Origin: Candidatus Nitrosocosmicus sp.
GTDB taxonomy: Archaea > Thermoproteota > Nitrososphaeria > Nitrososphaerales > Nitrososphaeraceae
Direction of reading: 5' to 3'
Assembly: GCA_025934495.1 (NCBI GenBank)
Contig: JAICXY010000002.1
Location: 1-64,000 of the forward strand
DNA: 64,000 nucleotides
Shown piece after piece: positions 1-64,000 of the stretch. Position numbers and translations under genes: made by a program. The notes beneath the pieces are model-generated. The model saw only the letters and a list, made by a program, of their open reading frames with translations, was not told the DNA's origin and searched no databases. The stretch's first letter is position 1, and each line of letters starts with the position of its first letter.

Positions 1-300
1 CCTGACAATAAAATTTTTGGTCTATCCAAATTTCAAAGACTAATAGACAAAGTTTCATCAAAACCTCAATTACAAGAGAGATTAACTTATCAAATTCTTG
101 GAGAAATTACTAATAGATTAGAGCCAAAAGGAATAGGTGTTGTTATAAAAGCTATACATACATGCGTATTTGCTAGAGGTGCCCAATCAAGTACTGCTGA
201 ATTTACTACATCTGCAGTAGAAGGAGTATTTAAGGAAAATATAAATACAAAAAATGAATTTTTGTCAATAATTAATGCAAATGGCAGATTACGCCTTTGA
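1..300 (+). CDS. folE: GTP cyclohydrolase I, C-terminal part (5' truncated by window edge)
   Basis: Frame 1 reads ...KIFGLSKFQRLIDKVSSKPQLQERLTYQILGEITNRLEPKGIGVVIKAIHTCVFARGAQ...TTSAVEGVFKEN...RL*, matching the FolE C-terminal pattern (GLSK-R, QVQERLT, H-C--RG). Not in the supplied ORF list because its start lies outside the window. Confidence 0.85.
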   Translation, partial: PDNKIFGLSKFQRLIDKVSSKPQLQERLTYQILGEITNRLEPKGIGVVIKAIHTCVFARGAQSSTAEFTTSAVEGVFKENINTKNEFLSIINANGRLRL

Positions 301-398
301 ATATCTAAAAAATAAGTTAATCCTCATGGTAAAGATTGGCAATCATCAAAAAAAAATGCGATATATTTTAATTAGATGTAGTTGCCAGAAAATTTAAA

Positions 399-1253
399 TT
401 GATATCTGCACCAGCAGCAGCAACCAATTATAACAATGGTAGTAGGAATAACAATACCAATATTATAGAATATTTAGATTGGAACAATGCTCTTAATATA
501 CTAGATAAAGCATATAGACTTGGATTATTTGTTTTAATTATTGGCCCTAAAGGCACAGGTAAAACGTCTTTGGTAAGAAAGTTTGCTAATTCTATAGGCA
601 AAGATCTATTCTCAGTTAACTTTAGCCTAAGGACCAGAGAATCTCATTTGATAGGAACAAATACAATTGATAACGGTCAAATAAATTTTGTTAATGGAAT
701 TTTAGTTCGTTCAATGACTGAGGGAAACCTGTTATATTTGGACGAACTTAATGCAGCAGAACCTGATGTGTTACTTAGATTAGATGAAGCATTGGACGAC
801 AGAAGACAGATTGTTTTAAAAGAATCAGAAGGCCAAACGATAGTGGCAAAAGATGGTTGGTTTTCGATAGGGACAATAAATCCTCTATCACATGTTGGTA
901 CAAAAGAATTACCACCGCAAATAATAAGCAGATTTCCAATTAGAATAATGTTAGACTACCCTCCAGAAAATACAGAATTAGAAATAATAAAAAAACATGT
1001 CAATTTAAATTATAATGATGAAGAAATAATAAGAAGTGCGATAAGATTAGCTAATAATTTAAGACGAGCTGCATCATTAGAAGAAATTTTTTATAGCCCA
1101 AGTATAAGGGAAACTATCGCATTTTCAAAGCTCATCACTAATAATACCAATCCAAAAGATGCGGCAGAAATAGTTTTTGCAAATGTATATCATCAATGGG
1201 GAGAAATAGAATACAGAAAAGTGATGGACATTATAACCTCAATATTTATTTAG
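399..1253 (+). CDS. AAA+ ATPase of MoxR/CbbQ/NorQ type
   Basis: Walker A GPKGTGKTS; Walker B LLYLDELNAAEPDVLLRLDEALDDRRQ; INPLSHVGTKELPPQIISRF (sensor/arginine-finger region as in CbbQ/NorQ/GvpN). TTG start. Confidence 0.85.
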   Translation: MISAPAAATNYNNGSRNNNTNIIEYLDWNNALNILDKAYRLGLFVLIIGPKGTGKTSLVRKFANSIGKDLFSVNFSLRTRESHLIGTNTIDNGQINFVNGILVRSMTEGNLLYLDELNAAEPDVLLRLDEALDDRRQIVLKESEGQTIVAKDGWFSIGTINPLSHVGTKELPPQIISRFPIRIMLDYPPENTELEIIKKHVNLNYNDEEIIRSAIRLANNLRRAASLEEIFYSPSIRETIAFSKLITNNTNPKDAAEIVFANVYHQWGEIEYRKVMDIITSIFI

Positions 1254-1269
1254 TTGAGTTTGATCCAAA

Positions 1270-3027
1270 TTGTCTATTTTTTGGAACGTAAAGGAAAAGG
1301 AAAGAAAATCCGGGGATGGAACAACAAGAGGACCATCCGAAGTGGAAGATGTTAAAAAAATGAATAATCAATTAAAACCATTTATAAAAGATAACGATAC
1401 TGAAACAGAAGAGGCGAATATTCGGAATGATGTTTTATTAGAAATATCTACTTTTTTAGCTAGGCGTTGGTCGAACATTAATGATGTATCAGTAATTATC
1501 TCGAGGGAAAGAAAAACATCTACAAATATTGAAAAAAAGAAAATAACTCTACCCGAATTAGGATATTTTTATGGCAATACATTTCAAAAATATCGACAAT
1601 GGAGAACGTTACTTTGGTATGAATCAATGAGATTAAAGTATTCATTTAAAATATATGACATCGATATAGCATTTGGATATATTTTCAATATAATAGAAAC
1701 CAAGAGAGTTGAAATTTTAGGCCTTGACGAATGGAGAGGAATGATAAAAGAAATTATATTTTATGAATCATTATCCGGAAATTACAAACCTCTATTGAAT
1801 TCACTCCATGGTAAAATTAAAATCATTGAAGCTTTTTCTCAATTTTTTTTAACAGGTTTTGTCAAAGGTGAAATATATGGTGGAGAGAATGAGAGAATTC
1901 AGAGAGCTTCAGAATATGCACAAAATGTGATAAATGAATATATTAAAAACTATAAAAAAAACAACAGGCAGACGAACCCATCTGAAGACCAAAAGTTACT
2001 TGAAAGCGAAACAAGGAAAATAATAAAGATACTTCAAATAGATTCACTAATGTCTATGCCTCCAATTCCCCTCATCATGCCAAAAAATAAGTTTGGTCTA
2101 TCTATGAGTCATGAGGAAGTTATAAACCAGATAGAGAAAATTGTTAAATTAAAAAGCAAAGAAATAGAAATTGAAAAATTAGGGAAAGATATAGAACAAG
2201 GGAAAGATATAAAAGAAGAATTTAAAATTCTAGTTAAAGAAAGCAAGAAAAATGACAATAAAGGCTATGAAACTATTGAAAATCTTTCAATTACAATACC
2301 TGACAATAATATAGACATTGATGAAAATAGAATTTATGATTATAATTTAATTAATAAAATAAAAACTGCATTAAAAGAGTGGAAATCAGGATGGAAAGAA
2401 AATTATGATTACTTCGGTGAAGAAATAGAGACGGAACACTATATTGAAAGACAACAAAAAGTTTTCATATCAGATAAAAAGATTACAATAAATGTTAAAA
2501 TTTCAATTCTTCTTGACCTTTCAAGTAGCATAGAAGACAATGAAATCGAATACAAAAAAGCTGCAGTAGCTCTTTGTGAGGGTTTAGAGTTTTTAGGAAT
2601 AAAATTTTCTATTTATGCATTTAATACCGAATCAAGATCTATCAAATGTTGGATCATTAAACCTCAAAATGTTAGATGGGGGCCAATTTATGCAAAAAGA
2701 TTAATGAAAATTAAACCCTTGGGAGGAACACCTCTAGCAGAGGTTTATGGAATATTGCAACCAGTTATAAATTCATTTAAACCTGATATTTTTGTAACTC
2801 TAACAGATGGAGAACCATCCGATATGGATGCAGTTAGAAAAACAGTATTATCATATAAAAGATCCGGAATAAGAATGATTGCAATAGGCTTAGGATCAGA
2901 TATAAATGATGCAATAGGTATTGGATATAATTTAAAATACCTAAACTATGAGAAAACTTTATCATTATCTAAAAAGAGATTACAAGACATACCAAAAAAA
3001 GTACTTAGATTATTAACACTGGAATGA
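1270..3027 (+). CDS. VWA-domain protein (NorD/CbbO/CobT-like), partner of the upstream AAA+ ATPase
   Basis: C-terminal VWA with MIDAS: ILLDLSSSIEDNE (DxSxS), GGTPLAEV, TLTDGEPSD. 16 bp after the ATPase gene. Confidence 0.8.
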   Translation: MSIFWNVKEKERKSGDGTTRGPSEVEDVKKMNNQLKPFIKDNDTETEEANIRNDVLLEISTFLARRWSNINDVSVIISRERKTSTNIEKKKITLPELGYFYGNTFQKYRQWRTLLWYESMRLKYSFKIYDIDIAFGYIFNIIETKRVEILGLDEWRGMIKEIIFYESLSGNYKPLLNSLHGKIKIIEAFSQFFLTGFVKGEIYGGENERIQRASEYAQNVINEYIKNYKKNNRQTNPSEDQKLLESETRKIIKILQIDSLMSMPPIPLIMPKNKFGLSMSHEEVINQIEKIVKLKSKEIEIEKLGKDIEQGKDIKEEFKILVKESKKNDNKGYETIENLSITIPDNNIDIDENRIYDYNLINKIKTALKEWKSGWKENYDYFGEEIETEHYIERQQKVFISDKKITINVKISILLDLSSSIEDNEIEYKKAAVALCEGLEFLGIKFSIYAFNTESRSIKCWIIKPQNVRWGPIYAKRLMKIKPLGGTPLAEVYGILQPVINSFKPDIFVTLTDGEPSDMDAVRKTVLSYKRSGIRMIAIGLGSDINDAIGIGYNLKYLNYEKTLSLSKKRLQDIPKKVLRLLTLE

Positions 3028-3106
3028 AATGTTGTTTGGTTGAGGAGGTGAAAGTCATAGATTATGTAAAGATAAAATAAATTTCATCACACAAGAATAA
3101 AAAAAA

Positions 3107-3775
3107 TTAAAATTGTAAATTTGGATTTTCTTTCTTTAGTTTTCCCCAATCTGCCAAAAAGACATCCAAGCCCTTATCAGTCAACGTGTGATAAATCATT
3201 TTTTGAAGTATTTCAGGAGGCAATGTAACAACATCTGCACCAAGTTTGGCAGATTCGATCACATGAATAGGATGGCGAATGCTAGCAACAAGCACTTGTG
3301 TAGTTATGTCATAGTTTGTAAAAATTTGTACAATATCACTTATCAAGGTCAATCCATCGTGTCCTATATCATCTAACCGTCCAATAAATGGACTTACATA
3401 GGTTGCTCCAGCCTTTGCTGCAAGTAATGCTTGATTTGCAGAAAAAATCAGTGTTACGTTAGTTTTAATGTTTTTTTTAGTTAAAAAATTGATAGCCTTT
3501 AAACCTACGCTACTCATGGGAATTTTCACTACCACGTTATCACCGTAATTAGCAAGTTTTAACGATTCCTCGATTATCTCCTCAAAATCAATTGCAACTA
3601 TCTCCAAACTCACCGGACCGTCTACAAGTTTGACAATATTCCTCATTAGGTCAATTGGATCTCTCGATTTTTCTTTCAAAAGGAGACTTGGATTTGTAGT
3701 AATACCATCTACAATTCCAAGTTCTAGATATTTTTTTATCGCTTCAATATTGGCAGTATCTAAAAATATTTTCAT
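3107..3775 (-). CDS. tal: Transaldolase / fructose-6-phosphate aldolase family
   Basis: MKIFLDTANIEAIKKYLELGIVDGITTNPSLL...VVVKIPMSSVGLKAI...NVTLIFSANQALLAAKAGATYVSPFIGRLDD; typical short (MipB/TalC-like) transaldolase. Confidence 0.92.
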   Translation of the reverse strand: MKIFLDTANIEAIKKYLELGIVDGITTNPSLLLKEKSRDPIDLMRNIVKLVDGPVSLEIVAIDFEEIIEESLKLANYGDNVVVKIPMSSVGLKAINFLTKKNIKTNVTLIFSANQALLAAKAGATYVSPFIGRLDDIGHDGLTLISDIVQIFTNYDITTQVLVASIRHPIHVIESAKLGADVVTLPPEILQKMIYHTLTDKGLDVFLADWGKLKKENPNLQF

Positions 3776-4749
3776 CTTCTATCACTTTTTTTTAATTGAA
3801 TCACATTCTTTACTATTTCTTTTGGAGATAAACCATATTTATCAAATAATTGATCTATTTCATCATCACGTGCAGATTCACCAAACAAATCACGTACACC
3901 TAATTTCTTTACGAGTGTGGGACAATATTCGGAAGTAACGTCAGAAATAGAGGAACCTAGTCCACCTATGATACTATGTTCCTCTATCGAAACAATAGGA
4001 CCAGCTTCTTTAACACACTGGTAGATCAAATCCCTGTCAATTGGCTTTATTGAATACATGTCAACAACTCTACAAGCAATACCATGTTCTTTTTTTAAAA
4101 TATTGCTGGCATTAATGGAGGATGTCACCATAGTTCCGCATGAAAACAAACTTAAATCATTACCATCGATTAATATATTACCCCTGCCAATCTTAAATTC
4201 AGAATTTCTATCATAGATTTCAGGAGTCGAAGGACGAGCTAATCTCACATAAAATGGCCCAGAAATACTTGCTATTTGTTTTATCAATTTTTTTGTTGTA
4301 ATAGAATCCGACGGAACTAAAACTTTCATATTAGGAAGAGATTTCATTACGGAAATATCCTCTATTTGCTGGTGAGTAGCGCCATCAGGTCCTACAGATA
4401 ACCCCGCATGAGAAACTACAATTTTCACATTAAGATTGGGATAACAAATTGCATTTCTTATTTGGTCTAAACATCTGCCAGGAATAAATGCTGCATATGT
4501 ACTTGCAAATGAAATCTTTCCAGCTATTGCCAAGCCTGCAGCTATCGAAACCAAATTTGCTTCTGCAATACCTACATTATAAAGCCTATCTGGGAATCTA
4601 TCCCCAAATACTTTTGTTTTTAATGAATCAGTAGTATCTCCACCCACACATACAACATTAGGATATTCATTACCTAAACTAACCAATGCTTCCCCATATG
4701 CTGATCTCATTTCTGAGATTTGTACACTAGTACTCAAAGAAAATGACAT
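3772..4749 (-). CDS. Transketolase, C-terminal (pyrimidine-binding) subunit
   Basis: RSAYGEALVSLGNEYPNVVCVGGDTTDSLKT...NVGIAEANLVSIAAGLAIAGKISFASTYAAF...GLSVGPDGATHQQIEDI. 4-nt overlap with the transaldolase CDS. Confidence 0.92.
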   Translation of the reverse strand: MSFSLSTSVQISEMRSAYGEALVSLGNEYPNVVCVGGDTTDSLKTKVFGDRFPDRLYNVGIAEANLVSIAAGLAIAGKISFASTYAAFIPGRCLDQIRNAICYPNLNVKIVVSHAGLSVGPDGATHQQIEDISVMKSLPNMKVLVPSDSITTKKLIKQIASISGPFYVRLARPSTPEIYDRNSEFKIGRGNILIDGNDLSLFSCGTMVTSSINASNILKKEHGIACRVVDMYSIKPIDRDLIYQCVKEAGPIVSIEEHSIIGGLGSSISDVTSEYCPTLVKKLGVRDLFGESARDDEIDQLFDKYGLSPKEIVKNVIQLKKSDRR

Positions 4750-4792
4750 GATTATTTAACCGCGATTGTTATATTATTCTTTAAACTATCCT

Positions 4793-6427
4793 TTATAATT
4801 TTTTTTGTTCCCATATCTTATTAACCACATTAAATCTATTTAGAATTTCTTTTCTATTTTTTATCCAATCATCTTTTATATCATACGAATCTGATTCTAT
4901 TAACAATTCTTTTTCAAGAATTGAATTCAATAAAAATTTCGTATTTTTGAGTGTTTCAATAATATTGTCAGAGCCGAAAATAGCATTACCCATAACAAAA
5001 ATTCTGCAACCTGCTTCATAACAAGAAGATATTGTTGACAAATCAATGCCGCCATCAGCTTCAAAATATCCGCTATATCCATTACTTTTAAGATCAGGAA
5101 TCAAGTTTTTCATTTTAGGTAAAACAGATGGAATAAACTTTTGGCCCGCAAAACCCGGATTAACCGACATGATTATTATTACATCTAAACGATCTAGGTA
5201 GTGATATATCCATTTTGGTAATTCGGTATTTGGATTAATTGCTAAACCTGGGCTTACACCATTAGAAATTATTTTATTATTTATTTTTTCAAATTCTTTT
5301 TCATCATTACATACCTCTACATGAACAGTAATTACATCACATCCAGCATCAATGTATGAATCTAAAACATCAAATGGGTTATTTATCATCAAATGAGTAT
5401 CAAATGGCAGCTTTGTTATTCCGCGTAAATTTTTTATAGTATCATGAAAAAATGTTGTATTTGGTACAAATTTTCCATCCATGACGTCAAGATGAATCAT
5501 ATCCACGCCGAATTTTTCAACTGTTTCAATTTTCGATTCAAAACTTTCTTTGCTCCCGCCTGCAATTATAGAAGGCGAAATCATATATTCACCTTCCAGT
5601 TCCTTTATCAAAAGTGGAAGATGCTTTTTAGAAGGGGCCCTACCATGCCATTGTGGATTATTTGCCATATGTTTTATCCCATTTCCTTTTACGGTATTAG
5701 CTATTATGATTTTAGGTTTTCCTATAGACCTTGTTTTAAGTGCATTGATTAGTTGTTCTATTCTATGACCATTTACTTCGACCACATTCCAATTAAAAGA
5801 TAGCCATTTTTCTTTCAGCGGGTCCAGAGGCATAATGTCGTCGCTAAACCCGTCTTGTTGAATTTTATTTCTATCCAAAATTGCAACTATATTATCTAAT
5901 TTAAATTTTGCAGCAGCCATTGCGGCTTCCCATACTTGACCTTCATTAATTTCCCCGTCACCTAACAGACAATAAACCATATTGTTTTTATTATCGAGTT
6001 TATTTGCAAGACCAATACCAACAGATATGGATAATCCTATTCCTTCAGATCCACCAGAATACTCTATTCCTGGAACACTATGATGCTTTTGAAAATCACT
6101 GTATCTAACAGGATGACCTTGCAATCTCGAATTTAATTTTCGTAATGTCTTTATTTCTTCTTTTGGAAATGAACCGGCAATAGATAATATGGCATAGTAA
6201 CCTGGAGCCGAATGAGCTTTAGAATTTATAAAATAATCTCGGCTTTGTAAGAATGGGTTGGCGATATCCAAGTTCATAATTTGAAAATAAAGAGCACCCA
6301 TAATTTCTGCAGCAGAAAAAGAAGCACCAGGGTGACCTGAACCAGCTTCAGCTATTCCTATGAGTGCCAAAGTTCTTACCTCCTTAATTTTATTTTTTAA
6401 CGCTAAAAACCTGTTTACATCATGCAT
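4793..6427 (-). CDS. Fusion: transketolase N-terminal (TPP-binding) subunit plus ribulose-phosphate 3-epimerase
   Basis: N-terminal half: EAGSGHPGASFSAAEI...LLGDGEINEGQVWEAAMAAAKFKLDNIVAILDRNKIQQDG. From about residue 280: MISPSIIAGGSKESFESKIETVEKFGVDMIHLDVMDGKFVPNTTF...DTHLMI...HVEV...SVNPGFAGQKFIPSVLPKM...EADGGID (Rpe). One uninterrupted 544-aa frame. Confidence 0.9.
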   Translation of the reverse strand: MHDVNRFLALKNKIKEVRTLALIGIAEAGSGHPGASFSAAEIMGALYFQIMNLDIANPFLQSRDYFINSKAHSAPGYYAILSIAGSFPKEEIKTLRKLNSRLQGHPVRYSDFQKHHSVPGIEYSGGSEGIGLSISVGIGLANKLDNKNNMVYCLLGDGEINEGQVWEAAMAAAKFKLDNIVAILDRNKIQQDGFSDDIMPLDPLKEKWLSFNWNVVEVNGHRIEQLINALKTRSIGKPKIIIANTVKGNGIKHMANNPQWHGRAPSKKHLPLLIKELEGEYMISPSIIAGGSKESFESKIETVEKFGVDMIHLDVMDGKFVPNTTFFHDTIKNLRGITKLPFDTHLMINNPFDVLDSYIDAGCDVITVHVEVCNDEKEFEKINNKIISNGVSPGLAINPNTELPKWIYHYLDRLDVIIIMSVNPGFAGQKFIPSVLPKMKNLIPDLKSNGYSGYFEADGGIDLSTISSCYEAGCRIFVMGNAIFGSDNIIETLKNTKFLLNSILEKELLIESDSYDIKDDWIKNRKEILNRFNVVNKIWEQKKL

Positions 6428-6546
6428 AAATTAAATTCACCATTATCATATAATCAAGGGTACAATAGCATGTAAAAGAGAGTTTCAAAGTGGAAAATAT
6501 ATAAACATGTATCCCAATGTAATCATCATATTCATTTTTTATCGGA

Positions 6547-6891
6547 TTATTTATTAACATCATATTCATTAATATCGGTTAAAATTGAATTTAAATCAGA
6601 GCTAGTTAAACCTACACCCATTTTAGCATCCCTTCTATCTATAATTGAATTTTTTGAAAAAACAATTAAGGTGGGTACAGCATTAATATGATATTTATCC
6701 CAAAGTGGATTATCATCTTCATTTATTTTGACACCCCCCACCAAAATATTGGGATTTATTTCTTTTACTTTTTCTTCAAAAATTGGTTTAAATCGACTAC
6801 AATAATGACACCAATCTGCATAAAACAATACAAGTGATTTTGAATTGTTTTTTGTGAGCAGGTCCATTTCATCTAAACCATAATCTTTCAT
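6547..6891 (-). CDS. Thioredoxin-fold protein
   Basis: LVLFYADWCHYCSRFKPIFEEKV...VPTLIVF; CxxC active site (CHYC) and cis-Pro (VPT). Confidence 0.85.
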   Translation of the reverse strand: MKDYGLDEMDLLTKNNSKSLVLFYADWCHYCSRFKPIFEEKVKEINPNILVGGVKINEDDNPLWDKYHINAVPTLIVFSKNSIIDRRDAKMGVGLTSSDLNSILTDINEYDVNK

Positions 6892-7042
6892 ACTATATCT
6901 ACATCAAAACATCAATTATAAAATATATTTATTTATCTATTTTTAAAACCATATCTAAATTAAAAAAATGTAATAATTTGAAGGAATCAATTTTGCTTTG
7001 CATTTGGAGAATGACGATTAAAATATAATTCATAGAAAAAGA

Positions 7043-8371
7043 TTATCCAGGTAGTTTGAAATTTGGTAACTGCGGCAGCTTGAAATTTGGTAACTGCGGC
7101 AGCTTGAAATTTGGTAACTGCGGCAGTTGTGGCAAGTTTGGTAATGGAGAATAGGGATTGTTATCTTGTGGACCAGGAGACAATAATGAAAAAGTGTTAT
7201 TTAATAAAGATAAAGCAGGGCGAGGTGTTAAAGTTGCTGTCAAATTTAATATTTGTCCATTTCTATTAACAGTCAGTTTGAGATCATCACCTACTTTTTT
7301 ATTTAAATCCAAATAGGAAATAACATCATCGATTCTTGAAACAGGGATTTTATCTACTCCAATAAGAATATCTTTTTCAATAATTCGTTGGTGGCCATAC
7401 ATATCAACTTGGATGACCAAACCCCTCAAACCGGCTTTAGCGGCAGGTCCATCTTTTACCACGTTATCGATTAGTACACCTTTATAATTTCGCGGAAGAC
7501 CAAATAGATCAGTTAAATCAGGGGACAGTTTAGAGCCAGAAATTCCAAGCCAGGGATGTTGATAAGTTCCATTTTTTATCAATGAAGGAATTGCCCTAAG
7601 AATATCATATGAAGGAATTGCAAAACCTACACCAGTATAAGCACCAGTATTTGAAAATATGGCAGTATTCATACCTATAACAGATCCGTTCAAATTAATG
7701 AGAGGTCCTCCTGAATTTCCTGGATTTATTGCGGCATCTGTTTGGATTACATTAGGTATGGAATATCCGGAATCAGAATCAGGTAAAAGTCTGCCCATTT
7801 GACTTATAATCCCAAAAGTTAAAGTATTATCCAAACCGTAGGGATTTCCGATAGCAAGAACAGGATCGCCTACTTTTAAGTTTGTAGAATTAGAAAATAT
7901 TACGGGCACCAAATTTTCATTCACAGGATCTACTAATTTGATTACTGCAATGTCTCCATATGGATCTGTTCCAACTAATTTTGCAGAATATGAATTTCCA
8001 TCGTTGAATGTAACTACAATATTAATGGCAGAACTTACAACATGATAATTTGTAATAATATAACCTGATTTATCATATACGAATCCAGATCCATATTTTG
8101 CAGGCATTGAATTAGCACTATTTGTATCAAATAATGGATTAGACGTATATGAAGAAGATTTATATTCAGTGGTAATTTGCACCACTGAATCTTTTACCTT
8201 ACGAAAAGCATCATTTAATAAATTATTACCATTGCCGAACAATCCCGGAATCTGCTGCTGTTTTGAATTTTGACCATGAGCCTGAAAAGAGGATATAACA
8301 ATGCTCGAAAGTAGGAGCAAACTAAAAAAAAATATAAAACTTTGTTTATTAAAAAGAATATTCATATGCAC
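7043..8371 (-). CDS. HtrA/DegP-like secreted trypsin-type serine protease with PDZ domain and repetitive Pro-rich C-terminus
   Basis: N-terminal signal/TM; triad motifs TNYHVV (H), GDIAVIK (D), NPGNSGGPL (S); PDZ GPAAKAGLRG; C-terminal LPQLPNFK repeats. Confidence 0.9.
   Translation of the reverse strand: MHMNILFNKQSFIFFFSLLLLSSIVISSFQAHGQNSKQQQIPGLFGNGNNLLNDAFRKVKDSVVQITTEYKSSSYTSNPLFDTNSANSMPAKYGSGFVYDKSGYIITNYHVVSSAINIVVTFNDGNSYSAKLVGTDPYGDIAVIKLVDPVNENLVPVIFSNSTNLKVGDPVLAIGNPYGLDNTLTFGIISQMGRLLPDSDSGYSIPNVIQTDAAINPGNSGGPLINLNGSVIGMNTAIFSNTGAYTGVGFAIPSYDILRAIPSLIKNGTYQHPWLGISGSKLSPDLTDLFGLPRNYKGVLIDNVVKDGPAAKAGLRGLVIQVDMYGHQRIIEKDILIGVDKIPVSRIDDVISYLDLNKKVGDDLKLTVNRNGQILNLTATLTPRPALSLLNNTFSLLSPGPQDNNPYSPLPNLPQLPQLPNFKLPQLPNFKLPQLPNFKLPG
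7065..7140 (-). repeat. In-frame tandem repeat (about 24-nt unit, about 3 copies) at the 3' end of the htrA-like gene
   Basis: agcttgaaatttggtaactgcggc repeated; encodes (LPQLPNFK)n. Confidence 0.85.
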
Positions 8372-8508
8372 TATTTCATTATTAGATATTTATATTTACA
8401 TTAAAATTATACAAATACATGATATTGTTGATGATGATGATGATGTATGCAAAAGTTGTAATTTTTGAAACTTTATAAAAGATAGTAGAATGTACTAAAT
8501 ATAAAATA

Positions 8509-9264
8509 ATGTCTATTATAAATGAAGATAATAGTAAAGTAGTGACTATAAAAAACTTAAATTTAAGGGGCATTTCAGACATTATTTTGGATGATATTTC
8601 TATTGAAATAAAAAAAGGAGACTTTTTTGGTATAATAGGGCCTAACGGTGCTGGAAAGACAACTCTTTTTAAATGTATGTTAGGATTGAATAAAAATTAT
8701 TCCGGGACTATAAAAGTTTTTAATAAAGAAATAAAAAACGAATCCAAAGAAATATATAAAAGGATTGGATATATACCGCAGTCAAATAGTTTCGATCATC
8801 GATTTCCCTTAACAGTAAAGGAGATAATAGATTTAGGTGCATTAGGAAAAGAAATCAATAAAGACAAAATTGATGATTTATTGGAATTAACTGGTATTTC
8901 TGAATATATGAATAAAAGAATAGGGGATCTTTCAGGTGGACAACAGCAAAGAGTAATGATAACAAAGGCATTGATTCATGAACCAGAACTTTTAATTTTA
9001 GATGAACCCACCACAGCTATAGATGCAAACATTTTAAAGTTATTTTATAAATTATTAATAAAATTAAACAAGGAAAAAAAGATAACTATAATTTGGTCCT
9101 CTCATGATCTTGATGCAGTAAATTTATTATCAAACAAGGTAGCCTGTATTTATAAAAAGTTATTATTTCATGGTAGATCGGAAGAATTTTTTAGCGATGA
9201 AAATAATTTAAAGAAATTCACAGAATCAGCAATGCATATACATATCAAAAGCTATCATCACTAA
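8509..9264 (+). CDS. ABC transporter ATP-binding protein, ZnuC/metal-type
   Basis: Walker A GPNGAGKTTL; Q-loop GYIPQ; signature LSGGQQQRVMI; Walker B LLILDEPTTAID; H-loop WSSHDLDAV. Confidence 0.88.
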   Translation: MSIINEDNSKVVTIKNLNLRGISDIILDDISIEIKKGDFFGIIGPNGAGKTTLFKCMLGLNKNYSGTIKVFNKEIKNESKEIYKRIGYIPQSNSFDHRFPLTVKEIIDLGALGKEINKDKIDDLLELTGISEYMNKRIGDLSGGQQQRVMITKALIHEPELLILDEPTTAIDANILKLFYKLLIKLNKEKKITIIWSSHDLDAVNLLSNKVACIYKKLLFHGRSEEFFSDENNLKKFTESAMHIHIKSYHH

Positions 9265-9370
9265 TGATATAGATATTGATCATAATACGTGATTATAACA
9301 GCTGGAAAATTATAAAAACATCACTATTAAAAAACTAATCAGATAATAAATAAATTGGAACAGGGTAAAA

Positions 9371-9985
9371 ATGAAAGCAGATGAAAATGGTAGTGGAAAT
9401 GCACACGCGATTAAAACAGGTAAGACTAGAAGCATTACATTTAGATTAGAAAGCTCTATAATCGAAGAATTACAAATCGAAGCAGAATATAGAGAAACGT
9501 CATTGAATGTACTTATAAATCAAATATTGCGTCGATACTCAAATTGGGAAAGATATGAAAATAAAATGGGCTTGTTGCCTATACCTAAAATAATGCTATC
9601 AAGTATGATGGAAGAAGTAATGAAAATTGGAAAGGAAAATGGAATTAACGACATTGTAGTTTTTAGGAATTCATTGATAAAAGAGCTTTCACAAACGGCT
9701 TTTATTTTTTTAAAAGATTTTGTATTGCTAATAAAAAAAAATTACAACTTGTTAACTGTTTTAGAGGTCTTGGAGCAATATATGAAAGTAGTCGGAATAA
9801 ATTCAGATCATAGAATCGAAGATGATGGAAAACACATTTACGTTATTCAACACAAATTAGGAGAAAATTGGTCTTTATTTATAAAGGAATTTTTAATACT
9901 TATATTTGAAAACTTAGGCAAGGTAAAAGTAGATATCTCAAGCACCCAAAATACAACCGTAGCAAAAGTTTTTATCAATTTATAA
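9371..9985 (+). CDS. Protein with N-terminal ribbon-helix-helix-like segment, putative regulator
   Basis: RSITFRLESSIIEELQIEAEYRETSLNVLINQILRRY resembles a CopG/Arc-type RHH; the rest is uncharacterised. Confidence 0.5.
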   Translation: MKADENGSGNAHAIKTGKTRSITFRLESSIIEELQIEAEYRETSLNVLINQILRRYSNWERYENKMGLLPIPKIMLSSMMEEVMKIGKENGINDIVVFRNSLIKELSQTAFIFLKDFVLLIKKNYNLLTVLEVLEQYMKVVGINSDHRIEDDGKHIYVIQHKLGENWSLFIKEFLILIFENLGKVKVDISSTQNTTVAKVFINL

Positions 9986-10899
9986 ATTCTAATTCAATAT
10001 AGATATTTTTTCGTGTTTGAGTCTTCATAAAGGAGTTTGATTGAGATTGATTGGTGATCGCCAAGTACCATGTTTATAGAAACAATTCTAATTAATTTAT
10101 CAAGATATAAAATGAAATAGAAAAATAGTCAATATTTTATCATCTTTCGTTTCACTAATAGTACTATAAGCCACACTGAAATTAGAAACATCATTTTAAA
10201 ATATAGATGGTATCAAGTGATCAAGTGTAGAAATTCAAAATAGTCTTAGGAGTCCTCATAGACCCTGAATATCATTTGAAAAAAAAGAATTGAAAAATTA
10301 AGATATAGCAGTATTTCTTCCTCTTCCTCTTCCTCTTCTGACTCTACTATCCTATCGCCCTATGAAGATGAAATGAACCTATTGTTGCAAAAACATATGG
10401 TGGTACCTTCTGGTTCTTTTTTACAATAAGATATCCAAGACTCGACAGAAGATAGGAGGAATACTGAATGTGTTTGATGGTGTTTACAATTATTCCTCCA
10501 ATACTCAGATGTGAAAGCATTCATACAAAAAGAAAACATCAGGTAATAAACAGTTTTAAAGATTATAGATTGAATACTAGACCAAAAAATATTCCAGCGT
10601 AAAACGGATATTTTTGATACTGGATAATGTATCGATCCATCAATCCAACAATGTGATCCAAAGGTAGCCATATGCCATCATCCCAGTATACACCTTGTAT
10701 TTATTCTATCAACCCGACCTCCTGAATTAAACCTGATAGGAGTAAGATGAATATAGGGGTTGCAGTGATAAGAAGAGACAAACAACTATACATTTGAAAA
10801 TGAATACCAGATTGGTAAGCAGTATACGATAGGATCATAAATTATAATAAAAAAAAAGTAGGCAAAATGGGTATAAACAGCTTACATAAAAAAGTACCT

Positions 10900-11600
10900 G
10901 AATGTTTGCATAACTGTTACCTTAAGAAATCATCTCTTTATTGTACTGGTAAATGTATATACTTAGTCATTGTTTCACGCGCTTTAATTTGTGCTTGTTC
11001 TTTTTCTGAAAGAATAATAAAAGTTTTCGGTTCTATCTTTTATGTATTGCTGAATTGTTCTTTCAATAATGCTTTTTTTATTTTCATATACAAAAGGATT
11101 AATACGTTGATTCAGTTTCAAGAAACGACAGGTTGCAATATATACCATGTACCATCGCCGTTTGAAGAAAATGAGTGCTTTTCATATTCATTTACAATGT
11201 ATGACAGAAAGCGTTCTGCTACTACAAACATATTTTTAATTCTTTGATTGCTGTTTGAAGAATTGTTCTATCTTTGTTGGTTCGACAATGGCAACCCCTA
11301 AAAATCATATTAATTTATAGCAAGTTTTTATAATAGTTTCATCAATTACTTACTCTTCAATTTTCTTAGTATCGTTTGATATTTTCTTTGTTTGGTTTTT
11401 TGTACTTTTGAATCCTGTTCTAACAGAAACACGATTACTTATTTAAATGAGGTATAAAAAAAATAGGTGCTTTTGCAACACTTCTAAATAATAGATCTAA
11501 AGAGTACAACTGCAACCCATGTCCGGTAATTTGTGAAGGTGTTAAGTCTTGATCTCAAAAAAGAAATGACCATTTTCGATCTACAGGTTTTTCCTTAAGT
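10900..11600 (-). pseudogene. Degenerate IS6-like transposase remnant (copy A)
   Basis: tgaattgttctttcaataatgctttttt...cagtttcaagaaacgacaggttgca...accatgtaccatcgccg recurs at about 23.4, 27.7, 41.2/44.6 and 59.05 kb, and in the other orientation at 57.6 kb where it is translatable. ORF 10867..11247 (+) is the antisense shadow. Confidence 0.65.
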
Positions 11601-11786
11601 TAACAGTTGTGTAAAGAATGATGTATATATGTTCTTATGTAAACCAATAATACTGCTTGTTTCCAACAATAAAATTATTGTTGTATTTTTTAACATATTC
11701 TCAAGTTTTTAAAAGTAATAAATCTAAATAAACACAATCTCTTTACATTGAAGATTATAAGTATTTACATAACTGTTAACGGAGCC
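11599..11786. repeat. Short dispersed repeat family R1, copy 1
   Basis: tgtaaagaatgatgtatatatgttcttatgtaaaccaataatactgc...ctctttacattgaagattataagtatttacataactgttaac aligns with 27241-27424. Confidence 0.6.
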
Positions 11787-12387
11787 ACTAGATTATAGCC
11801 GCTGAAACTCACAATGTGATTGCATATTTAGATAGGATCACTATCGAACTATTATCAAACTTATTCTTGATATCCAAACCTTTTGAGAAAGAAAAGCGTT
11901 TTTTACTGAAACCGATTTGAGAATATGCATATATTCAATCCCAACCGATAGTGGTTAGAGATTTAGTACCATAATCAATGGATTTTTTATAACACGATTA
12001 CACGGAATTTCTACATATACAAATGATAAACACATTATCAAAAGACATATTCAATATCTAAAAGATAAAATTAATACGTTGATAATCATTTCCTATGAAT
12101 GATTAATAAGTCTAAATGATTGAATTTGTATCTTGACTAGGTTAACAAATATAGGACATATAAACAGGCCATCATTGCGGTATCAAACTATAACATATTA
12201 AATGAAAACATTTGATTATACCATTAGTAATTAATTATTTATTATTTTTCACGATCCAAATAACTTTATTATACATGATAGTAATAATATTAATATATAG
12301 TTTTTACGAAAAGATAAAATTACTATTATTTAGATATTGAGATAAGAAAACATATAACCTATTACTCCAAACTATTGTCGAAATTTA

Positions 12388-12771
12388 TTGTTTTGGCGAA
12401 TTTATTATGCAGTAAAAAAAAATAACTATTTAAAGGCATCCACCATCTTAATATTTACTTGTTCTATTTTTGCTACCATTTTAAATTTTGAGGGAAGTAA
12501 CTGTTTAAATAAAATGAATTCTTTAGGTAACGAGCCACAACAAAAAATTAACAAAACCGGCCACCAAATTCTACCACAAAACCAAGGAAATCAAAATCAA
12601 CTTGAAAGAGCGAAAAATGAATCATTTAAGCTTTTGCAATATTGTTTTCTTGTTACCAATCTATTTGTTTATTCCTTATATGGAATAATTATTGGCGTAA
12701 TAATTATTATTGTATGGTATTTGAAATATAAGAGAATATGGAGTAAAAATATAAAAAAAATAGATAAATAG
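12388..12771 (+). CDS. Small membrane protein, unknown function
   Basis: 127-aa ORF with two hydrophobic segments (STILIFTCSIFATIL; YSLYGIIIGVIIIIVWYL). Confidence 0.4.
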   Translation: MFWRIYYAVKKNNYLKASTILIFTCSIFATILNFEGSNCLNKMNSLGNEPQQKINKTGHQILPQNQGNQNQLERAKNESFKLLQYCFLVTNLFVYSLYGIIIGVIIIIVWYLKYKRIWSKNIKKIDK

Positions 12772-12914
12772 ACTTTCTTAATTTATTCTATTACTTTTTA
12801 AATGTTGAAATCATCTTATTATTTTTATATTTGGTATTCAAACAAATAACCAACATCTCATCTTAAATTACATAGATTTTTAAATAAATCCCATTTAAAA
12901 TAAATATATAAAGA

Positions 12915-14696
12915 TTGTTTGACAAGGATTCCATATTAGAACTAGTTAAATCATCATATTCGACTGCTCCATTCTATAAAGAAGCATATTGTGGGGTACC
13001 AGAAAATTATAAAGATATTAAGACTTTAGGAGATCTATTAGAAAGTAATTACAAATACCGTTCTACTAAAATACAATTGAGAGAAAATTTAATATCAAAA
13101 TTAAAAAATAAAGAAAATCCTTTTACAGGTATAATCGGGTTTGAAGAAACTGTTATTCCTGCCGTAAAGAGAGCACTAGTAGCAGGGCATGATATATTAT
13201 TTATAGGTCACATAGGTCAAGGGAAAACAAAATTAGCTGAAATATTATCGGAAAATCTTCTTTCTCCAATCCCAATTGTAGAAGGAACGATAACAAATGA
13301 CATTCCGACTGAAATACCCTATTCACAGATTATTAGTCTTTTACAAGATAAAGATATTTATAGATCAATACCTGAATTTTTTGTTTCAAAAGATTGTGAA
13401 GAGATTATAAAAAACAACAAATTAAATACAAAGATTAAATGGATTGATGGAAAATCGCGATATAGGTACATTTTAGCAACGCCAGATATATCAGTAAAAG
13501 ATTTAGTCGGTCAAATAGATGTTGTCAGAGTAATAAAAAAAGGTATAGAAGTATTCGATATAGATTCTTATTCACCAGGCTATCTTTTACAGGCAAGATA
13601 TGGCATTTTATGTTTAGATGAGCTACCAGTTCTCGATCCCCGGAAACAAGTAACATTACTAAGTGTTTTGCAAGAAGGTAGATTTACAACAGGGGCCTTA
13701 CCTGTATTTTTTAAACCGGATGTGAAAATTATTGCAACTGCAAATCCAATCGATTACACTCACTCCGGAAAAATAATTGAACCCCTTGCAGATCGCCTCA
13801 GAAGTCACATAGAAACCCACTATCCTAAAACGCTAGATGATGAAATATTAATTTTAATCCAAGAAATTGATATGTTATCTAGGAAAAATACATTTTTGCC
13901 CATATTCATATTAAAAACAATTGTAAAAATATTCCAATCCCTTAGAAACAATCCGGAAATAAATAATGAAAGAGGAGTAAGCGTGAGATCCACAATTCAC
14001 TCTTTAGAAATAATGATAGGCGAGGTAGAAGTAATAAGATCAATTATTAATAATGTCATTACAATTCCAAGGCTTTCGGATATTTATTGCATATTTCAAT
14101 CATCCAAATTCGAATTAGATGAAATAGAAGATACAACAGAAAATAAGATAAAATTTTTAAACAATACAATAATTGAAACTATAAAAGAAATCTGTAAAGA
14201 TTATTTTGAAAAACTCATTAATGCTGAAGAGTTATTATCGATAAAAAATGAATTTAAAGGTAAATCATTTACAGTTTTGCAAAATCAATATCAAAATAAT
14301 CATCATCACAATCTATTAGAACAACAGCAATACTTAAACAAGCCATTTACATCGCATTTAAAAAATTCTGATGGTAATGCGAGTATTCCTCAGACTAATC
14401 GGGTTTTACTTTATTCAGAACAATTAAAACAATTTCCATTTACAAAAAAAATTGTAAAGAAAGCAATAGATAAAATTGAGGAAGAACAAACAGAATATAT
14501 TAAAAAAGCACAAAAAAATAATATCTCGACTAATCTTGAATATTTAGACTATAATAATCAACCAAGGGATGAAGAATTTGGGAAACAAGAAGAAACCCTC
14601 GCAACAATAATGGAATTATTTTTAGAATATCTCCGATTTTCAAACCCTCCATTATTAGATAGAAAAGAAAACAAATTTGAATACACCGAAATTTAA
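12915..14696 (+). CDS. AAA+ ATPase, Mg-chelatase ChlI/BchI-like
   Basis: Walker A GHIGQGKTKL; Walker B YGILCLDELPVLDPRKQVTLLSVLQEGRF; KIIATANPIDYTHSGKIIEPLADRLRSHIETHYP. TTG start. Confidence 0.8.
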   Translation: MFDKDSILELVKSSYSTAPFYKEAYCGVPENYKDIKTLGDLLESNYKYRSTKIQLRENLISKLKNKENPFTGIIGFEETVIPAVKRALVAGHDILFIGHIGQGKTKLAEILSENLLSPIPIVEGTITNDIPTEIPYSQIISLLQDKDIYRSIPEFFVSKDCEEIIKNNKLNTKIKWIDGKSRYRYILATPDISVKDLVGQIDVVRVIKKGIEVFDIDSYSPGYLLQARYGILCLDELPVLDPRKQVTLLSVLQEGRFTTGALPVFFKPDVKIIATANPIDYTHSGKIIEPLADRLRSHIETHYPKTLDDEILILIQEIDMLSRKNTFLPIFILKTIVKIFQSLRNNPEINNERGVSVRSTIHSLEIMIGEVEVIRSIINNVITIPRLSDIYCIFQSSKFELDEIEDTTENKIKFLNNTIIETIKEICKDYFEKLINAEELLSIKNEFKGKSFTVLQNQYQNNHHHNLLEQQQYLNKPFTSHLKNSDGNASIPQTNRVLLYSEQLKQFPFTKKIVKKAIDKIEEEQTEYIKKAQKNNISTNLEYLDYNNQPRDEEFGKQEETLATIMELFLEYLRFSNPPLLDRKENKFEYTEI

Positions 14697-16257
14697 GTTG
14701 AATAACAACAATAAAGAATTTATTTATTTTTCAAGATCGATTGAAAATAAAGACAAGGATTACAATAATAAAGTAAGTAGCGAACCACAAGGTTTTAACG
14801 AATCAAGTGACAAAATCAGAAATAATAACGATTTATTGAAGCATTTTTTTCCTGATATTCTAAAAGCATTAGGTGATAGAGCTATAAAAGAAAATCCACC
14901 ATCCCTTCATGAACTCGAACAGTATTTACAAAATCACATCCATGATTTGATGGCCGAGGAAAGGAAGATGAGGAAGGTAAATAGAATAGAAGATGGGAAC
15001 ACATTTAATAGCAATTTAAACCAAACGGCATTTAACAAAAAAAATGCAAGGTCACTAAATGATAATAGAATCGATCCAAGTAAAGAGGGTGGTTCGAATT
15101 TTTCACAAGGAAACTTTAGATTAAATTTTAATTTTAATAAGACCATATCTGCAGCTGGAGATAATTTACCAATAGTCAGCCAATTAATAGAAAGAGGATA
15201 TCTAGTAGATTCAAAGAATTGGTTAAAGAAAAAAGGTTTTCTAAGAGTTGGTCAAGAGATATTATCTGAAATAATAAAATCTCTAAAAGCAGACAAATTA
15301 GGAATGCATGAAACCCATTTTACTGGCGATGGTAACATCATTCAAGAAAATTCCAAAAGATATGAAGTTGGAAATGAAATTTCAAACATAAACATTAATT
15401 CAACCATTATGAATTTTATAGAAAGAAAAATTAAAGATAAACAACATATACTAGAATTTCCACTTGATATCAATTACGAGGATTTAGAAATTTATGAGAC
15501 AATTGAAGAAATACAGGTAGCAACAGTTTATTGTATTGATCTTAGCAGTACAATGAAATACACATCCATGTATAATGAATTAAGTAGAATCGAAGCCGCT
15601 AAACGAGCACTATGGAGTTTATATATACTAAATAAAAAATTCTTTCCTCTAGATTCTATCTATCTACTTGGATTTGGATCTGTCGCATCAAAAATTAATA
15701 CTTTTGATATTCCTTTTTTAAAAACATTTGAAACAAATGCAGATTTTTTACATTATACAAATTATCAAGCTGCCTATAGACTTGCAAAAAAAATTCTGAA
15801 AAAAAATGGAGCTAAAAATAAAAGAATAGTAATGATTACAGATGGTCATCCAAGTGCATGTTTTATTGATAACACAACGGAAAAAGATAAATTGATGAAA
15901 CAAAGACCTTATTCTCATTTTTATTCTCCAAGTTATCAAACACTAAATCAGCAATACTCAAAGAAAAATAATATCAAGTTAGAGATAAAAGATAAACAAA
16001 TCGTGTATTTATGCTATAGATACAGACAAATCGATCAATATATCGGAGAGCAAACGATAAAAGAAGCTAAAAATACTTTCAAGTCAGGTATTAACATAGA
16101 TACAATAATGGTTAGTGAAGACGACACATTGTTGGACTTTATCAACGATTTAGCAAAATCTGTAAATGGAAAATCCATATATATAAACCCAAAAGACATT
16201 GATAAAATATTGATAAAAGATTATTTATTGAACAAAAAGAAAATTATAAAAAAATAG
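14677..16257 (+). CDS. VWA-domain protein, ChlD-like partner
   Basis: MIDAS-like VYCIDLSSTMKYTS, MITDGHPSA; CDS overlaps the upstream ATPase gene by 20 nt. Confidence 0.75.
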   Translation: MNTPKFKLNNNNKEFIYFSRSIENKDKDYNNKVSSEPQGFNESSDKIRNNNDLLKHFFPDILKALGDRAIKENPPSLHELEQYLQNHIHDLMAEERKMRKVNRIEDGNTFNSNLNQTAFNKKNARSLNDNRIDPSKEGGSNFSQGNFRLNFNFNKTISAAGDNLPIVSQLIERGYLVDSKNWLKKKGFLRVGQEILSEIIKSLKADKLGMHETHFTGDGNIIQENSKRYEVGNEISNININSTIMNFIERKIKDKQHILEFPLDINYEDLEIYETIEEIQVATVYCIDLSSTMKYTSMYNELSRIEAAKRALWSLYILNKKFFPLDSIYLLGFGSVASKINTFDIPFLKTFETNADFLHYTNYQAAYRLAKKILKKNGAKNKRIVMITDGHPSACFIDNTTEKDKLMKQRPYSHFYSPSYQTLNQQYSKKNNIKLEIKDKQIVYLCYRYRQIDQYIGEQTIKEAKNTFKSGINIDTIMVSEDDTLLDFINDLAKSVNGKSIYINPKDIDKILIKDYLLNKKKIIKK

Positions 16258-16917
16258 ATATTTGGTTATTTATTTTGCTTTGTCAAATAACTATGAAAAG
16301 CGTTTTTTTTTCTTAAAATAATTAAATAATAGCAGTATTTTACAAAAGTACTAATGATTGAAATGAATTTATAGTATTGTTTGCTCTGTTGCTTGATTCC
16401 CCTTTCCAAACATTTACCTAACATTAATCAATAAATATGTGAAATAGTCTGTATACAACCGATCTGTAGTTAGAAGCGGTGAAATATTGTTAGGGTTTGA
16501 CGTCATTAACAACTAGGATGTAAATCTAAAAGAGAAGATGAACAAAGAGAAAGTTGGTGCGCCATTCACACTATCCAAATACATTTCTTCTTCTCTTGCT
16601 CGGTTATGCCAAAGTGTACTTTCATCTAACTATAGACAAACCAAAGAAGATATTGCATAATATGGCATGTCAAAGGAAAAGCACTTTCTATTCAAGATTA
16701 TGCTTTGTTGCATAATTATATTATCGTTATTTGTTAACGTTTTGTCGGTAGAATTATACTTTTAAGAATCAATATCAAAAAAATAGAAAAGGCTCAGTAA
16801 TCTATCCTTTACATTTATTGAATTGTAGCAATTGTTATATATACAATATTATTTTATTTTAAAAAAGTATAAACGAATAACTTTTAAAATTGCATCAAAC
16901 TAATTAAAATATAGGAT

Positions 16918-17559
16918 ATGACTAAGAAAAATGACTCCTTTATAACCGACATTACTAATGGAGAAGAATTAGAAGAGATTCGAAAAATTGCCAATATGTT
17001 AAATCCAGATGAAAAGGTTCTACTTGTTGCAAGACAATCTAGATTCAAACCCGGTGGTTCTCGCCTTACGCCCAATACAATCTATGCAACAGACAGACGA
17101 TTGATATTAAGAGATCCTAGCATGTTAGGTTTAAAAGAAGAAGTGGTGGACATACCTTATAATCTTATTGCAAATGCGCACCTAGAAAAAGGGGTGTTTT
17201 CATCTTCAGTCATTTTTACTGCTCCAGGTTTATTTAATGCCAATATAGGTAATAGGATTCCAGGCATTAAAAGGTTGGGCGGTGGCGAGCACGGAGAAAA
17301 TGGTGAGATTGATGCAATTCCCAAAATAAAAGGAGATAATTTAATTGAGATAATACGAAACGGAATAATGCAAATAAGATCAAATCCATCAGTAGGATAC
17401 AATAAAACAGTTAATAGGAATGCAAATACCCCAGGAATTGGAGGAGAAAAGTCAACTGTGCTAGAAGAATTGGAGAAACTGGCAGATCTAAAACAGAAGG
17501 GAGTAATATCCGAAGATGAATTCATTAAAATGAAGACAAAAATATTAAAAAATGATTAA
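16918..17559 (+). CDS. Bacterial-PH-like domain plus C-terminal SHOCT domain protein
   Basis: RLTPNTIYATDRRLILRDPSMLGLKEEVVDIPYNLIANAHLEKGVFSSSV (PH-like) and LEELEKLADLKQKGVISEDEFIKMKTKIL (SHOCT). Confidence 0.75.
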   Translation: MTKKNDSFITDITNGEELEEIRKIANMLNPDEKVLLVARQSRFKPGGSRLTPNTIYATDRRLILRDPSMLGLKEEVVDIPYNLIANAHLEKGVFSSSVIFTAPGLFNANIGNRIPGIKRLGGGEHGENGEIDAIPKIKGDNLIEIIRNGIMQIRSNPSVGYNKTVNRNANTPGIGGEKSTVLEELEKLADLKQKGVISEDEFIKMKTKILKND

Positions 17560-18013
17560 TTTATTTGCAATCTTTGATTATAATTTTCAATGTATCGGTT
17601 AGTTGTCCAACTATTCTTTATTGTTATATTTTAAATTCTCATTTCATTTATCAAAAAAATGGTTTTTGAATATGATCTTTAATATAATATAATATAATAT
17701 AAATAAAAAAAACATAGTAAAATGAACCAATAGATCTCCTACTTATTCTTAAACGATATTTTCACATTTGTTTAATGAGTTCGATTTCAAATTTCTATGG
17801 TATAAAATTGAAATTTGTAATATTTCAATAACAAATGGATCATAAGATTTGATTTCATTGTCATACAAAAAAAGACTTTAATAAATAAGATATGTATGTT
17901 TAATTACAATTTTAATACCAAATTCAAATTCAAATTTCAAAAATTCAAAATTCGATATAATTATAGTCCTATCGTTTACTTAAATTAAACCCATTTTAAA
18001 AAGTACACTATAT

Positions 18014-18487
18014 ATGCACGACTATATTGGAAAAGAAAGAAAAGACAATTTTCAAGATGATAAAGAAAATATATCTGATACTAACACTTTAAATGTTAAT
18101 GAATATATTATAAATGAAAAAAAAGAAGATGATAAATTAGATTTTCTTTTTGACAAACAAAATGAACTTTTTAAAAAACAATTGGGAAAAAATAAAAATA
18201 AAATGCAAAATCTCTATGAAATCAGAGAACCTTTTGAGGGATATCGTATTTTTATGTTATCAACTGCACTTGTACATGAGACAATTGAATTGCAAAGAGA
18301 AACAAATTGGAAATGGTGGAAAAAAGAAAGCCAAATGAATAATCACAAAATACAAGAAGAAATAATAGATATATGGCATTTTTTAATTCAAATATCTATA
18401 GAAGCAGGACTAGATTCAAAAAAACTAGTAGAAAAATATATTGAAAAAAATCAAGAGAATTTAAATAGACAAGTAAAAGGATACTGA
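18014..18487 (+). CDS. All-alpha NTP pyrophosphatase, dimeric dUTPase-like
   Basis: TALVHETIELQRETNWKWWK...IQEEIIDIWHFLIQISIEAGLD: ExxE...EExxD pattern of the dimeric dUTPase/MazG superfamily. Confidence 0.65.
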   Translation: MHDYIGKERKDNFQDDKENISDTNTLNVNEYIINEKKEDDKLDFLFDKQNELFKKQLGKNKNKMQNLYEIREPFEGYRIFMLSTALVHETIELQRETNWKWWKKESQMNNHKIQEEIIDIWHFLIQISIEAGLDSKKLVEKYIEKNQENLNRQVKGY

Positions 18488-18511
18488 TCTACTTGATATA
18501 TATATTATAGG

Positions 18512-18913
18512 TCATCCAAGCAATTCAATTTCATCATATAACCCTTTGACTGCTAAAACAAACAGATCTTCTTCAAATATCAACAGCCATTCACTAGTTC
18601 CTATAACAGGTAATTTTCTTATAAGGATTTGGGAATCTTTTAACATAGTTTTTATATATACATGAGAGGGCAAACTAACCTTATCAGTACTTTTTAATCG
18701 ACAAAGATCTTTTTGCAATTTGATTCCCTTTTGCCCAGCTTGTATATTCATTTTCCTCGTAATGTTGTCTCTATCTACTATTTTTGATGTGACATAACTT
18801 TGACCAATATCAAAATCAAGAGAAAAAGAGAGTTTAATTTTGGATAAATTACTAATTGGGATTTCCTTAAACAAAAATTTTGATTCTTCGTCAAAAAAAG
18901 AGGTTTCTTTCAT
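18512..18913 (-). CDS. Hypothetical protein (133 aa)
   Basis: Uninterrupted ORF with balanced composition; no motif recognised. Confidence 0.45.
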   Translation of the reverse strand: MKETSFFDEESKFLFKEIPISNLSKIKLSFSLDFDIGQSYVTSKIVDRDNITRKMNIQAGQKGIKLQKDLCRLKSTDKVSLPSHVYIKTMLKDSQILIRKLPVIGTSEWLLIFEEDLFVLAVKGLYDEIELLG

Positions 18914-19348
18914 AAACCCATATTAGAATAAGTTAAATAAATAAAACTTTTTCTACAACCAAATTTAAGTATAAATAGTAGTAATAGAGACTGCTTTTCT
19001 CATCCATCAAAAGAAGATTTATTGGATGTGTAACTGCTATAAGGTTCCAAAATATGGTAAAGTAGATGATGCTTAGTACCCCTATATACAATCTTTTTAC
19101 AAGATTGGCTAACTAGTTAGGACAAATATGATAAAAATATTAGTTATGCACCTGAGCAGCCAAATTATTATTCATCATTTTAAAGAAAAATCGAAGTTTT
19201 GATGATTTTTATTCTTATAAGAAGAATAAGCTGAGGTCAAAACAAAGTAATAATTAACTTGTTCTATTTATATATAAACGTCATAAAGATATTTTTAGTC
19301 CGGCATCTTTATTTTACATACTACAATGTATTACAGGATATTGTAAAA

Positions 19349-20086
19349 TCAAAAGGGAATATCTTTGATTGGGAACCATTTAGAAAAATCACTTTCAATA
19401 GAAATCAAACTTTTTAATATCGATAAGGCCTGAAGTTCTTTTGTTGTATCTCTTTTATGATAACCCAATGGGATATAGGGGTAAAAGTTGTTCGTTTTAT
19501 AATTGTATATGAGATATAGGTTTTCAACATTATTGATTGTATTATTATTATTTTCATTCATACCATTACTATTTCTACTGCTGTCGTCATCATTTTGACC
19601 ATTTACTTCTGTTATAGATTTAAATTTCTTATTTTCAAAATGATCTTGAGAAAAGGTATTTAAAAATTTAAACTTAAATACGGCAGATAATATTTGATCA
19701 GCAAAACCATTTTCTTCAATAATATCACCTGTGGAAGAAAGCCCTGCTGCAACATTTGTTATAACATCTGAATGGATCGTCGTCATATCTTTTCCGGTAA
19801 TAATTATCCATAAATAGTTGTAAGAATCTGTAAATGTTTTATAGTCGAATTTAAATTCATCTTTTGATACATTGAGTAAATCTGTGCAATCTTTTATAGT
19901 ATTTTTAAAAACTATTCCATCTATTATCTTGACACATAGTGCTGCGATTCCTGAAAATTGCAAACCTAATTTTTCTTCAATTGAAATACTTGCGGAAGTT
20001 AGAGAAAATATTGCATCAGAATCATCGTGTTTTGAAGGATTGATATCTGATTCGATCCTATTTAATATTCTTTTAAAAAATCTCAA
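19349..20086 (-). CDS. Hypothetical protein overlapping htpX-like gene
   Basis: 245-aa ORF, 4-nt overlap with the upstream M48 peptidase gene, suggesting co-transcription. Confidence 0.6.
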   Translation of the reverse strand: MRFFKRILNRIESDINPSKHDDSDAIFSLTSASISIEEKLGLQFSGIAALCVKIIDGIVFKNTIKDCTDLLNVSKDEFKFDYKTFTDSYNYLWIIITGKDMTTIHSDVITNVAAGLSSTGDIIEENGFADQILSAVFKFKFLNTFSQDHFENKKFKSITEVNGQNDDDSSRNSNGMNENNNNTINNVENLYLIYNYKTNNFYPYIPLGYHKRDTTKELQALSILKSLISIESDFSKWFPIKDIPF

Positions 20087-20976
20087 TACATAGAAGCCTC
20101 CATATCTAAAAGCCTTTGTATTCTTTTTTCTACTGGCGGATGAGTTGAAAATAGATTAGCAAAAGTACTTGTTGAAATAGCTGGAATTATAAAGAAAGCG
20201 TTCAATCCTTCAACCTGCCTCAAATCTTTATCTGGTGTCTGATTCATGGTACCACTTATTTTCATTAAAGCATTAGCAAGCTTTGCGGGTTTTCCTGTCA
20301 TTTGAGCAGAGCCCCTATCTGCAGAATATTCTCTATAGCGTGATATAGCTCTAATTATAAAAAAACTAACCAGCCAGGTAACAAATGCCACTAATATTAT
20401 TATCAAAGTTCCTCCACCATTATTGCGATCTCTATCACCATAATTGTAAAAGCTTCCAAAATACCCAAACTGCATTACCTGAAATGCAATGGTTGAAAAT
20501 AAACTTGCAAGCGTAATGACCATGACATCGCGATTTCTTACATGTGTTAGTTCATGCGCCAAAACTCCTTCCAACTCATCGTCATCTAATATTTCTAATA
20601 TGCCTGTAGTCACTGCTACTACCGAATTACTTGGTCCTTTGCCTGTGGCAAAAGCATTTGGAATTCTGTTTGGAACAACAGCAATTTTTGGTTTTGGCAT
20701 ATTATTTCTTGAGACTATTCTTTCTATTATCGAGTGAAGGGAAGGATATTGATCACTTGTAACAATTTTTGCTCCACTACTCCAAAGAACAATTTTATCC
20801 GAAAAAAACCATTGGGCAAGAATGAATCCTGCTGAAATAATCATTATGGGGAAAAAACCCAAACCCATTCGAGCAAGAACTGCAATAAAAATAATATATA
20901 AAAGTGCAAGAATAGACAAACAAAAAACAATTCTTACTGTAATACCGGTGTCTCTTTTTTGCCAAGGGTGTTGCAT
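20083..20976 (-). CDS. htpX: HtpX-like M48 membrane metalloprotease
   Basis: VLAHELTHVRNRDV (HExxH), multiple TM segments, YSADRGSAQMTGKP, FSTHPPVEKRIQRL. Confidence 0.92.
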   Translation of the reverse strand: MQHPWQKRDTGITVRIVFCLSILALLYIIFIAVLARMGLGFFPIMIISAGFILAQWFFSDKIVLWSSGAKIVTSDQYPSLHSIIERIVSRNNMPKPKIAVVPNRIPNAFATGKGPSNSVVAVTTGILEILDDDELEGVLAHELTHVRNRDVMVITLASLFSTIAFQVMQFGYFGSFYNYGDRDRNNGGGTLIIILVAFVTWLVSFFIIRAISRYREYSADRGSAQMTGKPAKLANALMKISGTMNQTPDKDLRQVEGLNAFFIIPAISTSTFANLFSTHPPVEKRIQRLLDMEASMY

Positions 20977-21924
20977 ATTCTCTATTTATAGATATGTTGA
21001 TTTGTTATTTATTCATATTACCATACTTGTTGTTTCATATTTACATCATTTTAAAAAAATTTCATTTAAGGCGATTTGGATTGGTGTGATTATAATACAT
21101 TAATAACAAATATAAACTAGTGATAAGTTCCATAAAAAGTAGGTTTATTTAGTATTTTAGGGCCATTATATTTTTATATAGTAAGGCGGATAAATGGCCT
21201 GGGAAATCTTTTTCTATACCTATATCCAAGGATCAATCATATACATTAACAACCTGTTTTGGTGTTACAGGATTATCCTTATCATATAGGTGAATATATA
21301 ACCATGCCTTTCTCCTTTTTTATGGGTCACTTTATAAAGGCTATAACCATTTTTGTTAACTATAACATGGTTATTTAGGGTACATTTTTTCTTCTTTCCA
21401 TATCAATAAGTATTGGCATCGGTTGTTTTTTGGAATCTCCGAAAGCATAGATCTATTAAAATATTATTCGAATTCCTCAGATGTTTACAATCTTTTTGTT
21501 ATTCCGCATAGCTTCGGCGAAATTGGTATACATTGCCTTATCCCGACCTTCAAACTTTTGTATATCTCTGCAAATGTTGCTTTATTATAAATCAAATAGA
21601 AATACTGCTAATGTGTAGTTTATGTAAAGACGACAATATACTATAAGCATAATAACCTGCTTTTAATACATAACTTTAGGTTTACCTGCACCAAATTTTC
21701 TTTTTGTTAATACCCCTTTAATTCATGTTTTTCATATCTTTTTGCTATTTCTTTATCGTAAATATTATCAAATTCGGTTATGGTTAGACCGGCAATGAAT
21801 TATTTAAGAGCAGTATTTGTTTTTTGGATAAACCCCTAGTAGGAAAATGAGAGAACAAGTTGATTAAGATAGAATGATAATAAAACCATTTACAAATAAT
21901 TATAAAAGAGATATAGTATTTAAA

Positions 21925-22076
21925 AAAGGTCTATTACCAGCACATGGATTTCGTACTGTATCTGCAATTGTACTTATTGGTTTTACTTTATCAGATATGG
22001 TATATTATAACTGTAAAAACTAGGAAATCTGATCCGAAATCAATAAAGCATATGCTGGAAACTTGTTGATATGATA
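21925..22076 (+). pseudogene. 3' remnant of the IS5-like transposase found at 30.8 kb
   Basis: ccagcacatggatttcgtactgtatctgcaattgtactt...atggtatattataactgtaaaaac...aaatcaataaagcatatgctggaaacttg matches 31670-31803. Confidence 0.75.
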
Positions 22077-22301
22077 TTTGGAAATAAAGATGATATTAAA
22101 TTATGACAATTTCTCAATTAGATATATTATATTTTAATACCAAAGTGCTATGATTGAATTGAATTTATAGTATTTTTTGGAAAAGTAAGTTATTTGACAA
22201 TTCATCTTTTTATATGACAAAAGAAAAAAAAGTGAAATTTAAGAATCATGTTAAAAAACACTTGTATTCTAAATAAACAATAAATTTGTTGGATTATTGA
22301 A

Positions 22302-23126
22302 TTATTTTAATATAATTTTACCTTTCATATATGTATGTATAGTACAGAAATAATCATACACTGAACCCTTTAAAGTTGATGTATCTAAAACATATTTTTT
22401 ATTGCTCAATATTATGGATGAATCAAAAGATTTGCCGCTATCTTTAAAACTAGTGATCGTATGAGGAACATTATCACGATTAGTCCATTCTATCGCGTCA
22501 CCTTTTTTAACAGTAATTACTGCAGGCTTAAAGCTAGGATTACCTTTTGCTGAAGCACCAGGAAGAATTGTAGCACGTACGATTGGTGCATTAATAACTT
22601 TTGGAATCGATTGCTGTGTAGAATTATCTGCTTTTTTTTCAGAGCCAGCAGTAGCAGGATTATTACTACTAGCCATCCAAGAAGTTGCTATAATAATTCC
22701 AGAGCCAATAATCATTAAAGATATACATGTAATCATAATCTTGTTTAAATATTGATGTTTTTTATGTAATGCAATAATAATTATCAGAGATGGAATACTT
22801 ATAATAACTAAAATTCCAATAAAAGAAAATATTGACGGCACCCGATTGCCTACTTGATATGCACCTATCAATCCCAAAATAATAAATAATGTCAAAATAA
22901 CTGCCGCCGCTTTTTTTGCTTTTTTTGATCTAGGGAAACCATCTTTGAATAAACCACCACTTAACATAATCAAACCAAAAAACATGCATAAAAGTGAAAC
23001 GGCATGCATACCTTCTAAAAAGGTTGCAGCTACTCCAGATAACGCAATTGTCACTCCAACAGCACCAATAGTTGTCAAGCCAGCTCCAGGTATGAGCAAG
23101 TCCCAATCCGTCATATGTATATACAA
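22302..23126 (-). CDS. Membrane-anchored plastocyanin-like cupredoxin
   Basis: N-terminal multi-TM domain; C-terminal KPAVITVKKGDAIEWTNRDNVPHTITSFKDSGKSFDSSIIL...YDYFCTIHTYMKGKIIL with H...C-x2-H-x2-M copper ligands. Confidence 0.85.
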   Translation of the reverse strand: MYIHMTDWDLLIPGAGLTTIGAVGVTIALSGVAATFLEGMHAVSLLCMFFGLIMLSGGLFKDGFPRSKKAKKAAAVILTLFIILGLIGAYQVGNRVPSIFSFIGILVIISIPSLIIIIALHKKHQYLNKIMITCISLMIIGSGIIIATSWMASSNNPATAGSEKKADNSTQQSIPKVINAPIVRATILPGASAKGNPSFKPAVITVKKGDAIEWTNRDNVPHTITSFKDSGKSFDSSIILSNKKYVLDTSTLKGSVYDYFCTIHTYMKGKIILK

Positions 23127-23339
23127 ATAAAAAAGAAATCAGGTATAATAATAGTTTATTTATTTTAGATGCTTCTGTCAAGTTAAGATCTTATTTCACC
23201 TTTGTAATATTCGGCAAATATATTATAATTATTATTGAATATGCTTTAATTTACAATTTCTTATGTCTTCGACACTGCAAACAATCATAACATCATAATC
23301 AAAAAAATTATTGTCCTATTCTTCACATAAAGTTGGATT

Positions 23340-23620
23340 GTTCTTTTGATAAACCTTTTCTCATCATTATATACAAAAAATGGTTGTTACTTCAGTTTCA
23401 AAAACTGACAGGCTTGTGATGTATACCTATACCTCTATATCTGTTGAAACTGGATGTTGACTAGGTTTATCTACAAAGTCATAAGATAGAAAATGCTCTG
23501 TCATCGAAAACATATTTCACGCCTTTGATATGCTTTTTTATAAGAATAATCTTTTTCATATTAGATAATTGCAATCAATTATACAAATGTATTCAGAAAT
23601 ATCGATTTTTATTTGGGGAT
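23340..23620 (-). pseudogene. Degenerate IS6-like transposase remnant (copy B)
   Basis: cttttctcatcattatatacaaaaaatggttgttacttcagtttcaaaaactgacaggcttg...; same core string as other copies. Confidence 0.5.
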
Positions 23621-24307
23621 CCATCTTTTAAAATATATTAAAAATTTAGAAATCGACCCTTTTAAAAATAACCTTTCATAGATTTTATACATTACATTTT
23701 ATGTAATCCCGCATTTCACCATGACTTCTAACAGTTTTTATACAAAGAGATTTTCTTTTGATGGGTGGCTCAATGAAAGTCCGTTAATGTGTGAATATAA
23801 AGAATATGCGACATCTTATGCTTTAGCTATCTTTCTTATTCGAAAGACCATAAATGATAAGCAATATCGAGGCTCAAAGATATTTCATTAACTTTATAGA
23901 TCCTTTGGAACAATAGTCATGATTTATTTTAGTCATCCAGTATAAACTGAATTATTATAATTGATTTCGGAAATGAATATAGCAGCAGTTTACTTTCTGC
24001 TTGGTCTTTAACCTGCCTACACAATCTGTTGTATACATGATACGTAATTTTTAAAGTACAATCTAATACATTTTAGTAGCAGTAATAGAAATTCATCATG
24101 ATAATAGAATGATCTTCAACTTTTTTTTATTCCTTTAATTTGTTATTTCTCCTGCCAATAACACCAAAACCAAGAAGCCATGTATCATCGAATCTAATAG
24201 AGAGTTATTGATTCTATTATGACCATTCCATATACCAATCAGAATATGCGATATGATATTGGCATGGGTTAAAGAATCATTCATTAAAAATCAATTAAAA
24301 GAAATAT

Positions 24308-24631
24308 TTATTTTTTTGAAAATATATTTTTTATTGAAGAGAGCACAAAGTTATTTTCTTTTGGTGCATTATCTCCGAAACATTCTGAACAAAGGGCACG
24401 TAAATTTTCTGGCCTATTGTCTTTTTTCGATCCATTAATATGTTGAAATTGAGGTTGATTTGAACCTGAAAGTTTTTTTGAACAACTCTGACATCTATTT
24501 TTTGATCTTTCCAATACAGTTTGTTTGATTCCTAGTGTAAGTTCCTTGTATTTTTCGCGATTTTTACTTTTGCTGTTATTTCCAGATGCATTTCCAAAAA
24601 AAGACAATATTTTATATATTCTTGATCTCAC
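24308..24631 (-). CDS. HNH endonuclease-domain small protein
   Basis: RCQSCSKKLSGSNQPQFQHINGSKKDNRPENLRALCSECF: CxxC...H...N...CxxC HNH motif. Confidence 0.7.
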   Translation of the reverse strand: MRSRIYKILSFFGNASGNNSKSKNREKYKELTLGIKQTVLERSKNRCQSCSKKLSGSNQPQFQHINGSKKDNRPENLRALCSECFGDNAPKENNFVLSSIKNIFSKK

Positions 24632-24688
24632 ATAAATCCTTTTTTATTAAGAAAAAAAGTTAATTTGCTTCTTTGTGCATATTTAATT

Positions 24689-24841
24689 GTGGTTGAAGAA
24701 AAGATAACATGCGCATATTGCGGAATAATGATATCTAGTAATGATACATGGCCGCATGTCGATGGAGATTCTAACATAGGGGTTAAAAAAATTGATTACT
24801 TTTGTTCTGAAAATCATAAACTTACTTTTTTATCATCTTAA
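24689..24841 (+). CDS. Small zinc-ribbon-like protein (50 aa)
   Basis: GTG start; VVEEKITCAYCGIMISSNDTWPHVDGDSNIGVKKIDYFCSENHKLTFLSS*; CxxC and C..H. Not in supplied ORF track. Confidence 0.45.
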   Translation: MVEEKITCAYCGIMISSNDTWPHVDGDSNIGVKKIDYFCSENHKLTFLSS

Positions 24842-25226
24842 GTAAAATATAATAAATTAAAGTAAATGCGGATACTAAATATTCACATCTTTATATAAAA
24901 AAGTGTACATGCATAATTTAGAATTTATTATTCGTAACACAACTCCATTACTAAAGCCCATTTTCAATCTGAAATATTTTCCAATATATTTTTGAGATTC
25001 ATAGAAGTATTTTTGATTTTCAATTTTTTTTATCACGGATATCCAGTAGATTAATAATCTTCTTATTGTATAAATTAATTTTGTAAATTTTTATAATCAA
25101 ATACCACCACCATATTTTTCAGACTGTTTTATTAAGTTTTGAATTTCTTAAAAAATATAATATATATTTTCAGTAATAAGAACATCATACCAGATTATTT
25201 ATTTAACAATATAAAATAATTTTTGT

Positions 25227-25397
25227 CTATGACATTTTTTCTACAACTTCAATGTGGCATTGATGTCCTCTATGATTTTTATCTATGAGTTTAGCTTCCT
25301 CCTCAGTTATTGGAAATTTTTCATCGGTCAGATGTTCTGGATCCTTTTCTAACAATACTATTTTACAATCATCGCAAATTAATTGTTGAACAATCAT
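25227..25397 (-). CDS. Small Cys/His protein (56 aa)
   Basis: MIVQQLICDDCKIVLLEKDPEHLTDEKFPITEEEAKLIDKNHRGHQCHIEVVEKMS*; CxxC and HxxxHxC-type pattern. Not in supplied ORF track. Confidence 0.5.
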   Translation of the reverse strand: MIVQQLICDDCKIVLLEKDPEHLTDEKFPITEEEAKLIDKNHRGHQCHIEVVEKMS

Positions 25398-26319
25398 AAT
25401 TATACAGAGTAAAATAAATTTGTCAAACTTTTATAATTACTTTTCTTTTGTACAAAAAAAAATTTTTCTTGATTTTTTTTTAAATTTTAACAAAATGATA
25501 TTTAACAAATTATTTAGGATTAGGACTTTTTGCTAAATAATAGGTAAAAAATTATAACAGTAATATCAATATGGGTTTGCAAGTTGAAACGGACCCTGAT
25601 ATTGAATCAAACATACGGAGCGATCTTTACAAACCACATTGTTGGAGGTAGAGTAATTGCTACATTTTGCATCAATATCACACTCAATATTTTGTTTGGT
25701 TTTTTGATTTGCATCTTTACTATTAGTATTATGTATAAAGTTTCTTTTAACTGCAAATGCATAATCTATATTTATAATTAAATTAAAAATAATCAAAGTA
25801 ATTATTAAAATTATTATAACATTTATCATAATCAATACATTTGGCTTTATTTAGTATATTTAAAATTCTTAGCTGAAATATGTTAAAGAAAACTGAATCG
25901 GAATTATGTGATAAATTTCTATCGTTTTTAAATTAAATTATTCTTAACTCTTTGTGGATAGATTTTTGGAGATTTGGGTTGTAGTTTATTTTGCCATTAT
26001 AATCTTATTCCTATTCTTTTGCGTATTTATAATGCAATTATTTTTGTTAATTTTATTTCTAAAGATAAGTTAATGTTATAGCCTTATTATAAGATAGAAA
26101 ATAGTGGAAGCGTTTTCTTAACCATTATAATAAAAATGTATTCATATGCACATATTATGGCTCAGTTGATTTCAATTAGATCTGAGGTATTGTGTAATTT
26201 AATAAATTTATTTTTGGATGATATAAGAACAATCTTTTTTTAAAACGGTATTGGTGAATAATAGAAATAAAGTCTATGTAAAAGAAATTATTATATGTTA
26301 GTTGTATTGTATCATCATT

Positions 26320-27012
26320 TTATTTACAACACCACTCATTTAGAAAATTGATGGCAGATCTCGTATCTTTGAACACAATGTCGTTAACTTTATTTTTATC
26401 AGACGGTAGCAAACCTTTAAAATCCGAAAGTTTGAGAGGAGTATTGTTAAGTGTGACTATGAATTTCACACCAGCTCTTAATGCAGATTCTATACCAAGA
26501 GGAGAATTTTCAACTATAATTGCTTGTGAAGGCTTTAGATTCAATCTTTCAAGTCCTCTCTGAAATGGATCTGGATCGGGTTTTCCATCTTTTAAATCCT
26601 CACCTGTTATTATTGCATCAAAATTGTTGAGTCCATTTTGCTCAAGTAGAGATTCTACTTCATGTTTGGATGCTCCGCTAACTACTGCTTTTACACAATT
26701 GTTACAATTTAAAGAGATTATCAATTCCTTGACTCCGTCATATGCTTTAGCTTTTTGGATTTCTTTGAAAACCTGCCCTTTTCTTTTGTTGATTTTTTTT
26801 ATAAGACTATCATCGATATTTTCATCATGTATTTTTTCTCGTTTGAATAGTTCTGGAATCAATTCAGAACCAGGCATCCCTTCAAGTAAAAAAATATTTT
26901 TCTTATCGATTTCATAACCAAATTCTTCTTTAAAGACTATACGGAAAGCTTCCGCATGAAAAGGCATCGCATCAATCAATACCCCATCCATATCAAACAT
27001 TATTCCTTTCAT
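26320..27012 (-). CDS. HAD-superfamily hydrolase (beta-phosphoglucomutase-like)
   Basis: MFDMDGVLIDAMPFHAEAF (motif I DxDG), AVVSGASKHEV, GKPDPDPFQRGLERL, VENSPLGIESALRAG. Confidence 0.9.
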   Translation of the reverse strand: MKGIMFDMDGVLIDAMPFHAEAFRIVFKEEFGYEIDKKNIFLLEGMPGSELIPELFKREKIHDENIDDSLIKKINKRKGQVFKEIQKAKAYDGVKELIISLNCNNCVKAVVSGASKHEVESLLEQNGLNNFDAIITGEDLKDGKPDPDPFQRGLERLNLKPSQAIIVENSPLGIESALRAGVKFIVTLNNTPLKLSDFKGLLPSDKNKVNDIVFKDTRSAINFLNEWCCK

Positions 27013-27240
27013 TTAATAATAAATACCGATTTAGATATTATAGATGTGATCCTTTCTACACATATTTTCTATTAATACAGATAATACTACTAAGCATATT
27101 GAAAACGATGACTTTTAAGAGGACATATTCTTAAATTTAATAATAACATCTAAGGTAAATACATATATATATTGATTTATACTAGTTGTAAATTTTTTAC
27201 AACCGAATATTAGGAAAATATTAAGAAATATATGCTTTAC

Positions 27241-27424
27241 GGCTCTGCTACAGTTGAATAAAAGAATGGCATATGTTCTTGTGTAAACTAATACTGCGTA
27301 TTTTCATTAGCAAAGATATTGTTATATTTTTTTATCTTAGTCTCCAGTTTTAAAGATAAACAAATCTTAACAAGCACATTCTCTTTACATTAAAGATTAT
27401 TCAAGTAATTACAAAATTGTTAAC
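27241..27424. repeat. Short dispersed repeat family R1, copy 2
   Basis: ggctctgctacagttgaataaaagaatggcatatgttcttgtgtaaactaatactgcg...ctctttacattaaagattattcaagtaattacaaaattgttaac; aligns with 11599-11786. Confidence 0.6.
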
Positions 27425-27461
27425 TCAAGATGTCATCTTCCATCCAGTTGTCAAAAGATCT

Positions 27462-27596
27462 CTTGCATAATTAGGAACTTTAGAAAAATTTCTAATGATA
27501 GAATATATCTTGATTGTAATCAGCAAATTAAAATGTAAATATTATACAACATAATTGATAGGCTGCAAAATTTTGATAGGCGCATAATTATGCAAG
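27462..27596 (+). repeat. MITE-like repeat family R2, copy 1
   Basis: Terminal inverted repeat CTTGCATAATTA...TAATTATGCAAG; possible 4-bp flanking duplication ATCT; interior aligns with the reverse complement of 46197-46330. Confidence 0.75.
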
Positions 27597-27604
27597 ATCT
27601 AAAG

Positions 27605-28270
27605 AATTGATTAACCATTGTTTTACATTTTTTAGTTTGCATTTTCCTGTTCTTTTTCATACAAAGAAAATAATCATCAAAGATTCGGTTCCATCCTTTA
27701 TGAACTGCTGAATTGTCATATTGATGGAGATCTTTTTCATTATTATATACAAAAGAGTGAATATTATTATTCGCCTTCAAGAAACGACAGACCTTTAGTG
27801 GATCACGTACCAAAGTCTATAGAAAGAGATGTTCTCAATATTTTTCTACAATATCGGATAGAAAGCGGCCCTATTGTAAATATATTTTTCGTTCTTTTGA
27901 TAGATGGATTGAAATGATTTCTTTCTTTTTTTCGTCCGATAATGGCGACCCAAAGCCATATTAATTCAGGGTCTGCTTTTATAGTAATTTCAGCGATGTT
28001 ATACCCGCGATTTCTTATTTTTTAATTGATGTCGTTTGTATTTTGTATTTTGGATGCATCTCTAAATTCAAACAAGAAATACTTTTATCTTTGTATACAA
28101 AAAAGAAAGATAATGCTTTTGCAGTAGTTCTACCCGATAAACCTAAAAAAAGTGCAAGTACAATCCATAACCCATAATTAATGAATATGTATATATATTG
28201 TTTCTGGAATTCACAAAAGAAACATGGCATGTTCAAGGTACAGGTTTTTCGTTAATCTAACAAAGCCTTA
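27605..28270 (-). pseudogene. Degenerate IS6-like transposase remnant (copy C)
   Basis: catacaaagaaaataatcatcaaagattcggttccatcctttatgaactgctgaattgtc...gccttcaagaaacgacagacc...ggtttttcgttaatctaaca; same core as other copies. Confidence 0.6.
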
Positions 28271-28564
28271 TTACATTTCATTAAAGTAAAATACATAAAC
28301 ATAAGAATACTATGGAAAATTCACTTCAGTGATAGCAATTAAAATAATTTAAATGATTGAAATCTCAGTAAATATACAGAAGTTATCTCCATTTTTTAAT
28401 TTTTATTTAAAATAAAGGGGAATATTCTTATTCCCTCTTATCGATTAATTTATTAGAAAAGTTTGAAAAAAGTAAGCGTTAATATCGAAAGTAAATACCA
28501 TTGCAAGATAAAGTTTTAGGTATTTGAGTATAGTAATAGATTAATAGGAAAGGGAAAAGAAAAA

Positions 28565-28846
28565 ATGCCATCTGCAAAAAAAATATGCATTGTATGTGAA
28601 AAAAATATAACCATAACCAGAGGTAAAGATATAAAAAGATGTCAACAGTGCAATAATACAGTTTGTAATGATCACATCAATATTTGTAGGATATGTAACC
28701 AGATGATATGTGATAATGAATTACGAAAGTGCGATTATTGTCCATTTGATCAATGTAAAAATTGTACGTCAAAATATAGGAAAAACTCTGATCAATCTTA
28801 TTCATTCAGATGTTCAGAATGTATTAAAATATGTAATAGCAAATAA
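28565..28846 (+). CDS. Cys-rich zinc-binding protein (93 aa)
   Basis: Repeated CxxC/CxxxC pairs: CIVCEK, CQQCNNTVC, CRICNQMIC, CDYCPFDQCKNC, CSECIKIC. Confidence 0.65.
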   Translation: MPSAKKICIVCEKNITITRGKDIKRCQQCNNTVCNDHINICRICNQMICDNELRKCDYCPFDQCKNCTSKYRKNSDQSYSFRCSECIKICNSK

Positions 28847-29993
28847 TGAAAATTATTAAAAATAATAATATTGCAAATTTATATATCACATATTTCATCG
28901 ATATCCAATTTAATTAAATTGGCTAAAATTTTATATGAACAATAAATTTATTCAAAAAAAGGTTGAGAAATACAAAGGTTGGTTGTCGATATATATAATA
29001 TTAACGTTGAATCGACAATTATGTTATTACGATTTCAAAATTAAATTAAAAATTCGTGATTGTTAGTTAATTCTTCATCCACTGTCTGAAAGAATAATTT
29101 GAGAGAAAGCACTCAATGAATGGACATGCAGTTTTTTTCTCGGGTTTTACTAAATCATTTAAATCCGCAAAGGATTCATTAACCGATCTATTGGAATCTA
29201 ATTTGTGAAGATTGCTTTGTTACATGATTCAAAAAACAGCTAGTTAAAACTAGCTCCTGATAGGATATGATAATCTAATTTCATTGGCTATGTCATATTT
29301 CTATCAACAATACATTAACAAAAAATGATTAAAATAATCGTGCAACAAAGCAAGTTATAAGTACAAAAATATTCCAAAATGTATTTTTGAACTTGTATAA
29401 TTGTATCAATTTTATCAAACAATCTGTCTATAAGTAGAAAGATTACCATAGAACCCGTGCTAGAACATTAGATCCATCTTTAGAATGGATTCGCTACGAC
29501 TAATCGGATTTTATATTGTATCTAAGGGGCGTCAATTAATGGACTGCATATATCTGTAGGGTGATCTTTCATTTATTCTCAATTGCCAAAACCATGAAAC
29601 GTCTTTTATTATAAAAAGTTATAAATTATAAATCTATAATCATTTTATTAACAAAAATATATGTTATTTTATTTCATCTGTTATACTCTGTACCTGTCTA
29701 TAACATGTTAAAATATAATTCAACAGGAGAAGATAGGCTGTTCAATGAAGTTTGATCCATTTTATATTTTAAGGAAACATTATGATGGATTAAAGTAAAT
29801 AAGAATTTCAAAGAATGTCATACATTCTATATTGATTCTAGTATTGCCATAGTAAAGTTTAAAAAATTATAAACTATTTTATCAGTCAGTATTACTATAA
29901 AAATACTTTTTTTGTAGTAATTTGACCTTGACTAACATAAAAGGCCCATTAAAAATAAATATTTTTTCTTTAATAGTTGTTAATTCAAAAACG

Positions 29994-30398
29994 TTATTCT
30001 TTCTGACCTTCCCAATATTCATCATCTTGAGTTCTTTCAAGAGTTGGGCCAATCGATGCGGTCCCCTTTTGTATATAGGTGCCTCTTATCTCATCTACAT
30101 CGTTGTGTTGAGAAAGTTCATGAACCATTTCTAAAGTTATTTTATGTGCAGATACCATATGATATCCATCATCGTAAAATGTAGCTACTTCTCCTGTTTT
30201 TTTGGCTATCCAGTCTCGTAATTCATCAATGTGGGCATTTGTATTCAAAAAAACTTCCATTGTAAACATTGGCTCATTTCCTTCTTTCATTACTCTGAGT
30301 ATCCCTGTAATTAGTTTTGGATCAACTTTTGGAAAACACGTTTTCAGTGCGTTATCATATTGTGTAAATTTATCTTTAATTTCCTCAATACAGCTCAT
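29994..30398 (-). CDS. Conserved-looking hypothetical protein (134 aa)
   Basis: MSCIEEIKDKFTQYDNALKTCFPKVDPKLITGILRVMKEGNEPMFTMEVFLN...; well-formed ORF, no named family recognised. Confidence 0.6.
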   Translation of the reverse strand: MSCIEEIKDKFTQYDNALKTCFPKVDPKLITGILRVMKEGNEPMFTMEVFLNTNAHIDELRDWIAKKTGEVATFYDDGYHMVSAHKITLEMVHELSQHNDVDEIRGTYIQKGTASIGPTLERTQDDEYWEGQKE

Positions 30399-30683
30399 AG
30401 TTTAAAGATTCAATCTTTTATATAATAATATATCGTAATGTATCAGGTTAGTTTAAAGATAAATCAATATAGTGAGGCAGGTCATAATTCAATTTCCTTA
30501 TCTTTATTCTCAATATAATATCAGCCAGTACCAAGCATATATTTTATTTATTTTGGATTTGTTTTCTCAGTTTTAGGTTCTGTTGAATCTTCCGGTGTCT
30601 AAATCAGTTGTTGATTTTCAGTTGGTAAACAATATTTTGTTGGAAAATCGTTGGTGAATTTAGAAGATTATTTTCTAAATATG

Positions 30684-31855
30684 TGAGGCATGGTCATAAT
30701 TCAAATTATCTTTTGATACGTTTCACAACAGCTTAAAGCTAACCTCTGGAATATGATTGAGAAACACTGTCCCAAAGATTAACTCGATAGGATAAAGGAA
30801 TCCATACTCTTTGACATACTGTATTTGATAGGTTATATAGCATGGCCTACTGCACCACGAAAACGTGGTAGACCGTATGTATATTCACCGACAGTAATTT
30901 TGAGATGCTTTATTGTAAGGATATGGTTTAGACTTGATTCCAACAATGGATTGCACATATTTTTAAATACAGACTGTCAGTATAACCATAAACTAGCATT
31001 AGCCTGTGACCTAGTATTCATTCCAAGTAGACGTACATTTGATAGAAGACTAAATACCATTTCTGCAGATATAAAAGAAAGAATATCAGCAATGGGATAT
31101 CTGTTTTTTACAGGGCATTTGGTTAAGGTTGATGACCATTCTATAACAGCAACAGATAGTACTCTGATAAGAGCAAAGGGTTGTGTATGGCATAAGTCAT
31201 CCATGAAAAAAGGAATAGTACCGTGTCCTGGCATTGATACGGATGCTAGATGGGGATACAGTCATACAAAAGGATGGGTCTTTGGATACAAACTACATCT
31301 TACATCTACAACAGGCGATCTTGTAGTACCTCTAACAGCCTATGTAACTACTGCTAATGTACCAGACAATAAGATATACATTCCTTTAACGTCATCTCAT
31401 TCTTCTTTTTCAGTATTCTCTTTACCCTCTGTATTGTACATGATAGCTGATCCAGGCTATGACGATAAGAATCTATACAAATATAGCAAGAAGATATTGG
31501 GAATAGACCTGATTTGTCCTGTTAAAAGATACAAAAGCACTTCCAAAGAGAGGCTTGATCTTGTATGCTTTTATCAATCGGTATTGGGGCAGGCAATCTA
31601 CAGTCAGAGAAGAATATCTATTGAACCGCTGATAGAACATATCAAATCAGTGTTTAGGATAGACCCATTACCAGCACGTGGATTCCATAAAGTATCTGCA
31701 ATTGCACTGATATCAATTTTATTATATCAGCTAATGGTATACTATAACTGTAAGAATGATGAATCTAATCCAAAGTCAATAAAGTATATGCTTGGAACTT
31801 GGTGAGAGGCAAAGGTTAAGGATAAAGACAAGGATCTAATTATGGCCATGCCTCA
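30684..31855 (+). mobile_element. IS5/IS4-superfamily-like insertion sequence, complete
   Basis: TIR TGAGGCATGGTCATAATT / AATTATGGCCATGCCTCA; 6-bp target duplication AATATG at 30678-30683 and 31856-31861; intact 326-aa transposase inside. Confidence 0.88.
30825..31805 (+). CDS. IS5-like transposase (DDE_Tnp_1 type)
   Basis: KRGRPYVYSPTVILRCFIVRIW...SRRTFDRRL...ATDSTLIRAKG...YMIADPGYDDKNLY...EPLIEHIKSVFRIDPLPARGF. Confidence 0.85.
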   Translation: MIGYIAWPTAPRKRGRPYVYSPTVILRCFIVRIWFRLDSNNGLHIFLNTDCQYNHKLALACDLVFIPSRRTFDRRLNTISADIKERISAMGYLFFTGHLVKVDDHSITATDSTLIRAKGCVWHKSSMKKGIVPCPGIDTDARWGYSHTKGWVFGYKLHLTSTTGDLVVPLTAYVTTANVPDNKIYIPLTSSHSSFSVFSLPSVLYMIADPGYDDKNLYKYSKKILGIDLICPVKRYKSTSKERLDLVCFYQSVLGQAIYSQRRISIEPLIEHIKSVFRIDPLPARGFHKVSAIALISILLYQLMVYYNCKNDESNPKSIKYMLGTW

Positions 31856-32130
31856 AATATGTTATAAATCATATAACCAATATCTGTAATTATTGGTATT
31901 GCTGTATATGCTACCATTTCTCCACTAGTTAATATATTAGGATGTATGAGATTTATCGACCACAATAATGCTATTATGGCTATAAATAAAATAATAGTAT
32001 GGGGTAAATCATGTTTAATCTTTTCTAATTTTGTTTTTTCCACTACTTTTTTTGAATAGCGTCTATCACGAACGTTTAATATTCCTGGTACAAGCCAAAC
32101 CTTTAATTCCTGTCTAAAAGTTTTTTTCAC
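31840..32130 (-). CDS. Small membrane protein with C-terminus altered by IS insertion
   Basis: Last codons (EAWP*) lie inside the IS end; removing the IS and one AATATG copy restores ...GYMIYNIFRK*. Confidence 0.55.
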   Translation of the reverse strand: MKKTFRQELKVWLVPGILNVRDRRYSKKVVEKTKLEKIKHDLPHTIILFIAIIALLWSINLIHPNILTSGEMVAYTAIPIITDIGYMIYNIFEAWP

Positions 32131-33090
32131 TTATTCTTTGCTTCAACTTTTATCCCTACTGCATCAGAAGGAGTCTTACCTTCTAACGCTTGATGTGGTT
32201 TAACAAAGTTATAATATATTCTCTGTCCTTCTGCTATCGCTGATTTACTCGACTTCCAACCTCTTTGAACTTTAACCCTTTCTCTCAAAGTTCCATTTAA
32301 CCTTTCCACTCTGTTGTTGTTGGCATGAGGCTTGTTAACACCACACTTGGATACATGTTCGACCTTGTCTCCAAGTGTTTTAACTCCTTCTCTACATGCT
32401 CTTAAAGCATCGGTATAGACAACGTCAGGTTTACTGTTATGACTATTCTTTATTGCTTCATTGAAGGCTTGAATCGCTCCGTTAATATACCTCTTTTCTG
32501 AAAGCTTTGATGCAATCAAGAACCTTGATTCTCTATCCATAACGTTCCACAGGTAAGCGATTCCTGTGTGACCTATCCTTGTTTCTCCATCTTTCATTTT
32601 AACGAATAACTCATCAACATGCCATTGGTTTGAAAGTTGAGGAATTAAAGAGTTGACATACTCTGAAATCTTTGGTATATACCTTTGATTCCTCTCATAT
32701 ATAGTAGAATGATGAAGGTCTATATCGAAGTGGTCACTTACATTCCTAGATACCTTCCTTAAAGATAATCCAGAGAAGTATAGGTCAAGAGATAAAGTAA
32801 TAAGTTCAGGTGTGAATTTTACCTTTCTTAGTATTGATAGTTCTCTATATTTATGTTGACAATCTTTACAGAAGTAGGTTTGTTTACCACAGTCAAAACC
32901 ATACTTGATTATACGGATAGAGCCACCTCTATCATATTTGATAGCATCCTCTGCGAAGACTTGAGGTTTTGGTTCTTCTTCTTTACGTGTATCTATGAAT
33001 AGATGAACAGCATAGATATGTTTACAGCATTCAATTTTACGATATTCAAAGTCTGGACAAGAACAAACCCATACATTCTTGATATACGTG
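32127..33090 (-). pseudogene. SWIM zinc-finger/DDE transposase, 5'-truncated
   Basis: ORF 32127..32597 continues in frame upstream without stop: YIKNVWVCSCPDFEYRKIECCKHIYAVHLF (SWIM CxC..CxH) ... YFCKDCQHKYREL ... LRKVSRNVSDHFDIDLHHSTIYERNQRYI ... QWHVDELFVKMKDG ... VYTDAL ... NNNRVERLNGTLRERVKVQRGWK. No start codon; fused at its 5' end to the IS5-like remnant. Confidence 0.8.
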
Positions 33091-33094
33091 TGTA

Positions 33095-33895
33095 GTTTCT
33101 TGTCGTCATAGTCTGGATCAACTATAATATTTAATAGGTGTGGTAAAGAGAATACAGATGATGATGATATGTTAAAGGAATGTACATCCTACTACCTGGA
33201 TCATTAGTAGTAGTTACGTCTACTGTTAGAGGTATAACAATCTATCCTTTTGTACATGTTAGATGTTTCTTATACCCGAAAATCCATCCCTCAATGGTTT
33301 GACTATAATTCCTCCATCGTGCATCTGTATCGATGCCATGACGCGGTACTACTCCTCCTTTTTTCATTGATGATTTGTGCCATACACTACCCTTTGCTTT
33401 CATCAGAGTAATGTCTACTGCCACTGCTGCTATAGAATAGCATCATCAACCATAACCATACCCTCTACAAAAATAGGCATCCCATTGTAGATACCTTTGT
33501 TTAATATCTGTAGAAATAGTCTTCGATCGTCTATCAAATGTACGTCTGCTAGTTATTGTTACAAGACCACGGGCCGATGCTAGTTTGTGGTTATACTGAC
33601 TGTCCATGCTAAGAAAAATATATAATGCACTATTGGAATTCAGTAAGAACCATGACCTCACAATAAAACATCTCAAAATTATGGTTGATAGAGAATACTC
33701 ACATGGTCTGCCTCGTTTCTTCCTTGGTGGTATGCTGGGTCATGATATACAACCTATCATATACAAAATGTTAGAGTGAGGACTAATCTATTAACAGCTA
33801 ATCTTTGGAACAGTTGTTCTCAAAATAATATTCCAGAGGTTAGCTTTAATCTATTATAAAATATATCATGAGATAATTTAAATTATGACCATACC
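33095..33895 (-). pseudogene. Degenerate inverted copy of the IS5-like element
   Basis: Reverse-strand pieces VDPDYDDKKLHTY, MKAKGSVWHKSSMKKGGVVPRHGIDTDARW, MRCFIVRSWFLLNSNSALYIFLSMDSQYNHKLASARGL match 30825..31805 with frameshifts; end tttaaattatgaccatacctca resembles the IS TIR. Confidence 0.85.
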
Positions 33896-34137
33896 TCAGA
33901 TAATAAATAGAGAAAGCATACAAGAGATACAAAACTGGAATTAATTTCCCATAATATATCTATAGTGGATTTCGAATATAAGGAAGAACGTAAAGGAAAG
34001 ACGTAAGATAGATTTACTGTAATTTGGTGAAGCATGACATTGAGATCACTATTATTTAATGGTTATGGAATATAGATCTGTCAAGTCGTCGTCGGATATT
34101 AATTTTTATAGAACTATAAAAAATCGTCGGATGAACT

Positions 34138-34305
34138 TTAATAACTTATCCTTAATATTAAAAAATAAATGGGGTTGTTAGAAGATAGTGACCGTTGTTT
34201 TTGACAGCCGCATGTTTCAATCCATTTGAGAAATGCCACACCTACAGCAGCCAGTCCGGCCAAAGCACAGGTTGCGAACGTAAGCACGTCACATATGTAA
34301 TACAC
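34138..34305 (-). CDS. Possible small Cys-containing TM protein (55 aa), doubtful
   Basis: GTG start; VYYICDVLTFATCALAGLAAVGVAFLKWIETCGCQKQRSL...; lies in a locally GC-richer patch. Confidence 0.2.
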   Translation of the reverse strand: MYYICDVLTFATCALAGLAAVGVAFLKWIETCGCQKQRSLSSNNPIYFLILRISY

Positions 34306-34559
34306 ACAATGAGGTTTTTAGAGTTTAACCAAATAATCAATTCACCAATAAATGACAATGAATTGTTTCGATTGATTGTGGAGTATAATAGAGAATGTTA
34401 TAACACTACAATAATAATGAACGAACTGAGTTTATTAATTAAATTAATGAGTTGTATAATAACATTATATATAAAAATATATCAATGTCTGAAAAAGTAG
34501 GTGCGGTTCAAAGAAACATATAACAAGACTTACGAAATCGAGGAATGTTCTTCCTTCAT

Positions 34560-34830
34560 AGTATTTTATATGAGTTAGTCACTTGTTCTCACATTCGATC
34601 TCTATTCCATATTTTTCCGTGGGTGTTTTCCCTAACGCTTAATGCTATCGTATTTAGTTATGGTATATCTGGCAAACATTCAAGATCGGAGTATCTATTT
34701 TCTTCAAGCCCCTCATGATCTTCTATCTGTCCTAATCTCAACATTCATTCGCTCCATCTTGTTGTTATTGTTATTGCCATCTTGCAATCTAATGTGGATA
34801 ATGAGTATTTTCCTAGATATTGTATTAGTA
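34560..34830 (-). pseudogene. SWIM-DDE transposase 3' remnant
   Basis: ttctattccatatttttccgtgggtgttttccctaacgcttaatgct...tcttcaagcccctcatgatcttctatctgtcc...cattcattcgctccatcttgttgttattgtta aligns with 42290-42470 of the intact gene. Confidence 0.75.
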
Positions 34831-35182
34831 TAAAATTGCTTTGTTGTATGCTTATTAAAATCTATAATTTTACACCCGTTTTGTCTAAATAGATGTCATC
34901 TTGTTCTGTAATTATGCTTTTAGCATCGTTTTCTATATAGATGTCTAATATTATTTTGGTTTAAAACAAAGATCGAAATTGAAGATAAAGATATGTAAGA
35001 AATGAAGACCTTGTGTTGAAATTCTACGACTTATTAAATACAAAAGTTTTTCAAAAACCATCAAAATAATAATTTAAAGTAATCGTTTTTCTTTTTAATT
35101 TAAAAATCAAGGAAATATCTAAAAGTTTTATTTCGATTGTTATACAACATACTATATAAACCATAAAAATATTAATTATTTA

Positions 35183-35848
35183 ATGAGATACAATAGTTTT
35201 ACAGGTATCACATCAACAATATTAATAGCATTAATGTTAACAACAACTATTACCATTGGACCACTAAATTTACTACAAATAAATAATGCAAGTGCTCAAC
35301 AATCATCAAATCCAAACTCTACCTCCCCTCCTCCTTCCAATCCTTCTTCTCAAGGACCAAATACTATGCAAATGAAAAGTATAATGTCAAATCCATCTTC
35401 AACAATTACTTCAGCACCTGCCAACTTTACAGGCTCTATCTCAATATTTTCACCCATAATAAATGGATTCAAATCATCTATTCATGTCGGTCTAAGTAAT
35501 GCAATATCCACTGCTGAAAAATCCTTAGGTAATAATTCTACAACTTTGGCAGCATTTATTCATCCTGATAAAGGGTTCGTTGTATATAACATATTTGCTC
35601 TTGACTCTAACAATAATGTACATAAAGTAATAGTAGACCCAGGTAATGGGAAAATCCTATCATCTCAACAAATGTCAATCATGGAAATGATGATGATGTT
35701 ACATGGTGGTATGGCTAGTAAAAATATGATGATGGGTCCAGGTATGGATAATGGAATGATGATGAACCATGGCATGGGTATGGGTCCAGGTATGGATAAT
35801 GGAATGATGATGAACCATGGCATGGGTATGAATAAACCGTGGCCCTAA
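35183..35848 (+). CDS. Secreted PepSY-like protein with Met/His-rich C-terminal repeats
   Basis: Signal peptide; SIHVGLSNAISTAEKSLGNNSTTLAAFIHPDKGFVVYNIFALDSNNNVHKVIVDPGNGKIL (PepSY-like); C-terminus MMMGPGMDNGMMMNHGMGMGPGMDNGMMMNHGMGM. Confidence 0.7.
   Translation: MRYNSFTGITSTILIALMLTTTITIGPLNLLQINNASAQQSSNPNSTSPPPSNPSSQGPNTMQMKSIMSNPSSTITSAPANFTGSISIFSPIINGFKSSIHVGLSNAISTAEKSLGNNSTTLAAFIHPDKGFVVYNIFALDSNNNVHKVIVDPGNGKILSSQQMSIMEMMMMLHGGMASKNMMMGPGMDNGMMMNHGMGMGPGMDNGMMMNHGMGMNKPWP
35735..35830 (+). repeat. Perfect 48-bp tandem duplication (2 copies, in frame)
   Basis: ggtccaggtatggataatggaatgatgatgaaccatggcatgggtatg at 35735-35782 and 35783-35830, identical; encodes (GPGMDNGMMMNHGMGM)2. 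Confidence 0.95.
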
Positions 35849-37350
35849 ATATAGAATATCACATTTACAAATCCAAATAAAAACAATTTTTTATTTATTT
35901 CGTCGAATAATACCTTTTAATGACACAAGTAAAAAGCATATACATAAGCGATAAAACATGTTAAAATTACCCATAATAATACATCTATACTCTGATCCGT
36001 ATATGAATAGATATAATTTCAAATTATATGTTATAATCTAATTATAGGCTGCTTATATCACATATTTATAGAATAATTAATTGCTGGATTCTATATATTG
36101 ATCTTTCAGTATTATATCAACATAGCAGTAAGCAATTTGACATTATATAATTGATGAACTTATGTATCTACAATCAGTGCAAGCGCGAATACTGATTACC
36201 AGAGGATCCATCAATTTTAAAATAAATCAATATCTAATGGAATACAAGGGACTCGCTGGCTTAAAGGACACTAGGTTATATAAGTACAATATAGTTAAGT
36301 TTTTCATATTATTTTCAATGTAGTTCAAACAATAAATATGCTTAAATACTTCCATAATGGCCATAATAGGATGTCAATAATAAATCCAAGGTTTAGATAT
36401 ATACGTAAAAATCAATCTTATATGGTTAAAGATGAAAAAGTTTATCATGACAAGGAGCTAAAATATATTACCAAAATCGGCTCTGTTAACTTATCGGGTC
36501 CTTTACAAACTGTTAACAGTCGGATCATATTAAATGGTTGTTCGATAAAGGGGCATTAAAATATGCAATGGACTTTGATGTACTTGTTATTGAAATAAAG
36601 TTCACTAAAGAATATTATAATCAAAATCTCTATGATTGCAACTATACTCGCAAAATAAAAATATTGTCCGTATTTTATCTTTGCAGATTTATTATTTATA
36701 TTTGATGAATTTGTTTTCATACATTCCATATACTCTTCTATCAAATTTTCAGTAAATTCTTTTTTTTGAAAAAGATAAAAATTCATTAACTTTCTCCTCC
36801 GAATATTTTCCATTTTTAAAAAAGGCTTCGTGACCTACTGGAAAGCAATAATCCTTTATTGAATATGACTTTATGAAATATAGAATTGCTATTATGGCGG
36901 AAATTACTGCTATCAATAAAAATGATATAATTATGGAGAAAGAAGAGTTATTAATATTTATTTTACTGAATAAAAAAGTTACAATTGTATAAGAAATGTG
37001 CTTACAGCACTTGACATTGTTATCATATTATTGGCTTTGCTGTCAAGTGAATTCTTCCAAGATATTCGCTGTTCAATAGTATATTGTAATTCAGAAAGAA
37101 AACTTTCATATACTTTTTTTCACTGGACATAAAGTCTATTCAATATATTGTATCTTTCATTTATACATAAGTGACATAAAATATACTCTTTGTCTACAGA
37201 AAATGATAATGATCACAAAACCGATGAGAAAAAGAAAAACATATAAAGACACGCACACATTTCGAAGTGTTTGGTAAAGAAGAGAAAGATTAAAATAAAA
37301 CCATCACAGTCATAAACTTTATTGTATGGCACCATACATATTTATCATAA

Positions 37351-37529
37351 ATGGTTAAACTACAAAAGAGATTTGTCTATAAATAAAAGACAAAGACCAC
37401 TATAAACACATTATAACCATACCAGATGATATAGTAGAGCAATTGGGTTGGAAGGAAGGTATTGAAATAGAACCCAAAGTTGAGAATAATGAATTGGTAT
37501 TTACAAGACAGAAACAAAAGGAAAAATGA
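37351..37529 (+). pseudogene. AbrB/SpoVT-like protein, frameshifted
   Basis: MVKLQKRFVYK* then in another frame KDKDHYKHIITIPDDIVEQLGWKEGIEIEPKVENNELVFTRQKQKEK*; one base missing near 37380 (tataaataaaagac). Confidence 0.5.
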
Positions 37530-37545
37530 AGGTTATGTTGAACCT

Positions 37546-38060
37546 TCAGGTATTTAAATCAGTTGTTGATTTTCGGGTGGTAAGTTTATCGATTAAAAAC
37601 AATGGTGGAAATGCGGTTAACTGTTTTCTCTCAATATCCTTACACCTATTTCTAGCCCATAGATCAATTATTTTCGTTGATTTTTGAAATTCATTTGAAT
37701 CATCATATTGAAAACTTATAACAAACGGTAATAAATCTCTCATATAAGCAGTAGTTTTTTCAAAATCAAAACCATCGTGAAGAAATTTTAACTTATCCCT
37801 TGCATTTGTAATTCCGTCTTTACCACATATAAGACCCAATTCAAATAATATGGCATCTATTTTTACATCCTTATGGAAGAATGTTATAATCAGGTCTGGA
37901 TGATGTTCTTTTAATAATTGTTCAAATTTAAAACATATTCCATCATCAAGAGGTGGCAATTCTTCCATTATTATTACATTGGAATATCCATCTTTGGCTA
38001 ATTCATCTCTTACTTTTTTTTGCGATATTCTAAGTTGTCATTACCAGTAGCTAATAATAA
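37546..38060 (-). pseudogene. Uncharacterised alpha/beta protein, probably frameshifted near its 5' end
   Basis: ORF 37546..37968 extends upstream; DICILLLATGNDNLEYRKKK and VRDELAKDGYSNVIIMEELPPLDDG are in different frames across an A8 run (about 38013-38020). Confidence 0.4.
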
Positions 38061-38104
38061 AATACAAATGTCTTTTTAAATAAAAAGGACAAATTATTCT
38101 GATA

Positions 38105-38626
38105 TCATTTTTTTGAAAAAGGATCTGGAATCATTGAAAGTAATTCCTTACCATTGATAGATAATACGTATTTTTTATCTAACCGTTGATCAACTATACC
38201 CTTTACCACTAAATCTAGTAATATTGATTGGATATCTTTCATATTTTTAAAAAATTTTTTTTCTTCATTACAATCATCTAGTTCATCTTTTATTTGTTGT
38301 AGTGTATTTTCCTTTATATGATGAATTATACATTTATATTCATTTTTACTGTCATCTAAAAACTTTTTATTTTCCGTTTTCATTTCGTCATAATCATTCA
38401 ATAAAGACCGCTGTAGATATTTTGTTAATGTGAAATTTTTGGACCCAATCGAACCAATCTCCATTAGATTCCTAATTGGTACAGGAGCCCGTATCACAAT
38501 TTTAGATTGGCAAACAGAAAATATTGCGGATATTGCAATTACAAAATTACCTAGATTTTTAAAAAGATCTAAAAGTGTAGGATTAGGCGGAAAAGTTGTT
38601 CCAACATTTATTATGTCTGAGACCAC
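38105..38626 (-). CDS. Hypothetical protein, possibly continuing upstream of the called start
   Basis: Frame is open upstream as LSLNTCILRCSECGPIDESNVIVVSDIINVGTTFPPN (CxxC plus a loop reminiscent of a PRPP-binding site). Preferred over the opposing ORF 38430..38804. Confidence 0.4.
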   Translation of the reverse strand: MVSDIINVGTTFPPNPTLLDLFKNLGNFVIAISAIFSVCQSKIVIRAPVPIRNLMEIGSIGSKNFTLTKYLQRSLLNDYDEMKTENKKFLDDSKNEYKCIIHHIKENTLQQIKDELDDCNEEKKFFKNMKDIQSILLDLVVKGIVDQRLDKKYVLSINGKELLSMIPDPFSKK

Positions 38627-38869
38627 TATAACATTCGATTCATCAATTGGGCCACATTCAGAACACCTAAGTATACATGTATTAAGCGATAAGTCTCAAG
38701 ACGGTGAAAGTCTTTTCCATGGGGAGAATATATTAGGAATAGTTTTTTTAAAAAACTTTGATATTAAATTTAAAAATGAATATGCTTATTTAATTAAAAA
38801 TTAATAGTCTATCCTACAACTTTTTACAGTTCTTTTGCTAGACCAAATCCGACGGAGACTTGACAGAGC

Positions 38870-39258
38870 CTGAAAAATAACTCCGGTAACTCCGGTGAGC
38901 ACAAAATAACTGCGGAAAATGAAAGTTTATCTCCGTATTTTGATGTTTTATCTCCGGTTTCTGACAAGTTATCTCCAGAGAAAAATAGAGATTTAAGCAC
39001 AAATTCTAATAATCCCGGATATATCGGATATACTGGAGATAAATCTGGTTATTCCTTGGAAATTACAGATAGAGACGACAGGAACCGCAGTGATAGTAAT
39101 ACTAAAAAAAAGTGTATTGTCAAGACCCTGTAGACCCTCGAATTGGACACAATCATTCATTTTATTACTGCAAAGAGCATTCTAAAGTTCAAAACATTAA
39201 CTTGGAATCAATCATACATCACTTAATGTATTCTACAGATCATAGAAAAGAAAATGAA
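38870..39258 (+). pseudogene. Truncated coding remnant (no start), abutting the right end of the 34.1-38.9 kb element
   Basis: NSGNSGEHKITAENESLSPYFDVLSPVSDKLSPEKNRDLSTNSNNPGYIGYTGDKSGYSLEITDRDDRNR..., stop, then in a neighbouring frame DPRIGHNHSFYYCKEHSKVQNINLESIIHHLMYSTDHRKENE*. Confidence 0.4.
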
Positions 39259-39363
39259 TAATAATAATTTAATGTGGTTTGATTTTCTATATTGCCAACA
39301 AAATTCCAAACCTTTAACTTACTAAATAACATTATTGCTAACTTATAAAATAGATAATACCTA

Positions 39364-40758
39364 CTATGTAAATACAAATACTATAAATATGTAATAAATT
39401 AAAATATTTGCTGTTGTTACTATCGCTCCAATTTTAAGGAACTCTATAAATGAAAAAGCCGGTAGACCTTTTGGCTCTGCTGATTCTATGATGATAATAT
39501 TGCTTGCTGCTGCTAAGATAGTAAGATTCCCTGCTATAGTGCTTGCAGCAGCAAGCATCATCCATTGGTTGGTATGATTAACATTATTATTATTATTATT
39601 GATGTTGTTCAATTCATGTCCAAATCCATTATTTATCATCACTTGATTATATAGAGCAACAAAAGGAACATTACTTAATACTTGACTTAAAGATATACTG
39701 ATTAAGGATATCGCTGCATTACTTTGGAGTAGGTTGTTTCTATCAGGCGCTGGAAAATATGATGTCGCTTGAGAAATGAAACCTGAAGACCACAAACCAG
39801 AGGAAAATATAAACATTGAAGCAAAAAAGATAAGAATAGTAAAGTCTACTTTTGCCAATATTGCTCTTCGCTCTTTGCTAAATGTATAAAGTGCTGCTGC
39901 CCCAAGCAATGCAATAACACTTAGACTGAAACTTGCAGTAAAATGAAAAACAAATTGGATTATCTCTGATAAAATAAAGCCTAATACAGTTATTATCAAG
40001 ATGAAAGTTGAAACTTTTGCTAATGGCCGATTTATCTTTATATTTTCTATATTGTCTTTAATTTGAAGATTATATTGTTTGCTAGAATTATTGGAGTTTT
40101 GAAATATCTTTACAATAGAAGGCGATAATGAAAGGTCTTTTTTAAAATAGATTTTTAATATAAGAAAAGTGACAAAGAGGTTTATTATAGTTGGAATACC
40201 TAATATCTTTATAAAAGTTATAAATGGAGTTGGAATCCCGCTTTGAATTGCTATTAAGAGATTTTGAGGATTTCCAATTGGAGTCATGGCACTTCCAATT
40301 GTAATCCCAAATGACAGAGCAATTAGAAAAACTTGAGGTCTAATCTTTGTTTCTCTTGTAATATGAATTATAAATGGAATCCCTAATACAGCAATTGTAT
40401 CATTTACTAAAAATGCAGACAGAAGTCCCATACCTACCACAAAAACCATTAGTATCAAAACATGGTTGCCATTTGTCATTGACAACATCTTCAATGCTAT
40501 TTTCTTTAAGACACCAGAAATATCTAAAGCAGAAACAATACTAAACATTCCAAAAAGAAATCCTATTACATCTACATTGATAGACTTTAAAGCTGATTCT
40601 ATACTAATAATTTGAAATCCAACTACAAGTGCAGCACCTATAACCATCGATATCCATAGTGGAATATTGAATTTCTTTCTTCCAAAGATAACGAGAAAGT
40701 AAACGATTGCAAAAATGGCAATAGCAGTATAAGGTGATGATGGTGATGGTTGTTGCAA
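39364..40758 (-). CDS. ArsB/NhaD-type (SLC13-like) membrane permease
   Basis: About 11 TM segments; VNDTIAVLGIPFIIHI, GSAMTPIGNPQNLLIAIQSGIPTPFITF, LSQVLSNVPFVALY typical of the ArsB/NhaD ion transporter superfamily. Confidence 0.85.
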   Translation of the reverse strand: MQQPSPSSPYTAIAIFAIVYFLVIFGRKKFNIPLWISMVIGAALVVGFQIISIESALKSINVDVIGFLFGMFSIVSALDISGVLKKIALKMLSMTNGNHVLILMVFVVGMGLLSAFLVNDTIAVLGIPFIIHITRETKIRPQVFLIALSFGITIGSAMTPIGNPQNLLIAIQSGIPTPFITFIKILGIPTIINLFVTFLILKIYFKKDLSLSPSIVKIFQNSNNSSKQYNLQIKDNIENIKINRPLAKVSTFILIITVLGFILSEIIQFVFHFTASFSLSVIALLGAAALYTFSKERRAILAKVDFTILIFFASMFIFSSGLWSSGFISQATSYFPAPDRNNLLQSNAAISLISISLSQVLSNVPFVALYNQVMINNGFGHELNNINNNNNNVNHTNQWMMLAAASTIAGNLTILAAASNIIIIESAEPKGLPAFSFIEFLKIGAIVTTANILIYYIFIVFVFT

Positions 40759-41134
40759 TATTATCGAATAAAAACATCTTGACTTTATTCGTTGTTTTAA
40801 AGATTTTGTCTGCTTGATCTAAAAGAAGTTATTCTTCGTCTTTAAATAGATAAGATGTCATAAAAACAATGAAAACAAGTGAATAGTATAAACATTAGCG
40901 TAATTCATAAAGTAAATTTATCTGAACTTCAAGTTTGTATCTCTAACAATGTTAGCACAATTAAACTAATACAAAAAATTATATATTCTCTATTTAATAT
41001 AATTATTACAATCTAATGAATAATGATTAATAAATTTTTAAAATTATAATAATAATATCTTAAATATTATAGACGATGTTAACTTAAGATATTTTATTTC
41101 TTTGTTGTGTTGATAAACAAATAACCTAATCCAG

Positions 41135-41227
41135 TGTTTTATAAGATTTAATTTCCACCTTTTCTTTTTATACAAGGAAAATGATCATCAAAACTTTCTA
41201 TCCTGTCTTTTATATATTGCTGAATTG
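41135..41227 (-). pseudogene. IS6-like transposase remnant (copy D, left part), interrupted by the SWIM-DDE element
   Basis: ctttttatacaaggaaaatgatcatcaaaactttctatcctgtcttttatatattgctgaattg joins ttctttcaataatacttttttc at 44554. Confidence 0.8.
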
Positions 41228-41386
41228 GGCTCTGTAAACTCTCCGTCGGATATTTGTTAACCAAAGTATTGTAAACTTTCGTCGGATGGAAATACTATAA
41301 ATGGATATAGCTAACCGAATTCTTATATTATAAAGCTTTGATTACCCCCAATTACTATAAATATAAACTCAAGAATGTAAAATCAT

Positions 41387-42255
41387 TTGATGGATATCCT
41401 ATCACCTCTATTTCATAATGAACCATGGAAATCGATTACCATACCAATTATCACAGCTTCAGCAACCAGCATAGTATTTACAGTGATAGTTCCTTTTTTA
41501 GAGAAAAGCAAAAAGAAAAATCAGGAAGAATCAACAAACATCATAAAGAAATCTTCAATGTATATACAGGTTGGATTAACCAATCTTTCTCGGTTAATGT
41601 AAACCTTACAAACTTTGATTTGAATAATCTAGAAGTAAAAGTCATTAAACAAATAGTTCCTATTGAAGACTCGAGTAACATGAAACTAACCAGTTTATGG
41701 AGTAAAGCCATCTCTCATTTAAATTGTGATGATTATATTGATGCACATAATAAATTCAATGAAATTAAAAATTTAGAGAATAATTTTAATAATTCGATAA
41801 AACACTTTATAAATATTCATAAGAGTAACCTTATAAAGTTAATAAAATTAAAGAATTCGGATTCCGAAGAATCATTGAATATGTCATTAAGATATATTTT
41901 TTGTAAAACGATAGAATATCATAATCAAACTGAAGGTGTTTCAACTCAATTAGATGATTTTAGGCCTATTACAATAGTAGACAACGATGAATTGGATAGT
42001 TGGTTAGAACTTTCAAACCCATTTCCAGAAAAAGAAACGGAATTAAAAGAGTATTTAAAGAAAAATTATAGTGAAATAATAAAATCTATAAAGAAATTCG
42101 AAAAAGATATTAAAAATTTTGAGAATCCTGTTAAAGAATTTAAAGACAGACTTATTCTTATTGAACAGAATAAACTTGACGGATTAAAAGGTAGGTGTTC
42201 TGTAGACAAACATTCAACTTTATTTGAGAGAGTTAAATCTTGGAAGAGTAACTAG
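41387..42255 (+). CDS. Uncharacterised passenger protein with N-terminal TM segment; reading frame split near 41520
   Basis: Frame A (41387..) MMDILSPLFHNEPWKSITIPIITASATSIVFTVIVPFLEKSKKKNQEES continues as frame B (41425..42255) HHKEIFNVYTGWINQSFSVNVNLTNF...; both frames share the A-rich region agcaaaaagaaaaatcagg. Confidence 0.5.
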
Positions 42256-43369
42256 CATTCTGTATCAAGGTTAACCATTTATTCTCCCCCTGAACCTCTA
42301 TTCCACATTTCTTAGCTGGCGTTGTTCCTAGGGCTTGATGTTCTCTTATGTAGTTATGAAATATCTTATAGCCTTTCAAGATGGGAGTGTCGGCTTTCTT
42401 CAAACCCCTCATTGTCTTCTCTCTGTCACGGATTTCACCGTTCATTCGTTCCATTTTGTTGTTGTTATGGTCTCCTTGGAGTCGGATGTGATTGATGTGT
42501 CGGCTTCGTGGCCACTTGTTTGTGTATAACTCTCTGTTAAACGCGGTATGAAAGTTTGGTGCGCCGTCACTAATCAAAGTGTTCGGTCTTGTTCCAGCAA
42601 CCTCCTTACCTTTACTGAACAGAGGTGTGATGTCAGCAGTGTTCTTAGTATCTGCTACCTGCTGGGCAATCCAAAAACGGGTTTCATCGTCCATCAGAGC
42701 ATACAAGTATTTCGTGTTACCCTTGACCTTCAAATAAAGCTCGTCAGTTCTCCATGAAATTGAAATCTTCGGTGTTATCTTATCGAGGTATCGTTCCATC
42801 AAAGCAGTGTATTTGTCTATCCAGTTGTAGATAGTCTGATGACTTACATCCATTCCTATCAACTTGAGAGAATGAGCTACGTTCCTCAAAGATTCACCGC
42901 TAAAGTAAAGCTGCATTGCTGTAGTAACCCCTTGAGGATTATGCTTCATCTTTTCAAATCCAATGTTTATAGTGAAGAATTTATGACAATCCCTACACTC
43001 AAACTTCTGAATGTCTCCATGTTTATTTCGTCTAAAGCCATCCTTTACTAAGTTATCTGACTTACAGTATTTACAACTGCCTGTTGTTACTATCGGTTCA
43101 ATCCTTCGAACTTCAACAGTCTTTCTTAACTCTAAACTGAATTCTACAGCATAGATGTGCTTACACTTGACACCTCTAAACATGTGGTCAGCACATGAGC
43201 AAACCCAACCGATAGAGGTGACAAGAATCTTGTAAACTTCATCCCTTGTTAAAGATTTGACTTCATAGTTTCTTTCATTTAGTCTCTTTACATTGGCTTG
43301 AAGTAGTCTACCAGACTCTTCTCTATTGACTTGGTGTTGTTTGCTCATGTTTATACATAATATAAACAT
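42233..43369 (-). CDS. SWIM zinc finger plus zinc ribbon plus DDE transposase (IS6-like/MULE-like architecture)
   Basis: SWIM WVCSCADHMFRGVKCKHIYAVEF; zinc ribbon CKYCKSDNLVKDGFRRNKHGDIQKFECRDCHKFF; HTH-like SLRNVAHSLKLIGMDVSHQTIYNWIDKY; DDE residues in WRTDELYLKVKG, LISDGAPNFH, NNKMERMNGEIRDREKTMRGLK. Confidence 0.88.
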   Translation of the reverse strand: MFILCINMSKQHQVNREESGRLLQANVKRLNERNYEVKSLTRDEVYKILVTSIGWVCSCADHMFRGVKCKHIYAVEFSLELRKTVEVRRIEPIVTTGSCKYCKSDNLVKDGFRRNKHGDIQKFECRDCHKFFTINIGFEKMKHNPQGVTTAMQLYFSGESLRNVAHSLKLIGMDVSHQTIYNWIDKYTALMERYLDKITPKISISWRTDELYLKVKGNTKYLYALMDDETRFWIAQQVADTKNTADITPLFSKGKEVAGTRPNTLISDGAPNFHTAFNRELYTNKWPRSRHINHIRLQGDHNNNKMERMNGEIRDREKTMRGLKKADTPILKGYKIFHNYIREHQALGTTPAKKCGIEVQGENKWLTLIQNASYSSKI

Positions 43370-43428
43370 ATACTTAAATATATCTATACAAAGTATATAC
43401 TTATATAATTAAGAATGATACAATAAGT

Positions 43429-43578
43429 ATGGCACGATTTAAAACAAAATTGAATAAGTGGGGCAATTCTGTAGGTTTAAATTTACCCAAAGCTTTACGT
43501 GATACTTTTGATTTAAATGATGGAGATGATGTAGAATTAGAAGATAAAGAAGGCTATATCATTCTCAGAAAAGTTTAA
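43429..43578 (+). CDS. AbrB/MazE-like small DNA-binding protein (49 aa)
   Basis: MARFKTKLNKWGNSVGLNLPKALRDTFDLNDGDDVELEDKEGYIILRKV*; swapped-hairpin AbrB pattern. Below the ORF-track length cutoff. Confidence 0.75.
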   Translation: MARFKTKLNKWGNSVGLNLPKALRDTFDLNDGDDVELEDKEGYIILRKV

Positions 43579-43585
43579 AATGAAG

Positions 43586-43999
43586 CTATACATTCAAAAC
43601 ATTCCTACCATAATCATCCATTGTAAGAATACCTTCAATGGATTCATTAGTATCATTTTTAACTAAAAAGGCTGGACAATTCTTAATATCTTCATATACA
43701 TCTGAAATTTTACAACTCTCTTTAAATATTGGAACTTTAGGCAATGAAAGGTCTTTTACTGGCTTGTTAGACCGAAGGACCTCTGGAGTTATATCGGTTA
43801 AACTTAACATATAATATTTTTTTTTACTATCGGTAATTATAATATAATTTAAATCTTCGTCTACCATCTTTCTTGCCACATCTTTTATATTTTCATCGGC
43901 GTTTGCATATTTCACAGAAAAATTCATTATACTTTTTAATGTTTCATTCTTTCTACCAAACAGGTCCTTCATTATATTATCTAATAGTCCAAAGTTCAT
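43586..43999 (-). CDS. CBS-domain-like protein (137 aa)
   Basis: VKYANADENIKDVARKMVDEDLNYIIITDSKKKYYMLSLTDITPEVL...ISDVYEDIKNCPAFLVKNDTNESIEGILTMDDYGRNVL; two CBS-like halves. Confidence 0.65.
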   Translation of the reverse strand: MNFGLLDNIMKDLFGRKNETLKSIMNFSVKYANADENIKDVARKMVDEDLNYIIITDSKKKYYMLSLTDITPEVLRSNKPVKDLSLPKVPIFKESCKISDVYEDIKNCPAFLVKNDTNESIEGILTMDDYGRNVLNV

Positions 44000-44014
44000 A
44001 TATAATTAATTATA

Positions 44015-44437
44015 TCATGTATTTTGATTTAAATTACCGTCGATAAATCTTCTATTATTTTCTTGTAACGCTCTATTTACTCTTTGTAATCTTTGTATTT
44101 GACCTCTTAAATGAGGCGACCTTATGCCTTCTTTTACATCTCTTATAGTGATGAAACTATGTACTAATCCTTGCCATCCTATTCCGATTAATAGATATTT
44201 CCATATTGTACTAGGTACTAATGATTGTTGAAGAGTTAAAGAATATATTGTAGTTATAAACCCTCCAGTTATTATAAAAATTGGAATCATAAATTTTCTG
44301 TGTATAGAATCATGGTTTAGATAGCTAAATTCATTTCCAAATAGAACGTTCAAGGAAAGAAATACCATAGAACCTGCACAACCAATAAAAAATAATATAA
44401 TCGCTTCACAAATATTATTCTCAACCATTATTTGCAA
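44015..44437 (-). CDS. Small membrane protein (140 aa)
   Basis: Three hydrophobic segments (AIILFFIGCAGSMVFLSLNVLF; MIPIFIITGGFITTIYSL; YLLIGIGWQGLVHSF) and a basic C-terminus. Confidence 0.55.
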   Translation of the reverse strand: MQIMVENNICEAIILFFIGCAGSMVFLSLNVLFGNEFSYLNHDSIHRKFMIPIFIITGGFITTIYSLTLQQSLVPSTIWKYLLIGIGWQGLVHSFITIRDVKEGIRSPHLRGQIQRLQRVNRALQENNRRFIDGNLNQNT

Positions 44438-44545
44438 GTCATATTTTATTAGTATATATTAAATTCGGTGGTAAATTATAAAACTATCCGACGAAAGTTT
44501 AAAGGTTATTTTTTAGTGTTTGTCCGACGGAGACCTTACAGAACC

Positions 44546-45090
44546 CTGAATTGTTCTTTCAATAATACTTTTTTCATCCTTGTTTACAAAAGAAGAATGA
44601 AGGTGATAATGTAGATTCAAGAATTTGCATGCTTGTGATGGATACCATGTACCGCCACCATCTGTGGTTGAAACAGAATGTAATCATATTCTTCAACTTT
44701 AGACAGAAATCGTTCAGTAACAATCCTGTTTCACTCTTTGGATATTAGGAAAAAAAGAATTTCTCTATTTTTGGGGTTCAATAAGAATCCAAAGCCATAT
44801 TAGTTCAGAACCACTTTTACCGCAGTTTCATCGATGATATATTCTTTGTTTTTCGTTTTGCTATAAAATTTCTTTGGTCTGTATTTTTGAATCTAGTTTC
44901 AAATAGATACAGGATATATCTTGACTAAAAGTAAAAATTATAACGCTTTAGCAGTGTTTCTGAAGGATAGACCTAAAAAGTACAAGTATAGCCTATAACC
45001 TATAATTTGTGAAGGCGTTCTCTTCTGTTTCTAGACCTTATAGATAAAATAGTCATTTTCAAACTAGAGGTTTTTCCTTAAGTTAACAGG
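44546..45090 (-). pseudogene. IS6-like transposase remnant (copy D, right part)
   Basis: ctgaattgttctttcaataatacttttttcatcc...gataccatgtaccgccaccatctgtggttgaaac...ggtttttccttaagttaacagggcc. Confidence 0.7.
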
Positions 45091-45433
45091 GCCGGTAAAT
45101 ACAATGTATCTAGAATTATGACCATGTCTCACATATAAGGAAGAACGTAAAAGAAATACTTTGTCCAAGACCACAAGTTCATACATTCAAGTTTCACTCC
45201 AAGAGATTCACTCAAACATATAGTCGCAAGATAGCCATGAATATAAAAAAAGCAAAATAACATTGTCAAAAAACAAGGAAAAACGAACCTTCCTTTCCCT
45301 GATTTGTTATCGGTAATAGTGTTTCTGACCTACACGAGAACCTCAAGAAACAAACAGGCAATGGATTAAGGCATTAATATCCGATCTATAGTATTCTATA
45401 TTGCTAAAATATTAGTCCTAATAAAAAATATAT

Positions 45434-45958
45434 TTACATGCTAAAAGTCCATCCATATGTTTTTTCTAAAAGATGCAATCGTATTCTATCATCATTTTTA
45501 CCTAAAATATTCAAATCTCCTTTAATTTCTGGTGATGATGAATTTAAATCTCTAAAGTAATTCTCAAATCCTGCCGGTGTAAATAATACCAATAGTTTTC
45601 CTTTATCAGGACCAATTTTTTTATAGGAATGCTCTATATTTTTTTCTAATTTTAAAACCATACCTGGAATACTCTTAATATTTTCATTCCCATATCGAAT
45701 TATAAAAGATCCTTCGATTACATATATTATAACATCTTCTAATGAATGCTTATGCAAAGGTACCTCTTTTTCCTTTTCATATGGAAATGTTATTTGTATA
45801 AGAGAATATTTTCCATTACTTTCTTTCCCATTTAAAATTATTGTATATATTATTTCATCTAGATTGTATTTTTGGGAAAATTTGCTAGGATTATTGTGAT
45901 TGTTGCTAGATTCTTTAATTTCCAGGAATTCTTTGGAACTATGGACACTCATAACCAA
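45434..45958 (-). CDS. Cupin-domain protein
   Basis: TFPYEKEKEVPLHKHSLEDVIIYVIEGSFIIRYGNENIKSIPGMVLKLEKNIEHSYKKIG: cupin motif 1 and 2 with HxH...E...H. Confidence 0.8.
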   Translation of the reverse strand: MVMSVHSSKEFLEIKESSNNHNNPSKFSQKYNLDEIIYTIILNGKESNGKYSLIQITFPYEKEKEVPLHKHSLEDVIIYVIEGSFIIRYGNENIKSIPGMVLKLEKNIEHSYKKIGPDKGKLLVLFTPAGFENYFRDLNSSSPEIKGDLNILGKNDDRIRLHLLEKTYGWTFSM

Positions 45959-46196
45959 TTTTGAACAAAGGTTAAATAAAATCTTTTAAAAATTATAGAT
46001 CAGAGTATTTTTTGTTCATAAATATTGCCAATTTTTATAGATATTAACAATTTAAATTGATATTCAATTAGAATAGATTTGATGCATGCTTTTATTTTGC
46101 TTTACCATATGATTTTTATGTATAGATACTTTTAGCATTGATTGATTAACACTTTGTTATTTATTATAGATATTTTTATAAATTGATATTCTAGAA

Positions 46197-46330
46197 CTTG
46201 CATAATTATACTCCCATCATAATTTTATGATTATCAATTAAATTATTTAATATTTACATTTTAATTTGCGGAATATGATTAAGATGTGTTGTAATAGTAG
46301 AAATTTTTTTAATGGTCCTAATTATGCAAG
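46197..46330 (-). repeat. MITE-like repeat family R2, copy 2
   Basis: CTTGCATAATTA at left, TAATTATGCAAG at right; reverse complement aligns along its length with 27462-27596 (shared core gcaaattaaaatgtaaatatta). Confidence 0.75.
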
Positions 46331-46794
46331 AGATCTTGTAAGTAAATATAAATTACATAATTCTTCCTATTGGAAATCCACGTATTGCAATCCAGAAGGA
46401 TTCTCACAAGTTTAAATTTTCATAATCTTGAACTTTTCATGTGCATTGTTTTAGTTGTTTGTCTATGTTTTCTTTGCTTTTTATTCAGGCGACAAATGAT
46501 ATATTTATTTTTTAATATTGCTATTATTTAAAATATATTAGCATTTAGTTTATAGATATTACATTTTATCCGATGCTATCTTGGTATTACCATAATGTTT
46601 TACTCTTTTCAATTTCTGGATGTTGAAAATGAGTGTTTAAAAATAGATAGTGAAAGAGAAGAAAATGGGGTTTTTTGATTGTTCCTTAGTTTAAATCAAT
46701 AAATATAAATAGAATAGCAAGATATGATAGAAAATATACCAAGAAATATAATATTTATTTTTTTATGTATTTAAAATAGTTGATAAAATCGTAA

Positions 46795-46998
46795 GGTTAA
46801 CAGTCATGTAAAATGTATATTATGCTTTCCTGTAAAATAATTGTGTTTATCTATTACAATAGCATATTTATCTTGCACTCTTAACTATGACAAGCATTCA
46901 GTATATGGATGAATATTCATTATAAAAATCATTGTAAAGCGATCAAATACTTTCCAAGATGACGTACCTTTGTGTTTACACAGCTGTTAATAGAGCCA
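46795..46998 (-). repeat. Dispersed repeat family R3, copy 1
   Basis: Ends ggttaacagtcatgtaaa / tttacacagctgttaatagagcc; reverse complement aligns with 55290-55462. Confidence 0.6.
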
Positions 46999-47258
46999 AG
47001 ATAGAATAAGCCATTTCTCATAATACAAAGGTATGCAAAATTTTTCAAAATCAGGGAACCCTCATTTGAAAAGCAATGCTTTGAATTCCCTCCGCGCGCT
47101 TCAAACATAGATTATTCATAAAGTGTTAAATAGGTTAAAAATGCAAAAATTGCAAATGACGAATCTTTAGAATAACTTAATCTTATTGCGTAATACTAAA
47201 GATAATAATATCTTTACAAATTAGAAAAAAGTGGATTGTAGTTGTAATAATCTTTTAC

Positions 47259-47999
47259 TCATTTGGGTAAAACCAATATCTGACCAACCATATTTGGCAT
47301 ATGCAAGTGGCATGTGAAGGGTATTATTCCAGGACTATTTGCTACAAATGATACAGTATGTATCTGTCCCCTCAAAAGTGGAAAGGTACCCACCCCATCT
47401 ACAGTAATGAGATGATGTGCACCTTGTACACCTATGAAATGTAGAGTCACTTTATCACCCTGGTTGACTACTATTTGATCCGGTGAAAATGTAAATGATC
47501 TGAAATCCCAAGCTCCTACTTTATTTGGTGCCGTTACCACAAATCCACCTCCATTTGGAATACTTGAACTTATTGGAGGCTTCTCTGCGGGATGAAGTGG
47601 AGTATTCTGGCTACAAGTGTCACATTTTATACCAGCATTAATATTTGTCATTCCATCAAGATGAACTGTATTTATCCAGAATTCCCTATCGAGAGATTTA
47701 CTGGGGTTAATTTGTATTACTGCAGTAGTAGTAGTAGTAGTAGTAGTATTGGTATTGGTATTGGTATTGGTTGTTCCGGACACATTTTTTTTATAGTTAT
47801 CACCTACATTTGTTCCTGATGTATATGTTTGTCCTATTACGTAATGTAGATTTTGGCTACTAATGCCAAGCATCATTGTAGATAATAATATAGCTGTAAT
47901 GGCCATACCTATTGTTTTTGTTTTTGTTTTTGTTTTTGTATTCATTTTCCTTAATTTCTTTTCACATTGTTTTCGTATAAACAAGGATACGAATTTCAT
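47259..47999 (-). CDS. Secreted cupredoxin-like copper protein with low-complexity linker
   Basis: Signal/TM then (NT)n-T(n) linker; RSFTFSPDQIVVNQGDKVTLHFIGVQGAHHLITVDGVGTFPLLRGQIHTVSFVANSPGIIPFTCHLHMPNMVGQILVLPK (H...C-x2-H-x3-M). Confidence 0.82.
   Translation of the reverse strand: MKFVSLFIRKQCEKKLRKMNTKTKTKTKTIGMAITAILLSTMMLGISSQNLHYVIGQTYTSGTNVGDNYKKNVSGTTNTNTNTNTTTTTTTTAVIQINPSKSLDREFWINTVHLDGMTNINAGIKCDTCSQNTPLHPAEKPPISSSIPNGGGFVVTAPNKVGAWDFRSFTFSPDQIVVNQGDKVTLHFIGVQGAHHLITVDGVGTFPLLRGQIHTVSFVANSPGIIPFTCHLHMPNMVGQILVLPK
47731..47770. repeat. Simple repeats (AGT)n and (ATTGGT)n inside the cupredoxin CDS
   Basis: gtagtagtagtagtagtagtagtattggtattggtattggtattggt; multiples of 3, keep the frame. 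Confidence 0.9.
47905..47940. repeat. Simple repeat (TTTTTG)n inside the cupredoxin CDS N-terminus
   Basis: tttttgtttttgtttttgtttttg encodes KTKTKTKT. Confidence 0.9.
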
Positions 48000-48094
48000 G
48001 CCTGGATTTCACGTATGGGATTTAAGGATCTGTTTTTTAATCTCCACTACCACTATAAGTTATTGCTAAGTAGTAGTGGTGAAATAGTCTAGAT

Positions 48095-48412
48095 TTGCTG
48101 CAGGCCCAATATTACTATAATTTTATTGAATCTATTGCATATTTTATTGCAGCCCTAGTTCCAATTTATTTTTTATTAAAATCAAAGAACCATAATAATA
48201 AAAATAATAAAAAATATCTTGAGAATATATCAATAATACTTGTTAGTTTTTTAATAATCCAAGGTGTTTATCATATCGCCCAAATCATGGAATTTAAACA
48301 ATTAGCAAAAGGAATATTAGAGCCATTATCAATATTAGTATTACTTTTCTTTGGATTAATTTATCTTTGGTATGTTAGGAGAGAAAGAAAATCACATAAA
48401 CTAAAACAATGA
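48095..48412 (+). CDS. Small membrane protein (about 3 TM)
   Basis: Hydrophobic segments IAYFIAALVPIYFLL, ISIILVSFLIIQGVY, LEPLSILVLLFFGLIYLWY; overlaps the next CDS by 4 nt. Confidence 0.6.
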   Translation: MLQAQYYYNFIESIAYFIAALVPIYFLLKSKNHNNKNNKKYLENISIILVSFLIIQGVYHIAQIMEFKQLAKGILEPLSILVLLFFGLIYLWYVRRERKSHKLKQ

Positions 48413-48771
48413 TTCAAATGATAGAAATAGATATTAACAATAATCTAGATTTATTGCATTCTACAAGTGATATTACAACAGTCCTAACTTTGATACCATT
48501 AATGATATTTATGTGGCTATCGATCAAATCTAGGAGCATAAAAAGCTTTCAATTTCAAATTTTTGTATTTATTATTTTGTATTTTATAGGGCAACTAATA
48601 GAGAATAATAACAATAGAATTTTCATATTTTCAATATTAACACCGGCGATGGGATCACTAATACATGTTATTGCAGCAGTATTTCTTGCTATTATGATAT
48701 GGGCAAGATTTTACTGCTCAGAGCCAAGGAAAAAGAAAATGATGGATAATCCTAAAGATGATATTGTTTAA
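48409..48771 (+). CDS. Small membrane protein, co-operonic with 48095..48412
   Basis: VLTLIPLMIFMWLSI, FQIFVFIILYFIGQLI, GSLIHVIAAVFLAIMIWARFY. Confidence 0.6.
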   Translation: MIQMIEIDINNNLDLLHSTSDITTVLTLIPLMIFMWLSIKSRSIKSFQFQIFVFIILYFIGQLIENNNNRIFIFSILTPAMGSLIHVIAAVFLAIMIWARFYCSEPRKKKMMDNPKDDIV

Positions 48772-48792
48772 AATAATTATTTCTTTTCTCAT

Positions 48793-49146
48793 TTACTCAA
48801 ACGAATAAAATCTTGCCATTGTCTTTTTTATAATATCATAATTTTGTTCTGCATCAATAATTACATCATAATTTTCATATTTAACGCTAATTGATTTTAG
48901 TACGCTATGAAACAAACTAAATTTTTTTCCCTCCGGAGTAATTACAATTTTATCAATTATAATAAGTCCTTCTTTTAGCAGCCATTTAGTTTTACGATAG
49001 CATGTAGTATGTGCAATATTACTTTCCCGTATGATATCATTAATGGATTTAGAATGGTTCATAACGGAATCCAATATTTTTACCATTTCCTCATCAGCCA
49101 AAGCAGCCAATATCGCCCTCTTTGCTCTTTGGCTTTTAATTATCAT
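48793..49146 (-). CDS. Winged helix-turn-helix transcriptional regulator
   Basis: RAILAALADEEMVKILDSVMNHSKSINDIIRESNIAHTTCYRKTKWLLKEGLIIIDKIVITPEGKKFSLF; ArsR/MarR-like wHTH. Confidence 0.7.
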   Translation of the reverse strand: MIIKSQRAKRAILAALADEEMVKILDSVMNHSKSINDIIRESNIAHTTCYRKTKWLLKEGLIIIDKIVITPEGKKFSLFHSVLKSISVKYENYDVIIDAEQNYDIIKKTMARFYSFE

Positions 49147-50368
49147 CGTTATTTAGTCTCTTTTATTTTAGTTCTTATAGATATTTTATAAAGTATTTGA
49201 AAGATGTTTCGTTGCATAATTTCATCATCTTCCTATATATAACGTATATCAGGCATCTTTTAAGAAATGCGAAATGGTTTGCTGCTTCGCTCTACAACCA
49301 AATTATATGGCAGTATTCTCATAAAGCCCAATAGCAGAAGTGAAGGAAATAGTAAAAGAAGTACATCATAAATTTTATTTCCTTTTTTTTATTATATTTG
49401 GTTACATGATTCTTAAATTCTATACCATATAGCAGATTTTATCTAAATCGATATTATCTTGTTCTGCAACTATGCTTTTAGCATCATTTTGTGTACCATA
49501 TTTTCAATCTAACCATCGAATAAACATATTCACCATCAAATATTCGCTTTATAGCAGAAAAAATTGTTTCAACAAACAATCATCCTTTGTCCATTACGCC
49601 ATCCTTACACTTTTGTAAATCATTTCTTTGAGCTAAAACGAATAGGTTTCGAAGGATGTGTCCTATTTTCCCTCCATATCACTCTGGTATTCTTACTTTA
49701 ATACATAACAAGATTGCATTATTGACACATATAAAACATCATTACCTTCATAGGAGCCATCATCACCTAACAATTTGCCTATTGCTACTGTTACATTTCT
49801 GCTTTTATGATATTCTCAATCAATTCGGATAAAATCTTGTTATCATCATGAACATGTCCATCAGTAGTTACTTTCATTGAAAGAATTTTCTTGATTTTCA
49901 CATCTACTGCTACTATACGTATCTTCAAATATCATTGCTTATCTTTTACATTTCTTTTATCGAGGCACTGTCCTCTAAATCGAGGATAGATGACAGGTTT
50001 CCTTTAAAGTGTCCTTGTGCAATAGCTCCTCCAGTTTGTCGGTATGACAAATGAATGTATGCTATAGCATATCCAAACAGTAAAAGAAGAAATGTATTTG
50101 AATAATGAAAGATTCATAATCCAACCTTGACTTTGTCCATCTCTTTTATTTCAATATCCCAGTTATCAATGACATCAAATCCTAGTAAGATTTCAACTTC
50201 TATGTAGAGATTGTTGTATAAGGGACCAATTCATAAGGTTATTGATATAGGTTAGCTAAATGCATTTAGAGAGGAGGAATAATGCAACAAAGCATTTAAA
50301 AGATTTTTTTATGATTGGTAAATCTTTTTGGTATTTTAATATCGCAATAAATTATAAAATTTTTGCAT

Positions 50369-51205
50369 CTATCTTAGTTTTATCATATTAATAAAATCTT
50401 CATCTGACATGCTCTTTTTTGATTCTATCCATCGTTCGATATCTTTACCTGCCAAGTATCTTAGTTTTGGATTAGCACTTGTAACTGCATCAAGTACTAT
50501 TTTGGCTACTAATTGTGAGGTAGATCCGTTTGCTATTAATTTATTTAGATTATTCGGTCTACCTTTAATTAATGGAAAATATGGCGAATTCGGATCTTTG
50601 GATTTTTCTGCCATGATCATAGAGTTATGGAAGTTTGTATTGATTAACCCGGCTCCACAATGACGGTTTTAATTCCAAAAGGCTCTAGCTCGTACGACAT
50701 GGATTCACTCAAACCTTCAACTGCAAATTTAGAACCTACGTATCCGGAAAGCAAAGGCCTTCCAAATCTTCCAAGCCCTGAACTTATATTGATTATCATT
50801 CCGGACTTTTGTTTTCTCATTATTGGAAGAACAGCCTGAGTTGTTCTTATCAATCCAAATACATTTGTTTCATATTGTGTTTTTATTTCATCGATAGAAA
50901 TGTCTTCAAAGGTTCCGGATAGCGCATAACCTGCATTATTTACTAATATATCGATTCTGCCAGCTTCATTATAGATTGTTTGGATTGAGGTGTTGATCGT
51001 TCTCTCATCTGTAACATCTAGTTGTAAAAAATGCAATGGTAGTCTTTCAATTTCTGCAATAGATTTCAAATCTGAACCTTTTTGCAAGTTTCTCATATAG
51101 CATACGTAATAAATCCATTTTTTGCAAGTAGAAGGGAGATTTCGCTGCCTATACCACTGGAGCTACCCGTTACTATTACAACTTTTTGATTAGATATCAT
51201 AGAAA
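50369..51205 (-). pseudogene. Short-chain dehydrogenase/reductase interrupted by two 1-nt frameshifts
   Basis: Three frames: MISNQKVVIVTGSSSGIGSEISLLLAKNGFITYA / MRNLQKGS...LVNNAGYALSGTFEDIS...ISSGLGRFGRPLLSGYVGSKFAVEGLSESM...VIVEPG / MIMAEKSKDPNSPYFPLIKG...; TGxxxGIG, NNAG and YxxxK present. Confidence 0.85.
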
Positions 51206-51890
51206 TCCCTAACAGTATATATCTACATAAGTTTTAAAATACAAATGCGACAGAAAAATGCTTTTATAAATAATGGTTTTGATAATATTAGGAAAAGATC
51301 AAACAGGCTTTGAGATCAATAGGTCCTTTTTATAGAATAAGAAGTAAAGAATAAGAAGTATGCATATCAATTAGATTCTAATTTATGGGCATAGATATCT
51401 AAATATTTATTTTGATATCATATGATTTCAAAACGGCTTCAAGCCTATAAATGAATTTGCAGAAGATCTTAGCAACAAAATCACCTTTTATTAAATTAAA
51501 TGTAAAGAACAAATACGAAAATATTAGATTTAAAGAAAAAAATAGAATATAGTTCAAGAAAATATAACAAAAAGTGGGATAAATATTTTGATGGATAAGT
51601 ATTTTTTTATATAGTTAAATAATATTAAAGAAAAAAAATATTAATGTCAAATTATGCTGTTTCTTTATTGGGACATACCCAATTAGAATCAATCTAATAA
51701 TTTCTCATATCTAATTGAAACAGGATTCTAAAATACAATCACATAAAGAGAAAAGAAAATTGAATACATTATTTATGAAAACATTTATTACGACATATTC
51801 CAATTAAAATCGAAAATATCCCACTATATGAAAATTATTTGGTTTACGATACATTTTTTAAATAATATAAACATAAATTTATGATAATAT

Positions 51891-53798
51891 TTGAGCTTTG
51901 GAAATATTTTTTGTAACCAAATGGCTTTGAAAATGACATCATTAGCCGCAGTTTTGTTAAATTTGTTTATAATAATGGTGGTTGTTGTTGTTGTTGTTAT
52001 CGGTATTTTGTCTTGTATTAATTTTACTTTTTTATCATCTATGGGCATATCTACAAATTTAGGAGGAGGAGGAGGAGGAGAGCATCATCATTCTCAACAG
52101 CAATTAAAATATATAGACAACAAGAATATTTCTCAAAGCAAAATACTTTCTGATCACATACTTCTAAATAAACAAAGTATTGGTCCATTTTCGCCATCAA
52201 AAGCATTTGATACTTACCATGACAATGGAGATTCAAAAGACAAGAATAACTGGATAACCATAAATCACGATATATACGGAACTAGATATAGCAACCAGAC
52301 AGTAATCGAAAAAGACAATGTAGCCAACTTACAGATAAAATGGAGATTAATCAACGATGTAGAAATTCAAGATTCACCTATAATCATTGGCGACAAAGGT
52401 TACGTTCAAGATTATGCTGGCAATATTATAGCATTTGATAATGGAAATGGAAAAGTTTTGTGGAAAGTTCATGTTGGTACCGGTCCAACCATGGGTTTGA
52501 CCTTTAATAGCGGAATTGTATTTGCTTCTACTGGGTATAATGCAACGGTTGTTGCAGTTAATGCTACAGATGGTAAAATTGTATGGCAATCATCACTGCT
52601 TGGCAATCCCAAAACAGGTTATAACATTCCTTCTGTTCCTATCGTATGGAAAGATTTTGTAGTCGTAGGTTCAGCAGCAGGTGGTGATGTCGCTAATGGT
52701 GTTGGATATGTACAGGGAAACATCACAGCACTTAATGCCACTGATGGTAAAATAAAGTGGAACAGACAGACCACATCAGGTGAATGGGTTAAACACGGCA
52801 AAGCACCTCCTTTCAATGGGGATGCATCAGCTTGGTCGGATGGAGCACTTGATCCAGAAACAGGAATTATATATATGCCATTAGGAAGCCCATCTCCTAA
52901 CTTCAATGCCAGTACAAGACAACAGACACCTAACCTATATGCAAATCACATGATAGCTGTAAACATTAATAATGGAAACATAGTATGGGCAACTCCATTC
53001 ATAGATTATGGCACGGCATTACCCGTAAAAGTTCCTGATACACATGATTGGGATACTTCTTGGGGTAGTAGCATAAGCAAGGTTACTTTTGACAATGGAA
53101 CACAAAAAAAGATAATCATAGGTCATGATAAGATGGGAAACATTATGGCAATGGACGCATCCACAGGAAAAGTAATATGGTGGAACACTCTAGGAACTCA
53201 AAACAATACTGATGCAATTCCATCTTCCAAAGGCAGTGGCATGATATGGTCATATGGTATATTCAATTATCATGCAGTAGATAATAGTGATGGCACACTA
53301 TATATTGCCGCTACTAATAGAGGTGTAAATTATTTCACAGATAGTGATGAAGGAGGAGGGGTTGCAGGACATAGAATAGCTGCTCCACACACTATAGAAC
53401 AAGGTTTACTTAATGGAACGATTGCTGCAATGGATTTAAAAACAGGAAAAGTAAAGTGGCAATATAAAACAGAATTTCCACCAAGGGTTTCTCCACTAGT
53501 TACCAATAACATTTTATTTGCAGGTTATATACCTTTTTCAGAAAATATAAAAGAAAACACAAAACATGTTACAACAACAAAGTCTGGTGTAATTTTGGCA
53601 TTAGACAAACAAACCGGTAAGAAACTTTGGGAATTTGATGTCCATGCGCCAATAAGTCCAGTAGGTCCATCTATAGGAAATGGGATGCTTTTTGTACCAA
53701 CAGGCAAGATACAAATAGGTGATTTTGGCAAATCTAAAGGCTCATTTCCACAAGGAGCAGTAGGACAAGGCTCTATAGTAGCTTTTGGACTTCCATAA
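51891..53798 (+). CDS. PQQ-type quinoprotein (beta-propeller dehydrogenase-like), secreted or membrane-anchored
   Basis: N-terminal TM; repeated tryptophan-docking motifs ALNATDGKIKW, AMDASTGKVIWW, AMDLKTGKVKWQY, ALDKQTGKKLWEF; TRYSNQTVIEKDNVANLQIKW. Confidence 0.85.
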   Translation: MSFGNIFCNQMALKMTSLAAVLLNLFIIMVVVVVVVIGILSCINFTFLSSMGISTNLGGGGGGEHHHSQQQLKYIDNKNISQSKILSDHILLNKQSIGPFSPSKAFDTYHDNGDSKDKNNWITINHDIYGTRYSNQTVIEKDNVANLQIKWRLINDVEIQDSPIIIGDKGYVQDYAGNIIAFDNGNGKVLWKVHVGTGPTMGLTFNSGIVFASTGYNATVVAVNATDGKIVWQSSLLGNPKTGYNIPSVPIVWKDFVVVGSAAGGDVANGVGYVQGNITALNATDGKIKWNRQTTSGEWVKHGKAPPFNGDASAWSDGALDPETGIIYMPLGSPSPNFNASTRQQTPNLYANHMIAVNINNGNIVWATPFIDYGTALPVKVPDTHDWDTSWGSSISKVTFDNGTQKKIIIGHDKMGNIMAMDASTGKVIWWNTLGTQNNTDAIPSSKGSGMIWSYGIFNYHAVDNSDGTLYIAATNRGVNYFTDSDEGGGVAGHRIAAPHTIEQGLLNGTIAAMDLKTGKVKWQYKTEFPPRVSPLVTNNILFAGYIPFSENIKENTKHVTTTKSGVILALDKQTGKKLWEFDVHAPISPVGPSIGNGMLFVPTGKIQIGDFGKSKGSFPQGAVGQGSIVAFGLP

Positions 53799-54153
53799 CT
53801 AACTCTATATAAAGTTTTGTCGATAGCTCAAAGGAACCTCATATATTGATTTTAATCTATTAATAAAAGAATAAAATATAATTTAAATAGAAGGTATTGT
53901 AGAATTCTGGGTAAGCATCTCTTGTATTATAAAAAAACATAAAATTGGATTCTCTAGGAATTTTCTTTTGATATTTGAAATAATATTTATTTGTAATTTT
54001 TGACCAATGGTTGTTGTTTTCCGGAGGAGTGAAACAATCAACGAAATCTTATCTATTACAAAAAAATTAATTCAAATAATTAATCTTAATTATTTCTTGC
54101 ACTCGAGATAGATAGACCAAATTTTAAAAGTAAGAATGTAATTTACTAAACAG

Positions 54154-54669
54154 ATGTCAAATAAATTCCGAGTAGTAATTCCTATTATACTTATTATATG
54201 CGTTATAACTGTAATTAGTAACAGTTCCAACATTTTTGCAATATCCAATGATACAATTTCCATTCATCTATCAAAAGGATATGTCGATGGACGATTAGCA
54301 TTTTTTATTGCAACTGATTCATCAGATAATCAAACAGCTGCTTCAATAAATGATAGTTTTGGACATAGAATAAACTTTGCACCCATCTTATCATCTATTC
54401 CAAAATTATACATTCAACAAGGATATGATTTTATTAATGGAATAAAGGGAGAGGGACCTTTTGGATTTCAACTTCCTATTGCATCTGCTCTACCAGGAGA
54501 TAAATATTATAGTCCATTGGTTCAACTCAATTTTATAAAGTGGAATAAAAATGCAAATGCTAGACTATTAAAATCATCTGAGGAAATCGGACAAGCCCAA
54601 AGAAATAATGAACTTCAAATTATAAAAACAAATATCATTATAAATAGTCCTGCAGTTATGCAAAAGTAA
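54154..54669 (+). CDS. Secreted hypothetical protein (171 aa)
   Basis: N-terminal signal FRVVIPIILIICVITVISNSSNIFA; extracellular-type composition. Confidence 0.55.
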   Translation: MSNKFRVVIPIILIICVITVISNSSNIFAISNDTISIHLSKGYVDGRLAFFIATDSSDNQTAASINDSFGHRINFAPILSSIPKLYIQQGYDFINGIKGEGPFGFQLPIASALPGDKYYSPLVQLNFIKWNKNANARLLKSSEEIGQAQRNNELQIIKTNIIINSPAVMQK

Positions 54670-55289
54670 TTTTTGTAAATGCACAAGTACAAATATCTGG
54701 GATAAAAGAATATTTTATCTTTTAGGAGATTGTATTATATTATTTCAATGTTTTTCAGAGTTTACTTTTTGTCATTTTCCCAAGGTGCAAGATTATGTTT
54801 GCAGTACTAGTTTCTTTTGAAAATAATACAAAATTGCCTATCATATACATTTTATCACGAACATTATAGAATATTCACCATAAAATTGTAGTATGCTTCA
54901 GATAATCCGGATTGGGTGTAAAGTGGGATCAACATTTGGTGATAGATAGGATCTATCAATGTATACCATTATTATAATCCGTTATGAAAACTCCGACAAT
55001 CATGCATGTATTAAAAAATACCTGATGGGATAAAAATTAATTTTATGAAACAAAAACATTCATTACATACACATATACATATTATCAGACAAAATGCCTT
55101 ATTCTATTTGTTAAACGGTTACAAATTAAGTCTTATTGAAATATCCTAATGAATATTTAACAAAATTGTAAATCGAGTAAATGTTTTATAATTATAATAA
55201 AAATTCAAAATATAACACATTGGAATAATCTCAAAATATTCTGAAAATAAATTATAAATTGAAAAAGATAGAATAATACAAATCACTTT

Positions 55290-55462
55290 AAGAGCTATGT
55301 GTAAACAAAAGTACATCCTATTGTAAAATATTTGTAATCACTGCCATGATTTTTATTAGATATACTCGTCCACTTGCTGCCAATTGCTTGTCATAGTTAA
55401 GAATGACAAGCTAAAGATGTTATGACAATATAGGAAAACATAGCATATATTATACAGAACTT
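55290..55462 (+). repeat. Dispersed repeat family R3, copy 2
   Basis: gtaaacaaaagtacatcctattgtaaaatatttgtaatc...gatttttattagatatactcg...aattgcttgtcatagttaagaatg...gaaaacatagcatatattatacag aligns with the reverse complement of 46795-46998. Confidence 0.6.
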
Positions 55463-55564
55463 AAGCTTTTTGTATAAATTTACTATGATTTTCATTTTAA
55501 TAGTTTAGAATGTTAAAGAAAAATAAATCGAAAATCATATACCCTTTGAATATATATACTAAAA

Positions 55565-56704
55565 TTGATATTTATATTGGATGAGAGTTTTACTAAAGTT
55601 GCCGATGTAAAAGATATACCACCATCTAAGATGAAAGAAGTGGAAGTTGATGGTCATAAAATACTAATAGCAAACGTCGAGGGAAAATATTATGCAATTG
55701 GTAATATCTGTACACATGAAGGCGGCCCTCTTGCAGATGGTACTCTTTCAGGATATCAAGTAGAGTGTCCATGGCATGGCTCTAAATTTGATGTTAGAAC
55801 AGGGGAGGTTACTAATCCTCCAGCAAATGAACCAGAACTAACGTATGAAATAAAAATTGACGGTAATCAAATATTAATTAAAAGGCAAGGTGTTAGCAAA
55901 ACACCCAATGTAGAATTAGCACTTTTAGAAAAAATAAAAGTTAATGGTACTGATGTAATGTCATTTAAGTTCCGTAAACAAAATAAACAGGGAGAAGATA
56001 GAGAAGTAGAAGAGAACAACCATCAGCAGTTTACATCCTTAGAATACAAGGCAGGTCAATTTGCATTTTTTGATATTGGAGGAGTTTATAATGACCCTAA
56101 AGGTCCTGTAAGACATTTTACAATTTCATCTTCACCAACTGAGGATTTTATAATGCTAAGTACCAGAATCAGGGATTCACCATATAAACAAAGACTTGAA
56201 ACATTAGAAGAGGGCACTACGGTAAAGATTAGAGGTCCAGAAGGGCAATTTGTATTACCTGAGGATTATTCAAAGACTACCGCAGTGATATTTCTCTCCG
56301 GTGGTATAGGTGTTACTCCATTTAGGAGTATGATAAAATATGCAACAGATAAGCAGAAACCAATAAAAATTATAATGTTTGATTCTAATAAAAATCAAGA
56401 AAATATTTTATTTAAAAAAGAATTTGATGAATGGGCAAACATAAATAAAAACATAAAGATTGTTTATACCATTACTGAAGAATATTCAAAAGAAAAATCA
56501 TCATCTTTGAATATTTGGAAAGGTGAATATGGAAGGATAGATAAAGCAATGATTTTAAAGTATATAGATAATACAGTATTAGAAAATTCAATATTTTATA
56601 TATGCGGTCCACCTGGCATGTTAAAGACTATGCAATCTTTGATCCAAGAAGAGTTAGGAATTCCGAAGGATAGAATCATGGTTGAAGAGTTTACAGGTTA
56701 TTAA
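55565..56704 (+). CDS. Rieske [2Fe-2S] domain fused to an FNR-type FAD/NAD(P) oxidoreductase
   Basis: Rieske CTHEGGPLADGTLSGYQVECPWHGSKFD; FAD-binding RHFTISSSP; VIFLSGGIGVTPFRSMI; IFYICGPPGMLKTMQ. Confidence 0.88.
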   Translation: MIFILDESFTKVADVKDIPPSKMKEVEVDGHKILIANVEGKYYAIGNICTHEGGPLADGTLSGYQVECPWHGSKFDVRTGEVTNPPANEPELTYEIKIDGNQILIKRQGVSKTPNVELALLEKIKVNGTDVMSFKFRKQNKQGEDREVEENNHQQFTSLEYKAGQFAFFDIGGVYNDPKGPVRHFTISSSPTEDFIMLSTRIRDSPYKQRLETLEEGTTVKIRGPEGQFVLPEDYSKTTAVIFLSGGIGVTPFRSMIKYATDKQKPIKIIMFDSNKNQENILFKKEFDEWANINKNIKIVYTITEEYSKEKSSSLNIWKGEYGRIDKAMILKYIDNTVLENSIFYICGPPGMLKTMQSLIQEELGIPKDRIMVEEFTGY

Positions 56705-57299
56705 TAATGTCATTTATTTTAAATTTAGAATATTATTTATTTTGTTTTTCCAAAGTTTTTGAATAAACCATTATTTTACTATGGATACAAAATAAAGAAA
56801 AAATCAGCAAATATATAAATTGAGAAAAGCAGTACTAAAAGTAACAACCTGTTTTTTTAAAAGGTAACTTACTATAATATCAAATATCAAACATATTACG
56901 ATTATAGCAATCCAATCCTCTTTTGTTAAAGAATTATTAAATATAATACTTAATTGCATTGTTACAATAATTAAAAGTATGACTGTACATCACCATTCTC
57001 AACAAATACAAATGAACGAATTAGACATAGGCAGTAAATACTAATTATTGAATAAAATCTTAATAGAAATAATTATTCATAATCTTTTCGCAAAGACAAA
57101 CTTGCGGTGTTACTTTTTTCTTTTCTTTAAAATAAAGATAATGCATATACACTATTATGGGATATTGTATAATTTTTTTATATAATCTAAAGAATTAATA
57201 CAAATAAAAGGCCCTTATTTTAAGGTAAAATATATAGATTTAATACAACATATCTTTATAACTTAGGATTAGAACACCTTTACAAAAATAGGTTATGGA

Positions 57300-57886
57300 T
57301 ATACTTGTTTTTTTATGACTATTATTTAGAAGTGCTGTAAAAGCATTATCTTTTTTGCACATATTAAAAAAGTCACTTTCTATCTGGAATTGGATTTAAA
57401 AGTACAAATCACGGAAATATTAAAAGAATAAGAAAATCCAAAAAACATAATTGATGAAACTGAAACAAAGGCAGGCTCTTCTGAATTAATATGGCTTTGA
57501 TGGATAGTTATAGAACCAAAGCATAAAGAAATTCTTTCATTTCAGACATCAATAGAGCGAAATACGAAATATGTTTGTGGCGGAGGGGATTCTGTCTAAA
57601 GTTGTAGAAGAGTATGGGAAATATCAAGTTTCATCAGACGATGGTAGTATTCGGCATCCATCGCAAGCATGTAAATTCTTGAATCTACATCATCATATTC
57701 ATTCTTCTTTTGAAAAAAGCCTCATTGAAAGAACAATGCAATACATAAAAGATAGAATAGAAAGTTTTGATGGTGATTATTTTCCTTGTAAAGAGAACAA
57801 GTGTATATTACATCATATAGAACAATGGATTAATCTATTCATTGATCAACACAATAAAAAAATAATACCCTAAGTTAACAGGGCAC
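57300..57886 (+). pseudogene. IS6-like transposase remnant (copy E); C-terminal ORF 57571..57873 open
   Basis: MFVAEGILSKVVEEYGKYQVSSDDGSIRHPSQACKFLNLHHHIHSSFEKSLIERTMQYIKDRIESFDGDYFPC: DDG and E(KSLIER) of a DDE catalytic core; ends cctaagttaacagggc. Confidence 0.7.
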
Positions 57887-57934
57887 AATAAAATATTAAA
57901 AATAATTTGGTTAGTAGATTATTTTTGTTTATTA

Positions 57935-58648
57935 TTATCTATTTTGACTATATGTTGTAGTGGAAGAAACTGTATTGTCCTGATTATCTTGATGATGTAT
58001 ATCTTCACATACTCTTGCATTTCTTTTACCAATTTCTGCTAATTGTTTAAAGTGTTCTTTTGTAGTATTAGCTAAATTTTTAAATGAATCAACATTTGCA
58101 AAGGCAAGGTCATTGAACATTCTGTTAGCTGCCATAGTATTTTCTGCATAATTGCTAACTACTTTTGAATACATTTCTGGAAGTTTCTTACCAATGTAAT
58201 CTTGGTTATTCCATGCATTGTTATTCATATTTTCAACATATGGAGTAAATATAGATTGAAAGGAGTTTAGTGCTTGTTTTTGATATTCAATATAGCTATC
58301 TGCTATTTCTTTTGTTGCTTGGATTGCATGCTCCTGTGCATCACTAATAGATTGAGTGTAACGTGGAATTTGACCTCTAGCTTCATCCAAGTTTTTTTGG
58401 ATATTTCTTTTGGTTTCATCTAAAGATTGTTCAATGGATTGTTTATTCTCTTCAGCATGTCTATTAAAAGATGATTGTCGAGAATGGTTATTACTACTTT
58501 GACCAAAATTATCATTATTAGAGACGCTAGTGGTACCTTCTGTTGTTGATATCGTAGTGTCTTTTTTATCTTGTTTAGACATCAATATAATATAACCGCT
58601 ATAGTATTTAAATGGTAACAAATGGTTTAAAAGCCTTTTAAATACCAC
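57935..58648 (-). CDS. Phasin-like coiled-coil protein (start may be the Met at about 58582)
   Basis: QEHAIQATKEIADSYIEYQKQALNSFQSIFTPYVENMNN...YSKVVSNYAENTMAANRMFNDLAFANVDSFKNLANTTKEHFKQLAEIGKRNAR resembles PHA-granule phasin-like helices. Confidence 0.55.
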   Translation of the reverse strand: MVFKRLLNHLLPFKYYSGYIILMSKQDKKDTTISTTEGTTSVSNNDNFGQSSNNHSRQSSFNRHAEENKQSIEQSLDETKRNIQKNLDEARGQIPRYTQSISDAQEHAIQATKEIADSYIEYQKQALNSFQSIFTPYVENMNNNAWNNQDYIGKKLPEMYSKVVSNYAENTMAANRMFNDLAFANVDSFKNLANTTKEHFKQLAEIGKRNARVCEDIHHQDNQDNTVSSTTTYSQNR

Positions 58649-58984
58649 AATTTGTCAATTACTTCAACAGTAAATAGAAAGTTTTTAAGGTATTATAAAA
58701 ATACGCAAATATAAAAATTATGGATACATTTTATCATTATAAGAAATAATGTTCAAACTAACAGGAATTATTACCTACTATATCATTTAGCTTATGTATT
58801 CAAACTTTATCAAAAATTTTCCCTATGTTTTAGAAATTCCTAGTTTGTGTACTTATACTAATTGGTATAGTACGATATAAATTTACAATAAGGACATCAT
58901 TATCTTAAATTATTTGTTCTTTATTATGATATTTCACAAAAAATTAAGCCAAATCTTTTATGCTTTAATTTATATTTACTCATT

Positions 58985-59600
58985 TTCAAGGGAATCAATC
59001 ATCAAAGCATTTCCAAAGTCTATCCTTATAGACTGCTAAATTGTTCTTTCAATAATGCTTTTTTCTAAAAAGAAATAATACAATGATTCAGTTTCAAAAA
59101 CTGGTAAGATTGCAAGTGGATACACCATTCCATCACCATCCGTAGAAACTAGGTGCCCTCCATATTAATTTACAATATTCTAAAGAAAACATTCTGCGGC
59201 TACCACAAATATATTTTTAGTTCATTTTACACACTGATTGAAAGAATTCCTTTATCTTTTGTCGATTCGATAATAATGAATCCTCAAAGCCATAATAATA
59301 ATTAGCCTTGTTTATAGCAGTTCCATCACTTTGTATAAAATGATATTCGAGAGTCGTCTTTTTCTATGTATATTTTCTATTTTCTATGATTTGTATTTAT
59401 CAAACTAATTCCAAACTGAAACAAGATTACATTACATCTTCATTATATTCAAAAAAGAAAGATGATGCCTTTACAGTACTTCTAAATAATAGTCATAAAA
59501 AAACAAGTATATCCATAACCTATTTTTGTGAAGATGTTCTACAAGATCTATAAAGGAATTTAGGCATATTCGGGCTACAGATTTTTCCCAAAGTCGAGTC
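58985..59600 (-). pseudogene. Degenerate IS6-like transposase remnant (copy F)
   Basis: ctaaattgttctttcaataatgctttttt...cagtttcaaaaactggtaagattgcaagtggatacaccattccatcaccatccgtagaaac. Confidence 0.6.
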
Positions 59601-59670
59601 TAAAAACAAATTATTTGAATAAAGATATTTTTTAAAAAAATTATCATTGTATACAGATATTTTTATGAAC

Positions 59671-60342
59671 CTACGTATGTGGGTGTTTATCATGATTCAT
59701 TATAGTAAAAAGAGCTGCATTTTTTGCACCAAATTCTGCTTTAAGCAATTCTTGGTTATCACTTCCTATAATTATAACATCACCATCTTCAGGTTGTAAA
59801 TGATATATTAGAAACTTGGCAATATCTGGTTCTACTTTTTGAAGTAAATCATCATCTAGGGCAGAAGAGGAAGAGACTCCAGGCATGACAAATTTATAAT
59901 TCCTATAAATTAGTGTTGTAGCACCCAATGCCCCTACTTTTATTGCAGCATCTCTTTGCTCTATGCCGGTATTGATAGCAAAACTAGCTTGCTTTAACAA
60001 TAATACATAATTGAATTTACCTAATGCGATAGAACATATCGGCATATCAATTTCTGCAGGTATGGAGTTTACAAGCACACCCGCCATTATTTTCCCCTTT
60101 TCTGTCAAAGTAGTTCCATGGTTTGTAGAACTAATCAAATTCTGCATTTTCAAATGTTTTACTAATGTTCTTACAGAACCTTCACCAAGAGATAATTTTT
60201 CGCATAATAAGGCTCTACTTATATGTTCATTTTTACTTAAAAGTTGAAATACTTTAAAAATATGCACTAGTTCAAAAGATAGCATCCTACTTGGAGCATA
60301 TCGACTTGCAATTTGGGTTAATGCCTTAACATACATATGCAT
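59671..60342 (-). CDS. wHTH regulator with C-terminal effector-like domain
   Basis: ISRALLCEKLSLGEGSVRTLVKHLKMQNLISSTNHGTTLTEKGKIMAGVL (wHTH), then DMPICSIALGKFNYVLLLKQAS...GIEQRDAAIKVGALGATTLIYRNYKFVMPG. Confidence 0.65.
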   Translation of the reverse strand: MHMYVKALTQIASRYAPSRMLSFELVHIFKVFQLLSKNEHISRALLCEKLSLGEGSVRTLVKHLKMQNLISSTNHGTTLTEKGKIMAGVLVNSIPAEIDMPICSIALGKFNYVLLLKQASFAINTGIEQRDAAIKVGALGATTLIYRNYKFVMPGVSSSSALDDDLLQKVEPDIAKFLIYHLQPEDGDVIIIGSDNQELLKAEFGAKNAALFTIMNHDKHPHT

Positions 60343-60397
60343 TTTTTATCTATCCTAGAAGGTACACTCTATAAGATTATTGAGACATCCTCTCATT

Positions 60398-60445
60398 TAA
60401 TTTTATTTATTCATTTATTCATTTACTCATTTATTCATTTATTTA
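60398..60445. repeat. Degenerate 8-bp tandem repeat (ATTTATTC-like) between divergent regulator and NiCoT genes
   Basis: ttaattttatttattcatttattcatttactcatttattcatttatttatg. Confidence 0.7.
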
Positions 60446-60546
60446 TGTAATACTTTCGATTGTTGGATAAACCAACCGCCAGTTTATATAGATGAAAAAA
60501 TAAGCAGATTATGGAAAAGATGAGAATAACTGGAGAAATAATATAA

Positions 60547-61446
60547 ATGCCCACTACAGATTTGAGAACATTCCTTGAAGTATCTATTCCATCTATGCTA
60601 ATGTTTGGAATGCGTCATGCACTAGATGTAGATCATATCACCTCGATAGATAACCTTGTAAGAATGCATAATGCAAAAAAAAGAGCTCGATGGGTTGGTC
60701 TCGGGTTTAGCATTGGTCACATACTAGCAGTATTGTCTGAAATGCTTTTGATAATATATGTGGTAGGTAGTACCACTAGTAGTAAAATAAACGAAATTTC
60801 ATTCTGGGGTGGTGTTATAGGTGCTATTTCATTAGGTGTAATTGGATCTGTCAATATATATTCAATGAAAAGGTGGGGAAAAACAGGATCCGCCATCCTT
60901 GCAAGCAAAGTAGTGACTCGCACTCATATACTAGGGCCTCTAGGTTCTGCATTTGCTACAGGGTTGGTATTTGGTATTGGATTTGATACAGCTACCCAGA
61001 TTTCTGCATTATCATTAACCGTAGTAGCATCTGCAGCACTCGGAGTTCAAATTGCACTTGCTCTCGTAGGATTTTTCGGCATTGGGATGATTTTTGTTGA
61101 TACAATAGATAGCATAGTTGTTCGCTCTGTATTTTCCAAAATACTTGACACCAAAGTATTCAAGTACATGTCATACGCACTAAGTGTGGTAGCTCTAACA
61201 GTTGCATCTCTAGAATCGTATGCCGTAATAACTAGTACAAACACAATTCCGATGTTAACTGGCCCTATTTTAGCAATAATAATTATAACTATTGCATTTG
61301 GGTATGGATTTGCAACAAGTAATAAAAGGAAAACAAAAGGTGTAGATAAAGAAATGCAACAAAATGAATTACAAAATAAAAATTTAAATCATAGTAGGAA
61401 AGATATTAATCGTGATTCTGATGATTATGAATTAAATCTATCCTAA
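60547..61446 (+). CDS. NiCoT-family nickel/cobalt transporter
   Basis: GMRHALDVDHITSIDN (NiCoT signature), GFSIGHILAV, FATGLVFGIGFDTATQI; 7-8 TM segments. Confidence 0.92.
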   Translation: MPTTDLRTFLEVSIPSMLMFGMRHALDVDHITSIDNLVRMHNAKKRARWVGLGFSIGHILAVLSEMLLIIYVVGSTTSSKINEISFWGGVIGAISLGVIGSVNIYSMKRWGKTGSAILASKVVTRTHILGPLGSAFATGLVFGIGFDTATQISALSLTVVASAALGVQIALALVGFFGIGMIFVDTIDSIVVRSVFSKILDTKVFKYMSYALSVVALTVASLESYAVITSTNTIPMLTGPILAIIIITIAFGYGFATSNKRKTKGVDKEMQQNELQNKNLNHSRKDINRDSDDYELNLS

Positions 61447-62233
61447 TTTGTCAAGAACTATAGGTTTCTTTATCACTTTTATATAATAAAATAACTTCCC
61501 TCTTCATTAAATAACATTAGGAAATATTGGTTTTAAATTACTCGCCATAATAAAAGAAGAAATGTTTCTATTACAATATGCAAACTAGTTTTAACCTTTT
61601 TTATTTAATCCAATTTGCCTTCTTCAAATTGCAGTTTTTATAATTACTGTACTTTTATGATACAGTGCAAAGTAACTCCTTGTTTCATCATTTGCCATTT
61701 TTTATTGGTATTTTAGCAAAACAGTTATGCAATATATACCCTATCGTCATTCCCTTAAAGATACAAATGTGGTATTAGGGAATGATTTCTTTCTTATAGG
61801 TATTGCATGCTCATAATTATATATTTTTGATTCTCAAAAAGATCTTAACTGTTAAACAGATCTTTTCTTATTTCTCTTCTTATTTTCAAAAATTTTTTTT
61901 ATAACTTGGTTAGCAATTATCATCGAAATGGCTGTTGCTATCTTTCCCTTTATCGTCATAAAATATAGTAAATGAAATGATTTATTAACCTTTTACAGGA
62001 AAGTTTTATTAAATAGATAACAATTATTAAGTCTCCGAAAGCAAATGCTTGATGGGAAATTCCCATAATAACCGAATTGAGATAATTATTATTGGTTATA
62101 AAATAACCATAAATTTCGATACATTATAGTACAAATTATAAAGCGAGATACTATTATTATCAGTAATAGGAAGAATGGTAAGTTATATCACATTAAACAT
62201 ATTAATTTAAGAATTCAGTAAAGCGAGTTGTAA

Positions 62234-63376
62234 TTGTCCTTTACATATGAAGAATTAAAGGGGTATGCAACTTCTAGCGGTACTAAAAAATATTTAGAAT
62301 CCGCAATTAAAAAGGGAAAACCATCTAGTCACTTTCGTCTTTTTGATGGACTTTATTTATCCAGCATTGGTATGGGAACGTACCTTGGGCAACCAAATAC
62401 AGAAGATGATAAGGCTATGGAAAATGCGATTTATGAGTCAGTTAGATCTGGCGCTGTAAATGTTATAGATACAGCCATAAATTACCGTAATATGAAGTCA
62501 GAGAAAAGTATCGGTCGAGCATTATCCCGTCTTATAAAAGAGAATATCGTATCAAGGAATGAAGTATTTATTTGTACCAAAAATGGATATATTACAAACG
62601 ATGGTGATTATCCTGGCATAGACGTAATGGAGTATATGCAAAATATGTTCATTTCAACTGGCATAATTGATTCAAAAGATATAAGTTCTGGCTACAATGT
62701 TCTCAATCCAAACTACATTGCAAGATGTATTGACAAGTCATTAATGAATATGCATCTGAGTACGGTAGACTTGGTATACATACATAATGCCTTCGAAAGC
62801 TGGTATAATGACATCAGTAAAGAACAATTCATAGAAATGCTTTCAAAAGTCTTTCAAGTATATGAAAAATATAGATCGAATAACAAGATTCGATATTATG
62901 GAATGGCAACATGGACTTGCTTTAGAGTGGAACAAAATAGTAAAGAATATTTAGCATTAGAAGACGTTGTGAATCTCGCTGAAAAAGTTGGTGGCATTCA
63001 CCATGGATTTAAATTTATTCAACTTCCTTACAACTTGGCTTATAGCGAAGCATTATTACTTAAAAATCAAAGTGTTGGATCAGAAAAAAATTTGACTATA
63101 TTAGAAGCTGCAGATAGATTGGATATAAAAGTATTTACCAGCATTCCATTGTTTCAAAGTCGTTTGCTTAGAGCAAAAATCCCTGACTATATGGGATTAA
63201 CTGATCAGGTAGCCAAATTGATTCAGATAATACGATCTAGTCCTTCCGTTATTGCTCCACTTATAGGTCAGAAGAAACCAGAACACGTTGAACAAAATCT
63301 TAAGATTTCAAACATTCAACCACTCAATGATAAAGAGTTTAAAGAAGTTGTTGAGAATCTATTGAAAGGAAATTAA
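62234..63376 (+). CDS. Aldo/keto reductase family protein
   Basis: GMGTYLGQPNTEDDKAMENAIYESVRSGAVNVIDTAINYRNMKSEKSIGRAL...VDLVYIHNAFE...YYGMATWTCFR...LPYNLAYSEAL; TTG start. Confidence 0.85.
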   Translation: MSFTYEELKGYATSSGTKKYLESAIKKGKPSSHFRLFDGLYLSSIGMGTYLGQPNTEDDKAMENAIYESVRSGAVNVIDTAINYRNMKSEKSIGRALSRLIKENIVSRNEVFICTKNGYITNDGDYPGIDVMEYMQNMFISTGIIDSKDISSGYNVLNPNYIARCIDKSLMNMHLSTVDLVYIHNAFESWYNDISKEQFIEMLSKVFQVYEKYRSNNKIRYYGMATWTCFRVEQNSKEYLALEDVVNLAEKVGGIHHGFKFIQLPYNLAYSEALLLKNQSVGSEKNLTILEAADRLDIKVFTSIPLFQSRLLRAKIPDYMGLTDQVAKLIQIIRSSPSVIAPLIGQKKPEHVEQNLKISNIQPLNDKEFKEVVENLLKGN

Positions 63377-63617
63377 CAATATGCTTTACCTATTTCACTT
63401 TATTTGAATATAAAAAAGATAAAAATTGAGATATTTCAAATATCATAATAATTAAATATAATAGCAAATGATCCCATCAATCTACAATATTAGAGAGCAT
63501 GCTCAAGATACTTGCGTATAAAAATTGACTTTATAGAGGCATATTGAATACAAAGTATTAAAATATATGAAGGTCATATCTAAGATAATAAAATAGTGGT
63601 TTAACGTATTGCAAATA

Positions 63618-63797
63618 TTATTGTTCAAATTTAGAATCAATAATTCTAAAAATTATACCTTGCTCATATAGTCCTTTACTAATACTTTTTATAATACCTT
63701 CTTTTACATTATCACATCTACTTTTATCTTTAATTATATCTTCTGGTATATCTACTTCTAATTCCAAATTTATTTTTACCTTTTTGGTTTCTACCAA
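63618..63797 (-). CDS. Small hypothetical protein (59 aa)
   Basis: TTG start; VETKKVKINLELEVDIPEDIIKDKSRCDNVKEGIIKSISKGLYEQGIIFRIIDSKFEQ*. Below ORF-track cutoff. Confidence 0.45.
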   Translation of the reverse strand: MVETKKVKINLELEVDIPEDIIKDKSRCDNVKEGIIKSISKGLYEQGIIFRIIDSKFEQ

Positions 63798-64000
63798 TAT
63801 GATTATCTTTAATTTTCAAGTATTTAAAAAACATTCGATTAGATCATTGAAAAACATACCTTTTTACTAGATCCATTTATTTAAATAACAATATTTTTGT
63901 TGTTTATGGACTAAATATATTATCATTTAGAGCCTGAGATATAGATTGATTTTCCAAAATAATCTTTTTGTTATTTAATCTCATAAATTGTCACCTTATT

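Follow-up and report, generated by a model that had tools for sequence, protein, structure and literature searches.

The gene at positions 4,793 to 6,427 (minus strand) joins the N-terminal half of a split transketolase (TktN) to a complete ribulose-phosphate 3-epimerase (Rpe), and judging by its sequence the product is very probably (about 0.9) a bifunctional subunit in which xylulose-5-phosphate is produced next to the transketolase that consumes it. The gene lies in a 64,000-nt stretch of DNA, here called the window, from a soil archaeon with a Nitrosocosmicus-like genome (Nitrososphaeraceae), and close relatives of the fusion are those of Candidatus Nitrosocosmicus. The fusion as such is already known: TktN-Rpe was described as cluster 341.1 by Padalko, Nair and Sousa (2024, mSystems, PMC11237513), who report it from 73 of 98 Thaumarchaeota assemblies. 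Our 544-aa protein, with a transketolase N-terminus and a ribulose-phosphate 3-epimerase in one thaumarchaeal ORF, is a member of this cluster; both fusion and lineage are the same, and there is no difference in kind from what the available text describes. Relative to the available text of PMC11237513, our analysis adds the mapping of the split-to-fused transition, the fixed junction, the fusion-specific extension, the operon order and a fusion in the reverse order.

Architecture and function of the fusion protein

The fusion gene and its parts are as follows.

4793..6427, minus strand: whole fusion gene (tktN-rpe), coding for 544 aa; PP/TPP domain of the transketolase N-half, ribulose-phosphate 3-epimerase and C-terminal extension
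5633..6394, minus strand: Transketolase_N (PP) domain, aa 12-265 (Pfam PF00456, E=4.9e-39); GDG(E) motif and family active-site residues kept
5585..5590, minus strand: TktN/Rpe junction, E280-Y281, two residues between the C-terminal helix of TktN and Met282 of Rpe
4976..5581, minus strand: Rpe domain, aa 283-484 (PF00834, Ribul_P_3_epim, E=3e-55)
4796..4942, minus strand: C-terminal extension, about aa 496-544; helical, L508 and W521 invariant, specific to fused proteins

The ORF opens with ATG and contains zero internal stops, and together with the Pfam domains this bears out the original prediction of a continuous 544-aa TktN-Rpe frame. The Rpe domain spans the full PF00834 profile (2-198 of 198) and about 50-60 aa remain after its end, in line with the extension of about 50 aa that had been predicted. 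In an alignment of 33 fused orthologues, G156-D157-G158, H32, H72, H105 and H261 of the TktN half are invariant, which we take from general knowledge of transketolases to be the TPP-binding motif and the active-site histidines of the PP chain. The same alignment shows H312, D314, H345 and D458 of the Rpe half to be invariant, and these presumably correspond to the metal-ligand and acid/base residues generally known for Rpe. The conservation of these residues suggests that the fusion has both epimerase and transketolase activity.

An AlphaFold model of the fusion, computed for the monomer only, has a mean pLDDT of 87 and a pTM of 0.89, and places the C-terminal extension in a helix (489-514) followed by short helices. 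Helix 267-278 of TktN leads almost straight into Rpe strand 282-286 in this model, with good confidence, and the two-residue domain spacing is identical in all 61 distinct fused proteins. This fixed junction, without a longer flexible linker, makes it very unlikely that the two halves are cut apart by proteolysis after translation, leaving the fusion as a mere co-expression device, a reading that has no positive support.

In the mechanism that we favor, the N-terminal PP domain would pair with the separately encoded TktC to form a TPP-binding transketolase of the split type (alpha2beta2), and the C-terminal TIM barrel would interconvert ribulose-5-phosphate and xylulose-5-phosphate, the ketose that transketolase takes as donor or releases as product. 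Being fused would fix production at 1:1 and set the epimerase beside the transketolase, so that two consecutive steps are held together. We infer the alpha2beta2 assembly and a possible kinetic benefit, through proximity or channelling, of which channelling is purely conjectural.

In the fused genomes examined, no credible Rpe exists besides the fused one. The genome of the window and all of 18 others with the fusion yielded no second strong Rpe but only faint TIM-barrel matches, and a stand-alone back-up enzyme in these genomes was rejected. It is possible, if doubtful, that Rpe and the PP chain form a true metabolon, in which the fusion with its C-terminal extension would hold the active sites close and channel xylulose-5-phosphate, and that the same coupling evolved independently as the Rpe-TktN proteins described below (loci L155 and L156).

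Distribution across genomes

Among the Nitrososphaeraceae genomes with a match, 45 of 46 have the full fusion, and the exception (G140) is a fragment at a contig edge; one further genome of the family (G145) gave no match to the fusion. All loci inspected in a second family, f9, which we infer from AmoA to be Nitrosopumilaceae, are also fused. Hence, essentially all Nitrososphaeraceae and f9 genomes with an intact gene have the fusion. The original description of the fusion as unusual holds across life as a whole; within these two families, the two largest of the ammonia-oxidizing archaea, the fusion is near-universal, and it has been in print since 2024. The draft assembly from which the window is taken is fragmented (200 contigs), and a missed stop or frameshift could in principle have created the long frame. 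However, dozens of independent genomes, single-contig ones included, have the fusion without interruption, and these relatives with the same open frame on independent contigs refute an assembly or sequencing artefact, the probability of which we regard as negligible.

In the amoA-bearing families f2, probably Nitrosocaldaceae as judged in part by its AmoA, and f3, tktN and rpe are separate genes, adjacent or overlapping, in the same operon order. The available text of PMC11237513 does not mention this split state in some amoA-bearing families. Families f8 and f10 have separate genes in the order tktN-rpe-tktC-tal as well, and a search found no AmoA in the genomes sampled from them. The split genes follow the same order in f72, which belongs to the same phylum. 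Two classes of candidates were rejected on inspection: some protein matches in f8 and f10 spanned both domains, but a stop separates two ORFs, and apparently split genes in some f9 genomes proved to be one open frame in which an insertion of about 18 aa had broken the alignment. The fusion is a clean shared marker that unites Nitrososphaeraceae and the inferred Nitrosopumilaceae and excludes the other amoA-bearing families tested.

In most f9 fusions, about 18 extra residues follow the MPLD motif of TktN (columns 205-222 of alignment A1), and the 8-residue loop that follows LQGHP in Nitrososphaeraceae (columns 109-116) is missing. The fusions of two public MAGs titled Nitrosopumilus sp. (JACDHC010000026.1 and JACDCB010000077.1) share 83% and 74% identity with the Nitrosocosmicus-like one, and these titles are probably wrong. 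In a search that reached close relatives only, the retained bacterial matches cover essentially the Rpe part; the exception is L071, a contig labelled 'bacterium' that breaks off within the gene, with 70% identity to the archaeal sequence.

Origin of the fusion and its junction

When the two domains were treed separately, the fused sequences formed one group each time, with support of 100/99 for TktN and 100/98 for Rpe. Together with the fixed two-residue junction, this is best read as a single fusion event in the common ancestor of Nitrososphaeraceae and f9, which would have followed the loss of a stop between adjacent genes. The split rpe genes of f2 and f3 adjoin the fused group in the Rpe tree (96/94). 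The starting point would have been an ancestral tktN-rpe-tktC-tal operon in which the stop between tktN and rpe was lost, the fusion being kept since. In a family farther off within the phylum, two loci (L158 in G529 and L159 in G511) have the tktN-rpe-tktC-tal arrangement unfused, which means that the operon is either older than the fusion or has been transferred.

All fused proteins continue 41-53 residues past the aligned Rpe end, whereas split Rpes continue for 7-14 residues in f3, f8 and f10 and for 13-31 in f2. As the extension is present in every fused protein and not in split Rpes, it was gained with the fusion or soon after. Our guess is that it contacts TktN, TktC or the Rpe oligomer.

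Translation might also begin inside the ORF, at Met282 (GEY-M-ISPS), and yield a free Rpe besides the fusion, as a relic of the separate ancestral gene. In the genome of the window, GGAAGGTGAATATATG offers a Shine-Dalgarno-like stretch and an ATG, and among Nitrosocosmicus-like sequences 10 of 11 have ATG, GTG or TTG at this position and 9 of 11 a Shine-Dalgarno-like stretch. However, a start-capable codon is present in just 10 of 31 other Nitrososphaeraceae sequences (ATG in 4), several f9 sequences have GCN at the Met282 position, and the Shine-Dalgarno-like stretch is found in only 1 of 19 f9 and 8 of the 31 other Nitrososphaeraceae sequences. Met282 is also simply the residue with which the ancestral Rpe began. 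In many orthologues the codon here is CTN, TTY or GCN; as the start codon has been lost from their junctions, an internal start is no conserved requirement, and the original suggestion of initiation at the Rpe methionine fails as a conserved feature. Overall we consider dual products unlikely, although internal initiation is conceivable in Nitrosocosmicus itself on the strength of its local sequence.

A fusion in the reverse order

At L155 (3096-4715, minus strand) and L156 (contigs G503:C22 and G508:C3), Rpe-TktN proteins of 537-539 aa are encoded ahead of tktC and tal. The two genomes (G503 and G508) belong to another Thermoproteota family, and their proteins are 83% identical. Rpe-TktN was not found in the remaining sampled members of that family, and its Rpe lies on a very long branch in the Rpe tree. 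As the gene is missing from the other sampled members and its Rpe is very divergent, it was probably acquired from elsewhere. Rpe-TktN is unrelated to the TktN-Rpe fusion and convergent with it. The joining of the same two domains in opposite order suggests a benefit of physical coupling, but a chance fusion within a conserved operon is also possible.

Operon neighbours and pathway content

The fusion gene is accompanied by the following features.

6498..6505, minus strand: TATA-like element TTTATATA, seen directly in the sequence some 70 nt before the ATG of the fusion
3772..4749, minus strand: tktC, transketolase C-half (Pyr and C-terminal domains), 325 aa; PF02779 (Transket_pyr) and PF02780 (Transketolase_C)
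3107..3775, minus strand: tal, TalC-type transaldolase, 222 aa; PF00923 and TIGR00875

The TATA-like element is a candidate promoter of the operon. A gap of 43 nt separates the fusion from tktC, and tktC and tal overlap by 4 nt (3772-3775); coordinates and Pfam domains here confirm the predicted split transketolase, with tktC followed by a transaldolase in a 4-nt overlap. Four pathway activities had been ascribed to the three genes, but only three are encoded (transketolase, Rpe and transaldolase), and ribose-5-phosphate isomerase (RpiA) sits on a separate contig (G000:C166:2204-2695). Further along the window, an ORF on the minus strand (7043-8371) resembles HtrA/DegP serine proteases by eye and ends in an LPQLPNFK tandem repeat.

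Transaldolases are marked at their diagnostic sites by Glu and Phe, and fructose-6-phosphate aldolase (FSA) by Gln and Tyr. The Glu in VSLEIVA and the Phe in YVSPFIGR of the tal product align with VSVEVVS and YVSPFVGR of its best-matching PDB structures, which are annotated as transaldolase. As judged from this alignment, the tal product carries diagnostic residues of the transaldolase type and not of the FSA type; TIGR00875, which it matches, bears FSA as family name. The locus supports a non-oxidative pentose phosphate pathway that is complete and, for the most part, encoded in an operon in ammonia-oxidizing archaea, a point also argued in PMC11237513.

AmoA (PF12942) gave no match in the genome of the window, but is present in all 14 relatives of the genus. 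As an AmoB-family match (PF04744) is present in the same genome, the missing AmoA is most likely an assembly gap, and a loss of ammonia oxidation is unsupported.

Comparison with known systems

The best PDB match of the TktN half is the N chain of a split transketolase (6yak, E=7.6e-71), and that of the tktC product is the corresponding C chain (6yaj, E=9e-95). The catalytic-Glu motif is present in the Pyr chain, where NVGIAE of the tktC product aligns with NMGIAE of 6yaj. In the split-gene transketolase of Carboxydothermus hydrogenoformans each chain is inactive alone, and together they form an active alpha2beta2 tetramer (PMC7661550). The archaeal system resembles it in that the PP chain and the Pyr/C-terminal chain are encoded by separate genes, neighbouring in the archaeal operon, and differs in that the archaeal PP chain has Rpe attached (6yak; PMC7661550).

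For the Rpe half, the sequence matches are to stand-alone epimerases, and a Foldseek comparison with 2fli gave a TM-score of 0.92-0.93 (by target length). Like the stand-alone Rpes 2fli, 1rpx and 1tqj, it has a complete TIM-barrel fold with conserved active-site residues; unlike them, it is fused to TktN and prolonged by a C-terminal helical segment. A further parallel is the archaeal Hps-Phi fusion (mentioned in PMC11237513), an experimentally validated bifunctional 3-hexulose-6-phosphate synthase/isomerase. Hps-Phi and TktN-Rpe are both archaeal fusions of consecutive pentose-phosphate enzymes, but Hps-Phi joins other enzymes, of another pathway.
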